64,000 nt of DNA, taken from positions 172,792-236,791 of the forward strand of contig NZ_MWLM01000062.1 of assembly GCF_002198665.1 (NCBI RefSeq), written 5' to 3'. The position numbers and the translations under genes are program-made. Shown here one piece after another: positions 1-64,000 of the stretch (the first letter of the stretch is position 1; each line of letters opens with the position of its first letter). A model generated the notes under the pieces. That model was not told the DNA's origin. It saw only the letters and a list, made by a program, of their open reading frames with translations, and made no database searches. Source of the DNA: Novosphingobium sp. B 225 (GTDB lineage Bacteria; Pseudomonadota; Alphaproteobacteria; Sphingomonadales; Sphingomonadaceae).

Positions 1-42
1 TTCGGGCTTGGGTTGGGCGGGATCGGGGGTAAAGGCGAACAT
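1..42 (-). CDS. Start of a gene running off the left edge (partial)
   Basis: An open frame begins with ATG at 42 on the minus strand and reads MFAFTPDPAQPKPE to the window edge. A GGAG Shine-Dalgarno sits six bases upstream of the ATG, and an in-frame ATG at 54 is an alternative start. Only 14 residues are visible, so no function can be given. It is divergent from the dehydrogenase gene at 105, which leaves about 60 bases for both promoters. Confidence 0.45.
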   Translation of the reverse strand, partial: MFAFTPDPAQPKPE

Positions 43-104
43 GGCTTGCTCCATTACAGGAGACAAGTGTTGCCGCCTAGCCGCGCTGCGCCTATCCTTG
101 GCGC

Positions 105-1574
105 ATGTCGACCAAACGCAAACTGCTTGTCGCCCTCGCCGTGTTCCTGCTCGTGATCGGCGGATTCGTCTTCTACATCCTGCGCGGGGTGCCCGCTGAG
201 CATTCGCTGGATGAACTGTCGGGGCGCGATCCTGTGCTGGTCGAACCCAAACCGGAAGAGATCCCTTCGGTTGCAATCGCCCGCCCGGTTGGCTGGCAGG
301 CCGGTGAAGCGCCGCAGGCCGCCCAGGGCCTAAAGGTAGTACGCTTCGCCGAAGGGCTGGAACATCCGCGCGTGCTTTACACCCTGCCCAACGGCGATGT
401 GATCGCGGCTCAGGCCGATGCGCCGGCCGGCAATATGGGCAGCGGCCTTACGGCCAAGGTTGGTGCGATGCTGATGAAGCGCGCCGGGGCACACGGCACA
501 TCGCCCGACGCGCTGGTGCTGCTGCGCGACGGCGATGGTGACGGCGTGGCCGAGCAAAAGTTTACTCTGCGCCAGGGCAACGGCCTCGCCTCGCCCTCGG
601 GCCTCGCCTGGCTGAACGATACGCTTTATGTCGCCAACCATGATGCCGTGCTGGCCTTTGCTTACAAGCTGGGCGAAACCACGCTGGCTGGCGCACCCAA
701 AAAGCTGATGGACTTGCCTGCCGGCGGCAACCACTGGATGCGCAACCTGCTGCTCGCGCCTGATGGTCAGATGCTTTACGTTGCGGTTGGTTCGGCCTCG
801 AACATTGCCGAAAAGGGGCTTGAACTCGAAAAGGGCCGCGCCGCAGTGTGGCAGCTTAACCTCAAGAGCGGATACCCTCGTCAGTACGCACAGGGCCTGC
901 GCAACCCCAATGGGCTCGCCTGGAACCCGGCAAGTGGCGAATTGTGGACCGTTGTCAACGAACGCGATCAGCTCGGCCCGGATCTGGTGCCCGATTATCT
1001 CACCAACGTCCCGGTCGGCGCGCACTATGGCTGGCCGTGGATCTACTGGAAGAAGTACGACGATGACCGCGTGCTATCGGCCCCGCCCGAATTTATCGAC
1101 GATTTCGTGCGCAAGCCCGAATATGCCCTCGGCGCGCATGTGGCCCCGCTTGGTCTGGTGTTTGTCACCGGCGGCCAACGCATGGGGCCGCAGTTCGCCA
1201 ATGGCGCTTTCGTGGCGCGACATGGATCGTGGAATCGCAAGCCTCTGTCGGGCTATGATGTGGTCTTTGTAAGGTTCGATGCCAATGGCAATCCGCTGGA
1301 CAAGCCGGTTCCGGTTCTGAGTGGCTTCCTGACCGGAGACGGCAAGACCCGTGGTCGTCCGACCTGGCTGGCCTGGGACAAGACCGGCGCCTTGCTGGTC
1401 AGTGACGATACGGCCGGAATCATTTGGCGGGTTGAGGCTCCCGGCGCGGTTCCTGCGGTGCCGATCCAGCCGGTCAAGGTTGGCCGGATGCCTCCGCAGC
1501 GCAATCTCAACGGGGACCCTATGGCCCAATACAAGGGCGCCTTCGGACAGGATCAGAAGGTCAAGCAGCAGTAA
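105..1574 (+). CDS. Membrane-anchored PQQ-dependent sugar dehydrogenase-like protein (sorbosone dehydrogenase family)
   Basis: Predicted six-bladed beta-propeller oxidoreductase of the glucose/sorbosone dehydrogenase family, which oxidises sugars or aldoses with PQQ in the periplasm. The 489-residue protein starts with a hydrophobic anchor at about residues 6-26. The propeller then shows family-like segments: EGLEHPRVLYTLPNGDV near residue 82, GGNHWMRNLLLAPDG near 207, GLRNPNGLAWNP near 264, and HGSWNRKPLSGYDVV near 371. The chosen ATG is preceded only by a weak Shine-Dalgarno. It stands alone, convergent with the DUF815 ATPase gene. Family membership is fairly clear; the substrate is unknown, and many relatives are annotated only as soluble aldose sugar dehydrogenases. 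Confidence 0.82.
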   Translation: MSTKRKLLVALAVFLLVIGGFVFYILRGVPAEHSLDELSGRDPVLVEPKPEEIPSVAIARPVGWQAGEAPQAAQGLKVVRFAEGLEHPRVLYTLPNGDVIAAQADAPAGNMGSGLTAKVGAMLMKRAGAHGTSPDALVLLRDGDGDGVAEQKFTLRQGNGLASPSGLAWLNDTLYVANHDAVLAFAYKLGETTLAGAPKKLMDLPAGGNHWMRNLLLAPDGQMLYVAVGSASNIAEKGLELEKGRAAVWQLNLKSGYPRQYAQGLRNPNGLAWNPASGELWTVVNERDQLGPDLVPDYLTNVPVGAHYGWPWIYWKKYDDDRVLSAPPEFIDDFVRKPEYALGAHVAPLGLVFVTGGQRMGPQFANGAFVARHGSWNRKPLSGYDVVFVRFDANGNPLDKPVPVLSGFLTGDGKTRGRPTWLAWDKTGALLVSDDTAGIIWRVEAPGAVPAVPIQPVKVGRMPPQRNLNGDPMAQYKGAFGQDQKVKQQ

Positions 1575-1596
1575 GGCACTGCGCTGCCCGGATCGG

Positions 1597-2424
1597 TCAT
1601 AGGTGCTTGCCGGCGCGGCCTGCCAGTTCGGTGACGAATTGCCAGGCCACCCGGCCCGAGCGTTGCCCGCGCCGTTTGGACCACTCCAGCGCTTCACCCT
1701 GATCCCATTCCAGTCCATGCGCGGCGCAGTAGCCGCTGACGATCGCCAGGTAGTCGTCCTGGGTGCAGTTGGGGAAGCCGATCGACAGGCCGAACCGGTC
1801 AGCTAGCGCCAACCGGTCGTCCACCGCATCGCGCGGGTTGATCGGATCGTCCTGTTCGCTGAGATGGCGCGGCACGATCGCGCGACGGTTCGACGTTACC
1901 GCCAGTCGGACATTGCCGGGCCGCGCTTCCACTCCGCCTTCCAGCCAGGACCGCAAGGCACGCGGACCAGCGGAATCGCCATCCTCAAAACCAAGATCGT
2001 CAAGAAATACAAGGAATCGGCGGTCCACTGCGCCAAGCGCGGCGAACAACGGGGCGAGACCGGACAAAGCTTCAGGCGCGACCTGAACCAGCGCGACGGT
2101 GCCGGGCGAAGCAGCTTGAGCGGTCGCTACGCTGGCGCGCAGCAAGGCCGATTTGCCCATTCCGCGTGATCCCCACAGCAACATGTCATGCGCCGCAAAA
2201 CCGGCGGCGAGCCGCGCGACATTGCTGACCACACGGGCTTTCTGTTCATCGATCCCGTGCAGCAGATCCAGCGGCGGAGCCTTGATTTGTGCCACCAAGC
2301 GGGCGCCTTGCTGGTCCCACACATAGGCCGGAGCGGCATGCCAGTCCGGACTTGGCACTGTGCGTGGTGCCAGGCGCTCAAGCGCTTCAGCAATGCGCGC
2401 CAGGGGGTCACCCTGATCGCTCAT
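1597..2424 (-). CDS. DUF815-family ATP-binding protein
   Basis: P-loop ATPase of 275 residues. Walker A is GSRGMGKS at residues 85-92 and Walker B is FLVFLDDL at about 137-144, followed by an arginine-rich AAA-like C-terminal half. The DUF815 family is widespread in alphaproteobacteria and its role is not established. The open frame extends further upstream, but the ATG at 2424 overlaps the stop codon of the acyl-CoA dehydrogenase by four bases (ATGA), which supports this start and translational coupling. It is probably cotranscribed with that gene. Confidence 0.85.
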   Translation of the reverse strand: MSDQGDPLARIAEALERLAPRTVPSPDWHAAPAYVWDQQGARLVAQIKAPPLDLLHGIDEQKARVVSNVARLAAGFAAHDMLLWGSRGMGKSALLRASVATAQAASPGTVALVQVAPEALSGLAPLFAALGAVDRRFLVFLDDLGFEDGDSAGPRALRSWLEGGVEARPGNVRLAVTSNRRAIVPRHLSEQDDPINPRDAVDDRLALADRFGLSIGFPNCTQDDYLAIVSGYCAAHGLEWDQGEALEWSKRRGQRSGRVAWQFVTELAGRAGKHL

Positions 2425-4151
2425 CCCGCCAGCGCCTCGGCGCTCAGGGCATAGAGCAGGTCCGCACCGGCCAGGGCCGAGGCTTTCAAGCCGCGCGCTT
2501 CGGACACCAGGTGAGCGTTGAACCAGGCGGAAACCACCGGCTTGGTCGCGGCCAGCGCGCCATCGGCCGCCGCGGCCTGGCGCAGCAACTGCCAGCCTGC
2601 GACCGCGACCGCACACATCGTGCAGAACGGCACTGATCCGGCGAGCTTGTCATCCAGCGAAGCATCGCTGGCCATCCAGCGCGCCACACCGATGCAATCG
2701 TCAGCCAGCGCTTTCAGTTCGGGCGCAGCCCCTTCGGCAGCGCGCGCTACATCGGTCAGCAAGGCAATCAGCACCTCGCCGCTTTCATATCCCAGCTTGC
2801 GGGTGACCAGATCGGCGGCCTGGATTCCATTGGTGCCTTCGTAGATCGGGGCAATCCGGGCGTCCCGGTAATGCTGCGCCGCGCCGGTTTCCTCGATAAA
2901 GCCCATCCCGCCGTGGATCTGGACCCCCAGGCTGGCAACTTCACAGCCGATGTCGGTGCCCCAGGCCTTGATCAGCGGAACCAGACAGTCGGCTCGGGAC
3001 TGTGCGCCAGGGACACCGAGCGCGCCGCGATCAACCTGCCCGGCGGTGTAATAGAGCAGCGCCCGTGCGCCTTCGGTCAGCGCGCGCATCCGCATCAGCA
3101 TGCGGCGCACATCGGGATGCTCGATAATTGCCACCGGGTCCTTGCCGGGCGAACCTGCGCGCGCCGACTGGACGCGTTCGCGGGCATAGTACTGCGCCTG
3201 CTGCAACGCGCGTTCGGCAATTTGCACGCCCTGATTTCCAACATTGATCCGGGCAGAGTTCATCATCGTGAACATCGCCTTCAGGCCTTCGTTCTCATGC
3301 CCCACCAGATCGCCGATGCATTCGTCATTGTCGCCAAAGCTCATCACGCATGTCGGGCTGGCCATGATTCCCAGCTTGTGTTCCAGACTGACCACGCGCG
3401 CATCATTGCGCCCGCCCAGCGAACCGTCGGCAGCAACGTGAAATTTGGGCACCACGAACAGGCTGATTCCGCGGCTTCCCGCCGGAGCTTGCGGAGTGCG
3501 GGCCAGAACCAGGTGGATGATGTTGCTGGCCAGATCATGCTCACCCCAGGTGATGAAGATCTTGGTCCCTTTGATCCTGTACCTGCCCGCGTGTTCGCCA
3601 GCAGTGATCGGCATGGCCGTAGTGCGCAGTGCACCAACGTCCGATCCGGCCTGAGGCTCGGTCAGGTTCATCGTGCCCGACCATTCGCCGCTGATCAGCC
3701 TGGCAAGATACAGTGCCTTCTGGCTGTCACTGCCATGATGGCTAAGCGCCTCGATTGCGCCAACGGTCAGCATCGGCAGAAGGCCGAAGGCCATGTTGGC
3801 CGTGCCGACATTTTCCAGCACATTGGCGGCAAGGGTAAACGGCAGCCCCTGCCCACCGTGCGTTTCTTCGCCCGAGATCGCGTTCCAGCCCTGCTCGACA
3901 TAGGCCCGATAGGCTTCGGCATAGCCCGCGGGCAAGGTGACCGTGCCATTGGCGAGCGCCGCTCCCTCCAGATCACCTGCCCGGTTGAGCGGAGCCCATT
4001 CGCCGGCGGCGAACTGGCCGATCCCTTCGACGATGGCTTCGACCATGTCCGGGCTGGCAGCGGCGAAACGGTCATGTGCGGCGATCTCTTCGATCCCGGC
4101 ATTGACCTTAATCGCGAGGATCTGATCGGCGGTGGGAGCAGTGTATTCCAT
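2421..4151 (-). CDS. Acyl-CoA dehydrogenase, long form with extra C-terminal domain
   Basis: FAD enzyme that introduces the alpha-beta double bond in acyl-CoA thioesters and passes electrons to ETF. At 576 residues it is of the long type (acyl-CoA dehydrogenase C-terminal domain, similar in size to DmdC), not the 380-residue type. Visible motifs include the flavin-binding MNLTEPQAGSDVGALRT stretch near residue 160, KIFITWGEHDLASNI near 195, and IAPIYEGTNGIQAADL near 435, where the Glu is the expected catalytic base. The substrate cannot be told from sequence; the DmdC-type methylmercaptopropionyl-CoA activity is only one possibility. Electron acceptors etfBA lie at the other end of the window. 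Confidence 0.9.
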   Translation of the reverse strand: MEYTAPTADQILAIKVNAGIEEIAAHDRFAAASPDMVEAIVEGIGQFAAGEWAPLNRAGDLEGAALANGTVTLPAGYAEAYRAYVEQGWNAISGEETHGGQGLPFTLAANVLENVGTANMAFGLLPMLTVGAIEALSHHGSDSQKALYLARLISGEWSGTMNLTEPQAGSDVGALRTTAMPITAGEHAGRYRIKGTKIFITWGEHDLASNIIHLVLARTPQAPAGSRGISLFVVPKFHVAADGSLGGRNDARVVSLEHKLGIMASPTCVMSFGDNDECIGDLVGHENEGLKAMFTMMNSARINVGNQGVQIAERALQQAQYYARERVQSARAGSPGKDPVAIIEHPDVRRMLMRMRALTEGARALLYYTAGQVDRGALGVPGAQSRADCLVPLIKAWGTDIGCEVASLGVQIHGGMGFIEETGAAQHYRDARIAPIYEGTNGIQAADLVTRKLGYESGEVLIALLTDVARAAEGAAPELKALADDCIGVARWMASDASLDDKLAGSVPFCTMCAVAVAGWQLLRQAAAADGALAATKPVVSAWFNAHLVSEARGLKASALAGADLLYALSAEALAG

Positions 4152-4204
4152 TGTGACGCGCCTTTTCCTTGGCTTTGCCGTTCTTCGCCTATAGCGGGAG
4201 CGGG

Positions 4205-5155
4205 ATGAGCGGCAAGAGTGTCAGTCCCGTGGTGCGCAGTGCAGATGCGGCCGGAATTGCGGCGGCGGCAGACTTTCTGCGCGGCGGCGGGCTGGTCGCG
4301 GTGCCAACTGAGACAGTCTATGGCCTGGCTGCACGGGCTGATAGTGCCGAGGCCGTGGCGGCAATCTATCGCGCCAAGGGTCGACCGGATTTCAATCCGC
4401 TGATTGTCCACGTACCGGGTCTCGAACAAGCTGCGGCATTGGTCCAGCTTGATGAACGCGCGCAGGCGCTGGCTGAAGCGTTCTGGCCAGGCGCGCTGAC
4501 CATGGTTTTGCCACTGAAGGCAAGTGCACGAATAGCCCCGGCGGTGACGGCAGGCTTGCCCACTCTCGCACTGCGCTGCCCGGCGCATCCTGCGATGCGC
4601 GCCCTGCTGGAGCAGAGCGGCCTGGCGTTGGCGGCACCATCGGCCAACCGCAGCGGAGGGGTCAGCCCGACTACCGCCCAGCATGTCGTGGGATCGCTGG
4701 GCGATGCAGTGCCGTTGGTGCTTGATGGCGGTCCTTGCACGGATGGAATCGAATCCACCATCGTTGCTCTGCGCGATGATGGTTCCTGGCAAGTTCTGCG
4801 CCCGGGGCCGATCACGCAGGCCCAGATTTCTGCGGTTCTTGGCTCCAAACCTGGCCTCGTGGCGTCACTTCAGATCGAGGCACCCGGCCAGCTCGTCAGC
4901 CATTATGCTCCTGGCAAGCCAGTGCGGCTCAATGTCGATAGTGCGGCGGCGGACGAGTTTATGATCGGGTTCGGGCGGATCGAAGGCCACACGAACCTGT
5001 CACCGAGCGGAGATCTCGCCGAAGCGGCGGCGTGCCTTTACCACTGCCTGCACCAGGCTGCGGCGGCACCGCAACCGCGCATTGCCGTGGCGCCGGTTCC
5101 CGATGAAGCGATTGGTGCGGCGATCAACGATCGGCTGCGCCGGGCCGCGGCTTAG
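4205..5155 (+). CDS. tsaC: L-threonylcarbamoyladenylate synthase (Sua5/YciO/YrdC type)
   Basis: Makes threonylcarbamoyl-AMP from threonine, bicarbonate and ATP for the t6A37 modification of ANN-decoding tRNAs. The YrdC domain is clear: GGLVAVPTETVYGLAARAD near residue 25, KGRPDFNPLIVHV near 58, LAAPSANRSGGVSPT near 140, and LDGGPCTDGIESTIV. A shorter C-terminal Sua5 domain follows, with a HYAPGKPVRL segment, giving 316 residues. ATG at 4205 has a GGGAG Shine-Dalgarno; an in-frame ATG at 4169 would add 12 residues. It is divergent from the acyl-CoA dehydrogenase gene. Confidence 0.9.
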   Translation: MSGKSVSPVVRSADAAGIAAAADFLRGGGLVAVPTETVYGLAARADSAEAVAAIYRAKGRPDFNPLIVHVPGLEQAAALVQLDERAQALAEAFWPGALTMVLPLKASARIAPAVTAGLPTLALRCPAHPAMRALLEQSGLALAAPSANRSGGVSPTTAQHVVGSLGDAVPLVLDGGPCTDGIESTIVALRDDGSWQVLRPGPITQAQISAVLGSKPGLVASLQIEAPGQLVSHYAPGKPVRLNVDSAAADEFMIGFGRIEGHTNLSPSGDLAEAAACLYHCLHQAAAAPQPRIAVAPVPDEAIGAAINDRLRRAAA

Positions 5156-5493
5156 CGCGCCTCATAGGGAACGCTCGGCATCAGCCGCTGCATTTCGTAC
5201 CACGCAGCTTCACGTTTGCGGCAAGCTTCCTGATCGCCGCGAGCGCAGCGCTCTGACTGTTTGCGGTATTCGCGGTCCAGCTCGCCCAGCCGCTCCTCGC
5301 GGCGGCGAATCGTCTGTCCGCGCCGCTGGTCACGCTCGCTCTGGCTGACCGTGGCAACATCGACCAAAGTGCTGCCAGCTTCCACCGCCTTGCCTGTGCC
5401 GCGCACTGGCAGAGAGGCCAGATCGACAACTGCCCCCGCTGCGCCGCAGCCGCTCAGCAGCATGGCCATGGCTCCGGCCCAGATCTTTTGCAT
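5152..5493 (-). CDS. Small lipoprotein with charged coiled-coil-like body
   Basis: Hypothetical lipoprotein of 113 residues. The signal peptide ends in a lipobox LLSGC at residues 13-17, so Cys17 should be lipidated and the protein anchored in the envelope. The mature part is small and rich in Arg, Glu and Gln from about residue 50 (a likely helix), with two further cysteines near 82 and 90 (SERCARGDQEACRK) that could form a disulfide. No domain is recognised. It lies downstream of the GIN-domain gene on the same strand, separated by a strong hairpin that may end that transcript. Confidence 0.75.
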   Translation of the reverse strand: MQKIWAGAMAMLLSGCGAAGAVVDLASLPVRGTGKAVEAGSTLVDVATVSQSERDQRRGQTIRRREERLGELDREYRKQSERCARGDQEACRKREAAWYEMQRLMPSVPYEAR

Positions 5494-5497
5494 AAAA

Positions 5498-5579
5498 CAA
5501 CCCCGCGCTGCATGACGATCCTGTGGATCGTAGCAGCACGGGGTTGCGCGGCGATGAACCGGGACTGGCGGTTCATCGC
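5498..5579 (-). terminator. Two consecutive hairpins, the second terminator-like
   Basis: Downstream of the GIN-domain gene, reading the minus strand, the first hairpin has a perfect 10-bp stem (5570-5579 with 5551-5560). The second, at about 5499-5545, stacks AACCCCG/CGGGGTT, GCTGC/GCAGC and ACGATCC/GGATCGT around a 3-base loop. It is followed by TTGTTTTATG, a partial T tract that runs into the start codon of the lipoprotein gene. Confidence 0.6.
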
Positions 5580-5592
5580 AATTCCGGCGCGG

Positions 5593-6354
5593 TCAGTCCT
5601 TCTGGGTGACCGTTTCGCAGACCAGCTTGCCCGAACCGAGCGAGCTGAGCTTGCAGCGTGCCCGGCCCTTGACTGTGATATTGCCCGATCCGACGATCTT
5701 GGCATCCACATCGCCATCAGAAGCGAAGCTGGTGCTGCCCGACCCGGCGATCTTAACCTTGGCGCCTTCGGCCTTGAGCGCGTCCATAGTTGCCGAACCG
5801 CTGCCAGCTACGGTCAGGTCCAGTTGCTTGACATTGCCCGCACCCCGGAAGTTGCCTGAACCGGCAATCGTCAGGTCCAGCTTGTCGCCGGCCAGATTGG
5901 ACGATTCGATATCGCCCGAACCCGCGATGGTTACTTTTGCGTCGCTCGCGAGTGCGTCGGCCTGGATCTTGCCCGATCCGGCCATGGTCACTTCCCTGGG
6001 TGCGGGCATGGTCACGGTGATCACGGCGGTCTTGCCGTTCTTTTCAAACAGCTTGTCCTTGCGCAGGATCCCCAATGATCCGTCCTTCAGGGTAAAACGC
6101 AGCGCGTCCTTGGCTTCCTGATCGCCTTCGACTGCGATTGTCAGCTTGTCGCCTTGAGTGATGTGGACCTGGTCCGGCCCCAGCAGCACCAATTCCTGCG
6201 GCGGTGTGCCCGACAGGTCGAGCTCGGAGAGCGGCTTGCCCTCTTCCCCGTTGATCGAGATGTTGGCTCCATTGCAGCCCGAAACCCCGGCGGCAAGGAC
6301 CAGCGCGATCGCGGGGCCAAGGGCCTTGACCAACTTGTCCAGCTTGAGCTTCAT
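5593..6354 (-). CDS. GIN-domain (DUF2807) secreted adhesin-like protein
   Basis: Putative envelope lipoprotein of 253 residues with a signal peptide ending in LAAGVSGC (lipobox-like, Cys near residue 27). The rest is a head GIN domain (DUF2807), a right-handed beta-helix made of short repeats; the repeat core is visible as many copies of AGSG or GSG (MAGSGKIQ, IAGSGDIE, IAGSGNFR, VAGSGSAT, IAGSGSTS, VGSGNITV). Function of the family is not established; an adhesin-like or anti-sigma-associated role has been proposed. The start is well supported by an AGGAGG Shine-Dalgarno at about 6361-6367 and by the signal peptide. Confidence 0.85.
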   Translation of the reverse strand: MKLKLDKLVKALGPAIALVLAAGVSGCNGANISINGEEGKPLSELDLSGTPPQELVLLGPDQVHITQGDKLTIAVEGDQEAKDALRFTLKDGSLGILRKDKLFEKNGKTAVITVTMPAPREVTMAGSGKIQADALASDAKVTIAGSGDIESSNLAGDKLDLTIAGSGNFRGAGNVKQLDLTVAGSGSATMDALKAEGAKVKIAGSGSTSFASDGDVDAKIVGSGNITVKGRARCKLSSLGSGKLVCETVTQKD

Positions 6355-6422
6355 CGAAAACCTCCTGCGTTGTGTATTATCGATATAATACGGCAAGGCA
6401 CCGCCTGCAAGGGGTTGGCATG

Positions 6423-6457
6423 AAAAAAGGGCCGCCTCCCGAGGAAGCGGCCCTTCT
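6423..6457 (-). terminator. Rho-independent terminator of carD
   Basis: Stem AAGGGCCGC / GCGGCCCTT around a CTCCCGAGGAA loop, followed on the minus strand by a run of six T. It starts about 20 bases after the carD stop codon. Confidence 0.9.
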
Positions 6458-6479
6458 GGCAATCCGGTTTCAGAAAAAA

Positions 6480-7016
6480 TCAGGCCGTGACAGCCGCTTC
6501 CGCATAATATTTGGGCGCGTGTTCGTTGAGGATCGCAAGGATCTTCTTGAGCGCAGCCGGTTCGTCGGTCTTTTCCATCGCAGCCAGTTCGCGCGCCAGA
6601 CGCGAGGAAGCGGCTTCGAAAATCTGCCGTTCGGAATAGCTCTGTTCCGGCTGATCATCGGCGCGGAACAAATCGCGGGTCACTTCGGCGATCGATACAA
6701 GATCGCCCGAATTGATCTTGGCTTCGTATTCCTGGGCGCGGCGCGACCACATGGTGCGCTTGACCTTGGGCTTGCCTTTCAGCGTATCGAGCGCTTCGCG
6801 CAGGGTCTTGTCCGAAGACAGCTTGCGCATTCCGATCGCTTCGACCTTGTTGGTCGGCACGCGCAGCGTCATGCGTTCTTTTTCGAATCGCAGGACATAA
6901 AGCTCCAGAGTCATGCCCGCGATTTCCTGCTCAAGCAGTTCGATCACCCGGCCAACCCCGTGCTTGGGATAGACAACGTAGTCACCAACTTCAAAGGCGT
7001 GCGCCTTGACCACCAT
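6480..7016 (-). CDS. carD: CarD/CdnL-family RNA polymerase-binding transcription regulator
   Basis: Regulator of 178 residues that binds the RNA polymerase beta subunit and stabilises open complexes at rRNA and growth promoters; the alphaproteobacterial form is CdnL. The N-terminal Tudor-like RNAP interaction domain is clear (FEVGDYVVYPKHGVGRV at residues 8-24). The helical DNA-binding domain includes KRTMWSRRAQEYEAKINSGDL, with the conserved Trp. ATG at 7016 has an AAAGGA Shine-Dalgarno; a TTG 15 bases upstream is unlikely. It has its own terminator and promoter, and lies next to fdxA as I recall for other alphaproteobacteria. Confidence 0.93.
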   Translation of the reverse strand: MVVKAHAFEVGDYVVYPKHGVGRVIELLEQEIAGMTLELYVLRFEKERMTLRVPTNKVEAIGMRKLSSDKTLREALDTLKGKPKVKRTMWSRRAQEYEAKINSGDLVSIAEVTRDLFRADDQPEQSYSERQIFEAASSRLARELAAMEKTDEPAALKKILAILNEHAPKYYAEAAVTA

Positions 7017-7188
7017 GTAACATCCTTTCAATCGTCAGGACTGCACCGCCGCCGAAACGCGGCTGGAAACTGGGTATGGGAACAGCGAACGGGTAAAGCA
7101 TTGCGACCCGGTTCGATGGCTCCATCAACCGATTTGCCAGTCCTGCCTTTCAAGATCTGCATCTGCCAGCGAGGCGGAAAGCCCCGTC

Positions 7189-7214
7189 AGTCGCGGATTA
7201 TATAGCATGTCCGC
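7189..7214 (-). promoter_or_regulatory. Probable carD promoter with extended -10
   Basis: On the minus strand TGCTATATAAT (7197-7207) contains both an extended -10 (TGC before TATATA) and a perfect TATAAT. No good -35 is seen at the right spacing. Transcription would begin near 7190, giving carD an untranslated leader of roughly 170 bases. The remaining leader (7017-7190) shows no other clear element. Confidence 0.5.
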
Positions 7215-7318
7215 AACAAAATTACCAGCGCGGAGAATCCCGCGCCGGGACAGGCGCAATTTGGGGTCTGGGCGGTGGTGCAAAGGCCCTGCCAAATGGC
7301 CGGCCCGACCAGCCAGGA

Positions 7319-7657
7319 TCAGTCGCCTTCGCCGGGCTCGGCCGAGAAATACTTGTCGAACTTGCCCTCTTCGCTCTTGTGCTCGTCGGCGTCGGCGGGG
7401 CTGTCCTTCTTGGTGGTCAGGTTGGGCCATTCGGCCGAGTACTTGGCATTAAGCTCAAGCCACTGTTCCAGCCCGCTTTCCGTATCGGGCAGAATCGCTT
7501 CGGCCGGGCATTCAGGTTCGCAAACGCCGCAATCGATGCATTCGCTGGGGTTGATCACCAGCATATTCTCGCCCTCATAGAAGCAATCGACGGGGCACAC
7601 CTCGACGCAGTCCATGTACTTGCACTTGATGCAGGCTTCGGTGACGACATAGGTCAT
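7319..7657 (-). CDS. fdxA: 7Fe ferredoxin FdxA
   Basis: Small electron carrier of 112 residues with one [3Fe-4S] and one [4Fe-4S] cluster. The first cluster region is [18 protein letters not shown] (residues 9-26) and the second is [12 protein letters not shown] (about 40-51). The spacing is typical of the Azotobacter-type 7Fe ferredoxin, and the C-terminal tail of about 50 residues is also usual. It overlaps the upstream S4 protein gene by four bases, so the two are probably cotranslated. Its partner is unknown. Confidence 0.93.
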
Positions 7658-7965
7658 GGCAGGCGGATCCCCAGAGGTGTTTCGTTCTGATCCGCTGCTA
7701 AGGCAGCACCAAGCCCTACGTCAAGCACCCGATAGCAAGTTTGCGCTTCGCTGGCAGGGCCGCGTCGTTCAGGCAGGGCCAGGACCTCGATCACCGTGAC
7801 GCCGCGGGGCAGCGGCAGGGCGAGTACATCACCCACCCGAATCGCGGTCCCGCTCTTTTCGACGCGGCGCCCGTTGAGCCGGATATGCCCTTCGCCAATC
7901 AGCGCCTGGGCAAGACTGCGGCTTTTTGCCAACCGCAGGAACCAAAGCAGCTTATCGATCCTCAC
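7654..7965 (-). CDS. S4-domain RNA-binding protein (Hsp15-like)
   Basis: Protein of 103 residues with an N-terminal S4 RNA-binding fold: [46 protein letters not shown]. The family is related to E. coli Hsp15, which binds stalled 50S subunits carrying nascent chains, but assignment to that exact role is inference. It sits between the helicase gene and fdxA on the same strand. The spacing to the helicase is about 30 bases, so the helicase, S4 protein and fdxA probably form one operon of RNA-related and redox genes. Confidence 0.85.
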
Positions 7966-7996
7966 GAGGCGACATTCCGCATCGCGCCGGCTCGCC

Positions 7997-10585
7997 TTAC
8001 TTCACCAGTTTGGCCAGCGCTGCAAAGGCACCGGTCGGTTCGGCCAGCTTGCTTGCTGCACCGCGTCTGGCGATGGACGGCGGATCGATCCAACGCCAGT
8101 GGATCGGTGCTGGCGGACCCTGAGCGCCATCAGGCAGGAGCCGCGCCGGTAGCGGATGAAACCCGGCGATGCGCAGCAGCCGGTGAAAGCTTTGCAGGGT
8201 CAGCCCCATCGAAATCGGCCGTGCACTGGCAATCGGGAAATGCCGCCGCTTTTCGCGGGTTCGCACTTCATGAACTTCCAGCAACAGCTTGTTGGCCATA
8301 TCGATTCGCAAGGCCTGGTTACCCAACGCCCGGTAGCCAGGGGGAAGGCGGGTCTTACCGAGGAGCGGGACTACCACCGGCATGCTTGGCACAACGCTTG
8401 GCAAGTCCACTCCGCGCGCGCTCTGCAAAGCGCGCCAGGCGGTCAGCGGTGCTGGCTTGAGAATGGCGGGCATGAACAGGTCAAGCCCGCCAATTCGTAC
8501 CCCCAGCTCGCGCAGTCTGGCGCGCTGCTCCGCAGCAAGCACGTCCACTCCCGATCCGGCGCGCTCCACTGTGCCGCCGCCTTCGCACAGCCGAATCAGC
8601 ACGGCGCGCAGCTCCGGGCCGGCTTCGGGATCGGCGCTGGCTTCGATCAGTGCGCGCAGCGGCTCGAGCGGAGCGAGCACTGCGGTCAGCCAACGGTCAA
8701 TTGCGGCCAAGGCCTGCTGGCACGGCTCTGGTGGGATCGCGCTGAGCGAGCGGTCCGCGACCAGCCTGGTTTCCAGCCGCTGTTTGCCAGGCTGAAGCCG
8801 CGCGATCGTCTCCCCGTCCCAGCGCACCGCTTCCCGATCCAGCAGCAAGGGAGGCTCCCCGGCATCGATCTGGCTGACCAGCTGTGCCGCGCGCTGGGCG
8901 AGCAAGCCGGGAAGGTGACGTTCGGCCGCAGCCAGCAGCAGCTTGCGGTCAGCCAACCGCGCCTCTGGATCAACGACGAAGCGAAATGCGCACAGATGGC
9001 CGATCGGCTCGCCGTCGACCCGCACCTCGTCTTCATGGAGCGTAACCGGAAGCAGCCCGGCATCGGGGCCAAGCTTTCGCATAAGCACAGAGGTGCGCCG
9101 ATTGACGAAACGCTCGGTCAGGCGCGCATGCAGGGCATCCGACAGGCGTGCCTCTGCAGCGCGGGCGCGGGCGGCCATTTCCTCACGCGGCACAACCCAA
9201 TCGGGGCGCTGGGCGATATAGGCCCAGCTGCGGATCGCGGCGATGCGCATTTGCAGGGTATCGATATCGCCCGAGGGGTTGTCGAGCTTGGCAATCGAGC
9301 GCGCGACATAGTCTGCGCCAAGTTGGCCGCGGCGCAGATCTTCCCACAGCCGCGCGACAAAGCGCGCATGGGTATCGACCCCGGCTTGCCGGAAATCGGG
9401 TAGCGAACAAGCGTCCCAGAATCTGCGGACCATGGCTTCGTCGCGCGGCAAAACGGCAAGGTCGGGCTCTTCGGCCAGCCGCTTGAGCACAGCCAGATCA
9501 ATCGCCAGCGGGGCTGGGGCAAGTTCTGGCTGGTCTGGCCCGCGTTCCAGATCATCGATCAGACTGGCCACGCTGCTGCAATCGGGCTCCGCCTCGCGCC
9601 AGAACAGCTTGGTCAGTGCGGGAAAGCGATGTTCCTCAATCGCATAAACCTCCTCGGGCGTGAACAGCGCATCGTGGCTGCCGGTCCCGGCAAGCGTGCC
9701 AAAAGTCCCGTCGCGCTGATGCCGCCCTGCGCGGCCAGCAATCTGCGCCATTTCCGCAGTGCTCAGCCGCCGCTGACGCAGCCCGTCAAACTTGGACAGC
9801 GAAGCGAAGGCGACATGCCCGACATCGAGGTTGAGACCCATGCCGATCGCATCAGTCGCGACCAGGTAATCGACCTCGCCAGACTGGTATAATGCTACCT
9901 GCCGGTTGCGCGTCTCGGGGCTTAGCGCCCCCATCACCACTGCCGCTCCGCCGCGGAACCGCCGCAGCATCTCGGCCACGGCATAGACCTGCTCGGCGCT
10001 GAAGGCGACAATCACGCTGCGTGGCGGAATGCGCGAGAGCTTTTTCGCACCGACATGGCTCAGCGTCGAGAAGCGCGGGCGTTCGATCACTTCGGCCTTG
10101 GGCAGCAGGGAGCGAACCAGGGGTTCGATCGTGGCGGACCCCAGGATCATTGTCTCTTCGCGGCCGCGGACATGGAGCAGGCGGTCGGTGAAAATGTGCC
10201 CGCGCTCGCGATCCGCCGCGAGCTGCGCTTCATCAAGCGCGACAAAGGCCAGATCCGCTCCAACCGGCATGGCTTCGGCTGTGCACAGCAGCCAGCGCGC
10301 ATGGGGGGGCTCGATCCGTTCCTCCCCCGTGATCAGGGCGACCCGCTCGGCCCCTTTGATCGCGCAGACCCGGTCATAGACTTCGCGTGCCAAAAGCCGC
10401 AGTGGAAACCCGATTGCGCCCGACGAATGTGCGCAGAGCCGCTCGATCGCAAGGTGCGTCTTGCCGGTGTTGGTGGGGCCCAGCACAGCCTTGATCCGGC
10501 TGTCTCCCCCGTACTTGTCATTTCGCGCGCTCACCTGCCACGGTGTGACACAAGGGCCGTTCGCTTCGCAAGGCGGGTGGGGCAC
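7997..10585 (-). CDS. Suv3-like ATP-dependent RNA helicase
   Basis: Superfamily 2 helicase of up to 862 residues, related to the mitochondrial degradosome helicase Suv3. The N-terminal motor shows Walker A GPTNTGKTHLAIERL near residue 35, a DEAQ box (LAFVALDEAQL) near 130, SATIEP (motif III), and motif VI QIAGRAGRHQRDG near 280. The long C-terminal half carries no domain I can name. Start choice is uncertain: GTG at 10585 gives the full frame, while GTG at 10534 (VSARNDKYGG) may be the true start. It is divergent from the M23 peptidase and transcribed toward the S4 gene and fdxA. Confidence 0.88.
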   Translation of the reverse strand: MPHPPCEANGPCVTPWQVSARNDKYGGDSRIKAVLGPTNTGKTHLAIERLCAHSSGAIGFPLRLLAREVYDRVCAIKGAERVALITGEERIEPPHARWLLCTAEAMPVGADLAFVALDEAQLAADRERGHIFTDRLLHVRGREETMILGSATIEPLVRSLLPKAEVIERPRFSTLSHVGAKKLSRIPPRSVIVAFSAEQVYAVAEMLRRFRGGAAVVMGALSPETRNRQVALYQSGEVDYLVATDAIGMGLNLDVGHVAFASLSKFDGLRQRRLSTAEMAQIAGRAGRHQRDGTFGTLAGTGSHDALFTPEEVYAIEEHRFPALTKLFWREAEPDCSSVASLIDDLERGPDQPELAPAPLAIDLAVLKRLAEEPDLAVLPRDEAMVRRFWDACSLPDFRQAGVDTHARFVARLWEDLRRGQLGADYVARSIAKLDNPSGDIDTLQMRIAAIRSWAYIAQRPDWVVPREEMAARARAAEARLSDALHARLTERFVNRRTSVLMRKLGPDAGLLPVTLHEDEVRVDGEPIGHLCAFRFVVDPEARLADRKLLLAAAERHLPGLLAQRAAQLVSQIDAGEPPLLLDREAVRWDGETIARLQPGKQRLETRLVADRSLSAIPPEPCQQALAAIDRWLTAVLAPLEPLRALIEASADPEAGPELRAVLIRLCEGGGTVERAGSGVDVLAAEQRARLRELGVRIGGLDLFMPAILKPAPLTAWRALQSARGVDLPSVVPSMPVVVPLLGKTRLPPGYRALGNQALRIDMANKLLLEVHEVRTREKRRHFPIASARPISMGLTLQSFHRLLRIAGFHPLPARLLPDGAQGPPAPIHWRWIDPPSIARRGAASKLAEPTGAFAALAKLVK

Positions 10586-10672
10586 CCAGACCCGGTGGAT
10601 CGACGATTCGTCGCATCGCTGTCCCGGATTAGGACAAGATTAACTTTCCTTGTGCAGGGATTTCCGTGCGTT

Positions 10673-13892
<3,220 letters not shown>

Positions 13893-13896
<4 letters not shown>

Positions 13897-16115
13897 GCAG
13901 TGCGCCGAACCAGCGCGCCACTCGCCCGCTTTATGTCCTGACCATCCTGACCGGCAGCTTCCTGCTGTTCCTGATCCAGCCAATGGTCGCGCGCATGGCC
14001 CTGCCGCGCCTCGGTGGCGCTCCCAACGTATGGAACAGCGCGATGCTGGTCTATCAGGCACTGCTGCTGGGGGGCTATTACTATGCCCACCGCCTGTCGC
14101 AGCTGCCCCTGAAACGGCAGGCGCAGATCCACCTTGCCTTGTTTGCATTGGCCGCGCTGACCCTGCCGGTCGGCCTCGTCAACCTTTCCCCGGCGCGCGC
14201 CGGAACAGAAGTGCTGTGGGTCCCGGCTTTGCTGGCGTTGTCGATCGGGCCGGTGTTCTTTGTCGTTTCCGCGCAAGCTCCGCTGATGCAGCGCTGGTTC
14301 GCCGCCGATCCGCAGGCGGGTGCGCCCTGGGCGCTCTATGCCGCGTCCAATCTGGGCAGTTTCGGGGGGCTGATCGCCTATCCCTTGCTGGCCGAACCGC
14401 TGTTGCCCCTGCGTTACCAGTCATGGGCATGGACTGCGGGCTATGGCCTGCTGTTCGTGCTGATCGCGCTGACGGCGCGCACTCGCTGGCATATGGCGGA
14501 AGCGCCCCGTGCAGAACAGGTCACATCGGCGCCGGTGCCGCGCCGCCGGATCGCGCTGTGGCTGGTGCTGGCAGCGGTGCCTTCGGGGCTGATGCTGTCC
14601 ACCACCACGCATCTCACCACCGATCTGTTCGCCATGCCGCTGCTGTGGGTGATTCCGCTCGGGATCTATCTGTTAAGCTTCAGCGTGGCCTTTGCGGACA
14701 ACCGCACGCCGGCGCGGATCGTTTCGGCGCTCGCCTGGGTGATGATCCTGACCGCGGGCACGCTGGCGATGATCGCGCGCGGCTCGCAGGGTCTGCTGCC
14801 GGTGATCGCCAGCGTCGCCTTGCTGTTCTTCGTCTGCACTGCACTCCACGCCCGGATGTATGACCTGCGGCCCGGGCCGGACCGGTTGACGCTGTTCTAT
14901 CTCACCATGTCTGCCGGGGGCGCGCTGGGCGGGGTGTTTACCGCGTTGCTTGCCCCGGTGCTGTTCGACTGGGTGTGGGAACATCCCATGCTGGTGCTTG
15001 CCGCCGCGGCCTTGCTCCCGCGCGAGGCTTTGCCTGATTGGCGGCGCCTGCCCGGACTGGAACCGGAAATGGTCCGGCTTGGCATTGCCATGCTGCTGGG
15101 GATCGCTGGTTTGTGCCTGTGGCAAATCCATGACGTCACGATCTGGCAGGAAAGCGAGCATTTGCGCCTGCCATGGGGGGCGGCGTTGGCGCTGATCGGC
15201 CTGGCGCTGGTCCCGTGGCGCGCACTGGTCTTGCCCTTGCTGCTTGGCGCCATGCTGGTGCAGGGGGGATTGGAAACGGTGCAGAACAGCCGTGACCATA
15301 TCCGCACGCGGTCCTATTTCGGGATCAACACCGTGCGCGACTATCCCGAACAGCGGCTGCGCACGCTGGCCCATGGAACCACGCTTCACGGCGAACAATC
15401 GACCGACCCCAAACGGGCGCGTGAGCCGTTGACTTACTATGGTCCAGGGTCCGGTGTGGCGATCGCTTATGCCAGTGCGCCAATATTGTTTGGGCCAAAC
15501 GCGCGGATGGCGGTGCTGGGGTTGGGCACGGGGACACTGGCCTGCTTTGCCAAACCGGGCCAGGACTGGACCATCTTCGAGATCGATCCGGCAGTGCTGG
15601 CCTATTCGCAGAATGGCACGTTCACGTTCCTGCGCAATTGCACCCCCGCTGCCCGGATCGAGCTGGGCGATGCGCGGCTGGCCCTTGCCAAGGCCGCGCC
15701 CGGCAGCTTCGATATGCTGGCGATGGATGCCTTTTCATCGGATTCGGTGCCGATGCACCTGTTCACCCACGAAGCTTTCGGAGTGTACTTGCGCGCACTC
15801 AGCCCAAAAGGGGTGATTCTGGTGCACATTTCCAACCGCTTTATCGATCTGGAACCCCCGCTGGCCGCCGCACTGCAAGCGCGCGGCCTGCATGCCATGG
15901 TGCGGGATGACTATCCCGATCCTGAAAGCGAACTGACCCCGTCCAGCTTCGTCGCGGTCAGCCGCGATCCGCAGCAGCTGAACCTGATTGCCCAATCCGC
16001 CCCGGACAAGGAATGGCGGCCACTCGTCAAACCTGCCGCGCGCATCTGGACAGATGACCATGCTTCGATCCTGTCCTATGTCCAATGGCGCAATTTTCTT
16101 GGAGCCCCGCAATGA
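13893..16115 (+). CDS. Membrane-bound spermidine synthase-like protein (fused multi-TM and methyltransferase-fold domains)
   Basis: Fusion protein of 740 residues. The first 450 residues form about 12 hydrophobic segments, from LYVLTILTGSFLLFLIQPM at residue 13 onward. The C-terminal 280 residues have the spermidine synthase/methyltransferase fold: GVAIAYASAPILFGPNARMAVLGLGTGTLACF, followed by IFEIDPAVLAYS and LAMDAFSSDSVPMHLFTHEAF. True polyamine activity is unproven for such fused proteins. It overlaps the acetyltransferase upstream and the carbonic anhydrase gene downstream by four bases each, so it is translationally coupled on both sides. Confidence 0.83.
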
Positions 16116-16693
16116 CCCTGCGACCCGACGTTTCGCTGATCTCGATCCATGGCAAGACCCCGCGCATCCATGACAGCGCCTTTGTAGCCCCCGGTTGCCG
16201 GATCATCGGCGACGTGGAAATCGGGCCTGACGCGTCGATCTGGTACAATTGCGTGCTGCGCGGCGATGTCAGCCGGATCGTGATTGGCGCGCGCACCAAT
16301 GTGCAGGACGGCACTGTGATTCATTGTGACAGCCCGATGCCCGGCGCGCCGGATGGCTATCCCACCCTGATCGGGGATGATGTGCTGATCGGCCACATGG
16401 CGATGATCCACGGCACGGTAATCGAGGATCGCGGTTTCGTGGGGTTCGCCGCGCAGACCATGAACGGCTGCGTGATCGAGGCCGACGGGATGCTCGCCGC
16501 CGGGGCCTTGCTTGCCCCGAACAAGCGTATCCCGAGCCGCCAGCTGTGGAGCGGCCGCCCCGCCACTTTCATGCGCGAGCTGACCGATGCGGCGCTTGGC
16601 GGATTGCAGCTGGGCGTCCAGCACTATGTGGTCAATGCAAAGCATCACCAGGCCGCGCTGGACGCCATGGCCGATGGCGCGCCCCAAGGCTGA
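16112..16693 (+). CDS. Gamma-class carbonic anhydrase-like hexapeptide-repeat protein
   Basis: Left-handed beta-helix protein of 193 residues in the gamma carbonic anhydrase family (YrdA/PaaY/CaiE group). Hexapeptide repeats run from APGCRIIGDVEIGPDASIWYNCVLRGD through IVIGARTNVQDGTVIHCD. Candidate zinc-binding histidines are in VIHCD and in LIGHMAMIHG, as expected. Whether it hydrates CO2 or has another role cannot be told. ATG at 16112 follows a GGAG and overlaps the upstream stop codon. It shares 20 bases with the next gene. Confidence 0.9.
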   Translation: MTLRPDVSLISIHGKTPRIHDSAFVAPGCRIIGDVEIGPDASIWYNCVLRGDVSRIVIGARTNVQDGTVIHCDSPMPGAPDGYPTLIGDDVLIGHMAMIHGTVIEDRGFVGFAAQTMNGCVIEADGMLAAGALLAPNKRIPSRQLWSGRPATFMRELTDAALGGLQLGVQHYVVNAKHHQAALDAMADGAPQG

Positions 16694-16955
16694 CTTCCCG
16701 CCCGCTGTGGCGATTCGCGCATTGGCTGACAGCCAAGGCCGCCTTGCGCTGCGCGTCACTCCCGGTGCGCGGGTCGAAGGCCTGGAATTGGGCGAAGGCA
16801 AGCTGCTGGTGAAAGTTCGGACCAAGCCCGAAGACGGCAAGGCCAACGCTGCCGTGCTGGAATTGCTGGCCGCGGCGCTGGGCCTGGCGACGTCACGACT
16901 TCGCATGTTGCGCGGCGCAACCGGGCGCGACAAGCTGGTGCAGATCCTGGATTAG
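16674..16955 (+). CDS. DUF167 (YggU) family protein
   Basis: Small protein of 93 residues of the conserved DUF167 family: LALRVTPGARVEGLELGEGKLLVKVRTKPEDGKANAAVLELLAAALGL (split here across the whole domain, residues 25-72) and a typical end with TGRDKLVQI. Function is unknown. The ATG at 16674 lies 20 bases inside the end of the carbonic anhydrase gene. The gene ends in a 4-base tail-to-tail overlap with the DUF1275 gene on the other strand. Confidence 0.85.
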   Translation: MARPKADFPPAVAIRALADSQGRLALRVTPGARVEGLELGEGKLLVKVRTKPEDGKANAAVLELLAAALGLATSRLRMLRGATGRDKLVQILD

Positions 16956-17581
16956 CGCAGTCGCGCTGCGAACAAAGCCAGCAGAGCTGCCCAGCCGCTC
17001 GCCAGCCATAGTGCAATCCCCGGCCAATGCAGCCATGTCGCTGCCCCGGCCACCGCGCCAAGCGCAAGGCCGCTCCACAGCAGCAGCCAGCCGATCCAGC
17101 CTTCGCCGCCTGTGCCGTTCAGCCTTGCCGCCAGCCCCTGACCCAGCTTGACCAGCGCGCCGGTCATATAGGTCAGCCCGACCGCGACTTCACCCTGACG
17201 CTGGAACGTGTTGTTGAGCGCGCCCATCGCCATGACCAGCAGCGCCAGCGTGGCCAGCGCAAGCCCGCCCTGGTGCGCCACCGCCGCGCCGGCCAGCAGC
17301 ATTGCGACTGTCCACAGCACCACGCGCTTGCGCCGGTCTCCCGCCTTTGCTGCCAGCAGCGCACCGCCAGTCACCCCGGCCACGAACAGCGCCAGCAACA
17401 GCGCCGGAACCACGGCTGCGCGCGGATCCTGCACCAGATCGACCCCCAGCCGCGTAGTATTGCCCGACATGAACGAGACGAAATAGCGATTGGCCGAGAG
17501 GAATCCTGCCGCATCGACATAGCCCGCAAGGGCCGCGGCCAGAATGGCGAGTAAGCGGCGCGGACGGTCGTAGCTTTGCAT
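16952..17581 (-). CDS. DUF1275 (YoaK) family membrane protein
   Basis: Integral membrane protein of 209 residues with about six hydrophobic segments. The family signature is clear at the start: LAGYVDAAGFLSANRYFVSFMSGNTTRLG at residues 18-47, with the conserved Asp and the SGNTT motif. Function is unknown; YoaK relatives are sometimes annotated as permeases. It is convergent with the DUF167 gene and upstream of nothing on its strand; the truncated hemoglobin gene follows the same direction 37 bases upstream of its start. Confidence 0.87.
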   Translation of the reverse strand: MQSYDRPRRLLAILAAALAGYVDAAGFLSANRYFVSFMSGNTTRLGVDLVQDPRAAVVPALLLALFVAGVTGGALLAAKAGDRRKRVVLWTVAMLLAGAAVAHQGGLALATLALLVMAMGALNNTFQRQGEVAVGLTYMTGALVKLGQGLAARLNGTGGEGWIGWLLLWSGLALGAVAGAATWLHWPGIALWLASGWAALLALFAARLR

Positions 17582-17618
17582 CAGCCCTGACTAGCGACGA
17601 GGGTAGCGTGGCGGCAAG

Positions 17619-18026
17619 TCAATCCCGCGCCATGCCCCTGGCCATGCGTTCCAGCACATCGGCCATGGCATCGGCGATCTCGCGGTCGGCCACCGGGGTT
17701 TCAGCAATCGCGCGGCGCATCGCCTCGGCCCATTGTGCGCCGGTTCGGGCATCGATTTTGAACCCGCCATGCGCGCTCATCATGCATTTGCCGGGGTTTT
17801 CCTCCCACCAGATGCGCGGGCCACCCGCCCAGCCGGCCAGGAACAGCGGCAGCGAGCGGCGCATTTCGGTCAGGTCCGGGGCGTGCATCGCGCGCAGTTC
17901 GGCATAGGCCGGGTCCTGCTCCATCAGATCGTAAAAGCGCTGGGTGACCTCACGCATGACGTCGAGCCCGCCGATCCGGTCATAGGGCGTGGCTGCGGGG
18001 GCTTCGATGGTCTGGGCTTCGCTCAC
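17619..18026 (-). CDS. Group II truncated hemoglobin
   Basis: Small 2-on-2 globin of 135 residues of the TrHbO (YjbI) group, which binds O2 and NO and may detoxify peroxides or NO. The pattern YDRIGG near the start, RFYDLMEQDP (Tyr at the B10 position), RAMHAPDLTEMRRSLPLFLAGWAGGP and the proximal His in SAHGGFKI match the family. GTG at 18026 (VSEAQ) is preferred because the upstream 13 residues back to ATG at 18065 do not look like the family, but the longer start cannot be excluded. Confidence 0.85.
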   Translation of the reverse strand: MSEAQTIEAPAATPYDRIGGLDVMREVTQRFYDLMEQDPAYAELRAMHAPDLTEMRRSLPLFLAGWAGGPRIWWEENPGKCMMSAHGGFKIDARTGAQWAEAMRRAIAETPVADREIADAMADVLERMARGMARD

Positions 18027-18098
18027 GTGCGGTTCTTTCAAGGCAAGACTGCGCAGTCCGGGCATAGCCCGGTGCGGCGACCAGCGAATTGACCAGGG

Positions 18099-20468
18099 TC
18101 AATCGCTGTCGCTGCCGGGCTCCTGCTCGGCCTTGCCTTTCCGTTTGGGCTTGGCCTCTGCCGCCTTTTTGGCGCGGCGATCCAGCTTGGGCGGGGCCGG
18201 AGTCAGCTCGAAAGCCAGTACCTCGTCCTTGATCGAAACATGGACTTCGCCGCCGTGGCGCAATTTGCCGAACAGCAGTTCTTCCGCCAGCGGCTGCTTG
18301 ACCTTGTCCTGGATCAGGCGCGCCATCGGCCGCGCGCCATAGAGCTTGTCATAGCCGCGCTTGCCCAGCCATTCGCGCGCGTCGCTGTCGAACTGGATAT
18401 GGACGTTCTGTTCGGCCAGCTGCAGTTCCAGTTGCAGCACGAATTTGTCCACCACCCGCGCGATCACTTCGGTGCCGAGATAAGCGAACGGGACCACCGC
18501 ATCGAGCCGGTTGCGGAATTCCGGGCTGAACATGCGTTTGACCGCTTCGTCGCCCGCATCTGCCTTGCTGACATCGCCAAACCCGATGCCTTGCTTGGCC
18601 ATGTCACTGGCTCCGGCATTGGTGGTCATGATCAGCACGACATTGCGGAAATCGACAGTCTTGCCGTGGTGATCGGTCAGGCGGCCGTTATCCATCACCT
18701 GGAGCAGGATGTTGAACAGATCCGGGTGGGCCTTTTCGATTTCGTCGAGCAGCAGGACGCAGTGCGGTTGCTGGTCGATCGCATCGGTCAGCAGGCCGCC
18801 CTGATCATAGCCGACATAGCCCGGAGGCGCGCCGATCAGGCGCGAAACCGAGTGGCGCTCCATATATTCGGACATGTCGAAGCGCTGGATCGGGATCCCC
18901 ATAATCGCGGCGAGCTGTTTGGCGACTTCGGTCTTGCCGACCCCGGTCGGGCCGGAAAACAGGAACGAGCCGATCGGCTTGTCCGGATCGCGCAGCCCGG
19001 CGCGGCTCAGCTTCATTGCGCTCGACAGCACTTCGATGGCCTGATCCTGCCCGAACACCACGCGCTTCAGATCACGTTCCAGGTGTTCCAGTGCGGTCCG
19101 GTCGTCGCTCGATACCGATTTGGGCGGAATTCGCGCCATGGTTGCGATCACGGCTTCGATTTCGCGCGCGGTGATGGTTTTCTTGCGCTTGCTTGGCGGC
19201 ACCAGCATCTGCATCGCGCCCACTTCGTCGATCACGTCGATCGCCTTGTCGGGCAATTTGCGGTCATTGATGTAGCGTGCCGACAGTTCGACTGCCGTCT
19301 TGATCGCGTCGGGGGTGTATTTGACCTTGTGGTGGTCCTCAAATGCGCTGCGCAGCCCTTTGAGGATCTTGATCGTGTCCTCGACCGTCGGTTCGTTGAC
19401 ATCGATCTTCTGGAACCGGCGCAGCAGCGCGCGATCCTTTTCAAAGTGGTTGCGGAATTCCTTGTAGGTGGTTGAGCCGATGCAACGGATCGACCCGCCC
19501 GACAGTGCGGGCTTGAGCAGATTCGAGGCATCCATGGCCCCGCCGCTGGTTGCCCCGGCGCCGATAACCGTGTGGATTTCATCGATGAACAGCACCGCAT
19601 GCGGCATCTTTTCGAGTTCGGAGACGACTTGCTTGAGCCGTTCCTCGAAATCGCCGCGATAACGTGTGCCGGCCAGCAGCGCGCCCATATCGAGCGAATA
19701 GATCACCGCTTCGGCCAGCACTTCGGGCACTTCGCCTTCAACGATCTTGCGCGCCAGACCTTCGGCGATGGCGGTTTTGCCGACGCCCGGATCGCCGACA
19801 TAGAGCGGGTTGTTCTTGGAGCGGCGGCACAGGATCTGGATCGTGCGGTCCACTTCCGGACCGCGCCCGATCAGCGGATCGACTTTGCCGTTCAGCGCCT
19901 TTTCGTTGAGGTTGACAGTGAACTGGTCAAGCGCGGTTTCCTTCTTCGCGTCCTTGGCCTGGCTCTTTTCCTCGGCGGCCGGGCTTTCGCTCTCGGCGCC
20001 CTTGGGATTGCGGTCCTCGATCCGCTTGCCGCCCTTGCCGATCCCGTGACTGATGTAGGAAACCGCGTCCAGGCGGCTCATGTCCTGCTGCTGCAGGAAA
20101 TAGACCGCATAGGAATCGCGTTCGGAAAACAGCGCGACCAGCACGTTGGCGCCGGTAACCGTGTCCTTGCCGCTGCTCTGCACGTGCAAGATCGCACGCT
20201 GGATCACGCGCTGGAAGCCCGCCGTGGGGGCGGGATCGCCCTTTTCCTCGGTCTTGAGGCTCTGGTATTCCTGATCAAGGTACTGGCGCACCACATCGCC
20301 CAGCTCGCCCAGATCGACCCCGCAGGCCTGCATCACTTGCGCCGCATCGCCATCGTCGATCAGCGCCAGCAGCAGATGTTCCAGCGTCGCATATTCGTGC
20401 GCGCGTTCGGACGCGTTGGCGAGCGCGGCGTGGAGCGTCTTTTCAAGGCTTTGCGCAAAACTGGGCAT
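18099..20468 (-). CDS. clpA: ATP-dependent Clp protease ATP-binding subunit ClpA
   Basis: AAA+ unfoldase that feeds N-degron and other substrates to ClpP. At 789 residues it shows the Clp N domain (repeat LALIDDGDAAQVMQACGV), D1 with Walker A GDPGVGKT near residue 222 and LFIDEIHTV, and D2 with Walker A GPTGVGKT near 507 and LLLDEIEKA. The ClpP-docking loop IGFGD is present in KQGIGFGDVSK. The C terminus carries a Lys-rich tail (RRAKKAAEAKPKRKGKAEQ) that makes it longer than E. coli ClpA. The adaptor gene clpS is not adjacent, nor is it elsewhere in the window. Confidence 0.96.
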   Translation of the reverse strand: MPSFAQSLEKTLHAALANASERAHEYATLEHLLLALIDDGDAAQVMQACGVDLGELGDVVRQYLDQEYQSLKTEEKGDPAPTAGFQRVIQRAILHVQSSGKDTVTGANVLVALFSERDSYAVYFLQQQDMSRLDAVSYISHGIGKGGKRIEDRNPKGAESESPAAEEKSQAKDAKKETALDQFTVNLNEKALNGKVDPLIGRGPEVDRTIQILCRRSKNNPLYVGDPGVGKTAIAEGLARKIVEGEVPEVLAEAVIYSLDMGALLAGTRYRGDFEERLKQVVSELEKMPHAVLFIDEIHTVIGAGATSGGAMDASNLLKPALSGGSIRCIGSTTYKEFRNHFEKDRALLRRFQKIDVNEPTVEDTIKILKGLRSAFEDHHKVKYTPDAIKTAVELSARYINDRKLPDKAIDVIDEVGAMQMLVPPSKRKKTITAREIEAVIATMARIPPKSVSSDDRTALEHLERDLKRVVFGQDQAIEVLSSAMKLSRAGLRDPDKPIGSFLFSGPTGVGKTEVAKQLAAIMGIPIQRFDMSEYMERHSVSRLIGAPPGYVGYDQGGLLTDAIDQQPHCVLLLDEIEKAHPDLFNILLQVMDNGRLTDHHGKTVDFRNVVLIMTTNAGASDMAKQGIGFGDVSKADAGDEAVKRMFSPEFRNRLDAVVPFAYLGTEVIARVVDKFVLQLELQLAEQNVHIQFDSDAREWLGKRGYDKLYGARPMARLIQDKVKQPLAEELLFGKLRHGGEVHVSIKDEVLAFELTPAPPKLDRRAKKAAEAKPKRKGKAEQEPGSDSD

Positions 20469-20586
20469 CTGTCAGACTTTCACTGGCGAAGGTGACCCCC
20501 CGATGAGGGAGGACTATGAATGAGCGTGGTTAACCAAACCTATATGGGGCGCCTCCGGGAATTGGGGAGGGGCGCCGGTCATGCGA

Positions 20587-20784
20587 TCAACTTTTTGGCC
20601 CGAACAGGGCATCGGCGGCGGTGCGGTGGGCGGCGGCCTTGTCACGGTGGGCTTTGATCCGGGCAATCTCGGCTTCCAGCAGCATGATCCGTTCCGCCAG
20701 TTCGTCCTGCGAATAGGGATCAAGGCTTTCCTTCGCCAGCGCGCTGGCGGCATCGCCCTTGGGCCGAGGCAGATCATCGTCCAT
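20587..20784 (-). CDS. DUF1192 small protein
   Basis: Protein of 65 residues of the alphaproteobacterial DUF1192 family. It has the family hallmark LDPYSQDELAERIMLLEAEI at residues 21-40 and then an amphipathic helix ending in RTAADALFG. The helical region looks like a short coiled coil. Function is unknown. It lies 118 bases upstream of clpA on the same strand and is divergent from the quinone oxidoreductase gene. The short gap toward clpA (20469-20586) shows only a weak GC-rich hairpin near 20546-20576. Confidence 0.85.
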   Translation of the reverse strand: MDDDLPRPKGDAASALAKESLDPYSQDELAERIMLLEAEIARIKAHRDKAAAHRTAADALFGPKS

Positions 20785-20876
20785 CGCGTTGCAGAATCAT
20801 GCCTGTTGTGCTTGCTGTCAACCAAGCAAAGCGTTAGGTGGCGCCAGCGTGGCACTTGCGCAACGGAACGGGGCAA

Positions 20877-21881
20877 ATGACTGGAAATATTCCGGAATTC
20901 ATGCATGCGGCAGGCTTTGATGCGCCCGGCGGGCCCGAAGTGCTGCGACTTGAAACACTGCCCGTCCCCAGCCCGGGCGCAGGGCAGGTGCTGATCCGGG
21001 TTGCCTATGCCGGAGTCAACCGGCCCGACGTGATCCAGCGCCGCGGCTTCTATCCGCCCCCGCCGGGGGCTTCACCGATCCCCGGGCTGGAAATTTCGGG
21101 TGAGATCGTGGCCTTGGGCGAAGGGGTGGAACCGGCGCTGCTGGGCCAAAGCGTCTGCGCCTTGGTTTCGGGCGGGGGCTATGCCGAATATTGCCTCGCC
21201 GTGGCCGATCACTGCCTGCCGGTGCCTGCAGACCTGCCGCTGGATCAGGCGGCGGCGCTGCCTGAAACGCTGTTCACCGTGTGGCACAATGTGTTCGAAC
21301 GCGGTTATGCGCGTGAGGGTGAGACCGTGCTGGTCCACGGCGGGACCAGCGGGATCGGCACCATGGCGATCATGCTGGGCAAGCTGTTCGGCCTGACCGC
21401 GATCGTCACTTGCGGCGATGCAGACAAATGCGCGCAGGCACTGGCAATCGGGGCGGATCACGCGATCGATTACAAGGCCAGCGATTTTGTTGCCGAAGTG
21501 GCGCGGATCACCGGCGGAGCCGGGGTCCATCTGGTGCTCGATATGGTCGCGGGCGATTATGTGCCGCGCAACCTGCAATGCCTGGGTGAGGATGGCCGCC
21601 ATGTGACCATCGCGGTCCAGGGCGGACTGCAGGCAACGATCAACATGGCCCAGGTGATGAGCCGCCGCCTGACCCTGACCGGATCGACCCTGCGCCCGCG
21701 CTCGAACCAGTTCAAGGCGCTGCTCGCCCAGGAAATCGCCCGCAACGCCTGGCCGTTTGTCGAAGAAGGCAGGTTGCGTCCGGTAATGGACCAGTGCTTC
21801 CCGCTGGCCGAGGCTGCGGCCGCCCATGCGCGGATGGAATCGGGCGGGCACGTTGGCAAGATCGTGCTCAAGGCCGGATGA
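20877..21881 (+). CDS. NAD(P)H quinone oxidoreductase (zinc-less alcohol dehydrogenase family)
   Basis: Medium-chain dehydrogenase/reductase of 334 residues of the quinone oxidoreductase (PIG3/TP53I3-like) class. Motifs: GVNRPDVIQRRGFYPPPPGASPIPGLE near residues 43-69, VLVHGGTSGIGTMAIML as the Rossmann loop near 150, ADHAIDYKASDF, and GGVH-type GAGVHLVLDMVAGDY. The zinc ligands of alcohol dehydrogenases are absent. ATG at 20877 is used; ATG at 20901 is also possible. A terminator follows at 21926. The physiological substrate is unknown. Confidence 0.87.
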   Translation: MTGNIPEFMHAAGFDAPGGPEVLRLETLPVPSPGAGQVLIRVAYAGVNRPDVIQRRGFYPPPPGASPIPGLEISGEIVALGEGVEPALLGQSVCALVSGGGYAEYCLAVADHCLPVPADLPLDQAAALPETLFTVWHNVFERGYAREGETVLVHGGTSGIGTMAIMLGKLFGLTAIVTCGDADKCAQALAIGADHAIDYKASDFVAEVARITGGAGVHLVLDMVAGDYVPRNLQCLGEDGRHVTIAVQGGLQATINMAQVMSRRLTLTGSTLRPRSNQFKALLAQEIARNAWPFVEEGRLRPVMDQCFPLAEAAAAHARMESGGHVGKIVLKAG

Positions 21882-21925
21882 ACGGTTGCTCTTTCGTGTG
21901 AATCGCCCTAAACGCGCCCACGAAC

Positions 21926-21958
21926 GGCCGCTCCGCAAGGGGCGGCCCTATCTATTTT
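21926..21958 (+). terminator. Rho-independent terminator of the quinone oxidoreductase gene
   Basis: Stem GGCCGCTCC / GGGGCGGCC (one G-T pair) around a GCAA tetraloop at 21926-21947, followed by CTATCTATTTT. It lies 45 bases after the stop codon. Confidence 0.75.
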
Positions 21959-21962
21959 GAAC

Positions 21963-21988
21963 GGAGAATACTGTTCTCCTGACCGGAG
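21963..21988 (+). promoter_or_regulatory. Inverted repeat and Shine-Dalgarno just upstream of the TrcR-like gene
   Basis: GGAGAATACTGTTCTCC at 21963-21979 is a perfect 6-bp inverted repeat. Its 3' arm CTCC (21976-21979) is also complementary to the Shine-Dalgarno GGAG at 21985-21988. The two pairings exclude each other, so the site could be a protein operator or a small RNA switch. Confidence 0.45.
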
Positions 21989-21997
21989 TTTTTGGCC

Positions 21998-22699
21998 GTG
22001 ACCCAGCCCACCCCGCTGATGCCCCATGCCACCGCTTCGTGGCTGGTCGATACCACCGCGCTTAGCTTTGAACAGATCGCTGAATTCTGCGGTCTGCACA
22101 TTCTGGAAGTGCAGGCGATGGCCGATGATCTGGCCAGCAGCAAGTACACCGGCCGCGATCCGGTGCGGTCGGGCGAACTGACCATGGCCGAGATCGAAAA
22201 GGGTCAGGCCGATCCGAACTACAGCCTGAAAATGCAAAAGGCCCCGGCGCAGGTCAACCGTACCAAGGGTCCGCGTTACACCCCGGTGTCCAAGCGTCAG
22301 GACAAGCCCGATGGCATCGCCTGGATCCTGCGCAACCACCCCGAAGTGTCGGATGCGCAGATCGGCAAGCTCATCGGCACCACCCGCAACACCATCGCCG
22401 CGATCCGCGATCGCAGCCACTGGAACATCGCCAATATCCAGCCCAAGGATCCGGTCACGCTGGGTCTGTGCAGCCAGCGCGAGCTGGACGCGATCGTGGC
22501 CAAGGCCGCGAAAAAGGCTGGCCTTGACGATCAGGCCGGTGACGATGCGCGGCTGGGTGATGACCGCGTTGCCTTGATCGAGGAACTGCGCGCTGAACGC
22601 GAAGCCCAGGTCAAGGCCTCGGCCGAAGCCGCGCAGGAAGCCGAAGCCCAGGCCTGGCTCGAAGCCAAGCGCGCTGCCGAGGCTGCGGGCGAGGAATAA
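21998..22699 (+). CDS. trcR: DUF1013 cell-cycle transcriptional regulator (TrcR-like)
   Basis: Protein of 233 residues of the DUF1013 family, present throughout alphaproteobacteria and annotated as cell-cycle transcriptional regulator TrcR. Motifs include LMPHATASWLVDTTALSFEQIAEFCGLH near the start, RPKGPRYTP-type KGPRYTPVSKRQDKPDGIAWILRNHPEVSDAQIGKLIGTTRNTI (HTH-like, residues 88-132) and HWNIANIQPKDPVTLGLCSQREL. The C terminus is an Ala/Glu-rich helix. GTG at 21998 is chosen because it lies nine bases after GGAG; TTG at 21992 would be too close. Confidence 0.85.
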   Translation: MTQPTPLMPHATASWLVDTTALSFEQIAEFCGLHILEVQAMADDLASSKYTGRDPVRSGELTMAEIEKGQADPNYSLKMQKAPAQVNRTKGPRYTPVSKRQDKPDGIAWILRNHPEVSDAQIGKLIGTTRNTIAAIRDRSHWNIANIQPKDPVTLGLCSQRELDAIVAKAAKKAGLDDQAGDDARLGDDRVALIEELRAEREAQVKASAEAAQEAEAQAWLEAKRAAEAAGEE

Positions 22700-22999
22700 T
22701 TCCTTTTCGGCCGGGTGACGCAGGGTGTCATTCCCGGCCAAAAGGTGACAATTGGGTGACAGGGTGTCCGGCTGGTTTTCCGCGCCTTTTCAGCTCTTTG
22801 CGCCAAAAAAGGTGACACATTTGCGATTTTGGGCGTAAATTGGCCCAAAACCGCCTGTGCAAGCCAACAATGTCAAAGAGCAGAGCTGCAGCGATGACAG
22901 ATTGCGGCGATGTAGGAAAACGGATTTTGAGCGCCCACGGGCGATCCGCACCGCCCCGCTGCCCTTGCGTATCGCTGGCCGATCGGGCAATCTGCTGAC
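22700..22999 (+). other. Intergenic region with GGTGACA repeats and nested inverted repeats
   Basis: No gene is seen. The stretch holds GGTGAC at 22715, 22744, 22755 and 22811 and hairpin arms GGCCGGG (22709-22715) / CCCGGCC (22733-22739). A larger nested fold has outer arms at 22791-22800 and 22874-22888 and inner arms TTTTGGGC (22827-22834) / GCCCAAAA (22843-22850). It may be a structured leader of the acyl-CoA ligase gene or a small RNA. Confidence 0.35.
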
Positions 23000-24682
23000 A
23001 TGTCTGTAAGCAACGCTGACGAGCCCTGGCGCGAGCACTACGCACACCCCTGCACTTGGGATCAGCAGTTCGCTGCGCTGTCGGTGCCGGACATGTTCAG
23101 CCAAAGCGCGGCGCGGCATGGCGCGCAGCCGCTGGTGGACTTCATGGGTCGCCGCTTCAGCTATCGCCAACTGTTTGCCGAGGCGCAGGCCTTTGCCGCC
23201 GGGCTGCAGGCGCTGGGGGTGGTCAAGGGTGACCGGATCGGGCTCTATCTTCCCAATGTGCCGATCTATGTCTCAGCCTATTACGGCGCCTTGCTGGCGG
23301 GCGCGGTGGTGGTCAATTTCAGTCCGCTTTACACAGCGCAGGAACTCAGCGCGCAAGTGGCGGATTCGGGTGCACGGCTGCTGGTGACGATCGATTCGTC
23401 CGCTTTGCTGCCTACCGCGCTCAAGGTGCTTGATGGCTCGGCGCTCGAAACGCTGGTGGTCGGCTCGCTCGCCGCACTGCTGCCGCCGCTCAAGGGACTG
23501 GCGCTGCGGCTGCTGGGTGGCAAGTCGCTCACGCCGATCCCGCCGCGCGGCGATGTGCTGCGCTGGTCGGATATGCTGGGCCGGGGTGATCCGCAGCCCG
23601 TGCTGCTCGATCCCGAAACAGACCTGGCCCTGATCCAGTACACTGGCGGGACCACCGGCACGCCCAAGGGGGCGATGCTCAGCCACCAGAACATCAGCGC
23701 CAATGCCCGGCAAGTGAACGCGATTGATCCCGAAGCGGGGCAGCGCGATGTGATCATGGGCGTGCTGCCGCTGTTCCATGTGTTCGCCAATGTCTGCGTG
23801 CTCAATCGCACCGTGGTCAACGGCGGCTGCATCGCGATGTTGCCGCGCTTCGATGCCGGGCAGGCACTGGGGACGCTCCAGCGGGTGCGCGCCACTGCCT
23901 TTCCCGGGGTGCCGACAATGTATCAGGCACTGCTCGATCACCCGGCGATGGCGAAAACCGATTTCTCATCGCTCAGGGTCTGCATTTCGGGCGGGGCACC
24001 GCTGCCGGAAAAGGTCAAGGACCGGTTCGAGGCCGCCAGCGGCGCGCGGCTGGTCGAAGGCTATGGCCTTACCGAAACCTCGGGCGTGGTTTCAACCAAT
24101 CCCTATGCGGGCGAAAACCGCGTCGGCACGATCGGGCAGCCTTTGCCCGGAACGCGAATCAGGCTGTTGGGCCGCGATGATCCCGAACAGGACGCCGCGC
24201 CCGGCGAACCCGGCGAACTGGCAGTGCAGGGCCCGCAAGTGATGCGCGGTTACTGGCAGCGTCCCGAAGCTGCCGCCGCGGCCTTTGCCCAGCGCCCGGA
24301 TGGACAATGGCTGCGCACCGGCGATGTCGCGGTGCTGGAAGCGGGCGGCTATCTGCGGGTGGTTGACCGGATCAAGGACATGATCGCGGTTGGCGGTTTC
24401 AAGGTCTTCCCCAGTCAGGTCGAAGCCGTGCTGGAAGATCATCCCGCAGTCAGGGAAGTACTGGTGATCGGCGTGCCCGAACCCTATCTTGGCGAAGTTC
24501 CGCGCGCCTATGTCACGCTGGTTGCAGGCGCAAGCGAGACCGGCGACATGCTGCGCGACTGGCTCAATACCCGCATCGGCAAGCACGAACGGGTGGATCA
24601 GGTGGTGGTGCGCGAAGCCATGCCCAAAACCATGATCGGCAAGCTCGATCGCAAAGCGCTCAGGGCCGAACTGGGAATGTGA
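23000..24682 (+). CDS. fadD: Long-chain fatty acid-CoA ligase
   Basis: AMP-forming acyl-CoA synthetase of 560 residues, activating fatty acids to acyl-CoA at the inner membrane for beta-oxidation. The adenylation motifs are present: P-loop YTGGTTGTPKGAMLSH near residue 213, GYGLTETSGV near 353, RTGDVA near 436, VDRIKDMIAVGGFKVFP near 455, and the C-terminal catalytic Lys in MPKTMIGKLDRKALR. It is about the size of E. coli FadD. Its products would feed acyl-CoA dehydrogenases such as the one at 2421-4151. No neighbour shares its pathway. Confidence 0.9.
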   Translation: MSVSNADEPWREHYAHPCTWDQQFAALSVPDMFSQSAARHGAQPLVDFMGRRFSYRQLFAEAQAFAAGLQALGVVKGDRIGLYLPNVPIYVSAYYGALLAGAVVVNFSPLYTAQELSAQVADSGARLLVTIDSSALLPTALKVLDGSALETLVVGSLAALLPPLKGLALRLLGGKSLTPIPPRGDVLRWSDMLGRGDPQPVLLDPETDLALIQYTGGTTGTPKGAMLSHQNISANARQVNAIDPEAGQRDVIMGVLPLFHVFANVCVLNRTVVNGGCIAMLPRFDAGQALGTLQRVRATAFPGVPTMYQALLDHPAMAKTDFSSLRVCISGGAPLPEKVKDRFEAASGARLVEGYGLTETSGVVSTNPYAGENRVGTIGQPLPGTRIRLLGRDDPEQDAAPGEPGELAVQGPQVMRGYWQRPEAAAAAFAQRPDGQWLRTGDVAVLEAGGYLRVVDRIKDMIAVGGFKVFPSQVEAVLEDHPAVREVLVIGVPEPYLGEVPRAYVTLVAGASETGDMLRDWLNTRIGKHERVDQVVVREAMPKTMIGKLDRKALRAELGM

Positions 24683-24730
24683 TTGCGGGTCAGGCCCGGG
24701 CCGCCTGCGCCGATTCGACGGCGCGCATTC

Positions 24731-25168
24731 CTACATGAAGCGGCGTTGCTGGGCTTGTTGCTGTTCGGGCGGGGGAGCCAGGCTCAGTAGACCCGCGCGG
24801 GCGGCGTGGAATTCCTGCCACAGTGCCAGGGCGGCTGCAGCGGGGCTGATCCCGCGGGCGTTCACAGCCAGCAGCGCGGCGATTCCCGGTTCCATGATCG
24901 CAGACAGATCGTCCACGCCCTGTTCGGCCAGATCGCGCCGCCAGCCTCCGGTATCGCGCATCACGGCCGGAAAATTGCGCACGTCGGGCCGCATCGGTTC
25001 GGCCGCGATCCCCGCCAGCATGGCAACGACATTGGCGGCATCGTGCAGCGCTGACCACTTCATGCTCATCGCGCTGGCCGAAGCCTGCCCGAATTCGGGA
25101 CGCCCCGCACCGGGAAGGGCGGGGGCAATGCCTGTAAGCGGCGGTCCAAAGCTGGTCGGTGCGTTCAT
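24731..25168 (-). CDS. Hypothetical protein
   Basis: Unrecognised protein of 145 residues. The ATG at 25168 (MNAPTSFGPP) is chosen because the frame upstream has a poor composition. It is rich in Ala and Pro, with predicted helices (SALHDAANVVAMLAGIA, AALALWQEFHAARAGLL) and ends in a Gln-rich tail (PPPEQQQAQQRRFM). There are no signal peptide, membrane segment or cysteines. It is convergent with the acyl-CoA ligase and divergent from the tRNA pair. Function cannot be inferred. Confidence 0.6.
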   Translation of the reverse strand: MNAPTSFGPPLTGIAPALPGAGRPEFGQASASAMSMKWSALHDAANVVAMLAGIAAEPMRPDVRNFPAVMRDTGGWRRDLAEQGVDDLSAIMEPGIAALLAVNARGISPAAAALALWQEFHAARAGLLSLAPPPEQQQAQQRRFM

Positions 25169-25327
25169 GGTGCCCGGCCATAACCCGGGGCTGCTTGCCA
25201 AATCGCTAAAGGCCGCTTGCGAAACTCGCGAAAAAGCGACTTGCGGTATCGCACGGTGCGAACGCAACCAATCAAATAAGGGGCTGGCGAAATCAGTGCG
25301 GCGCTGCTAACCGCTCCGCTCCGGCTT

Positions 25328-25404
<77 letters not shown>

Positions 25405-25427
25405 GCCGGGCGTCGATATGACGCCGG

Positions 25428-25501
25428 GCGGGTATAGCATAGTGGTAATGCTCCAGCCTTCCAAGCTGGCTAGAGGGGTTCGATTCCCCTTACCCGCTCC
25501 A
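25428..25501 (+). tRNA. tRNA-Gly (anticodon TCC)
   Basis: 74-base cloverleaf: acceptor GCGGGTA / TACCCGC, anticodon stem CCAGC / GCTGG with loop CTTCCAA (anticodon TCC, codon GGA), T arm GGTTCGATTCC, and encoded CCA. It follows tRNA-Arg by 23 bases and is probably cotranscribed with it. Confidence 0.97.
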
Positions 25502-25525
25502 GATCCTTTGTCCGCTGACGCGGAT

Positions 25526-25611
25526 GGCCACCCCGGCCCGCGCTCCCTGCCCGACCACCCGTTGATCTTACCCTATGGGTGGTCGGGCAGGGAGCGCGGG
25601 CCGGGGTGGCC
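25526..25611. repeat. Perfect 35-bp inverted repeat with 16-base spacer
   Basis: Arms at 25526-25560 and 25577-25611 are exact reverse complements, very GC-rich (GGCCACCCCGGCCCGC...), around a spacer GTTGATCTTACCCTAT. It lies between the convergent tRNA pair and the TSUP transporter gene. It could act as a two-way terminator, although there is no T tract, or be a repeat element. Confidence 0.9.
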
Positions 25612-25621
25612 CGACCTCACA

Positions 25622-26365
25622 TCAACTCCCCATCAGTCGCCATAACGCGGCCACGGCTGAGAGCCCCAGCACCAGCCCGGTAAAGCTGCGCCAGGCGGTG
25701 TCGCTGACTTTGCCGAACGCCTTGTGGCCCAGATGATTGCCCAGCAGCACGCCGGGGAACAGCAGCAGTGCGAGCAGCGGTTCGCGCACCGTGGCGACTT
25801 TGAGCACCGAGGCGGCGATCACGCCGGCGAGCGAGGTGGCCATGAAGATCGCCATCATCGAAGCGCGGGCCAGTTGCGGCGGGATCGCGCGGCGCAGGTA
25901 ATAGGGCACCACCGGCGGTCCCGGCATCCCGGCAAACCCGGTCAGCACGCCCGACAGCAGTCCTGTCGTCCCGGTTTCCAGCGCGGTCGGGACATGGTCG
26001 GCCGGGCGCTTGGGCAGCAGGACCAGCACGAACGAGCCGAGCGCAATCAGCGCGATCAGCACCCGCGCCAGCGCCGGATCGGCCCAGGCCAGCAGCATGA
26101 CTCCCAGCGGTGTCGCCAGCACTGCGATCACCGCAATCGTCAGCGCACTGCGTTCGCTGTCCTGGATGATCCGCTTCAGCCCGACGAACCCGATCAGCAG
26201 TCCCAGCCAGTTGGCCACCACCACCGCCTCACGCGGGGGAATCGCCAGGCCGAGCACGGGGACCAGCAGGATCGCCATGCCAAACCCGGCCAGCCCGCGC
26301 ACAAACGCCGCGCCCAGCGCTGCGAACAACGCGACTGCGATTTGCAGGGTTGTGAGGTCTAGCAT
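25622..26365 (-). CDS. TSUP (TauE/SafE) family transporter
   Basis: Membrane protein of 247 residues with about eight hydrophobic segments, of the sulfite exporter TauE/SafE family. The family repeat is visible in both halves: FVRGLAGFGMAILLVPVLGLAIPPREAV near residue 23 and LSGVLTGFAGMPGPPVVPYYL near 135. Members export sulfoacetate, sulfite or related anions; the substrate here is unknown. ATG at 26365 begins the first transmembrane segment; the frame extends further upstream without likely coding sequence. The 195 bases upstream (26366-26560) contain nothing recognisable. Confidence 0.85.
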   Translation of the reverse strand: MLDLTTLQIAVALFAALGAAFVRGLAGFGMAILLVPVLGLAIPPREAVVVANWLGLLIGFVGLKRIIQDSERSALTIAVIAVLATPLGVMLLAWADPALARVLIALIALGSFVLVLLPKRPADHVPTALETGTTGLLSGVLTGFAGMPGPPVVPYYLRRAIPPQLARASMMAIFMATSLAGVIAASVLKVATVREPLLALLLFPGVLLGNHLGHKAFGKVSDTAWRSFTGLVLGLSAVAALWRLMGS

Positions 26366-26560
26366 GGCTGCGTGTGTGGCTATTCCGACGAGGCAGTCAA
26401 TCGGCAGCGAGCAAATGCCCCGGAATTTCCACAAGCTGTGGAAGACTATCAATTGACTCAACGCGGACTTCGATTCCTGCCTTGCAAAAAGGCGATTCGC
26501 CTGCCATGATCGTAGCAAGTGGATTGGGGGTTCCCGGTCGGCGTTATGGCCTCGGTGGGT

Positions 26561-27364
26561 TCACCGGGGTCTTTCGCTTTCTGGAGCAGGGAACAAGTTC
26601 AGGCCCCAACCCTCAAAGTCCAGGCCAAGCGCACTGCGACCACCCTTGCAGAAGAATTTTCGACGCAAGACTTCGAAAGCGCGGTTGGGCTGGTTCGGGC
26701 GCAAATACTTGATTCCGATTGGCCGGGCTACTAGATCAGCAAGCTGCAGGCCGGTCGAATTGACCTGCTTGTTTGCCAAGACGATGCGAAACGGCAGATG
26801 CTGGTCATGCCGATTGCTGCGGTCGCAGAATCTGCGGAATTCCAGCTCAAGTTCGTTGTCTTCGCGCTTGCCCCGGCGTTCAAACACGATGTGGGTTTCG
26901 CGATCTTCTTGCCCCTTTTCGGCCATCAGATCAAAAAGTGCCTCAAGGCAAGCGCCGAGCGCGATGTGGTAGCAATTCATGCTTTCCGCAGCGGGCTGTC
27001 CCACATTGCGCTTGTCAATCAAGCTGGCGATTAGAATGAAATTGCTGCCTTCGATGATCTCCGTGAGATTGCCGATAAACCGGTCCTTTGCGGGCCGGTC
27101 TCGAAATTTGAATGGTTCCAGTTCCTTGCGGATATCGCGTTCGTGCAGAACTACAATGTCGTGCCCAAACGTGTCGAACTTCAGACGTTCGACCGCCGGT
27201 ACCACCCGGTCGATATAGTTCTGCTGATAGAATACACAAAAAGCGAGGACGAAAACCGGAAACTCACGGTCAATGCTCTCAAGCGCGTGATCGCCGCTTT
27301 CATCGACATAGACGATAAAGTCACTGTGCCGTGCTCCGGCTTCTGCACTCTTTTCATCTGGCAT
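26561..27364 (-). CDS. DUF3800 domain protein, AT-richer than neighbours
   Basis: Protein of 267 residues with the DUF3800 pattern: FIVYVDESGDHALESID near the start (conserved DESG), a central QEDRETHIVFERRGKREDNELELEF, and the C-terminal motif GLQLADLVARPIG. The family is thought to have an RNase H-like fold and is often found on mobile or accessory DNA; the function is unknown. Base composition and codon use are visibly less GC-rich than in thrS and the TSUP gene on either side, suggesting acquisition by transfer. No transposase or integrase is next to it. Confidence 0.83.
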   Translation of the reverse strand: MPDEKSAEAGARHSDFIVYVDESGDHALESIDREFPVFVLAFCVFYQQNYIDRVVPAVERLKFDTFGHDIVVLHERDIRKELEPFKFRDRPAKDRFIGNLTEIIEGSNFILIASLIDKRNVGQPAAESMNCYHIALGACLEALFDLMAEKGQEDRETHIVFERRGKREDNELELEFRRFCDRSNRHDQHLPFRIVLANKQVNSTGLQLADLVARPIGIKYLRPNQPNRAFEVLRRKFFCKGGRSALGLDFEGWGLNLFPAPESERPR

Positions 27365-27390
27365 TCCGCAAAGCTAGCGGCATGCCGGGT

Positions 27391-29397
27391 TCAGCGCAAA
27401 TCCGGCGCGGTGGCTTCACCCTTCAGCAGGGCGATGGCTTCGGCCAGCGGCATGACCTTTTGATGTTCGGCCCCCAGGGTGCGCAGCGCGACGGTGCCTT
27501 CCTCGGCCTCGCGCTTGCCCACCACCAGCAGGTGCGGGACCTTTTGCAGCGAGTGTTCGCGGACCTTGTAGTTGATCTTCTCGTTGCGCAGGTCGCAGTC
27601 GGTGCGGATTCCGGCGGCCTTGAGCTGCTGGGTCACCTCGGTGGCATAGGCGTCCGCATCGGACACGATCGTCGCGACCACCGCCTGCACCGGGGCGAGC
27701 CACACCGGCAACTTGCCGGCGAAATGTTCGATCAGGATGCCGATGAAGCGTTCATAGGAACCGAAGATCGCGCGGTGCAGCATCACCGGGCGGTGCTTTT
27801 CGCCATCCTCGGCGATGTAGCTCGCGTTGAGCCGTTCGGGCAGCACGCGGTCAGACTGGATCGTGCCGACCTGCCAGGTCCGCCCGATCGCATCGGTCAG
27901 GTGCCATTCCAGCTTGGGTGCATAGAAGGCGCCTTCGCCGGGCAGTTCCTCCCAGCCATACTCTGCGGTAGCGAGGCCAGCGCGGACCACGGCGTCGCGC
28001 AGTTCGGTTTCGGCCTGATCCCACATCTCCTCGGTGCCGAAGCGCTTTTCGGGGCGCAGCGCGAGCTTGATCGAATAGGTGAAGCCGAAATCCTTGTAGA
28101 TCCGGTCCGCCAGCGCGCAGAAATCCTGCACTTCGGCCACGATTTGGTCTTCGCGGCAGAAAATGTGGGCGTCGTCCTGCGTAAACTGGCGGACCCGCAT
28201 CAGCCCGTGCAGCGCGCCGTGGGGCTCGTTGCGGTGGCAGCAGCCGTTTTCATAGATCCGCAGCGGCAGGTCGCGGTAGCTCTTGATTCCCTGGCGGAAG
28301 ATCAGCACGTGCGCCGGGCAATTCATCGGCTTGAGCGCCATCCAGTCCGCATCGTTGGAGATGATCGGGCCTTCATCATCGACGTTGGGAACTTCGTCGG
28401 GAATGACGAACATGTTCTCGCGGTACTTGCCCCAGTGGCCAGACTGCTCCCACTGGCGCGCGTCCATCACTTGCGGGGTCTTGACCTCGCGGTAGCCCGC
28501 GCCGTCGATCGCGCGTCGCATATAGGCTTCCAGCTCGCGCCAGATCAGGTAGCCCTTGGGGTGCCAGAACACGCTGCCGTGGGCTTCCTGCTGCAGGTGG
28601 AACAGGTCCATTTCCCCGCCCAGCTTGCGGTGGTCGCGCTTGGCGGCTTCTTCCAGCCGGGTCAGGTGTTCGGCCAGTTGCTTCTTGTTGAGCCAGCCGG
28701 TGCCGTAGATCCGGCTGAGCATGGCGTTGTTCTGGTCCCCGCGCCAGTAAGCGCCGGACACGCGCGTCAGCTTGAAAGCATCGGGCGCAAGCTTGCCGGT
28801 GCTGGGCAGGTGCGGGCCGCGGCACATGTCGAGCCAGTCTTCGCCCGACCAATAGATCGTCAGCGGTTCGCCTTCCGGCAATTCGGCGGCCCATTCGGCC
28901 TTGAAACTTTCGCCCTGCTGCTTCCACCGGCTGATCAGCTGTTCGCGGCTCCATTCCTCGCGGCGCAAGGGCTTGTCGGCCTGGATGATCCGGCGCATTT
29001 CGGCCTCGATCGCAGGCAGGTCTTCCTCAGTAAACGGGCGGTCCTTGCCATCAATTTTTGGGGGCGCGAAATCGTAATAGAAGCCGTCGTCGGTGCTGGG
29101 GCCAAAGGTGATCTGCGTGCCGGGGAACAGCGCCTGCACCGCTTCAGCCAGGACGTGGGCGTAATCGTGGCGGGCAAGATCGAGCGCATCGGCCTCGTCG
29201 CGGCTGGTAACCAGCGCAACTTCGCAGTCCCCATCGAACGGGCGGGTCAGATCGCGCAGTTCACCGTCGATCCGCGCGGCAAGTGCGGCTTTGGCCAGGC
29301 CCGGGCCGATTGCAGCGGCAAGGTCCGCCGGGGTCGATCCGCGCGGCAGTTCGCGGCTGGAACCGTCGGGCAGGCTGATCTTCAACATTTCGGACAT
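27391..29397 (-). CDS. thrS: Threonyl-tRNA synthetase
   Basis: Class II synthetase of 668 residues charging tRNA-Thr. Domain order is TGS (residues 1-65), N2 editing domain with [16 protein letters not shown] near 78, catalytic core and anticodon-binding domain. Zinc ligands appear in [13 protein letters not shown] (Cys), [10 protein letters not shown] and [22 protein letters not shown] (His). ATG at 29397 has only a weak GAGAG. The upstream leader of about 200 bases contains a threonine-rich short open frame and alternative hairpins, see the separate entry. The gene stands alone and is followed by the DUF3800 gene. Confidence 0.97.
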
Positions 29398-29455
29398 GCG
29401 ATACTCTCAACACCGTTTGGGGCGCTTTGGCACATGCCGGGGCGCACCGGAAGGG

Positions 29456-29516
29456 GCGGTGTCTGGTTTCGGCAGGTTCGGGGAGGAGACACCAACCGCC
29501 CGAACCCGGACGGCGG
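29456..29516 (-). promoter_or_regulatory. Mutually exclusive hairpin arms in the thrS leader
   Basis: In RNA order, GGTTCGGG (about 29516-29509) can pair with CCCGAACC (about 29483-29476). GGCGGTTGGTGTCT (about 29504-29488) can pair with AGACACCGCC (about 29466-29456). The arms interleave, so the two helices compete, as in attenuators. No U tract follows the second helix. Confidence 0.45.
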
Positions 29517-29528
29517 CGCGCGTTCGCG

Positions 29529-29600
29529 TCAGGCGATCGCGGTCCGCCCCGGGAAGCCCGGGGTGGTGGTAGTAGTCGTCAAGGCGCGCGGCGTGCTCAT
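29529..29600 (-). CDS. Threonine-rich leader peptide upstream of thrS
   Basis: Short open frame of 23 codons plus TGA, too short for routine gene finding. It starts MSTPRAL, continues with six threonine codons in a row (ACG ACT ACT ACC ACC ACC), and ends PGFPGRTAIA; 8 of 23 residues are Thr. A hairpin CCCCGGG-CTT-CCCGGGG lies directly after the Thr run. This resembles leader peptides of amino-acid attenuators such as ThrL and PheM, and suggests that shortage of charged tRNA-Thr stalls the ribosome here and raises thrS expression. There is no Shine-Dalgarno; a promoter just upstream may give a leaderless message. Confidence 0.6.
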   Translation of the reverse strand: MSTPRALTTTTTTPGFPGRTAIA

Positions 29601-29608
29601 CGCTAGCG

Positions 29609-29637
29609 GGGATAGCAGGCAATGGTGAATAATTCAA
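29609..29637 (-). promoter_or_regulatory. Candidate thrS promoter
   Basis: On the minus strand TTGAAT (29637-29632), a 17-base spacer ending in TGC, and TATCCC (29614-29609) form a -35/extended -10 pair. Transcription would start within a few bases of the leader-peptide ATG at 29600. Confidence 0.4.
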
Positions 29638-29665
29638 ACCCTTGGGTTGGGGCGGAGGTGTTTGG

Positions 29666-29845
29666 ATGGTTCACGCAGAGACGCGGAGGCAGAAAGGGAG
29701 ACGCGGAGGCGGTCGGGATTCCGGCGAAGTCGATTTATCCTTCGTCGGTTCGGTCAAACCGGACGTTCTGACCGTAAAGAGAGCCTGCGGCTCAGCGCCA
29801 CCCCTCCGCGCCTCTTTTCTTCCTCCGCGTCTCTGCGTGAACCAT
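29666..29845. repeat. 180-bp MITE-like element, copy 1
   Basis: Perfect 24-bp terminal inverted repeats (ATGGTTCACGCAGAGACGCG... at 29666-29689; mirror at 29822-29845), with the similarity continuing imperfectly inward to about 50 bp. The interior contains AGAGCCTGCGGC, shared with copy 2 at 40071-40249. No open frame or transposase is inside. It fills the gap between the thrS leader and the phoD stop codon. Confidence 0.85.
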
Positions 29846-29877
29846 TCCGACCTATCCCCCAAACCCAAGGTCCGAGA

Positions 29878-31521
29878 TCAAACCGAATACTTCCGCTGCC
29901 CCGCCAGCACCGTCATCCGCTTCACCCCCGACAGCGCGGTGCTGCGTTGGCGGACAGTGGCCATGAAGCGCCATTCGCTGGTGGCGCTTTTGGGGGTCAG
30001 TTCGACCGCCATGTAGCCGCGCTGGCGCGTGTCGCACCATTTGAGCTGGCGGTTGGCCGCCACGCTTTCGCGCGCCAGTTCATCCGGCTTGATCCAGCGC
30101 AGCGAATCTTCGGCGCCGGGCGAGGTGACCCCCTGCCCGGCCATTTCCACGCCGACACGCTGGCCTTTGCGATCAAGATCAAAGGCCCAGGCATTGTGGC
30201 TGTCACCCGACAACACCACCAGGTTGGCATTGGCCTCAAGCGCGGATTTGAGCAGCCGGTCGCGCGCGGCGGGATAGCCATCCCACATGTCCATGTTGAG
30301 CGGCACGCCATTGAGCCCCGCCGCGACCGAGGCCTGAATGCGGGTCTTGAGCCATTCGGGCGATCGGGCATCCATGCCGTCGAGCACCTTGGGCGTCATC
30401 TTGAGTTCGCCCATGATCACTTGCTGGCCCAGCACCTGCCAGGGCTTGCGGGCCCGGGTCGAAGCCTTGAGCGCACCGGCCAGCCAGGCTTCCTGCTGAG
30501 CGCCCAGCAATGTCCGCCTTGGATCGTGCAGCGGGCCATCGCGGAACCGGGTCAAGGCTGCCGCCACCGCATCGGGCGCTGCGCCTTTGTAGACTTCCAG
30601 GAAGTCGAGCGCTTCCACCCGCCCCACGTGGCGGCTTTCCAGCTTGAACAGCGTGGCCAGGTCGCCAATCTCATAACTGGCCCAGTAATCATCGGAAACC
30701 GGCAGCCATTCGCGGTAAGCCTGTTCCGAAGCCGCCTTGCGTGCGGGCCAATCGCCCTCATCCGGCTGGTGGTTTTCGGCGCCGCCGGCCCAGGTGTCAT
30801 TGGCCACTTCGTGATCATCCCACATCGGCACCATCGGCCACAGCTGGTGCAGCCGCTGCAGGTCGGGATCGAGCCGGTAGGTGGCAAGGCGTTCACGGTA
30901 GCCGGCCAGCGTCGTCGCTTCATTCTCCGGCATGAAGCGGCCTTCCAGAGTCTGCTTCGCGCTGGGATATTCGCCGCGTTTGTATTCGTAGAAATAGTCG
31001 CCCAGGTGCATCGTCAGGTCGAAATCACCGGCCTCGCAGGCGTGGGCATAGGCATTGAACCAGCCGAACCCCAGGTTGGAGCACGAAAACACCGCGATCC
31101 GGAATTTCCCGACTTTGCCCACCGGCAGCGTGCGGGTGCGCCCGGTGATCGACTTTTCGCCGTTCGGGGCGATGAAGCGATAGAAATACCATTTGCCCGG
31201 CTCCAGGCCTTTCGCCCAGGCTTTGGCGCAGCTGTCATTGGCCGGGCTGGCGGTGCAGTCTCCACTGGCGGTGACCCGCGCGAAATCCTCACTGTCCGAT
31301 AGTTCCCACTTAAGCGCGGTATCAGAGCCGCTGGCATAGCGCGTCCACAGCAAGACCCGGTCAGGCCCCGGCTCCCCGCTTGCCACCCCATGGCTGAATC
31401 CACCGCCAACAGCCGCGCGCAGCGGCGCGGAAAATCCCATCAGCCCCACGGCCCCCAGCTTGAACAGCGATCGGCGGTCAGTTGCGAGCAGCGGCGCTGG
31501 GGCAGGCGGGGGCAGGCTCAT
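29878..31521 (-). CDS. phoD: Tat-exported alkaline phosphatase D family protein
   Basis: Phosphodiesterase/phosphatase of 547 residues, calcium- and iron-dependent in the PhoD family, acting in the periplasm. The twin-arginine signal is DRRSLFKLGAVGLMGFSAPLRA-like (split at the RR-SLFK core near residue 15). Family segments include FSHGVASGEPGPDRVLLWTRY near 42, FSCSNLGFGWFNAY near 150, HLGDYFYEYKRGEYP near 171, WDDHEVANDTW near 239, and LSGDSHNAWAFDL near 449. ATG at 31521 has a GGGAG Shine-Dalgarno. It is monocistronic; no Pho box was recognised upstream. Confidence 0.9.
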   Translation of the reverse strand: MSLPPPAPAPLLATDRRSLFKLGAVGLMGFSAPLRAAVGGGFSHGVASGEPGPDRVLLWTRYASGSDTALKWELSDSEDFARVTASGDCTASPANDSCAKAWAKGLEPGKWYFYRFIAPNGEKSITGRTRTLPVGKVGKFRIAVFSCSNLGFGWFNAYAHACEAGDFDLTMHLGDYFYEYKRGEYPSAKQTLEGRFMPENEATTLAGYRERLATYRLDPDLQRLHQLWPMVPMWDDHEVANDTWAGGAENHQPDEGDWPARKAASEQAYREWLPVSDDYWASYEIGDLATLFKLESRHVGRVEALDFLEVYKGAAPDAVAAALTRFRDGPLHDPRRTLLGAQQEAWLAGALKASTRARKPWQVLGQQVIMGELKMTPKVLDGMDARSPEWLKTRIQASVAAGLNGVPLNMDMWDGYPAARDRLLKSALEANANLVVLSGDSHNAWAFDLDRKGQRVGVEMAGQGVTSPGAEDSLRWIKPDELARESVAANRQLKWCDTRQRGYMAVELTPKSATSEWRFMATVRQRSTALSGVKRMTVLAGQRKYSV

Positions 31522-31611
31522 GCGGGGTCTCCCTTGGACTCTATCCGGCGCAAGCTAACAGCGTTTCGTGACAGGGCAATGGCACCAATTGGTCAAGTGA
31601 GCACGACTTTA

Positions 31612-31650
31612 TGTCAACGACGCTTGACAAATCGAGTGTACAATGACAAG
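31612..31650 (+). promoter_or_regulatory. Candidate operator: TGTCAA-N6-TTGACA and nearby related half sites
   Basis: TGTCAACGACGCTTGACA at 31612-31629 is a perfect 6-bp inverted repeat. It is followed by TGTACA (31637-31642) and TGACAA (31644-31649). It lies 30-70 bases before the first gene of an operon whose last gene encodes a small HTH protein, so it is a natural autoregulatory site. Confidence 0.4.
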
Positions 31651-31681
31651 TTGCCTTTACATCGATTCGTGGAGACTGCCG

Positions 31682-31852
31682 ATGACCAAACTTACCAAGT
31701 CACTGTGCTGGGCCAGCGCGTTCCTTGCTCTGGCATTTGCCAATCGTGTCGGCCTGATCGCCGACAAGGACGCCACCATGATGTTCGCCCTGCTCCCCGC
31801 GCTGTGGGTGGCGACGCGGGGCCGCTGTCGAGCGCGGGAGCAAGCGGCATGA
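31682..31852 (+). CDS. Small membrane protein, first gene of an HTH operon
   Basis: Unrecognised protein of 56 residues with two hydrophobic stretches (SLCWASAFLALAFANRVGLIA and TMMFALLPALWVA). ATG at 31682 follows GGAG by seven bases, which supports this start over the longer frame. It overlaps the next gene by four bases (ATGA). The operon order is small membrane protein, larger membrane protein, HTH regulator. The role is unknown; it could sense membrane state or form a complex with the second protein. Confidence 0.7.
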   Translation: MTKLTKSLCWASAFLALAFANRVGLIADKDATMMFALLPALWVATRGRCRAREQAA

Positions 31853-32442
31853 GTTACCCTGGACGAAGTCCCGTTGCCTGGGCAGCGGTATTCGGCGGCG
31901 GGATGGCGCTGATCGCCTGGCTGGAGTACCGCGATGCGATCGTCATGCCGTGGAATCTGGTGCTGGTCGCGCTGTTCAGCTGCGCATTGATACCGATGGC
32001 GCGGGCGGCCAATAACCGCGCGGCTTCGTGCGGGGTCATGTCTCCGGCATTGCGCGCCTACAACCGCCGCTCACTGCATTGGTCGCTGGCCTATGTCGTG
32101 GCTTTGGGGATAGCCGTCACCACCCGCAACAACCTGCATCCGCAAGGACCGCTGCTGTGGCTCATTGCGGTGCTGCCCAGTTTGCCGATCCTCTATTTCA
32201 TCTGGGCGATGGCCCGCTACCTGGCCGAAGAAACCGACGAATACCTGCGCCAGCGCCAGGCCCTGGCCGGAATGATCGCAACCGGTCTGCTGCTGGGGGT
32301 AGCGACATTCTGGGGCTTTCTCGAAACGTTCGGGCTCGTGCCGCATGCGTTTGGCTGGGCCGCCGTCCCGGTCTGGGCGATCGGACTGGGGTTGGGCAAC
32401 CTGTTGCTGTCCCGGCGTGACCGGCAGGACGCGGATCGATGA
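31849..32442 (+). CDS. Multi-pass membrane protein next to HTH regulator
   Basis: Protein of 197 residues with about six hydrophobic segments: AWAAVFGGGMALIAWLEY, WNLVLVALFSCALIPMA, HWSLAYVVALGIAVTT, LLWLIAVLPSLPILYFIWAMA, ALAGMIATGLLLGVATFWGF and AVPVWAIGLGLGNLLLS. A polar loop reading MARYLAEETDEYLRQRQAL lies between segments four and five. No established family is recognised. Start at 31849 has GGAG eight bases upstream and overlaps the previous stop. It overlaps the HTH gene by four bases, so all three genes are coupled. Confidence 0.82.
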   Translation: MSYPGRSPVAWAAVFGGGMALIAWLEYRDAIVMPWNLVLVALFSCALIPMARAANNRAASCGVMSPALRAYNRRSLHWSLAYVVALGIAVTTRNNLHPQGPLLWLIAVLPSLPILYFIWAMARYLAEETDEYLRQRQALAGMIATGLLLGVATFWGFLETFGLVPHAFGWAAVPVWAIGLGLGNLLLSRRDRQDADR

Positions 32443-32630
32443 ACAACCGTCTCAAGGTGCTGCGCGCGGAGCGCGGGTGGAGCCAGCAGGATCTGGCCGA
32501 GCGGCTGGAAGTCAGCCGCCAGAGCGTCAATGCGATCGAGACCGGCAAGTATGACCCCTCGCTGCCGCTGGCCTTCCGGATCGCCGATCTGTTCGAACTG
32601 GCGATCGAACAGGTGTTCCTGCGTGACTGA
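32439..32630 (+). CDS. XRE-family HTH regulator of 63 residues
   Basis: Almost the entire protein is one Cro/C1-type helix-turn-helix domain: LKVLRAERGWSQQDLAERLEVSRQSVNAIETGKYDPSLPLAFRIADLF (residues 5-52), with the recognition helix in VSRQSVNAIE. It belongs to the short XRE type often encoded after membrane-protein genes. It probably represses its own operon through the inverted repeat at 31612. The ATGA overlap with the upstream membrane protein makes cotranslation likely. Confidence 0.88.
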   Translation: MNNRLKVLRAERGWSQQDLAERLEVSRQSVNAIETGKYDPSLPLAFRIADLFELAIEQVFLRD

Positions 32631-32657
32631 ACCCGGCGCTTGCGGCATGGTCGGGGC

Positions 32658-33389
32658 ATGACCGAAACGCGCTGGTTCAGCCCTTCTCCCACCCGCCGGA
32701 TCGCCTATCGGCATGTGCCCGGCTCCGGCCCGACGCTGGTGTTCCTGCCCGGCTACATGTCGGACATGAGCGGGTCGAAGGCGACTGCGCTGATGGACTG
32801 GGCGTGCGCGCAGGGGCGGGCCTGCCTGTTGCTGGACTATTCGGGCTGCGGTGAAAGCGAGGGCCAGTTTGCCGATCAGACGCTGAGCGGGTGGACGCGC
32901 GATGTGATTGATCTGGTCCGGGGCGTAATGCAAGACCGGGTGGTGTTGGTTGGCTCGTCGATGGGCGGCTGGGTGATGCTGCTGGCGGCGCTGGCCATGC
33001 CTGAGCGGGTCCACGCGCTGGTCGGGATTGCCGCCGCGCCAGACTTTACCGCCTGGGGTTACAGCGATGAACAGCAGGCCGATCTGCTCGCGGGTGAAAC
33101 GGTGCTGGAAGAGAACGCCTATGGCCCTCAGCCGACGCCGACATTCCCAACCTTCTGGGCCGATGCGCAGGATCAGTTGCTGCTCGGCGGCGAGATCGCG
33201 ATCGATGCTCCGGTGCGCCTGATCCAGGGCCAGGAGGATCCCGACGTTCCGTGGGAACTGTCGCTCCGGCTTGCCGCTGCGCTGCGTTCAGCCGACGTGC
33301 AGGTCAGCCTGATCAAGGACGGGGACCACCGCCTCAGCCGCGAGGCGGATATTGCCCTGTTGCTGCGGACCATCGCAGCCTTGCCCTGA
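32658..33389 (+). CDS. Alpha/beta hydrolase
   Basis: Serine hydrolase of 243 residues with an alpha/beta-hydrolase fold. The nucleophile elbow is GSSMGG near residue 104, preceded by the oxyanion region VFLPGYMSDMSGSKATALMD and followed by the acid region LIQGQEDPDVPWE and the catalytic His in DGDHRLSREAD. The YSGCGESEG segment is typical. It resembles ABHD10-like thioesterases/esterases, but the substrate is unknown. ATG at 32658 follows GGGG; it is in the same direction as the genes on either side. Confidence 0.85.
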   Translation: MTETRWFSPSPTRRIAYRHVPGSGPTLVFLPGYMSDMSGSKATALMDWACAQGRACLLLDYSGCGESEGQFADQTLSGWTRDVIDLVRGVMQDRVVLVGSSMGGWVMLLAALAMPERVHALVGIAAAPDFTAWGYSDEQQADLLAGETVLEENAYGPQPTPTFPTFWADAQDQLLLGGEIAIDAPVRLIQGQEDPDVPWELSLRLAAALRSADVQVSLIKDGDHRLSREADIALLLRTIAALP

Positions 33390-33401
33390 TCCGGAGCTTT
33401 C

Positions 33402-34250
33402 ATGCCGCTTTCTGCTCTGTTGTTTCTGCCGCTGGCCCTGCAAGCGGGCAATGCCCCGGCCCTGCCGCAGGCGCCGATCGAGATCCAACGCCGCAAGCCG
33501 GCGCCCGGCGCAACGGTGCGTCCCGCGATCCGGCTGGCCGGGCCGCTCGAACAGTGTCTGGCGCTGGCGAAAAGCGATCCCGCCGCAGCGGAAGATCTGG
33601 CGCAGGCCTGGCTGGCCAAGGCCAAAGGCTCGGCCCGGGCTGAACCGGGTCGTTGCCTTGGGGTGGCGCTTAGCGCGCAGGAGCAATGGGGCCAGGCGGA
33701 AAGCGCCTTCCTTGCCGCGCGCGATGACACTGCCGCCAATGAACGCGCCAACCGCGCCCGGCTGGGGGCCATGGCGGGCAACGCAGCGCTTGCCGACGGC
33801 GCGCCCGACCGCGCGCTGGCCGCACTGGATGCGGCGCACGGTGATGCGCTGGGGGCAGGCGATCCGCACCTCGCCGCGCTGTTCTCGATCGACCGCGCGC
33901 GCGCGCTGGTCTTGCTCAAGCGCGATAGCGACGCCCTGTCCGCGCTGGCCGAGGCGCGCAGCGGCGCGGCGGATGATCCGCAGGCCTGGCTGCTTTCGGC
34001 CACGCTGTCGCGCCGGCTGAACCAGCTGGCAGAGGCGCAGCAGCAGATCGAACAGGCCGCCACCCTGGCCCCGCTTGATCCGGAAGTGGGGCTGGAAGCG
34101 GGCGTAATCGCCGCGCTGGGCGGACGCGATGACGCTGCGCGGCGCAGCTTTCAGTCGGTGATCAAGGCCACGCCCGATAGCGAGGCTGCACGGCGCGCGC
34201 AGCAATACCTTGACCAACTGGGGCCAGTCGCCGCACCATCGGTGCCGTGA
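33402..34250 (+). CDS. Secreted tetratricopeptide-repeat-like protein
   Basis: Protein of 282 residues with a short signal peptide (MPLSALLFLPLALQAGNA). The rest is an Ala-rich array of paired helices that looks like TPR or SEL1 solenoid repeats, for example WGQAESAFLAARDD, PDRALAALDAAHGD and LNQLAEAQQQIEQAATLAPLDPEVGLEAGVIAALGG. No catalytic motif is seen. It probably scaffolds protein contacts in the periplasm. It lies 12 bases after the hydrolase gene and overlaps the next gene by four bases (GTGA). Confidence 0.78.
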   Translation: MPLSALLFLPLALQAGNAPALPQAPIEIQRRKPAPGATVRPAIRLAGPLEQCLALAKSDPAAAEDLAQAWLAKAKGSARAEPGRCLGVALSAQEQWGQAESAFLAARDDTAANERANRARLGAMAGNAALADGAPDRALAALDAAHGDALGAGDPHLAALFSIDRARALVLLKRDSDALSALAEARSGAADDPQAWLLSATLSRRLNQLAEAQQQIEQAATLAPLDPEVGLEAGVIAALGGRDDAARRSFQSVIKATPDSEAARRAQQYLDQLGPVAAPSVP

Positions 34251-35227
34251 TAGACCTTTCCGTCCTCGATCTCGTCCCGGTCATTGCCGGTGGTTCGGTT
34301 CCGCAAGCGCTGGCCGATGCCGCCGCGCTGGCCAAATGCGCCGAAGCTGCAGGCTACAAGCGGTTCTGGGTGGCGGAACATCACGCGATGGATGGCATCG
34401 CGGGCGGCGCTACCGCCGTCGTGCTTGCGCATATCGGCCATGCCACGGCCACGATCCGGATCGGCTCGGGCGGGATCATGCTGCCCAACCATAACCCGTG
34501 GGTGATTGCCGAACAATTTGGCACGCTCGATGCACTGTTCCCCGGCCGGGTCGACCTGGGGCTGGGACGCGCGCCGGGTGCGGACGGGCGGCTGGCGCAA
34601 GCCTTGCGCAAGGACCTGATGCGCGCTGCGGAACAATTCCCGCATGACGTGGTCGAACTGCGCGCGCTGCTGACGGGCGAACCTGAACTGCAGCTGCGGG
34701 CAACGCCCGGATATGGCGCGCAGGTTGAGATGTGGATGCTCGGCTCCAGTCTGTTCGGGGCGCAATTGGCGGCGATGATCGGGATGCCCTATGCCTTTGC
34801 CTCGCACTTCGCGCCCGATCACCTCGATGCCGCTTTGGCGCTCTACCGCAAGGAATTCCGTCCGTCGCAGTGGCTTGCCAAGCCGCATGCCATGGCGGCG
34901 ATGACGGTGATCGCGGCAGACAGCGATGAAGAAGCGGTGCTGCTGGCCAGTTCGCTGGACCAGAGCTTTGTGGCCCTGCGCACCGGCAATCCCGGGCGGT
35001 TGCAGCCGCCGGTGCCGGGCTATCGCCAGACCCTGCCGCCTTCGATTCTGGCGATGCTTGAACACATGCGCCAGGCCAGCGCCGTGGGTTCGCCTGCGAC
35101 GGTGCGGGAACGGATTGCCCGGTTCGTTGAACGCACCAAGGCTGATGAACTGATCGTTGCCGGGTCAACATTTGATCCCATGGCGCGGCACCGCTCGCTG
35201 GAATTAACGATAAAAGCCTTGGTTTAG
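34247..35227 (+). CDS. LLM-class flavin-dependent oxidoreductase
   Basis: Luciferase-family FMN/F420-type oxidoreductase of 326 residues. The MsnO8-like group is suggested by the start LSVLDLVPVIAGGSVPQAL. Other visible segments are KRFWVAEHHAMDGIAGGATAV, IRIGSGGIMLPNHNPWVIAEQFGTLDALFPGRVDLGLGRAPG (family core, residues 68-110), and MLEHMRQASAVGSPATVRERI near the end. The substrate is unknown. The GTG start overlaps the previous stop codon. It ends the four-gene plus-strand run starting with the hydrolase. Confidence 0.87.
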   Translation: MIDLSVLDLVPVIAGGSVPQALADAAALAKCAEAAGYKRFWVAEHHAMDGIAGGATAVVLAHIGHATATIRIGSGGIMLPNHNPWVIAEQFGTLDALFPGRVDLGLGRAPGADGRLAQALRKDLMRAAEQFPHDVVELRALLTGEPELQLRATPGYGAQVEMWMLGSSLFGAQLAAMIGMPYAFASHFAPDHLDAALALYRKEFRPSQWLAKPHAMAAMTVIAADSDEEAVLLASSLDQSFVALRTGNPGRLQPPVPGYRQTLPPSILAMLEHMRQASAVGSPATVRERIARFVERTKADELIVAGSTFDPMARHRSLELTIKALV

Positions 35228-35361
35228 GGTGCTTTCCCTAGGCGCAACTGGTTGCAACGGTGACCACTTGGGCTTACACTGCGTAAAAATGCTACAAGTG
35301 ATAGCAATTATATAACACGCAGGTTCGGGCGGCCGCGGTCGCCTGCAGGAGAGCGCAAGCG

Positions 35362-38300
35362 ATGAGTGCACAGCCCGCCCCGTCTGGTGAGAACAGCCCG
35401 TTGGCTCAGGCCCTGGCCGCGCGGATCGCCGCCGCCTTGCTGCCCGGGGACCAACCCTTCACCCCCGAAGCGCTGAGCGCGGTCGCGACCTTCGTGCTGT
35501 CCGCTGCCAGCCAGCGACAGGGCGGCGAACCGGCGCTGGGGATCGAAACCGTATCGGGCGCGGCGGGCGAACGTTTCATGCGGATCGCGGTGATCAACGA
35601 TGACATGCCGTTCCTGGTCGATTCAATCGCGACGACGATTGCCGCGCATGGCCTCGCGATCGACCGGCTGGTCCATCCGGTGCTGCCAGTACGGCGCGAC
35701 GGCGATGGTCGGCTGACCCAGGTCCTCGATGGCGATGCTGCCGGGGAAAAGCGCGAATCGATGATCTACCTCGAGACCGAGCGCGCCGATGCCCGGGTGC
35801 GCCGCCAGGTCGAGAGCGCGCTTGAAGCGACGCTGGCCGATGTCCGCGCGGCGGTGGCCGATTGGCCGCGGATGCAGGATGTGATGGGCCGCGATGCCGA
35901 TGCCTGCCCTGATAGTGAAGGCGCGGCGCTGCTGCGCTGGTTCAAGGATGGCATGCTGACCCAGCTGGGGCACATGACCCGCCACCGCGATGGCAGCCAG
36001 ACCGGGGCACTGGGGATCTGCAAGAAAGGCGCGAAAGTGCTGCTTGGCCCGGTGTCGTGGGATCGGGCCTTTGCCTGGTTCGAGGGAGCAAAGCAGGGTG
36101 CCCGCGCGCCGCTGGTGGTCAAGAGCAACCGGATCAGCAATGTCCACCGCCGCACCCCGCTCGATCTGTTCATCCTCCCGATCTACGAAGGCGGAAAGCT
36201 CACCGCGCTGTCGGCCCATGCCGGGATCTGGACCAGCGCCGCGCTGGCTGCACCGCCGATGCAGGTGCCGCGGATGCGCGCGCAGCTGGCCGAGCTGACC
36301 CAGCGTTTTGGATTTTCACCGCAGGGCCACGCCGGCAAGGCGCTGGTCCATGCCATGACCGCACTGCCGCACGATCTGCTGGTGTGCTTTGACGATGCCG
36401 ATCTGGAACGCGTCGCCACCACCACGATGAGCCTGACCGATCGCCCGCGCGCCAAGCTGGTCATGGTCCCCTCGCCGCTCAACCGTCACGCTTTCGCATT
36501 TGTGTGGTTGCCGCGTGACATCATGAGCACTGGCACCCGGCTGCAAATCGCGGCCATGCTCGAAGCGGCCTGCGATGCCCCGGTGCTCGACTGGGCCTTG
36601 CAGGTCGAAGGCAGCCTTGCGTTGCTGCGCTTCGTGCTCGATCTGCCCGAAGTGGCCAGACTGCCCGATGAGGCCGCGCTCGATGCCCGCGTTCAGGCAA
36701 TGTTGCGCGGCTGGTCCGAAGCGGTTGAGGCCGAGTTGGAACAGGGCGAAGACGGATCGCGCGCCGCCGCGATTGCCGCCCGTTTCGCCGAAGGCTTTCC
36801 GCTGTCTTATCGCAGCGAGTTTGGCGCGGCCGAAGCCGCCGCCGACATCATGCGCCTGCGCCGCCTGGCTGGTGAGGGCGAGGAAGGCCTGTGGCGCGGT
36901 GTGCGGCTGCTGACCCGCGGGGATGAACTGCACCTCAAGCTTTACCAGCGGCATGGCGCGCTGGCCCTGTCCGATGCGGTCCCGGCGCTGGAAAATTTCG
37001 GCTTCCGCGTGATCGAGGACGTGCCGACCGACCTGGATCAAGGCCGGATGGGCACGATCCACGATTTCACGCTGGCCCTGCCCACGGGGATCGACGCCGC
37101 TGCCCTGCTCGCCCGTTCAGCCACGATCGAGGCCGCGCTGGCCGATGTGCTCAACGGCGCGGCCGAGGATGATCCGTTCAATCGCCTGATTACCACGGTC
37201 GAATTGTCGGCCCGCGCCGCGGGCTGGCTGCGCGCATGGTATCGTTACTTGCGCCAGGCCGGGCTCAACTATTCGGTGCCGACTGCGGTCGATGCGCTGC
37301 AGAATGCGCCAGTGGTGACACGCGGGCTCGTTGCGCTGTTCGTCGCGCGGCACGATCCGGCGTTCAAGGGTGAGCGTGCCAGGGCAGAAGGCGATGCGCT
37401 CGAAACCATCCGCGATGGCCTTGGTCGCGTGGCTGCGATCAACGACGACCGCTTGTTGCGCCAGTTTCAGGCGGTGGTCGATGCCATGTTGCGGACCAAT
37501 GCCTTTGCCCCCGCCGGAGCAGACGCTCTGGCCTTCAAGCTCGATTCCGCGCTCGTCCCGGGCCTGCCCAAACCGCTGCCCTGGCGCGAGATTTTCGTCT
37601 ATTCGCGGCGGGTTGAAGGGATCCACTTGCGTTCCGGGCCAGTCGCGCGCGGCGGGCTGCGCTGGTCTGACCGGCGCGACGATTTCCGCACCGAAGTGCT
37701 GGGCCTGATGAAGGCCCAGCGGGTCAAGAACGCGGTGATCGTGCCGACCGGGGCCAAGGGCGGGTTCTATCCCAAGCAGCTGCCCGATCCGATGCGTGAC
37801 CGTGACGGCTGGCTGACCGAGGGCAAGGACAGCTACAAGCTGTTCATCCGCACCCTGCTGTCGATCACCGATAATATCGTGGACGGCAAAGTGGTCCATC
37901 CCAAGGGGGTGGCCGTGCGTGACGGCGAAGATCCCTACTTCGTGGTCGCCGCCGACAAGGGCACCGCAACCTTCAGCGACACCGCCAATGCCTTGGCCGA
38001 AGAACGCGATTTCTGGCTGGACGATGCCTTCGCCAGCGGCGGGTCCAAGGGCTATGACCACAAGGCGATGGGGATCACCGCCAAGGGCGCGTGGCTCTCG
38101 GTCCAGCGCCACTTCCTCGAACAGGGCGTGGACGTGCAGGCCGACCCGGTCCGCGTCGCGGGCTGCGGCGATATGTCGGGCGACGTGTTCGGCAACGGCA
38201 TGCTGCTCAGCCAGTCGCTCAAGGTCGTGGCGGCGTTCGATCACCGCCACATCTTCCTCGATCCCGATCCCGATCCGGCCAAAAGCTGGGCCGAGCGCGC

Positions 38301-40032
38301 ACGGATGTTCGCGCTGCCGCGATCGAGCTGGGACGATTACGACAAGGGCCTGATTTCCAAGGGCGGCGGCGTGTTCGCACGCAGCCTGAAGGAAGTGCCG
38401 CTGTCCCGGCAGGTGCGTGACATGCTGGGGCTGGAAGCTGAAAGCATTGACCCTGACAGCCTGATCACTGCGATTCTCAAGGCTGAGGTCGATCTGCTGT
38501 GGTTCGGCGGGATCGGCACCTATGTGAAATCGGCCGCCGAAAACAACGTCCAGGTCGGCGATCCGGCCAACGATGCGCTGCGGATCGACGGCGGCGATGT
38601 TCGGGCCAAAGTGATTGGCGAAGGCGCAAATCTGGGCTGCACCCAGGCCGGCCGGATCGAATTCGCGCTGAGCGGGGGCCGGATCAACACCGACTTTATC
38701 GACAACAGCGCCGGGGTCGATTGCAGCGATAACGAGGTCAACATCAAGATCGCCCTCGCCGCCGCCAAGCGCGCCGGGCGGTTAAGCGAACCCGCGCGGG
38801 TCAAACTGCTGACCCAGATGACCGATGAAGTGGGCGATCTGGTGCTGGAGGACAACCGGCTGCAGGCGCTGGCGCTGTCAATTGCGCAGGCCGGCGGCCC
38901 GGCAGCCACGGCATCGCACCTGCGGCTGATCGAAACCTTGGAAGCGGGCGGGCACCTTGACCGCAAGACCGAAGGGCTGGCCGATAGCGAAACCCTGTCG
39001 CGCCGCGCCGCCGATGGCATGGGGCTGACTCGCCCCGAACTGGCGGTGTTGCTGTCCAGTGCCAAGCTGGTCCTGCAGGAAGCGCTGGAACATTCGGCGG
39101 TCGTCGATGATCCGGGTCTGACCGAAGACCTGCTGAACGCTTTCCCAACCCCGATGCGCGGCAAATTCAAGCGCGAGATCACCGAACACCGGCTGCGGCG
39201 CGAAATCATCGCCACCAAGCTGGCCAACCGGATGATCAACCGCCTGGGGCTGATCCATCCGTTCGAACTGGCCGAGGAAGAAGGGGTGACCCTGCCGCAG
39301 GTCGTCGCTGCATTCGTTGCGGCGGAACGCCTGCTCGGGCTGGATGCGGTCTGGGCTGCGCTGGAAAGCACGGCCATGCCCGAACTGGCGCGAATCCAGC
39401 TGTTTGAGCGCGCCGCTGCGGCGACCGCCGATCACATGGCGGACCTGTTGCGGGTTGGGCTGGGCACCAGCGAACCTTCGCGGCTGGTCGCGGATCTGGC
39501 CAAGGGCGTGGGCGAACTGCGCCAATCGGCCATGGGCCTGCTTTCGGGCGAGGCGCTGGCGCAATCGACCCGGATGCGGGCCGATCTTGCTGCCATGGGC
39601 GCGCCACAGGCGGAAGCAGGCATGGTCGCCACGCTGTACGATCTGGACGGCACGATCGGCCTCGCGCGGCTGGCGAAGGACAGCGGCCAGTCCGCCAGTT
39701 CGATCACCCGCGCCTTCACCGAACTCGGCGCGCGGCTCGGGCTTGACTGGGCGCAGATGACTGCCGCCCGGATGAGCCCGTCGGACCCGTGGGAACGGCT
39801 GCTGGTCAACGGCCTGGCGCGCGATTTCCAGCAGATGCGGCTCGATTTCCTGCGCCGCGGTATGGGCAAGCGCGGCGATGCCGAAGCGGCGGTGGAACGC
39901 TGGGCCGCCGCGCAAGAGGCGTCAATCCGCCAGTTCCGCAGCATGGTCGGCCGGGCGCAAAGCGCGGTGCCGGTGGCGCCGGCAATGCTGGCTCAGGTTG
40001 CGAGTCAGGCGCGGAACTTGTTGGGGCGGTAG
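35362..40032 (+). CDS. gdhB: NAD-specific glutamate dehydrogenase, 180-kDa type
   Basis: Large NAD-dependent glutamate dehydrogenase of 1556 residues, which oxidatively deaminates glutamate to 2-oxoglutarate. ACT-like and helical regulatory domains form the N-terminal half. The catalytic region is near residues 755-800: [21 protein letters not shown] and [16 protein letters not shown]. The NAD-binding part contains [16 protein letters not shown] near 870 and [17 protein letters not shown] near 935. ATG at 35362 has GGAG 10 bases upstream. It is monocistronic, with 134 bases upstream in which no clear regulatory motif was found. Confidence 0.96.
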   Translation: [1556 protein letters not shown]

Positions 40033-40070
40033 ATTTATGGCCGCCAGCGTTTCGGTCGCATGCCAGAATG

Positions 40071-40249
40071 GAATGGTTCGCGCAGAGGCGCAGAGAAGAA
40101 AAGGGAGACGCAGAGGCGTAGTGTGAGCGGCAAGGCCGCTCCCTCCTTGCACCCTGCGGTTCGGGCGGCGTTGCGGAATGAAAGAGCCTGCGGCGCAAGC
40201 AACATCTCCGCGTCTCCCTTTCTTCTCTGCGTCTCTGCGCGAACCATTC
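40071..40249. repeat. 180-bp MITE-like element, copy 2
   Basis: Terminal inverted repeats of about 41 bp (GAATGGTTCGCGCAGAGGCG... at 40071-40111; mirror at 40210-40249) with one substitution and one single-base gap. Length, TIR motif and the internal AGAGCCTGCGGC match copy 1 at 29666-29845. No open frame is inside. It occupies most of the 321-base gap between gdhB and ileS; the remaining 100 bases before ileS show nothing else. Confidence 0.85.
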
Positions 40250-40353
40250 GGAGCCCTCCGCACGCGCTGCGGCCCGCGATGCCAATCAGGACATCCCGCC
40301 CGATGCTCCAAAAAATTGCGCAAAGCCGCCGCGCTCGCTAAGGCGCGCGGGTT

Positions 40354-43300
40354 ATGACTGAACCGCGCGATTATCGTCCTACCGTCTTCCTGCCGAAGAC
40401 CGAGTTTCCCATGAAGGCCGGCCTCCCCCAAAAGGAGCCCGGTATTCTGGCGCGCTGGCTGGACGGGGACCTCTATCGCCAATTGCGCGATGCCCGCGCC
40501 GGGCGTGAGAAGTTCATTCTTCACGATGGCCCGCCCTATGCCAATGGCGATATGCACATCGGCCATGCGCTCAACCATATCTTGAAAGACATGGTCTGCC
40601 GCACCCAGAACCTGAAGGGGCTGGACGCGCCCTATGTGCCCGGCTGGGATTGCCACGGCCTGCCGATCGAATGGAAGGTCGAGGAACAGTACCGCAAGAA
40701 GAAGCTCAACAAGGATGAGGTTCCGGCGGAAGAATTCCGCGCCGAATGCCGCGCCTATGCCCAGCACTGGGTCGATACCCAGCGCGAGCAGTTGAAGCGC
40801 CTCGGCATCAATGGCGATTGGGACCACCCCTACCTCACCATGGACAGCGAGGCCGAAGGGACCATCGTTGCTGAACTGCTGAAGTTCGCGGAAAGCGGCC
40901 AGCTCTATCGCGGCGCCAAGCCGGTGATGTGGTCGCCCGTTGAGAAAACGGCGCTGGCCGAGGCCGAGGTCGAGTACGAGGATATTGTCTCGACGCAGGT
41001 GGATGTGGCGTTTGAGATTGTTGAAGCTCCGAACCTTCCCAGTTTAGTCGGCGCTTACGCGGTGATCTGGACGACGACGCCTTGGACGATCCCGGTGAAC
41101 CAGGCTTTGGCTTATGGTACTGACGTCGAATACGTCGTGATCAATGCGATGATGTCCGACGTCGATGTCGCACAGCAAGACATGGAAAATTCCGGTTACC
41201 GCGACTTCATCGTCGCGAAATCGCTCCTGCCACAGTTCATCGACCGCTACGTTCAAGAGGCAGCTCGCCTCAAGGAGCTGGGCATCACACTTGGCTTGGA
41301 GATCGACCAACAGCATGATCTGCCAGCGGGTGCGCTCGTGGGAGCAATCGCCCGCCACCCGATGCACCACCTCGGCGGGTTCTTCGCCAAGCCCCGTCCC
41401 TTGCTCGCGGGGGATTTCGTCACCACCGAAAGCGGCACGGGCCTCGTCCACATGGCGCCCGACCACGGCGAGGATGACTTCCTGCTGTGCAAGGCGCACG
41501 GGATCGAACCGGTCTTCGCGGTCGAAGGCGATGGCAAGTACCGCGCCGACTGGCTCTGGCTCGGCGGCGAAGGCTCGGTAATCAATCCCAAGTTCAACGC
41601 GCCCGATGGCCCGATCTGCACTGCGCTGCGCGAAGCGGGCGGGCTGCTCGCCGCGTCAGCCGATTACAAGCACTCCTACCCGCACTCGTGGCGTTCGAAG
41701 GCCAAAGTGATCTTCCGCTGCACCCCGCAGTGGTTCGTGCCGATGGACAAGGCGATTGCGCGCGGTGTCTCGACTTCGCTCGACACGAACGGCGGTAGGG
41801 TTGAGGATCAAACACAGGTTCCGTTCGCGTCGAGCGAAGTCGAGACGCCCGGCGGGACCCTGCGCGAAAAAGCCGTGGCCGCGATTGCCGCGACTCGCTT
41901 TGTCCCCGAAAAGGGCCGCAACCGGATTGGTTCGATGGTGGAAGGGCGACCCGACTGGGTGCTCAGCCGCCAGCGCGCCTGGGGCGTGCCGATCACGCTG
42001 TTTGTTGACCGCAAGTCTGGCCAGTACCTGTGCGATCCGGCGGTCAACGCGCGGATCGTCGCGGCGGTCAAGGCCGGCGGGGTCGATGCGTGGAGCGATG
42101 CGCGCGCGCAGGAATACCTCGGGCCGGATTACCGCGCCGATGATTACGAGCGCGTCACCGACATTCTGGATGTGTGGTTCGATTCCGGTTCCACCCATGC
42201 TTTCGTGCTGGAAAGCGGGCGCTGGCCGGACCTGATGCGGCCAGAGGGCTACACCGGGCCGCTCGCCGACATGTACCTTGAAGGCAGCGACCAGCATCGC
42301 GGCTGGTTCCAGTCGAGCCTGCTGGAAAGCTGCGCCACGCGGGGCCATGCGCCCTACAAGACCGTGCTGACCCACGGCTTCACCATGGACAGCAAGGGCA
42401 TGAAGATGTCCAAGTCGCTCGGCAACACGATCGACCCGCTGAAAGTGATGGAGGTCAACGGCGCGGACATCATCCGGCTGTGGGCGCTGTCGGTCGATTT
42501 CACCGAGGATCACCGGATCGGCGATGAAATCCTTAAGGGCGTGGCCGACCAGTACCGCAAGCTGCGCAACACCTTCCGCTATCTGCTGGGCGCGCTGGAT
42601 GGGTTCAGCGAGGCCGAGCGGGTGGCCGATGTGGCGGCGATGCCAGAGCTGGAACGCTATGTGCTGGCCCTGCTGGCCAAGCTGGACGCGACGCTGCGGG
42701 TGGCGGTCGATGATTACGACTTCAATACCTACGTCCGCGCGCTGACCGATTTCTGCAACGAGGACCTGTCGGCGTTCTTCTTCGATATCCGCAAGGACTG
42801 CCTGTACTGCGATGCGGCGGACGATCCCAAACGGATGGCCTACCGCACGGTGCTCGACACCCTGTTCCACGCACTGGTGCGCTATGCCGCGCCGGTGCTG
42901 GTGTTCACGGCGGAAGAGGTGTGGGGCAGCCGTTATCCGGATGGTGGTTCGGTGCATTTGCTGGAATGGCCGGTTATCGATCCAACTTGGAATCAAGAGC
43001 GGATTGGCGACTTGCCTGTTGAGGTCGATGTGGCTGGTAGAGATGGCTATAATTGGTTCTGGGACAGCATCAGGCAAATGCGTCGATCAGTCACTGAGGC
43101 GATTGAGCCGCTTCGCAGAGAAAAGGAAGTTGGCTCAAGCTTGGAAGCCGAAGTTAGATATCCGCTCGACGATCAGTTCGTGTTGGCCAACTTGGGCAGG
43201 CTCGATCTGGCCGAGGTCTGCATCGTTTCGAGTTTTGAAGTTGGCGTAACTAACTCAATCACCGTCACCCGCACCACCCACCACAAATGCGGGCGCTGCT

Positions 43301-43386
43301 GGCGTCACCTGCCTGAAGTGACCGCCGATGGCGAACTCTGTTCACGCTGCGAACAGGTTGTGTCGGCCATGGACGCAGCGGAATGA
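40354..43386 (+). CDS. ileS: Isoleucyl-tRNA synthetase with an absorbed repeat
   Basis: Class I synthetase of 1010 residues. The HIGH motif is in GDMHIGHALNH near residue 67, the editing-domain signature WTTTPWTIP near 230, KMSKS in GMKMSKSLGNT near 684, and a C-terminal zinc finger CGRCWRHLPEV...CSRC. Residues about 471-501 (GVSTSLDTNG... to ...VETPGG) are encoded by a palindromic repeat and have no counterpart in the usual alignment between WFVPMDKAI and LREKAVAAI. Codon use is AT-richer at about 40985-41365 and 42970-43262 than in the rest, suggesting a mosaic gene. It is coupled to lspA by an ATGA overlap. Confidence 0.96.
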   Translation: MTEPRDYRPTVFLPKTEFPMKAGLPQKEPGILARWLDGDLYRQLRDARAGREKFILHDGPPYANGDMHIGHALNHILKDMVCRTQNLKGLDAPYVPGWDCHGLPIEWKVEEQYRKKKLNKDEVPAEEFRAECRAYAQHWVDTQREQLKRLGINGDWDHPYLTMDSEAEGTIVAELLKFAESGQLYRGAKPVMWSPVEKTALAEAEVEYEDIVSTQVDVAFEIVEAPNLPSLVGAYAVIWTTTPWTIPVNQALAYGTDVEYVVINAMMSDVDVAQQDMENSGYRDFIVAKSLLPQFIDRYVQEAARLKELGITLGLEIDQQHDLPAGALVGAIARHPMHHLGGFFAKPRPLLAGDFVTTESGTGLVHMAPDHGEDDFLLCKAHGIEPVFAVEGDGKYRADWLWLGGEGSVINPKFNAPDGPICTALREAGGLLAASADYKHSYPHSWRSKAKVIFRCTPQWFVPMDKAIARGVSTSLDTNGGRVEDQTQVPFASSEVETPGGTLREKAVAAIAATRFVPEKGRNRIGSMVEGRPDWVLSRQRAWGVPITLFVDRKSGQYLCDPAVNARIVAAVKAGGVDAWSDARAQEYLGPDYRADDYERVTDILDVWFDSGSTHAFVLESGRWPDLMRPEGYTGPLADMYLEGSDQHRGWFQSSLLESCATRGHAPYKTVLTHGFTMDSKGMKMSKSLGNTIDPLKVMEVNGADIIRLWALSVDFTEDHRIGDEILKGVADQYRKLRNTFRYLLGALDGFSEAERVADVAAMPELERYVLALLAKLDATLRVAVDDYDFNTYVRALTDFCNEDLSAFFFDIRKDCLYCDAADDPKRMAYRTVLDTLFHALVRYAAPVLVFTAEEVWGSRYPDGGSVHLLEWPVIDPTWNQERIGDLPVEVDVAGRDGYNWFWDSIRQMRRSVTEAIEPLRREKEVGSSLEAEVRYPLDDQFVLANLGRLDLAEVCIVSSFEVGVTNSITVTRTTHHKCGRCWRHLPEVTADGELCSRCEQVVSAMDAAE
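41764..41849. repeat. Palindromic repeat element inside ileS
   Basis: Arms GGTGTCTCGACTTCGCTCGA... (41764-41792) and its mirror (41821-41849) pair with two mismatches around a 28-base loop. The core CTCGACTTCGCTCGACACG is shared with the element at 63101-63168. It keeps the ileS frame open. Confidence 0.88.
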
Positions 43387-43901
43387 CTGCGCTTACCCGC
43401 CTCCGCCTGATCGGACTCGGCCTTGCCGCCGGGGTGTTTGTGGCTGACCAGTGGATCAAGGGGCTGATGCTTGGCCCCTTGCAGCTGCGCAAACTTGGTT
43501 CGATCGAGCTGGTGCCGTTCTTCCGCCTGACCTGGACCGAGAACTATGGCGTCTCGCTGGGCATGCTCACGGCGGATTCGATGGAGATGCGCTGGCTGCT
43601 GGTTGCGCTCACTTCGGCGATTGCGCTGGTGGTGCTGATCTGGATGCTGCGCGAACGGGCGCTGGGCGATGTCGCTGCGCTGGCACTGGTGCTGGGCGGG
43701 GCGCTGGGCAACATCCGCGATCGCTTCAATTTCGGCCACGTGATCGACTATGCCGATCTCCATTTCGGGGAATGGCGGCCGTTCCTGGTGTTCAACCTGG
43801 CCGATGCGGCGATTACCATCGGTGTCCTGATTATCCTTGCCCGTTCCTTCCTTTCGCGCGAAAAGCAGGAAACGACGGGCGAGCCCGCGACGGAGAATTG
43901 A
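43383..43901 (+). CDS. lspA: Signal peptidase II (lipoprotein)
   Basis: Aspartic protease of 172 residues in the inner membrane that cleaves prolipoproteins at the lipobox. Four hydrophobic segments are seen. The two catalytic Asp motifs are GNIRDRFNFGHVIDYAD (residues about 103-119) and FNLADAAITIG (about 130-140). The start overlaps the ileS stop codon. ileS-lspA linkage is widespread, and its product would process the lipoprotein encoded next (bamF) as well as the others in this window. Confidence 0.95.
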   Translation: MTALTRLRLIGLGLAAGVFVADQWIKGLMLGPLQLRKLGSIELVPFFRLTWTENYGVSLGMLTADSMEMRWLLVALTSAIALVVLIWMLRERALGDVAALALVLGGALGNIRDRFNFGHVIDYADLHFGEWRPFLVFNLADAAITIGVLIILARSFLSREKQETTGEPATEN

Positions 43902-43906
43902 TTCAA

Positions 43907-44317
43907 ATGCGCAAGATTTCCGCGATCCTGATCCTTGCCGGTGCTTCGGCCATGCTGGCCGGCTGCGGCAGCAGCGGGCTGCTTGGACGTGACCGGCCTG
44001 ACGAATTCGCCGTGCAGCGCCAGGCGCCGCTGGTGATTCCGCCCGATTTCTCGCTGTCGCCCCCGGCCCCCGGCGCGCCGCGCCCGTCGGATCGCAACAC
44101 CGCCACTCAGGCGCAGGACGCCCTGTTCGGCAACCCCGCCCCGCGCAGCGAAATTGAGCGCACCACCGGCAACCGCGCCGGTACTGCCGCCAATTCGATC
44201 CGCTCGACCGTGGGTGACCCGCAGACCAATACGGTCGCCAAGGGCAGTGTCACCCGCGACATCATCGCCGCCCCGCAGGGCGACGGGCGTGAAGCGCAGG
44301 CGCAAGCCGGGGGCTGA
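43907..44317 (+). CDS. bamF: DUF3035 lipoprotein (BamF-like)
   Basis: Outer-membrane lipoprotein of 136 residues with a signal peptide and lipobox LAGC (Cys20). The alphaproteobacterial DUF3035 pattern follows: DRPDEFAVQRQAPLVIPPDFSL near residues 31-50, then a Pro/Ala/Gln-rich low-complexity region with AQDALFG. The family is annotated as beta-barrel assembly complex subunit BamF. The long frame extends upstream over lspA, but ATG at 43907 begins the signal peptide and lies five bases after the lspA stop. It is followed by a palindromic repeat. Confidence 0.85.
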   Translation: MRKISAILILAGASAMLAGCGSSGLLGRDRPDEFAVQRQAPLVIPPDFSLSPPAPGAPRPSDRNTATQAQDALFGNPAPRSEIERTTGNRAGTAANSIRSTVGDPQTNTVAKGSVTRDIIAAPQGDGREAQAQAGG

Positions 44318-44332
44318 TTTTTCACTGACAGA

Positions 44333-44483
44333 TCCTCCCCCCTTGGGGGAGGTGGCTCGCTGCAAGCGAGACGGAGGGGGGCTTCGCAAGGAAAGCCGCG
44401 ATAGCGGCTGCGCGCTTCCGCACGCTTGCTTGCCAGCCCCCTTCCACCGGCTTCGCCGGTCCCCCTCCCCCGTTGGGGGAGGA
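44333..44483. repeat. 150-bp palindromic repeat between bamF and fabI
   Basis: Imperfect inverted repeat with outer arms TCCTCCCCCCTTGGGGGAGG (44333-44352) and its mirror near 44464-44483. Each half contains an inner hairpin (CTCGCTGCAAGCGAG; ACCGGCTTCGCCGGT). It resembles GC-rich intergenic repeats common in sphingomonads and lies between two convergent genes, where it may also act as a terminator. Confidence 0.8.
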
Positions 44484-44491
44484 TTTCTCTT

Positions 44492-45295
44492 TTACCCCAA
44501 AGCAATATCCGGCGCGTCTTCCTGCTTCATCCCGACCAGGTGATAGCCCGCATCGACATGGTGGGTTTCCCCGGTCACGCCCGATGCCAGGTCGCTCAGC
44601 AGGTACAGCGCCGAACCGCCGACATCCTCGATCGTCACGTTGCGGCGCAGCGGCGAATTGAGCTCGTTCCATTTCAGGATATAGCGGAAATCGCCGATCC
44701 CGCTCGCCGCCAGAGTGCGGATCGGACCGGCCGAGATCGCATTGACGCGGATGTTTTCCGGCCCGAGATCGTTGGCGAGGTATTTCACGCTGGTTTCCAG
44801 CGCGGCCTTGGCCACGCCCATCACGTTGTAATGCGGCACAACCTTTTCCGCGCCGTAGTAGGACAGCGTCAGGATCGATCCGCCATTGGGCATCATTTCG
44901 CGCGCACGCTTGGTCACTGCGACCAGGCTGTAGGCGGAAATGTTCATGGTCATCAGGAAGTTGTCCAGGCTGGTATCGTAATACCGCCCGCGTAGCTCGT
45001 TCTTGTCGGAAAAGCCGATCGCGTGGACCACGAAGTCGATCGTCGGCCACTTTTCCGACAACGTGGCAAACGCCTGGTCGAGCGCGGCCATGTCGCTGAC
45101 GTCGCAGTCAATCAGGAAATCGCTCCCCAGGCTGGCCGCCAGCGGCCGGACGCGCTTTTCCAGCGCTTCGCCCTGATAGGAAAAGGCCAGTTCTGCGCCT
45201 GCTTCGTGCAGTTTCTGGGCAATCCCCCAGGCCAGCGACTTGTCATTTGCCAGGCCCATGATCAGCCCGCGCTTACCCTGCATCAATCCGGTCAT
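44492..45295 (-). CDS. fabI: Enoyl-ACP reductase (NADH)
   Basis: Short-chain dehydrogenase of 267 residues that performs the last reduction of fatty-acid elongation; it is the target of triclosan. Motifs: KRGLIMGLANDKSLAWGIAQ at the start (nucleotide-binding loop), VHAIGFSDKNELRG, SYYGAEKVVPHYNVMGVAKAALE with the catalytic Tyr and Lys near residues 158-165, and IRVNAISAGPIRTLAASGI. The start lies 18 bases from the YihY stop codon. It is probably cotranscribed with the YihY and DnaJ-like genes upstream. Confidence 0.95.
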   Translation of the reverse strand: MTGLMQGKRGLIMGLANDKSLAWGIAQKLHEAGAELAFSYQGEALEKRVRPLAASLGSDFLIDCDVSDMAALDQAFATLSEKWPTIDFVVHAIGFSDKNELRGRYYDTSLDNFLMTMNISAYSLVAVTKRAREMMPNGGSILTLSYYGAEKVVPHYNVMGVAKAALETSVKYLANDLGPENIRVNAISAGPIRTLAASGIGDFRYILKWNELNSPLRRNVTIEDVGGSALYLLSDLASGVTGETHHVDAGYHLVGMKQEDAPDIALG

Positions 45296-45313
45296 CTGAT
45301 TGCCACCATCCCT

Positions 45314-46318
45314 TTAACTGGCACTTCTTTCCGTTACGGCATGGCTGGCCATGTCCCGCTCCTCCGGCGTGACGGCCAGCGCCGCGTTAAGCTCTGCGCC
45401 TACTACCATGCCCAGCCCGACAAGCCAGAAAAAGAACAGCGCGATCATCACCCCGGCCAGACTGCCATAGGTCAGGTTGTAGGCGAAGAACCGCGCCATG
45501 GCGAACGGCAGCAAGCTGGTCACCGCTACCCACCAGCCGGTCACCAGCAGTGCGCCGGGCCATTTGGGATAGCTGCGCGCCCGATAGGCCGTGGGGGTAA
45601 GGGTATAGAACAGCATGTAGATTGCCAGGTACAGCACCGCTGCCGGCACCCAGCGCGAAGTGCTGAGCGTTTCGATCCACCCGCCGCCACGCGGGAACCA
45701 GGCGGTGATCACTTCCTGCGCCGCGCCAATCGCGACTTGCGCAAACAGGGCGAACAGCAGGGCGACCACCGCCAGTACAATTACCGCAGTCGAGATCAGC
45801 CGGTGCCGCCAGTAAGCGACCACGTGGCGCGTGCCATAAGCGCGGCGCAGGATATCGCGGATGGTTTCGATCAGGCTGCCCACAGTCCATAATGCGACCA
45901 GCCCCCCGGCCCACAGCAGCCAGCCGCTGCGCGCGGTAACCACGTCCATTGCCACCGGTTCCAGCGCGGTGCGCACCATGGGCGGCAGCGCGATCAGGAA
46001 CGTATGGACCGAAGCAACGCGCTGGCCCTCCTCGCCAACCAGCGAGGTGATCAGCGAGACCACCACAAAGAACGGGAACAGCGAAAGGATCGCCATATAG
46101 GCCAGATTCCCGGCGTGGATGAAGCCGTCATTCCAGGCCCCCGTCCAGACCCGCATCATGACCCGGTACAGCCGCGTACCCCAGAACCGGCCTTGCGGTC
46201 CAAACTGTTGGCCGGCCTGCTGCTGCAGATCCTCGTGCCAGCGCTGGGCGCGGCGGCGACGGGCTTCGGGGGAAAGGTCGGGGGGCAGCTCCGGTGGGGA
46301 ATGCGCCTGGTCGACCAC
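45314..46318 (-). CDS. YihY/BrkB family membrane protein
   Basis: Integral membrane protein of 334 residues with six main hydrophobic segments. The family pattern appears as GNLAYMAILSLFPFFVVVSLITSLVG near residue 86, DILRRAYGTRHVVAYWRHRL near 165, and YPKWPGALLVTGWWVAV near 252. Function is not established; it was once named ribonuclease BN by mistake. GTG at 46318 is four bases from the stop of the DnaJ-like gene, and the C terminus is close to fabI, so the three genes form one unit. Confidence 0.88.
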   Translation of the reverse strand: MVDQAHSPPELPPDLSPEARRRRAQRWHEDLQQQAGQQFGPQGRFWGTRLYRVMMRVWTGAWNDGFIHAGNLAYMAILSLFPFFVVVSLITSLVGEEGQRVASVHTFLIALPPMVRTALEPVAMDVVTARSGWLLWAGGLVALWTVGSLIETIRDILRRAYGTRHVVAYWRHRLISTAVIVLAVVALLFALFAQVAIGAAQEVITAWFPRGGGWIETLSTSRWVPAAVLYLAIYMLFYTLTPTAYRARSYPKWPGALLVTGWWVAVTSLLPFAMARFFAYNLTYGSLAGVMIALFFFWLVGLGMVVGAELNAALAVTPEERDMASHAVTERSAS

Positions 46319-46322
46319 GCGC

Positions 46323-47246
46323 TCAGCCGCCCAGCCTGGCGCGCAGGTTGCGCGGGTCGCGCCAGCCTTCGAGCCGCTTGACCAGATCGGCGTCCTGTTC
46401 GGGCAATTGCACCTCGATCGTGATCAGCTGGTCGCCGCGGGTACCGTCCTTGCGGGAAAAGCCCTTGTCCTTGAGTCGCAATGTCTTGCCCGAACTGGTG
46501 CCGGGGGCCACGGTCAGCATCACGGCTCCTTCGGCGGTGGGAACCCGGACTTTGGCGCCGTTCACCGCCTCATCCAGGCTGATCGGCAGATCGAGCCGCA
46601 GGTTGTCGCCATCGCGCTTGAAAAAGGGGTGGGGCTGGAGGTGGATCGTGACAATCGCATCGCCCGCCCCGCCCGGGCCAACCTCACCTTTGCCAGTAAG
46701 GCGCATCTGGGTGCCGTCCTCGACCCCGGCGGGCAGTTTCAGGTCAATCGTCTTGCCATCGGCGAGCGTGATCCGCTGGGTTGCGCGCATAGCGGCGTCC
46801 GACAGCGATACGCCCAGCTTGTAGGCCACATTGGCCCCCTTGGGCGCGGCGCGGCGCTGACCGCCGCCCATGCCTCCACGCCCGCCGAACAACCCTTCGA
46901 AGATATCGCCAAGATCGATTCCCTCGGCTCCGCCGCCGCCGCCAAAGCCTTCGAACCCGTCGGCGCGGAAGCCCCGTTGGCCGCCGCCCGGACCGCCGCC
47001 GCCAAACCCGAAGCCCATGCTGGGGTTGCCATCGATATCGATCTCGCCGCGATCGAAGCGGGCGCGCTTGTCCTTGTCTGACAACAGGTCATAGGCGCGG
47101 GTTACTTCGGAAAAGCGTTCCGCGGCCTTGGGATTGTCCTGGTTGCGGTCCGGATGAAGCTCTTTCGCCAGCTTGCGATAGGCGGACTTGATGTCCTTCT
47201 CGCTCGCGCCGCGGGCCACGCCCAGGATCGAATAGGGATCTGCCAT
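46323..47246 (-). CDS. DnaJ-family co-chaperone (CbpA type)
   Basis: J-domain protein of 307 residues. The N-terminal J domain has DPYSILGVARGASEKDIKSAYRKLAKELHPDRN with the HPD motif at residues 33-35. A Gly/Phe-rich linker spans about 70-125. There is no zinc-finger domain, and the C-terminal substrate-binding domain follows (LKLPAGVEDGTQMRLTGKGE, DAIVTIHLQPHPFFKRDGDNL). It should stimulate DnaK. ATG at 47246 is divergent from pdxH, with the promoter region of about 100 bases between. Confidence 0.92.
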   Translation of the reverse strand: MADPYSILGVARGASEKDIKSAYRKLAKELHPDRNQDNPKAAERFSEVTRAYDLLSDKDKRARFDRGEIDIDGNPSMGFGFGGGGPGGGQRGFRADGFEGFGGGGGAEGIDLGDIFEGLFGGRGGMGGGQRRAAPKGANVAYKLGVSLSDAAMRATQRITLADGKTIDLKLPAGVEDGTQMRLTGKGEVGPGGAGDAIVTIHLQPHPFFKRDGDNLRLDLPISLDEAVNGAKVRVPTAEGAVMLTVAPGTSSGKTLRLKDKGFSRKDGTRGDQLITIEVQLPEQDADLVKRLEGWRDPRNLRARLGG

Positions 47247-47347
47247 CCTTGCTAGCTAGGTGCGATGAAGCGTTTGGGCAAGGAGTAGGGTGGTTTTGCG
47301 AATCGCTATCGCTTCCTTCGCAGCCGCAGCAGGCCTATAGCCCCTGC

Positions 47348-47977
47348 ATGGATGAGACCCAGGCCATCAATGCCATCCCCGATGCCGCGCCGTTCGCGCT
47401 GTTCGATGAATGGTTTGCCGAGGCGCGAAAGGCTGAGCCCAGCGATGCCGATGCGGTCGCCCTGGCCACGGCAACGCGGGATGCGATGCCATCGGTACGG
47501 ATGGTCCTGATGAAGGATCACGGCGCAGACCTGTTGGGGCCGCAGGGCGGATTTGTGTTCTATACCAATTGCCACAGCCGCAAAGGCGCAGAACTGCTCG
47601 ACAATCCGCAGGCGGCGATGCTGTTCCATTGGAAATCGCTGCGTCGCCAGATCCGGATCGAAGGGACCATTACGCAAGTGCCGGACGCAATGGCTGATGC
47701 CTATTTCGCCAGCCGCGGCCGCGATTCGCAGCTGGGTGCCCATGCCAGCGATCAATCGGCTCCGCTCGATTCGCGTGGGACCTTCATCGCCCGAATCGCC
47801 AAGGTTACGGCCCGGCACCTGGTGGGCAAAGTGCCGCGCCCGCCGCACTGGACCGGGTTCTGCCTCACCCCCAGCGCTTTCGAGTTCTGGCTTGACCGCC
47901 CTTTCCGTCTTCACGAACGCCGCCGGTTTGAACGGTTGCCGGACGGGGGCTGGACCAGCAGACTGTTATATCCATGA
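47348..47977 (+). CDS. pdxH: Pyridoxamine 5'-phosphate oxidase
   Basis: FMN enzyme of 209 residues that makes pyridoxal phosphate from pyridoxine or pyridoxamine phosphate. Motifs: DAMPSVRMVLMKDH near 49, FVFYTNCHSRKGAELLDNPQAAMLFHWKSLRRQIRIEG (FMN-binding core, residues about 70-107, with the conserved SRKG and RQIR), ASDQSAPL near 133, and the C-terminal RPFRLHERRRFER. ATG at 47348 is used because the frame upstream is not family-like. It overlaps the CDF transporter gene by four bases. Confidence 0.93.
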   Translation: MDETQAINAIPDAAPFALFDEWFAEARKAEPSDADAVALATATRDAMPSVRMVLMKDHGADLLGPQGGFVFYTNCHSRKGAELLDNPQAAMLFHWKSLRRQIRIEGTITQVPDAMADAYFASRGRDSQLGAHASDQSAPLDSRGTFIARIAKVTARHLVGKVPRPPHWTGFCLTPSAFEFWLDRPFRLHERRRFERLPDGGWTSRLLYP

Positions 47978-48918
47978 GCGACAACAATTCCCTCAACCGC
48001 AGCGCCGCCTTTGCCTCGATCGCGGTGGCCTTGTTGCTGGTCGGCCTCAAGGCCTGGGCCGCGCTGTCGACCGGCTCGACTGCAATGCTCGGCAGTCTGG
48101 CCGATACATTGCTCGATCTGGTGGCGTCGATGGCGACGCTGGCGGGGGTATGGGTTGCGGCTCAGCCGGACGATCACAACCACCGCTTTGGCCATGGCAA
48201 AGCCGAAGCCCTGGCGGCGATGTTTCAAGTCGTGCTGATTTCGATTTCGGCGCTCAGCCTGGCCTTGCGCGCGGTGCAGCAATGGTTTGCCGGATCGCGG
48301 CCGGAAGGTGCGGAAGGCGGGATTCTGGTTTCCGCGATTGCGATGGCCGCAACCATCCTGCTGCTGCTGTGGCAGCGCCATGTGATCCGCAAGACCGGCA
48401 GCCTGGCGATCAGTACTGATAATGTGCACTACAAGTCGGACCTGTTTCTCAATCTGGCGGTGATCGCCGCGCTCGCGCTTGATCAGTACGCGGGAATTCG
48501 CGGGGCGGATTCGCTGTTCGGGCTGATCATCGCGCTGTGGCTTGGCTGGGGCGCATGGGGTGCCTCGCAGGAAGCGATCGAACAGTTGATGGACCGCGAA
48601 TGGCCCAATGAAAAGCGGGACCGCTTTCTGGAAGTGGTGGCGCGCCATCCGGAACTGCGCGGACTGCACGATTTGCGCACGCGCACGTCAGGCAATCGCG
48701 ATTTCGTGCAGTTCCACGTTGCGGTCGATCCCGGCATGACCGTGCGCGACGCGCATGATGTGATGGACGAGATCGAGGCCAAGCTGATGAAGGAGTTCCC
48801 GGGGATCGAAATTCTGATTCACCCGGACCCCGAAGGCCATGTCGATCCCACTGATCTGTCGAGCGAGGATCTGCTAGCGGGCCTGGCCGATGAACGGGCC
48901 AGCGATGCTTCCGCGTAA
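47974..48918 (+). CDS. Cation diffusion facilitator (FieF-like) transporter
   Basis: Metal/proton antiporter of 314 residues exporting divalent cations such as zinc, iron or cadmium. Six hydrophobic segments are followed by a cytoplasmic ferredoxin-like domain. Metal-binding residues appear in ADTLLDLVASM (TM2, D-x3-D), DHNHRFGHGKAEALAAMF and STDNVHYKSDLFLN (TM5, HxxxD), the DDHD set of FieF-type members. The C-terminal domain has DFVQFHVAVDPGMTVRDAHDVMDEIEAKL. Specificity cannot be fixed from sequence. It ends just before the convergent serine hydrolase gene. Confidence 0.9.
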   Translation: MSDNNSLNRSAAFASIAVALLLVGLKAWAALSTGSTAMLGSLADTLLDLVASMATLAGVWVAAQPDDHNHRFGHGKAEALAAMFQVVLISISALSLALRAVQQWFAGSRPEGAEGGILVSAIAMAATILLLLWQRHVIRKTGSLAISTDNVHYKSDLFLNLAVIAALALDQYAGIRGADSLFGLIIALWLGWGAWGASQEAIEQLMDREWPNEKRDRFLEVVARHPELRGLHDLRTRTSGNRDFVQFHVAVDPGMTVRDAHDVMDEIEAKLMKEFPGIEILIHPDPEGHVDPTDLSSEDLLAGLADERASDASA

Positions 48919-48930
48919 GCGAAGCAGGCC

Positions 48931-50061
48931 CTAGTCGCGAATATACAGCCGGGCGATCCGCCCCATTGCGCGGCGCACCGGGTCATGCTTGCCCTCGTCG
49001 GTCTTGCCCAGGCGAACGATTGTCAGGCCCTGCGATGGCACAATCAGCACGAACTGGCCCAGGTGTCCGTTCATTGAAAAGGCGCTGCCCGGCAGACCCG
49101 GCCACATCGCCTCGCCCCCGTCCACCGGTCGGCGGTTGAGCCACAGCTGGGCGCCATAACCCGGGTTGCGGGGCCCTGGCCCGGTCATGAATTCGATCCA
49201 GCCAGACGGAACCAGCTGTGCGCCCTTGACCGCGCCCTTGTTGCGCAGGAATTCCCCGAACCGGGCCCAATCGCGTGCGCTGGCGTGGATCAGGCTGCCC
49301 CCGATCAGGGTTCCGGCGGCGTCATACTCGGGCAGTACGCTTTTCATGCCCAGTGGTTCAAACAGCCGGTTGCGCAAGTAATCGCTCACCAGGCGCCGAC
49401 GCTCGGCCGGATCACTGGTGGCGCTGAGCGAGCGGGCGGCCAGATCGGCCAGGATCACCGTGGTCGCGCTGGAATATTCCCACTTTTTGCCGGGCTCCGC
49501 CTCAAGCGGCTGGGCCTCGGCATAGGCGGCCATATTGTCACGCCCGTCGAGGAACAGCATTCGCGCGGTGTCGGTCAGATAGATCGGCCCCTCGGCCTCG
49601 GTGTGCTGCAGGCCGGAACGCATTTGCAGCAGCTGGCGCAAGGTGATCTCCCCGCGCGGATCGCCGGGGCGCTGCCAGGCCGGGATCGGCACGCTTTCAT
49701 CCAGCCGCAGCCGTCCGTCGCTGACCAGCTGGCCGATCATCACTCCGGTTACCGTCTTGGCCATCGACCATGAAACGAACCGCGTGTTTTCATGGTACGG
49801 CGCGGCATAGCGTTCCGCCACGATCCGGCCGTCCTTCAGCACCACCACCGCGCGGGTTTCCGCCGTTTCGGCCCGGCTGAACAAGTCATCCACCGCCCGC
49901 GCCAGTGCCTCACGGTCCACGCCGGGTTTGTCGTTCACCGCCTTGACTGCCTCGGCAGACAGCGGGACAGGGGCCGCGTTGTGCGATGAACAGCCGATCA
50001 GGGCTGGCAGCAGCAGCGCGGGCAGGATAAGGGACAGGCGGCGCGTAACCATGGCGCGCAT
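48931..50061 (-). CDS. Serine hydrolase lipoprotein (class C beta-lactamase-like)
   Basis: Lipoprotein of 376 residues with signal peptide and lipobox LIGC (Cys near 24). The beta-lactamase fold has the SxxK motif SWSMAKT near 98, YSS near 197 in place of the usual YxN, and HLGQF near the end as the KTG-like strand. Relatives are esterases, 6-aminohexanoate dimer hydrolases or penicillin-binding proteins rather than true resistance enzymes, and nothing here indicates a specific substrate. ATG at 50061 is used; GTG 50064 and ATG 50052 are near alternatives. Divergent from a small membrane protein gene. Confidence 0.85.
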   Translation of the reverse strand: MRAMVTRRLSLILPALLLPALIGCSSHNAAPVPLSAEAVKAVNDKPGVDREALARAVDDLFSRAETAETRAVVVLKDGRIVAERYAAPYHENTRFVSWSMAKTVTGVMIGQLVSDGRLRLDESVPIPAWQRPGDPRGEITLRQLLQMRSGLQHTEAEGPIYLTDTARMLFLDGRDNMAAYAEAQPLEAEPGKKWEYSSATTVILADLAARSLSATSDPAERRRLVSDYLRNRLFEPLGMKSVLPEYDAAGTLIGGSLIHASARDWARFGEFLRNKGAVKGAQLVPSGWIEFMTGPGPRNPGYGAQLWLNRRPVDGGEAMWPGLPGSAFSMNGHLGQFVLIVPSQGLTIVRLGKTDEGKHDPVRRAMGRIARLYIRD

Positions 50062-50082
50062 CACTTGCCCAAAGGCTGGCGG

Positions 50083-50430
50083 ATGGCAATGGCAAACCCA
50101 ACCCGACCCGCGCCCCGGCGGCGCACGATCAAGGTAATGGCCGTGGTCGGCCTGGTGCTGTTGCTTGCGCTGGCGTGGTTCTGGCAGCCGCTGGGCGGCT
50201 ATGCCCGGATCGGCGCGGCCTATGGCGCACGAGTTGCCTGTTCGTGCCGGTTCGAAGGCGGGCGCGGGCTGGATGATTGCCGCAAGGATTTCGAACCCGG
50301 CATGGAAGCGATCATGCTGAGTGAGGACGCCAAAGCCAAGAGCGTCACCGCCCGGTTCCCGTTGCTGGCCAGCGAAACGGCAGTCTACCGCGAAGGGGAA
50401 GGGTGCCGACTGGAACCCTGGAGTGGATAA
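50083..50430 (+). CDS. Small membrane-anchored hypothetical protein with cysteine pair
   Basis: Protein of 115 residues with a basic start (RPAPRRRTIK), one hydrophobic anchor at about residues 19-35 (VMAVVGLVLLLALAWFW), and an exported domain with four cysteines (VACSCRFEGGRGLDDCRKDF and GEGCRLEPW) that may form disulfides. No family is recognised. It is divergent from the serine hydrolase with only about 20 bases between starts; homologous pairs of this kind may act together, but that is inference. ATG at 50089 is an alternative start. Confidence 0.7.
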   Translation: MAMANPTRPAPRRRTIKVMAVVGLVLLLALAWFWQPLGGYARIGAAYGARVACSCRFEGGRGLDDCRKDFEPGMEAIMLSEDAKAKSVTARFPLLASETAVYREGEGCRLEPWSG

Positions 50431-50540
50431 TGCCGGGGCAGTTTACAGGCAATTGAACATTTTGCTCTATTGGGCGTTTCCTTGATGGAGCCCAGGCGGC
50501 CCCAGCAACCAAATCAGACTTGAAAGCGTTCCTGATCCCG

Positions 50541-51584
50541 ATGACCACTTCCCAGATCTTTCCGGTGGTGCTGTGCGGCGGTAGCGGCACGCGGCTTTGG
50601 CCGCGCAGCCGGGCGACCAGACCCAAGCCGTTCTTGCCGCTGGTGGGCGATACCACGCTGTTCGAAGCGACGCTTGCCCGGTGCGATCGTTCGGCGGGAT
50701 TCGCCGCCCCGGTGGTGGTCACCGGCGCGGCCCATGTTGACCATATCGAGGCACAGCTGGCCGATCCCGCAGGGTCGCAGGTGATCGTCGAGCCCAGCGC
50801 ACGCAACACCGCAGCCGCGATTGCCCTGGCCGCGCTGCGCCTGCCTGCCGATGCGGTAATGCTGGTCTGCCCGAGCGATCACCACATCGCCGATACCGCT
50901 GCCTTCCGCCGCGCGGCGCTGGCTGCGGCCGGGCTGGCCGCGCAAGGCTGGCTGGTTTCGATCGGGATTGAGGCCAAATCGCCCGAAACCGGGTTTGGCT
51001 ATCTGCAACGCGGCGAAGCGATTGATGCGTTGGGCTTTCGCACGGCGCGCTTTGTGGAAAAGCCAGATCTTGAGCGGGCAAAGCAATTCGTCGCGTCGGG
51101 AGACTATGCCTGGAACGGCGGCATTTTTGCTTTTGGGGTCGCAACCTTTCTGCGGGAACTGGCGGCCCATGCCCCGGCGATTCTGGCCGCAGCCCGCGCG
51201 GCAGTGGCGGCGGGACGGAGCGAAGGCCATTTGTTCTTTCCGGATGCAGAGCAATTCGCGCAGGCCCCTTCGATCTCGGTAGACTATGCGGTGATGGAGC
51301 CGACCGGGCACAAGGCGATGGTCCCGGCGGATATGGGCTGGTCGGATATTGGCAGCTGGGATGCGCTGCACAGCGCGCTCGATTGCGATGCGGCAGGCAA
51401 TGCGCACAAGGGCCGTGCCGAACTGGTCGATTGCCGCAATGTCCTGGTCGATAGTGACGGCCCCCGCGTTTCGGTGATCGGGCTGGACGACGTGGTGATC
51501 GTGGTCGATGGCGATGAAGTGCTGGTTACCACCCATGCCGGAGCGCAAAAGGTCGGAAAACTGCACGGTGCGGCCAACCAGTGA
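50541..51584 (+). CDS. manC: Mannose-1-phosphate guanylyltransferase
   Basis: Makes GDP-mannose from mannose 1-phosphate and GTP, a precursor for surface polysaccharides and glycans. The protein has 347 residues: nucleotidyltransferase pyrophosphorylase signature FPVVLCGGSGTRLWPRSR at residues 8-25 with RPKPFLPLV, then EPSARNTAAAIALAAL near 85, CPSDHHIAD near 111, and FVEKPDLE near 164. It lacks the C-terminal phosphomannose isomerase domain of bifunctional enzymes; that activity is supplied by the next gene, whose GTG start overlaps its stop codon. Confidence 0.9.
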   Translation: MTTSQIFPVVLCGGSGTRLWPRSRATRPKPFLPLVGDTTLFEATLARCDRSAGFAAPVVVTGAAHVDHIEAQLADPAGSQVIVEPSARNTAAAIALAALRLPADAVMLVCPSDHHIADTAAFRRAALAAAGLAAQGWLVSIGIEAKSPETGFGYLQRGEAIDALGFRTARFVEKPDLERAKQFVASGDYAWNGGIFAFGVATFLRELAAHAPAILAAARAAVAAGRSEGHLFFPDAEQFAQAPSISVDYAVMEPTGHKAMVPADMGWSDIGSWDALHSALDCDAAGNAHKGRAELVDCRNVLVDSDGPRVSVIGLDDVVIVVDGDEVLVTTHAGAQKVGKLHGAANQ

Positions 51585-52372
51585 TCGCGCGGCTGCCCAC
51601 ACGGATGGTTGAACGGCCATGGGGGCGCATCAGCTTGCCCGCGCCGTTCACCGCGCCAGCCGGGCAGCGGATCGGCGAGGTCTGGTTTGAACCGCCCGCA
51701 GTTCTGGACGGGCTGCTGGTCAAATATATCTTCACCAGTGAAGCCCTGTCGGTTCAGGTCCACCCCAGCGATGCCCAGGCCCCTGCGGGACAACGCGGCA
51801 AAGAGGAATGCTGGCTGGTGTTGAGCGCTGAGCCGGATGCGCGGCTGGGGATCGGGTTCGATCACACCGTTTCCGCCGAAGCAATGCGCGCCGCCGCGCT
51901 CGATGGCAGTATCGAACAGCTGCTTGCCTGGCATTCAGTCGAGCCGGGCGATTTCTTCTACATTCCGGCCGGAACGGTCCATGCGATCGGTGCCGGGATC
52001 ACGCTGATCGAGGTTCAGCAGAACAGCGACATCACCTACCGCCTTTATGATTATGGCCGCCCGCGCGAACTGCACCTTGATGCCGGGATCGCGGTGGCGC
52101 GCGGCGAAGCCTATCCGCAGGCACTGCATCAGGGCGTCCCGGCGCGTGGCTCGGTCCAGTTGGTCGAAGGGCCGAAGTTCCGGCTCGATCGGCTGGACGG
52201 CGCCCCCGATGCACAGACCCGCGCCCGCTATGCCGGACCGGTGCTGGTGATCCCCGTCAATGGCCAGGCCGTGATCGCCGGGGAAACGATTGCGGCCGGA
52301 CAGACCGGTGTCGCCGTTTCGCTGGATAAGGTCGAACTGACCGGCCTCAACCTGATCGCGCAGCCCTGTTAG
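51581..52372 (+). CDS. manA: Class I mannose-6-phosphate isomerase
   Basis: Zinc enzyme of 263 residues interconverting fructose 6-phosphate and mannose 6-phosphate. Metal-binding features are visible: [12 protein letters not shown] near residue 55 (QVHP), KEECWLVL near 75, [18 protein letters not shown] near 125 (GTVHA), and [12 protein letters not shown]. It is shorter than E. coli ManA because it lacks the helical domain. With manC it provides two steps to GDP-mannose; the phosphomannomutase in between is not in this window. It ends overlapping the mnmA stop region on the other strand. Confidence 0.88.
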
Positions 52373-53511
52373 ATACTGGCCGTTTCCTCGATCCAGCCCC
52401 CGCCGACAACCCGTTCACCCGCATAGAGCACTGCCGCCTGCCCCGGTGCGACGCCGTATTCGGGCTGTTCGAAGCGGATCGTGCAATCAGCCCCATCGCC
52501 CAGCTGGCCCTCCAGCCTGACTGGCACAGGCTTTGCCAGCGAACGGACCTTGGCCAGCAAAGGGACATCCGGCAGGGAGCCGATCCGGTTGGTTTCGCTT
52601 AGCCGGGCCGCGCCGACTGCCAGCAGGTGACGCGGACCAACCCGCACCTGACGGGCGGCGGCATCGATCCCGGTGACATAGAGCGGTTCGGCCTGCCCAC
52701 CGATCTCCAACCCGCGGCGCTGGCCGACAGTGAAGTGGATGATGCCCTTGTGGGTGCCCAGCACCGCGCCGCTGGTTGCATGGACGATCTCTCCGCCCAG
52801 CTCGGCCTCGGGCCGCACGGCGCGGACAACTTTGGCATAGTCGCCATCGGGGACGAAACAGATGTCCTGGCTGTCCGGCTTGGCGGCCACCCGCAATCCT
52901 TCGGCCTCGGCGATCCGGCGCACCTCGCTTTTGGGCAGGCCGCCCAGCGGGAAGCGCAGGAAATCGAGCTGGGCCTGGGTGGTCGCGAAAAGGAAATAGG
53001 ACTGATCGCGCGCCGGATCGAGCGCGCGGTGCAGTTCTGCCCCGCTTGTCCCCATTTCACGCCGGACATAGTGCCCGGTTGCCAGACAGTCCGCGCCCAG
53101 TTCGCGTGCCATGGCGAACAGGTCGGTAAATTTGGGCCCCATGTTGCAGCGGATGCAGGGGATCGGGGTGCGCCCGCTTAGGTATTCATCGGCAAAGCGC
53201 TCAACCACGTCCTCGCGGAACTGGCTTGCGTGATCGATCACGTGGTGGACGATCCCCAGCCGGTCCGCCACAGCCCGGGCATCGCGGATATCGTCGCCCG
53301 CGCAGCAGGCACCCTTGCGGGAACCAGCCGGGCCCGAATCATACAGCTGAAGAGTCACGCCGATCACTTCGGCCCCGCTGCGCGCCGCCAGCGCGGCCAC
53401 TACCGAACTGTCGACTCCGCCCGACATCGCGACAACGATCCGCTTGCCGTGCAGCGGCGCATCCAGCTGAAACAGCGCGGCAGCGTCGGGAATAAGGGTC
53501 TGTTCGGTCAT
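52369..53511 (-). CDS. mnmA: tRNA-specific 2-thiouridylase
   Basis: Thiolates U34 of tRNAs for Lys, Glu and Gln. The protein has 380 residues: PP-loop [16 protein letters not shown] near 28, catalytic cysteine in TPIPCIRCN near 120, second cysteine in [15 protein letters not shown] near 215, and the C-terminal barrel with [17 protein letters not shown] at 53511 is used, one codon inside a GTG. It is convergent with manA (four-base overlap) and divergent from the small gene before sciP. Confidence 0.94.
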
Positions 53512-53626
53512 CACGGGCGGCCCTTACACCCCCCAGGGCGGGCGCGGCAATTCATTAGGCAATGTCAACGCGAGGTAAAGGCGGGCTTTACCCGATCTTG
53601 AGAAGGTGTGGGTTACAAGCACGCCT

Positions 53627-53950
53627 ATGGAGATCGCAAGTGACCTCATGGCCAGCCTTCGGGACCGGCTCGAACCAGCCCGCAAACCCAGTGTTGCGGC
53701 GGCGTTCGACTGGTCCGGACTGCATGCACGACTCGTGGCGGCACACGCCGCACGCGGAGTCATGCCGGTGAACGGCGGGGCAGGGGTGTTGCTGTCGGGC
53801 TCCTTCACGGACTGGTCCAGGGTCGCGGATCTGTCCGGGGGAAATGCCTCACACGGCGTTAACCCTATGACTTCAGCAGATGGAAAAATCCCCGCGGGCA
53901 TAGCACACGGCAGCGCCGGTCAACCCGTTGCCGGCGGTCGAGGACAATGA
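53627..53950 (+). CDS. Small hypothetical protein coupled to sciP
   Basis: Protein of 107 residues without a known domain. The first half is helical (MEIASDLMASLRDRLEPARK and FDWSGLHARLVAAHAARG); the second half is Gly/Ser/Ala-rich (GGAGVLLSGSFTDWSRVADLSGG) and may be flexible. Its stop overlaps the sciP start by four bases (ATGA), which is the best evidence that it is a real gene. There is no clear Shine-Dalgarno before ATG 53627. Function cannot be inferred. Confidence 0.6.
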   Translation: MEIASDLMASLRDRLEPARKPSVAAAFDWSGLHARLVAAHAARGVMPVNGGAGVLLSGSFTDWSRVADLSGGNASHGVNPMTSADGKIPAGIAHGSAGQPVAGGRGQ

Positions 53951-54249
53951 TGATCGAGAACCAGAAAATTCGACCCGCGATGGTAATCGGCCCGCTTGGC
54001 GAGCCGCTCACGCTTGATTCGCTGCCCGCGCCCAGCACCACTCGCTGGGTCGTGCGCCGCAAGGCGGAAGTGGTGGCGGCGGTCAATGGCGGCCTTCTGA
54101 CCATCGACGAAGTCTGCGAGCGGTACAGCCTGACGCTGGAAGAATTCGCCAGCTGGCAGCGCGCGGTTGACCGTTCCGGCATGCAGGGATTGCGCGTGAC
54201 GCGGATCCAGCATTACCGCGATCTATACGAGCGGCAGCTCAAATACTGA
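53947..54249 (+). CDS. sciP: CtrA inhibitor SciP (DUF1153)
   Basis: Small HTH protein of 100 residues, SciP in Caulobacter, which binds CtrA-activated promoters and blocks RNA polymerase recruitment during the cell cycle. The sequence reads RPAMVIGPLGEPLTLDSLP, then TTRWVVRRKAEVVAAVNGGLLTIDEVCERYSLTLEEFASWQRAVDRSG (HTH, residues 36-83) and TRIQHYRDLY, all diagnostic. A second ATG three bases downstream could also be used. GAGGAC precedes the start. A strong terminator follows. Confidence 0.94.
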   Translation: MMIENQKIRPAMVIGPLGEPLTLDSLPAPSTTRWVVRRKAEVVAAVNGGLLTIDEVCERYSLTLEEFASWQRAVDRSGMQGLRVTRIQHYRDLYERQLKY

Positions 54250-54272
54250 GCCAAGCGTAGCTTTTTCAGCAA

Positions 54273-54299
54273 GGCCCGGCCCTAAAAGGCCGGGTTTTT
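54273..54299 (+). terminator. Rho-independent terminator of sciP
   Basis: Stem CCCGGCC (54275-54281) / GGCCGGG (54288-54294), six-base loop, followed by TTTTT. The remaining 270 bases to the efflux genes show no gene; TTGCGG-N17-TAATAC near 54491-54519 is a weak promoter candidate. Confidence 0.9.
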
Positions 54300-54571
54300 G
54301 CGTTTTGGCGCCGGTCCTGTTTGGGGGCAATACTTGACGATTAGGATCAATCTGTGCCCGCCGCGCCACAGTTGAGTGCCGTTTGCCGAAGCACATCAGC
54401 ACTTTGCCGAGCTTTGCGTTGCGCCGCCGCGCGCACGCGCCTATTCGCCGGGCTCACATGCGCGATCCGTGCCGCCCTTCGCTGGGACTTGCGGTAAGTG
54501 ATTTAGCATAGTAATACAGTGCCGACCGCGCTTGTGACCAGTCCCGATCGTACGGGTGGTCAAGCCGGGGC

Positions 54572-55789
54572 ATGACAAAGGCGACGCCGGCAATGAACTA
54601 TGATTCGCGGATCGAAACGCAGGCCGATGGCGAACCGGCTGACCTGGCGGCGATCAATCCCCTGCTTGAGCCGGATGAAGAAGACCGCGCGTCGCGCAAG
54701 CGGCTGTGGATCATCGCCGCCGTAGTGCTGGTCGTGATGATCGCGATCTACTGGATGAGCCACCGCGGAGCGGCCGATACCGATGCCGCGAAGAAGAACC
54801 AGGTGCCGCTGGTCAGCGTGATCAGCCCCGGCAGTGCAACGATCGAAGGACAGATCAACGCCAGCGGCTCGCTCGCCGCGCGGCGCGAACTGCCGGTTGG
54901 CGTGCCGGGTGAGGGCGGCCAGGTGGTGTCGGTGCTGGTCGAACCGGGCCAATGGGTCGGCGCGGGCCAGGTGCTCGCGGTGATCGACCGTTCGGTCCAG
55001 GTCCAGCAGCAGGCCAGCCAGGCCGCGCAGATCCAGGTGACCCGCGCCAATGCCGATCTGGCCCAGGCCAATCTCGACCGCGCGCTGCGGCTGGTGGAAA
55101 AAGGCTTTGTTTCAAAGGCCGATATCGATCGCCTGCGCGCCACCCGTGATGCTGCCGCTGCCCAGGTCAGGGTGGCGGGCGCACAGCTGGGCGTGCTGCA
55201 GGCACAGACCCGGCGGCTCAGCGTGGTTGCGCCCTCGGCCGGACTGGTGCTCGAACGCAGGATCGAACCCGGTCAGGTGGTCAGCGCAGGCTCTGGCGTG
55301 TTGTTCCGTCTGGCCAAGGGCGGGGAAATGGAAATGAAGGCCCTGCTGGGCGAGGTTGATCTGGCCAAGGTCAGCCAGGGCGTCAGCGCGTCGGTCACGC
55401 CGGTTGGCGGTACCACCAGCCATGCCGGGCAGGTCTGGCAGGTTTCGCCCGTGGTCGATCCCGCCACCCGCCAGGGCACGGCGCGGATCGCGCTGCCCTA
55501 TGCTGCCGATCTCCGGCCCGGCGGGTTCGCCAATGCGGTAATCAAGGCGGGTACTGTGGTCGCCCCGATGCTGCCCGACAGCGCTGTGCTGTCTGACGCC
55601 AAGGGCAGCTATGTCTATGTGATCGGGGCGGACAACAAGGTCCAGCGCCGCGACATCGTGACCGGGATGATCACTGACAAGGGCACCGCGATTGTCGGCG
55701 GGCTGAACGGGAATGAGAAGATCGTCGCCCGTTCCGGTGCCTTCCTGGCTCCGGGCCAGGAAGTGAAGACCCAGGCAGTGGCCAAGTGA
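54572..55789 (+). CDS. RND efflux periplasmic adaptor (membrane fusion protein)
   Basis: Adaptor of 405 residues linking an RND pump to an outer-membrane channel. A single membrane anchor lies at about residues 46-62 (LWIIAAVVLVVMIAIYW) after an acidic cytoplasmic tail. The biotinyl-lipoyl-like half domains are PGEGGQVVSVLVEPGQWVGAGQVLAVID near 112 and VVAPSAGLVLERRIEPGQVVSAGSGVLF near 217, separated by an Ala/Gln-rich coiled-coil hairpin. Start at 54572 is chosen; ATG at 54593 is also possible. The pump gene follows after 25 bases. Confidence 0.9.
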   Translation: MTKATPAMNYDSRIETQADGEPADLAAINPLLEPDEEDRASRKRLWIIAAVVLVVMIAIYWMSHRGAADTDAAKKNQVPLVSVISPGSATIEGQINASGSLAARRELPVGVPGEGGQVVSVLVEPGQWVGAGQVLAVIDRSVQVQQQASQAAQIQVTRANADLAQANLDRALRLVEKGFVSKADIDRLRATRDAAAAQVRVAGAQLGVLQAQTRRLSVVAPSAGLVLERRIEPGQVVSAGSGVLFRLAKGGEMEMKALLGEVDLAKVSQGVSASVTPVGGTTSHAGQVWQVSPVVDPATRQGTARIALPYAADLRPGGFANAVIKAGTVVAPMLPDSAVLSDAKGSYVYVIGADNKVQRRDIVTGMITDKGTAIVGGLNGNEKIVARSGAFLAPGQEVKTQAVAK

Positions 55790-55814
55790 ACAGCCTCCAA
55801 GGCGGAGCTCCGCG

Positions 55815-58800
55815 ATGAATTTCCGCAATATCTCGGCCTGGTGCATCCGCAACCCGATCGTCCCTATCGTGCTGTTCGTGGGGCTGATCCTGGCCGGCAT
55901 CATCAGCTTTTCGCGGATGCAGATCCAGAACGATCCGGACATCGAATTCCCGGTCGTGCGCGTGCTGATCGCGCAGCCCGGCGCGGCGCCGACTGAAATC
56001 GAAAAGCAGATCACCCAAAAGGTCGAGGCGGCCGTGCGTTCGATCAACGGGATCGAATCGATCGGTTCCACCGCTTCGGAAGGGATGAGCGGCACCGGGA
56101 TCCAGTTCCAGATCGGCGTCGACATCAACGAGGCCGTGAACGAGGTCAAGAATGCGGTCGATCAGGCCCGGGGCGACATGCCCGACGGGATCCTCGAACC
56201 GCAGGTGATCAAGGTCCAGGGCTCGTCCTTCCCGATCGCCTATTACGCGATCCAGGCCGACGACATGACCATGGAGCAGCTGTCGTGGTTCGTCGACGAT
56301 ACCGTGGCCAAGCGGTTGCAGGCGATCCCCGGCATGGCAGCGGTCCAGCGCGGCGGCGGGGTGGACCGGGAAATCATGGTCACGCTTGATCCCGGCCGGA
56401 TGCAGTCGCTGGGGGTCACTGCCAGCCAGGTCAACCTTGCGCTGCGTGGGCTCAACCTGAACGCGGCGGGTGGCAAGGCCGAAATCGGCGGATCGCGCCA
56501 GTCGGTGCGCGTGCTGGGCAATGCGGCTGATGCCTATGCCCTGTCGCAGGCGGAAATCTCGCTGGGCGGGGGTCGGTTCATCAAGCTGAGCGACATTGCC
56601 GTGGTCAAGGACGGCTACAAGGAAATCAGCTCGATCAGCAAGAACGACGGCAAGCCGGTCGTTACCTTCTCGATCGCGCGGGCGCGCGGCGCCTCGGACG
56701 TTTCGGTGTCCGACCAGGTGACCGAAGAAATCGTCAAGATCGAAAAGGAAAACCCGGGGCTGCACGTCTCGACCCTGTTCACTTCGGTCGATTTCACCAA
56801 GCAGCAGTACGAAAGCTCGATTTCGACCATGATCGAAGGGGCGATTCTGGCGGTTGTGGTGGTGTTCTTCTTCCTGCGCGATTGGCGCGCGACGGTGATT
56901 TCCGCCATCGCCATCCCGCTTTCGGCGATCCCGACCTTCTGGTTCCTCAACGTCTGGTTCGGCTTCACGCTCAACATGATGTCGCTGCTGGCGCTGGGGC
57001 TGGTCGCGGGGGTGCTGGTGGACGATGCGATCGTCGAGATCGAGAATATCGTCCGGCACATGCGCATGGGCAAAAGCGCCTATCAGGCGTCGATCGACGC
57101 GGCGGACGAAATCGGCCTTGCGGTGGTGGCGACCACCCTGTCGATCGCGGCGGTGTTCCTGCCGGTGGGCTTCATGCCCGGGGTGCCGGGGCAGTTCTTC
57201 AAGAATTTCGGCTTCACCGTGGTGGTGGCCGTGCTGCTCAGTCTGGCCGTGGCGCGCATGATAACGCCGATGATCGCGGCCTATTTCCTCAAAGCGCATG
57301 GCCAGGAAGAACATGGCAGCGGGCCCTGGATGGACCGCTACCTCAACCTGCTGCGCTGGACCCTGGACAAGACCAAGGCCGAAGCTGACCGCGGCCGCCT
57401 GCCCCATGCGCGGGCCCGGCTGGTCTATCATGCCCCGGCGCTGGTGCTGGCTGCGATTGGCGCGGTTGCTAGCCAGGTCATGCCGCTGATCCAGGCCCGT
57501 TCGGCGGGCAAGGACGTGCCCGATTTCTCGGTCGGCATGATGATCTTCAGCTTTATCGGACTCTATTTGGCCCTGGCGCTGCTGACTTTCCTGATCGGCA
57601 TGATCTGGGGTAAGCTGCGCGGCTGGCAGTCAAGCGGCTGGGCCGCACGGACCCGCTGGGTGATGACCTATTTCCGCGATCACCGGGTGTGGATGCTGGG
57701 CGTGGGCCTGGCTGCGCTGGTGATGACCGGGGTGATGTTCGGTTCGATGCCGATGCAGTTCTTCCCGCAGGTCAACAGCGATTTCGGCGAAGTGTCGATC
57801 GAAATGGTCCCCGGCACCACGCTCGCCCAGACCGAGGCGGTGGCGGACCGGGTCACCCAGATCGTGCTGAGCGATTCCGAAGTGGCGATCGCGCCGGAAT
57901 CGATCCGTGAAGGGTCGGCCAGCCTGTTCATCACCTATGCCAAGGACCGCAAGAGCACGAGCCAGGAGATCGAACGCCGCCTGACGCCCAAGCTGCTTGA
58001 AATCCCCGATGCGCGGATCAGCTTTGTCGAACAGGGCGGCGGCCCGCCGTCAAGCGGGCCGAACCGCCCGGTGGTGGTGATGCTGACCGGATCCAACCCC
58101 GATACGCTTGATGCCGCGGCCAATACCCTGGCCGAACAGATGCGCGGGATGAAAGAACTGGTCGCCCCGCGCGTCAGCGCCGACATGCGCCGCCCCGAAG
58201 TGGTGGTGAAGCCCCGGCTGGACCTTGCCGCCAGCATGGGGGTGTCCACTGCCGCGCTCAGCCAGGCGATCCGCATCGCCACGATTGGTGAAATTGACCA
58301 GAACGCGGCCAAGTTCTCGCTGTCCGACCGGCAGGTGCCGATCCGGGTGCGCCTGTCCGAAGATTCGCGCCGCGACCTTTCAACGCTGCAGAACCTGCCC
58401 GTGCCCACCGGCACCGGCGGATCGGTGCCGCTGTCCAGCGTCGCCGAAATCAGCCTGGGTTCGGGCCCCGTCAGCATCCAGCGCTACAACCAGCAGCGCC
58501 GCACCTATATTTCCGCCGATCTTGCCCCGGGCATCTATCAGGGTGAGGCGATGAAGAAGGTCAACGAACTGCCGTTGATGAAGAACCTGCCCAATGGCGT
58601 CTCGAACGAGGCCGCCGGGCAGTCCAAGTTCCTCGCTGAACTGCTGACCAGCTTCGCCATCGCGGTGGTATCGGGCATCCTGCTGGTCTTCGCGGTGCTG
58701 GTGCTGCTCTATCACCGGCTGATCTCGCCGCTGGTCAATATGGGTTCGCTGTTCCTGGCCCCGCTGGGCGGGCTGATCGCGGTGTTCCTGATCGGCCAGC

Positions 58801-59240
58801 CCATTTCGCTGCCGGTGTTCATCGGCATCCTGATGCTGTTCGGGATCGTCGCCAAGAACTCGATCCTGCTGATCGATTTCGCGATCGATGAAATGGCCAA
58901 GGGCGCGGACAAATATACTGCGATCGTCGAAGCCGGGCACAAGCGCGCCCAGCCGATCATCATGACCACCGTGGCCATGACTGCAGGCATGATCCCCACC
59001 GCAGTCTCGCTGACCGGTGACGGGGCCTGGCGCGCGCCGATGGGCACGGTGGTGATCGGCGGGCTGATCCTGTCGACCGCGCTGACCCTGCTGATCGTGC
59101 CGGCCGGTTTCAGCCTGGCCGATGGGGTGGAAAAGCGGCTCGGGCCAAAACTGCGTCGCATGTTCCTGAGCCATGACCCGACCGAGGCGAAGCGCGACCG
59201 TGACCGTGACCTCGGGATCGAGGGTCTCCCGGCCGAGTGA
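55815..59240 (+). CDS. RND efflux permease (HAE1 type) with an extra membrane hairpin
   Basis: Inner-membrane proton-driven exporter of 1141 residues, larger than the usual 1020-1050. Family features include FRNISAWCIRNPIVPIVLFVGLILAGI at the start, LVDDAIVEIENIVRHM (TM4 with the proton-relay Asp pair, near residue 400), and GIVAKNSILLIDFA near 1010. A segment of about 100 residues at 520-620, between the two halves, holds two additional hydrophobic stretches (LVYHAPALVLAAIGAVAS and MIFSFIGLYLALALLTFLIGMIW). Substrate is unknown. No outer-membrane TolC-like gene is adjacent. Confidence 0.92.
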   Translation: MNFRNISAWCIRNPIVPIVLFVGLILAGIISFSRMQIQNDPDIEFPVVRVLIAQPGAAPTEIEKQITQKVEAAVRSINGIESIGSTASEGMSGTGIQFQIGVDINEAVNEVKNAVDQARGDMPDGILEPQVIKVQGSSFPIAYYAIQADDMTMEQLSWFVDDTVAKRLQAIPGMAAVQRGGGVDREIMVTLDPGRMQSLGVTASQVNLALRGLNLNAAGGKAEIGGSRQSVRVLGNAADAYALSQAEISLGGGRFIKLSDIAVVKDGYKEISSISKNDGKPVVTFSIARARGASDVSVSDQVTEEIVKIEKENPGLHVSTLFTSVDFTKQQYESSISTMIEGAILAVVVVFFFLRDWRATVISAIAIPLSAIPTFWFLNVWFGFTLNMMSLLALGLVAGVLVDDAIVEIENIVRHMRMGKSAYQASIDAADEIGLAVVATTLSIAAVFLPVGFMPGVPGQFFKNFGFTVVVAVLLSLAVARMITPMIAAYFLKAHGQEEHGSGPWMDRYLNLLRWTLDKTKAEADRGRLPHARARLVYHAPALVLAAIGAVASQVMPLIQARSAGKDVPDFSVGMMIFSFIGLYLALALLTFLIGMIWGKLRGWQSSGWAARTRWVMTYFRDHRVWMLGVGLAALVMTGVMFGSMPMQFFPQVNSDFGEVSIEMVPGTTLAQTEAVADRVTQIVLSDSEVAIAPESIREGSASLFITYAKDRKSTSQEIERRLTPKLLEIPDARISFVEQGGGPPSSGPNRPVVVMLTGSNPDTLDAAANTLAEQMRGMKELVAPRVSADMRRPEVVVKPRLDLAASMGVSTAALSQAIRIATIGEIDQNAAKFSLSDRQVPIRVRLSEDSRRDLSTLQNLPVPTGTGGSVPLSSVAEISLGSGPVSIQRYNQQRRTYISADLAPGIYQGEAMKKVNELPLMKNLPNGVSNEAAGQSKFLAELLTSFAIAVVSGILLVFAVLVLLYHRLISPLVNMGSLFLAPLGGLIAVFLIGQPISLPVFIGILMLFGIVAKNSILLIDFAIDEMAKGADKYTAIVEAGHKRAQPIIMTTVAMTAGMIPTAVSLTGDGAWRAPMGTVVIGGLILSTALTLLIVPAGFSLADGVEKRLGPKLRRMFLSHDPTEAKRDRDRDLGIEGLPAE

Positions 59241-60517
59241 GCAGCACGCTCTCTGCCCCCGGCGGGATCGGCGCGGCCCCGGTAAAGGCGCCGGACCGCG
59301 CCTTGCAGATGCGCCGCACCGCCACCGGATTGCTGGTGGCCATGGCTGCCTTGTTCCTGCTGGCCCGGCATTACCAGGATCTGCACCCGGCCTGGAGCTG
59401 GGTGCTGGCCTTCAGCGAAGCCGGGATGGTTGGCGGCATGGCAGACTGGTTCGCGGTTACCGCGCTGTTCCGCCGCCCGCTAGGCCTGCCGATCCCGCAC
59501 ACCGCGATTATTCCTGAAAACAAGGACCGGATCGCCGATACCATGGCGGCCTTCCTGCGCGACAATTTCCTGACCCCCCAGGTGGTGGCGCGGCGGATGC
59601 GGGCCATGAACCTGGCCGGCGCGGCGGGGGACTGGCTGGCCGATCCGGCCAAGGGCAGCAGCACCCGCCTGCGCGATGGCGCGGCCGAACTGCTTGCACA
59701 GGTGCTCGAATCGCTCGATCCCGAACGGCTTGGCACCCAGGTGCGCGGCGGGCTGTTCCGCCAGATCGACAAGCTCGAAGTCTCGCCGCTGCTCGGCCAG
59801 ATGCTCGCCACCACGATTGCCGATCAGCGCCATATGCCGGTGATCGATTCGCTGGTGCGCTGGGCCGGTCTGACCCTGGAGGACAACGAGGAACTGATCC
59901 GGGACCTGATCCACAAGCGCGCCAATGCGGTGCTGCGCTGGACCGGGTTGGATGAAACACTCGCCAGTTCGGTGCTCGACGGGCTCTACAAGTTGCTGGC
60001 CGAAGTGATCGTTGATCCCCAGCATCCCTTGCGCGGCAAGGTAGAGGAAGGCCTCGCCAAGCTGGCGCAGGACATGCAGCACGATGGTGAACTGCGCAGC
60101 CGGGTCGAACGGCTCAAAGGTGAACTGATGGCCAATCCGGCCGTGTCGCGCTGGTGGCAGGGGGTCTGGGAACGGCTGCGCACCGGCATGCTCACCCGTC
60201 TGCGCCGTCCAGCGGGCGAAGGCAGCGGGCAATTGGCCGAAGCTCTGACCGAACTCGGCCGCCACTTGCGCGACGATCCGGCGATGCAGCAGCAGATCAA
60301 CCGCTTTGCTCGCCGCACTCTGGTTGGCGTGTCGGTGCGCTATGGCGATCAGATCGTCCGGCTCGTCTCTGAAACGGTGCGGCGCTGGGATGCGCAGACC
60401 GTGACCGACCGGATCGAAGGCGCGGTGGGCCGCGACCTGCAATTCATCCGCATCAATGGCACGCTGGTCGGCGGGCTGGTCGGCGTGGCGATCCATGCGG
60501 TGGACCTGCTGTTGTGA
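59237..60517 (+). CDS. DUF445 family membrane protein
   Basis: Protein of 426 residues of the DUF445 (YjiN-like) family. Two hydrophobic segments near the N terminus (TGLLVAMAALFLLARHY and WSWVLAFSEAGMVGGMADWFAVTALFRRPLGLPIPHTAIIPENKDRI, the family signature) are followed by a long helical domain and a final membrane segment LVGGLVGVAIHAVDLLL. Function is unknown. The GTG start overlaps the pump's stop codon, and it overlaps the next gene by four bases, so it is coupled to the efflux operon. Confidence 0.87.
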   Translation: MSSTLSAPGGIGAAPVKAPDRALQMRRTATGLLVAMAALFLLARHYQDLHPAWSWVLAFSEAGMVGGMADWFAVTALFRRPLGLPIPHTAIIPENKDRIADTMAAFLRDNFLTPQVVARRMRAMNLAGAAGDWLADPAKGSSTRLRDGAAELLAQVLESLDPERLGTQVRGGLFRQIDKLEVSPLLGQMLATTIADQRHMPVIDSLVRWAGLTLEDNEELIRDLIHKRANAVLRWTGLDETLASSVLDGLYKLLAEVIVDPQHPLRGKVEEGLAKLAQDMQHDGELRSRVERLKGELMANPAVSRWWQGVWERLRTGMLTRLRRPAGEGSGQLAEALTELGRHLRDDPAMQQQINRFARRTLVGVSVRYGDQIVRLVSETVRRWDAQTVTDRIEGAVGRDLQFIRINGTLVGGLVGVAIHAVDLLL

Positions 60518-61035
60518 AGGCTCCGTTGCTCACTACTGCGCGGCTGGAACTGTGGCAGCCCGCGCTGCGCGATCTCGCAGACCTGCATGCCCTGACTCTC
60601 GATGACGAGACGCGGCGGTTCCTGGGCCAATTCGTGCCGAGCGAAATGGACGCCTTCAACCGCCTGCATCGCAACGCCGGTTCATGGGCCTTGCACGGCT
60701 ATGGCACTTTCATGGTGCGCCTGCGCGGGCAGGACCGGATCATCGCCAACTGCGGTGTGTTTCGCAGCCACCGCGGCTTCGGTCAGGGCCTCGACGATGT
60801 CGCCGAGGCCGGTTGGATCGTCCACAAGGACCACTGGGGCAGCGGCATCGCCCGCGAAGCAATGGAATCCGCGCTGGCGTGGTTTGATACGACGCACGGC
60901 AAACAGCGGATCGCCTGCATGATCGAGCAGGACCACGCGGCGTCCGATGCGCTGGCGGGCAAGCTGGGCTTTGTCCGGTATGGCGCGCATCAGGGAGAGA
61001 GTGGGCCGGTGCTGGTGCTGTACGAGCGGATTTAG
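60514..61035 (+). CDS. GNAT-family N-acetyltransferase
   Basis: RimJ/RimL-like acetyltransferase of 173 residues. The start LLTTARLELWQPALRDLADLHAL is typical; the acetyl-CoA loop is in AGWIVHKDHWGSGIAREAMESAL (H..GSGIA near residue 107-116), followed by RIACMIEQDHAASDALAGKLGFV. The acceptor is unknown. GTG at 60514 overlaps the DUF445 stop codon, making it the last gene of the efflux-led series. The 139 bases after it contain no recognisable element. Confidence 0.87.
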   Translation: MKAPLLTTARLELWQPALRDLADLHALTLDDETRRFLGQFVPSEMDAFNRLHRNAGSWALHGYGTFMVRLRGQDRIIANCGVFRSHRGFGQGLDDVAEAGWIVHKDHWGSGIAREAMESALAWFDTTHGKQRIACMIEQDHAASDALAGKLGFVRYGAHQGESGPVLVLYERI

Positions 61036-61174
61036 ACTCAATCGGCATCCATTCCAGAGCGATTCGAAAATGAGTCTGTGCAAGATACGGGCAGCAGAGA
61101 GCCAATTTACGTGAGTGCCGAACCACTGGAAAAGCGTCATCTGCGCGACGCTATGAGCTGAATGCCGGCAGCGC

Positions 61175-62068
61175 TTACAGCCCGGTCCGCCAGAATACCC
61201 GGTTGATCCAGAAATCCTTGACCGGCTTGCCAGCGGCGTCGATCGAAGGGCTGAACCGTGCCCGTTGTTTCATGAGCTTGCAGGTCAGGGCGCCAATCTC
61301 TTCGGGCTTGGTAACTTCATGCACGATGCAATCGCTGACCGCGCCAGTCTCGTCCACATTGAGCCGGAAGGTTACTAGAGCCGATCCGCCATAGCCGATC
61401 AGCTCCGTCGGCCAATCACCGGACCGCGCCCAGGTGGTCGGTTCTGTGGCCGGGGTGGTGCGGGTGCGCCGGGTCGACAGTTCGGCCGGATCGAACCCCC
61501 AGTCCTTCACCAGCTGGTCGGTGCATTTGCGCATCGCCACCATCGGGTTTTTCAGCGACGGCAGGCTGAGTTCCAATGGCCGGGTGCCATTGATTTCCAA
61601 GTGCAGGCCGGTGATCGTCTGTTCAACCGCAGGGTCCACCGGCGGCAGGATGCTGATCCCGCGGCTGCTTTCCCGGCGATTGTCAAACCGTGCCGAATTT
61701 ATGAACACCGAAGCCAACTTGCTGTGGCCCGATCCGCTGGTGCCGATGATCACTTCGGTCTTTTCGGGAATAGCGGCGGTGGGGAAGAAATAGACCGTCG
61801 CAGGCAGGAACGGTCCGTTGAATTTGCCGAATCGCTTGCCGAACAGGCTCACCCGCGGAGGCTCATCGGGACCGATCCGGGTCAGCCGCAGGATCACCTG
61901 ATCAGCGCCGCTGCCAAACGCGCCCATCAGGTAGCAGGCCCCATCAGAATAATGCATGTTCCACTTGCCGACGCGCTCAAGCACTTCAAGCGGCTTAGGC
62001 TTCGCTTGAACGGCGGTAACCGGAAGCAGCAGGGCGGCGAGCAGCAGGCTGGCGTAGCGAAGGATCAT
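61175..62068 (-). CDS. Secreted protein with TonB C-terminal-like domain
   Basis: Protein of 297 residues with a signal peptide (ILRYASLLLAALLLPVTAVQA). The first 190 residues form an unrecognised domain with GACYLMGAFGSGADQVILRLTRIG. The last 90 residues look like a TonB C-terminal domain: YGGSALVTFRLNVDETGAVSDCIVHEVTKPEEIGALTCKLMKQRARFSPSIDAAGKPVKDFWINRVFW. It lacks the N-terminal transmembrane anchor and Pro-rich linker of real TonB, so it is not an energy transducer in the classical sense. It is monocistronic and transcribed away from etfBA's terminator. Confidence 0.8.
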   Translation of the reverse strand: MILRYASLLLAALLLPVTAVQAKPKPLEVLERVGKWNMHYSDGACYLMGAFGSGADQVILRLTRIGPDEPPRVSLFGKRFGKFNGPFLPATVYFFPTAAIPEKTEVIIGTSGSGHSKLASVFINSARFDNRRESSRGISILPPVDPAVEQTITGLHLEINGTRPLELSLPSLKNPMVAMRKCTDQLVKDWGFDPAELSTRRTRTTPATEPTTWARSGDWPTELIGYGGSALVTFRLNVDETGAVSDCIVHEVTKPEEIGALTCKLMKQRARFSPSIDAAGKPVKDFWINRVFWRTGL

Positions 62069-62093
62069 GGCCCCAAGCTTAACCTGCTAGCTG

Positions 62094-62126
62094 CAAAAGA
62101 AAAGGCCCCGCCGAAGCAGGGCCTTT
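62094..62126 (-). terminator. Rho-independent terminator of etfBA
   Basis: On the minus strand, AAAGGCCC (62126-62119) pairs with GGGCCTTT (62108-62101) around a TGCTTCGGCG loop, followed by TCTTTT. It lies 22 bases after the etfA stop codon. Confidence 0.88.
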
Positions 62127-62148
62127 CCGTTTTTGCTTGTCGCGACGT

Positions 62149-63078
62149 CTAGAGCTTGCCGGTCAGCTCCGGCACTGCAGTGAACAGGTCCGCGACCAGG
62201 CCCAGGTCAGCGACCTGGAAGATCGGGGCGTCTTCGTCCTTGTTGATCGCGATGATCGTCTTGGAATCCTTCATCCCCGCGAGATGCTGGATCGCGCCGG
62301 AGATGCCGACCGCGATATAGACTTCGGGGGCAACGATCTTGCCGGTCTGGCCGACCTGGAAATCGTTGGGGACATAGCCCGCATCGACCGCGGCGCGGCT
62401 GGCGCCGACGCCGGCGTTCAGCTTGTCGGCCAACGGGAAGATCACGGCCTTGAAGGTGTCCGAATCCTTGAGCGCGCGGCCGCCGGAGACGATGATCTTG
62501 GCGCTGGTCAGTTCCGGACGCTCGCTCTTGGCAACTTCGGAGCCGACGAAGCTCGACAGGCCCGAATCCGCACCTGCGGCGACGGCTTCGACCGTGCCCG
62601 AACCGCCGGTGGCATCAGTCTTGGCAAAGGCGGTGCCGCGCACGGTGATCACCAGCTTGGCGTCGCTCGATTCGACCGTGGCGATGGCGTTGCCGGCATA
62701 GATCGGACGGGTGAAGGTCTTGGGGCCTTCGACCGAGAGGATGTCCGAAATCTGCATCACATCGAGCAGTGCAGCGACGCGCGGGGCGATGTTCTTGCCG
62801 GTGGTGGTGGCGGGCACCACGAAAGCATCGTGGTCAGCCATCAGGCCAGCCACCAGCGGGGCGACGTTTTCCGCCAGCGCATTGGCATAGGCGGCGTCTT
62901 CGGCGACGTGCACTTTGCCCACACCGGCGATCTTGGCGGCTTCGGCTGCGGCAGCCGCGCAGCCCGATCCGGCGACCAGCAGGTGCACTTCACCCAGCTG
63001 GCTGGCGGCGGTCACAGCGGACAGGGTGGCGTCCTTGACGGCGGTGTTGTCGTGTTCGACCCAAACGAGAGTTTTCAT
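62149..63078 (-). CDS. etfA: Electron transfer flavoprotein alpha subunit
   Basis: FAD-binding subunit of ETF, which takes electrons from acyl-CoA dehydrogenases and passes them to ETF-quinone oxidoreductase. The protein has 309 residues. The C-terminal FAD domain shows [17 protein letters not shown] near 200, [41 protein letters not shown] (signature, residues about 232-272) and [21 protein letters not shown] at 63078 has AAAGGA upstream; earlier frame positions are in the palindromic repeat. It is cotranscribed with etfB, with 103 bases between. Confidence 0.95.
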
Positions 63079-63100
63079 CTCACATTTCCTTTCATCCCAT

Positions 63101-63168
63101 CCCGTTCGCATCGAGCGAAGTCGAGATGCCTCGCGTCCAGTGTCTCGACTTCGCTCGACACGAACGGG
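63101..63168. repeat. Palindromic repeat between etfB and etfA
   Basis: Arms CCCGTTCGCATCGAGCGAAG... (63101-63128) and its mirror (63141-63168) pair with three or four mismatches around a 12-base loop. The core CGAGCGAAGTCGAGA is the same as in the ileS element at 41764-41849. Confidence 0.88.
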
Positions 63169-63181
63169 AGGGGGAGAGCGA

Positions 63182-63934
63182 TTAGGCTACGCCCATTTCC
63201 TTGAGCTTGGCGACGAGGGCATCCACGTCGGCCACCTTGATCCCGGCGCTGCGCACCGGGGGTTCGCTGACCTTGAGGGTCTTGAGGCGCGGCGCCACAT
63301 CGACGCCATAGTCAGCCGGCGACTTGGTCACGAGCGGCTTGCTCTTGGCCTTCATGATGTTGGGCAGCGAGGCATAGCGCGGTTCGTTGAGCCGCAGGTC
63401 GGTGGTGACCACCGCGGGCAGCGCCAGCTTGACGGTCTCCAGACCGCCATCGATTTCACGCTTCACGACGACCGAATCGCCTTCAACCGTGATCTCGTTG
63501 GCGAAAGTGCCCTGTGGACGACCGAGCAGCGCGGCGACCATCTGGCCGACCTGATTGCTGTCATCATCGATCGCCTGCTTGCCGGTGATGATCAGGCTGG
63601 GGCCTTCTTCATCGGCCACGCCCTTGACGATCTTGGCGACGGCGAGCGGTTCAACCTCGACCCCGTCATCGACCTGCACCAGAACGGCGCGGTCCGCGCC
63701 CATGGCCAGCGCCGTGCGCAGCGTTTCCTGCGCCTTGGCCGGACCGACCGAAACCGCGATAATTTCGGTGACTACGCCCTTTTCCTTAAGGCGGATCGCT
63801 TCTTCGACGGCGATTTCGTCGAACGGGTTCATGCTCATTTTGACGTTGGCGAGATCAACCCCCGTGCCGTCGCTCTTCACGCGCGGCTTCACGTTATAGT
63901 CGATCACGCGCTTTACGCAGACCAGGGCTTTCAT
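63182..63934 (-). CDS. etfB: Electron transfer flavoprotein beta subunit
   Basis: AMP-binding subunit of ETF, 249 residues. Family segments: [20 protein letters not shown] at the start, [21 protein letters not shown] near 37, [12 protein letters not shown] near 75, and the signature [27 protein letters not shown] near 110-136. ATG at 63934 follows an AAAGG Shine-Dalgarno. A promoter with a MerR-style palindrome lies upstream. The pair would serve the acyl-CoA dehydrogenase at 2421-4151 and other dehydrogenases. Confidence 0.95.
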
Positions 63935-63970
63935 GCGGTTCAAGCCTTTCCCACTAGATTGCTGCACTGC

Positions 63971-64000
63971 CGCATAGTTGTCGTTTACGTAAACGTCAAC
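63971..64000 (-). promoter_or_regulatory. etfBA promoter with palindromic operator in the spacer
   Basis: On the minus strand TTGACG (63999-63994), a 17-base spacer and TATGCG (63976-63971) form a promoter. The spacer is dominated by the perfect palindrome CGTTTACGTAAACG (63982-63995), extended to 24 bp with one mismatch. This resembles LiuR-type MerR-family sites of fatty-acid and branched-chain amino-acid catabolism, and the position between -35 and -10 is typical of MerR regulators. Confidence 0.65.

Follow-up and report, generated by a model that had tools for sequence, protein, structure and literature searches.

In enterobacteria, the his operon attenuator, which precedes a biosynthetic operon, uses His codons and a six-arm relay that leads to a distal hairpin, a terminator with a U-tract, and the leader of the thr operon (Rfam family Thr_leader) has Thr and Ile codons before thrABC. 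The E. coli thrS gene carries a translational operator, whose tRNA-like domains are bound by the synthetase and which has no leader peptide. In Firmicutes, T-box leaders of thrS sense uncharged tRNA-Thr, the tRNA being bound directly by the RNA. Vitreschak et al. 2004 is reportedly the main survey of proteobacterial attenuators.

We analysed the region upstream of thrS, the gene for threonyl-tRNA synthetase (ThrRS), in a stretch of 64,000 nucleotides from Novosphingobium sp. B 225 (the window). The leader found there resembles the his attenuator in that a six-arm relay would carry ribosome position to a distal hairpin, but differs from it in having Thr codons, a synthetase gene downstream and no U-tract. 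With the thr operon leader it shares a Thr-rich peptide, and it does not reach the Rfam threshold of Thr_leader. The E. coli operator controls the same gene, but without a leader peptide, and the T-box likewise lies upstream of thrS, but the window leader has no Rfam T-box match.

Among the literature matches listed, the closest described relative is the uORFC-8-2 motif upstream of cysS in Rhodobacterales. In the available part of its description, this motif has a short frame with two tandem Cys codons, stems and a 3' U-run, and is read as ribosome-mediated attenuation (PMC8632094). As far as that part goes, it is like the thrS leader in belonging to an alphaproteobacterial synthetase gene and in combining a short frame of cognate codons with stems; in contrast, the thrS leader has a Thr run of up to nine codons, a longer helix relay and no U-tract, precedes thrS, and occurs in another order. 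The trpL leader of trpE(G) in S. meliloti is also alphaproteobacterial, with a possibly leaderless message, but according to the available part of that paper it has Trp codons and controls a biosynthetic gene and no synthetase (PMC7298713). In the open-licence full-text literature, no paper among the matches listed concerned a thrS attenuator by its title or the start of its abstract; in the available part of Naville and Gautheret 2010 the E. coli ThrRS appears once, as a self-regulating protein (PMC2965389).

Results

The thrS locus

In the window, thrS is flanked by a gene for a PhoD-like phosphatase upstream and one for a DUF3800 protein downstream (Table 1). The closest full-length named relative of its product is ThrS of Novosphingobium percolationis (87% over the best segment, in a search that may omit the window's own and very near genomes), and a partial ThrS from a metagenome-assembled genome (L061) is 91% identical. 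The only Rfam family above its own threshold anywhere in the window was tRNA, and between 29350 and 29700 a search at E <= 5 gave a single weak match, to radC RNA (16.7 bits against a threshold of 40). Adjacent genes for tRNA-Arg (CCG) and tRNA-Gly (TCC) lie at 25328-25501 on the plus strand. Between the PhoD-like gene and the promoter P1, at 29651-29860, there is a dispersed palindromic repeat with 45-nt arms that are 82% complementary and 120 nt apart; its 19-nt core has 58 matches in the genome at two mismatches or fewer, against none for the reversed pattern, and the cores often form inverted pairs about 150 nt apart.

Table 1. Features upstream of and including thrS, in window coordinates. 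Helices are named after the arms that pair.
Feature	Positions	Strand	Elements	Conservation or remark
P1, promoter	29609..29637	-	-35 TTGAAT (29637-29632), 17-nt spacer, -10 TATCCC (29614-29609)	start predicted at or next to the AUG of the leader frame
Leader peptide frame	29529..29600	-	23 codons, MSTPRALTTTTTTPGFPGRTAIA	frame conserved, Thr identity kept, third bases variable
Six-Thr run, proposed ribosome stall site	29562..29579	-	codons 8-13, ACG ACT ACT ACC ACC ACC	
Helix 1:2	29547..29563	-	CCCCGGG / CCCGGGG, inside the frame, directly after the Thr codons	nearly invariant
Helix 2:3	29506..29552	-	CCGGGGCGG (29552-29544) and CCGCCGTCCGG (29516-29506), 2-nt bulge	
Helix 3:4	29496..29513	-	CCGTCCG / CGGGCGG	co-variation, arm swaps
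Helix 4:5, proposed antiterminator	29474..29507	-	GGGTTCGGG (29507-29499) and CCCGAACCT (29482-29474)	
Helix HT, proposed OFF hairpin	29457..29494	-	TGGTGTCT (29494-29487) and AGACACCG (29464-29457), without U-tract	
P2, proposed thrS-proximal promoter	29424..29453	-	-35 region CTTCCGG (29453-29447), -10 region TGTGCCAAAGC (29434-29424)	
thrS, threonyl-tRNA synthetase	27391..29397	-	668 aa; TGS, SAD, class II core and anticodon-binding domains	

Collection of leaders

Relatives of the leader were drawn from named thrS loci and from a sample of genomes of the order. Among 80 named loci, 61 are sphingomonad or sphingomonad-like by identity (L002-L061 and L080), and 60 of these come with some upstream DNA (L061 has none, L003 only 101 nt). 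A frame with at least five Thr in eight codons and a stop 116 to 161 nt before thrS was present in 17 of the 60, and none of 19 thrS loci from other Alphaproteobacteria reaches five Thr in eight codons. L008 scored six Thr in eight codons in the scan but lacks the leader anatomy, and was rejected.

The order sample comprised 197 genomes, 195 with a ThrS match at the cut-off used and 127 in the window's family; 140 thrS upstreams were fetched, 126 from this family and 14 from the other 70 genomes. Together with the window and the 17 positive named loci this made 158 upstreams, which were filtered for at least four Thr in eight codons and a stop 100 to 175 nt before thrS. The 72 that passed included two duplicates, and of the remaining 70, G157 and G182 were removed as spurious and G158 as having no start codon near the run, leaving 67 leaders. 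The start codon was set as the farthest ATG within nine codons of the Thr cluster, the promoter playing no part in the choice. The alignment A2 contains 60 of the 67 leaders; the divergent L040, L045, L055, L111, L113, L114 and L196 were left out of it.

A conserved run of threonine codons

The preliminary description of this DNA had claimed a 23-codon frame with six consecutive Thr codons and eight in total, ending about 130 bases before thrS. The letters confirm it, the stop codon standing 131 nt ahead of the thrS ATG at 29397. As in an attenuator, then, the leader is a short frame rich in the codons cognate to the downstream gene. The peptide has 23 residues in 43 of the 67 leaders and 22 to 24 residues in 62 of them, and the longest Thr run extends to nine codons.

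In the 43 leaders with 23 codons, codons 8-13 encode Thr in 36 to 43 sequences and codons 9-13 in 40 to 43. The entropy of Thr codons 7-13 in these leaders is 0 to 0.89 bit at the first two bases (0 to 0.43 bit in codons 9-13) and 0.63 to 1.89 bit at the third. As the third base varies and the first two hardly do, selection acts on threonine and not on the bases. Most residues outside the run vary, with the exception of a conserved RGR, which probably reflects an RNA constraint because it is encoded by arm 2. If the frame encoded a small Thr-rich protein acting in trans, with the structures incidental, conservation of frame and length (exactly 23 residues in 43 of 67) would be expected, but the variability outside the run, the coincidence of RGR with arm 2, the tight linkage to thrS and the co-variation of the downstream helices all speak against such a protein, which we regard as very improbable.

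Leaders and thrS genes also differ in codon usage. In 15 leaders (the window and 14 named loci, out of the 67), ACT makes up 18 of 118 Thr codons versus 14 of 372 in the 14 thrS genes that go with these named loci, and is thus about four times commoner in the leaders; over all four Thr codons the difference has a chi-square p of 2e-6. ACT and ACC would share one tRNA-Thr, with anticodon GGU. In L163 (the same locus as G194), the Thr run and the helices are present, the usual stop is lost, and the frame extends to the thrS start region.

A promoter at a fixed distance from the leader AUG

A sigma-70 consensus scan returned no promoter in 29000-30500; the evidence for P1 is comparative. The -35 and -10 elements that had been noticed just upstream of the frame are present, and in relatives they occupy a conserved position with respect to the AUG. 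Across the 67 leaders, the -10 element falls at -13 to -8 from the AUG (T at -13 in 67%, A at -12 in 63%) and the -35 element at about -36 to -32 (T, G and A at -35 to -33 in 70, 60 and 54%), and the base before the AUG, at -1, is C in 79%. The -10 element of the window lies one base further upstream. Since the distance from P1 to the AUG is fixed, transcription likely starts at or beside the AUG, and the leader message would probably be leaderless, as had been suggested. In the available part of its description, S. meliloti trpL shows a like arrangement, with the RNA starting at the ATG of the leader frame (PMC7298713).

Mutually exclusive helices and their co-variation

The leader helices are a six-arm relay (Table 1). 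The hairpin that had been described right after the Thr codons, with CTT between its arms, is helix 1:2, and the interleaved, exclusive helices proposed downstream of it are found twice over, in 3:4 against 4:5 and in 4:5 against HT. When the window leader is folded by itself, it does no better than shuffles (z -0.69 and -0.71), which is what chance low-complexity GC-rich sequence would give. The case is built on comparison, namely on Thr identity, on co-variation, and on the recovery of divergent leaders that had been left out.

Against shuffle and permutation controls, whose statistics ignore relatedness, helix 4:5 on A2 had 91.4% of its cells paired (85.2% in shuffles) and 28 doubly changed cells (8.3 in shuffles; none of 500 as high). 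Six of its pairs carried a double change versus 4.2 expected, a count reached by 70 of the 500 shuffles, and when the helix was slid by one column, 23 doubly changed cells remained and only 64.4% of cells were paired. The six outer pairs of 3:4 were paired in 98.1% of cells on A2, with changes on both sides in three of the six. For the OFF structure as a whole (1:2, 3:4 and HT), the paired cells, the doubly changed cells and the score all lay above every shuffle; its pairs with double changes (7 versus 6.4) were equalled or exceeded in 227 of 500 shuffles, and its further pair types in 58 of 500.

On A2 columns HT was only 64.6% paired, because MAFFT leaves its 3' arm unaligned, and hence we swapped arms between genomes. 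Arms from the same genome were compared with arms from other genomes, and for 4:5, 3:4 and HT alike none of 1000 permutations did as well; with the HT arms taken by position, the within-genome score was 17.1 against a permutation maximum of 14.8. Helices 2:3 and 1:2 were matched by 30 and 8 of 1000 permutations, respectively. Both are nearly invariant, and co-variation is therefore little informative for them; 2:3 was paired in 93.5% of A2 cells versus 92.7% in shuffles, and had five cells changed on both sides versus 0.9, slid controls giving up to six. A compensating change can be seen by eye in G064, which has GGTATCGGG with CCCGATATC where many others have GGTTTCGGG with CCCGAAATC, and G037 has a further paired variant, GGAATGGG with CCCGTTCC.

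The check laid out beforehand, an alignment of Sphingomonadales leaders for the Thr run and for compensating changes in the helices, thus came out in favour of both wherever the helices vary enough to tell (3:4, 4:5 and HT). As putative links between the leader frame and the distal hairpin, the comparison argues strongly for 3:4, 4:5 and HT, and weakly for 1:2 and 2:3.

A covariance model, R1, was built from the Thr run, helices 1:2 and 3:4, and arm 5. Run on 74 loci, it recovered the eight held-out leaders (the seven divergent ones and L163) at E 4e-13 to 1e-3 and missed G158 (E 0.63); loci without a leader gave no match below E 0.1. The window's own genome has one R1 match at E <= 1. Conservation, the codon-position pattern, co-variation and this recovery of held-out leaders refute an origin by chance, the probability of which we take to be close to nil.

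Folding as a function of ribosome position

A ribosome was placed at each codon in turn, covering 12 nt from the first base of the A-site codon, and the RNA downstream of it was folded at equilibrium. With the A site at codons 10-13, the mean expected pairs were 9.1 for 2:3, 2.7 for 4:5 and 3.1 for HT; at codons 21-24 they were 0, 0.5 and 4.7. Helix 4:5 was higher at codons 10-13 than at 21-24 in 50 of 60 leaders (p 9.8e-8; 22 of 60 with the downstream part shuffled), and for HT codons 21-24 gave the higher value in 47 of 60 (p 1.3e-5), a contrast that is partly present in the shuffled control too (40 of 60, p 0.03), both codon sets having been picked after the full scan. In that scan, no more than 33% of sequences had three or more expected pairs in 4:5, and the share for HT was 70-73% at codons 6-8, 40-50% at codons 10-14 and 43-50% at codons 18-20. 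The high share at codons 6-8 and the second dip at codons 18-20 are at odds with the attenuator model. The curve for the window's own leader was noisy. The predicted switch thus runs in the direction of an attenuator, but is partial at equilibrium.

The distal hairpin and a possible second promoter

The preliminary description had seen no U tract, and indeed there is none after HT, nor does a consensus scan place a terminator at the leader. Across relatives, a stem near CTT or TTT was found in 64 of the 67 leaders, and 45 of these 64 have at most three T in the next 10 nt, the automatic search having chosen another stem in a few rows (L029, L033 and L040, for example). As the distal hairpin is not joined to a U-tract across the leaders, we do not class the element as a classical intrinsic-terminator attenuator. 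A degenerate U-tract was considered as a reading of the CTCTT stretch that follows HT, and was rejected, since some leaderless genomes keep the stretch together with a -10-like element at a similar distance.

The C/T-rich stretch after HT may instead belong to P2, and looks like the -35 element of this candidate second promoter, which begins 3 nt after HT. A CTTCCGG-like stretch followed 15 to 19 nt on by a TGTGCCATGG-like element is kept in some leaderless relatives. In a set of 117 upstreams classed as having no leader, 14 exceed the 99th percentile of shuffle scores, against an expectation of about one, with the qualification that three of the 117 (G102, G158 and G194) do have a leader, only G194 being among the 14, and that some of the 117 are one sequence under two names, such as L008 and G159, both among the 14. 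P2 is put forward as a proposal only, because the 67 positives show five different spacers (15 to 19 nt) and the element falls below the threshold in the other 103 of the 117. By eye, a deletion in G121 appears to have taken out P1 and the leader as far as the final bases of HT, with the P2 element intact. At the P2 position, from about -60 to -20 of thrS, inspection by eye suggests in many genomes a possible hairpin whose loop contains TGTGCCATGG and in some of them resembles a Thr anticodon loop (UUGUG); a hairpin CACCG-CUCUUC-CGGUG was also seen by eye.

For want of a U tract, the output had been suggested to depend on Rho or on translation. A translational output, in which folding of the leader would open or block the thrS start region, would suit G102, where by eye an HT-like stem precedes the start of an inserted frame by about 10 nt, beside a probable ribosome-binding site. 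However, the predicted accessibility of thrS from -20 to +6 is equal for a stalled ribosome and one at the stop codon (0.473 versus 0.470; p 0.12, with 41 of 67 leaders higher in the stalled state), and transcripts from P2 would have no leader. The translational part of the suggestion thus finds no support in accessibility, and we regard it as improbable. The Rho part, in which RNA is bared after the leader stop and the choice between HT and 4:5 alters Rho access or polymerase pausing, agrees with the missing U-tract and with the Sphingomonas-type leaders G037 and L040, which by eye keep the anatomy without a T-rich tail. The preservation of HT through compensating changes, however, goes beyond what a bare Rho site would need, and Rho dependence appears somewhat unlikely, though much less so than translation. 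Given that ribosome position makes no difference to the predicted accessibility of the thrS start, the output is most likely control of transcription at HT, whether intrinsic or assisted by Rho.

Distribution of the leader

Over the 197 genomes of the order, R1 gave 56 matches, 53 of them directly upstream of thrS and on the same strand. Those in G104 and a second one in G179 (E 0.004 and 0.008) are not near thrS and were put down to chance. The leader occurs in 55 of the 127 genomes sampled from the window's family (54 of the 126 fetched, and the window's own): 53 are the matches directly upstream of thrS, own genome included, one is in G102, about 600 nt upstream, and one, in G158, was recognized by eye. 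In the other 72, among them 5 of the 11 fetched genomes of the window's genus, no leader is among the findings. Presence is patchy by genus, from 6 of 11 fetched in the window's own, 12 of 13 in g3 and 15 of 17 in g7 to 0 of 9 in g6 and 0 of 15 in g13. Outside the family, the RNA model found no leader in the 70 remaining genomes of the order, under stricter filters that lose weak matches such as G158.

Of 289 genomes drawn from across the class, 6 matched R1, three in the window's family and three weakly elsewhere (E 0.003-0.006); the long frames listed around these last three show no resemblance to thrS over their first 60 residues. Filtering was stricter in the class and order searches, which, among the matches listed, scored no more than 13 and 20 candidates per genome, respectively. 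In G102 (L228), the leader stands before an inserted frame of 168 codons (MRYYIDTEFNG...) and not directly before thrS; the frame has no Pfam match at E <= 0.001, and the HT-like stem abuts its start.

Discussion

The comparative data support the reading first made from this one sequence, that the leader governs thrS by Thr-sensing attenuation. We consider it very probable that the Thr codons, as read by the ribosome, serve as a sensor that acts on thrS through the helices. This degree of confidence covers the sensor only; the weights given above to Rho and to translation are shares of it, and concern the last step alone.

In the mechanism that we propose, RNA from P1 would begin at the leader AUG or beside it, as the promoter spacing suggests, and be translated leaderless. 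When charged tRNA-Thr is plentiful, the ribosome would reach the stop codon and mask arm 2, so that 3:4 could pair and arm 5 stay free; the free arm 5 would let the hairpin HT form from 5a and 6, and most transcription from P1 would end ahead of thrS. Under a shortage of charged tRNA-Thr, the ribosome would stall on the Thr codons and mask arm 1, and arm 2 would pair with arm 3. Formation of 2:3 would release arm 4 for arm 5, HT would be blocked, and thrS would be read through. P2, located just after HT, may provide a basal level of thrS that bypasses the leader.

Taken together, these features would make a leaderless Thr-codon attenuator whose OFF hairpin lacks a U-tract and abuts the -35 element of a second promoter, so that one stretch would both end regulated and start basal transcription. 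We offer this complete layout tentatively, and rate it as rather more doubtful than not. Among the literature matches listed, there is no description of such a layout.

If the sensor reading is true, the leader would match ThrRS to demand in cis in a large alphaproteobacterial family, by a route distinct from both the translational operator of E. coli and the T-box of Firmicutes. A conserved hairpin without a U-tract raises the question of how attenuators end transcription in GC-rich bacteria. The patchy presence of the leader within one family, together with at least one apparent deletion that leaves P2 in place, would make the gain and loss of attenuation directly testable.
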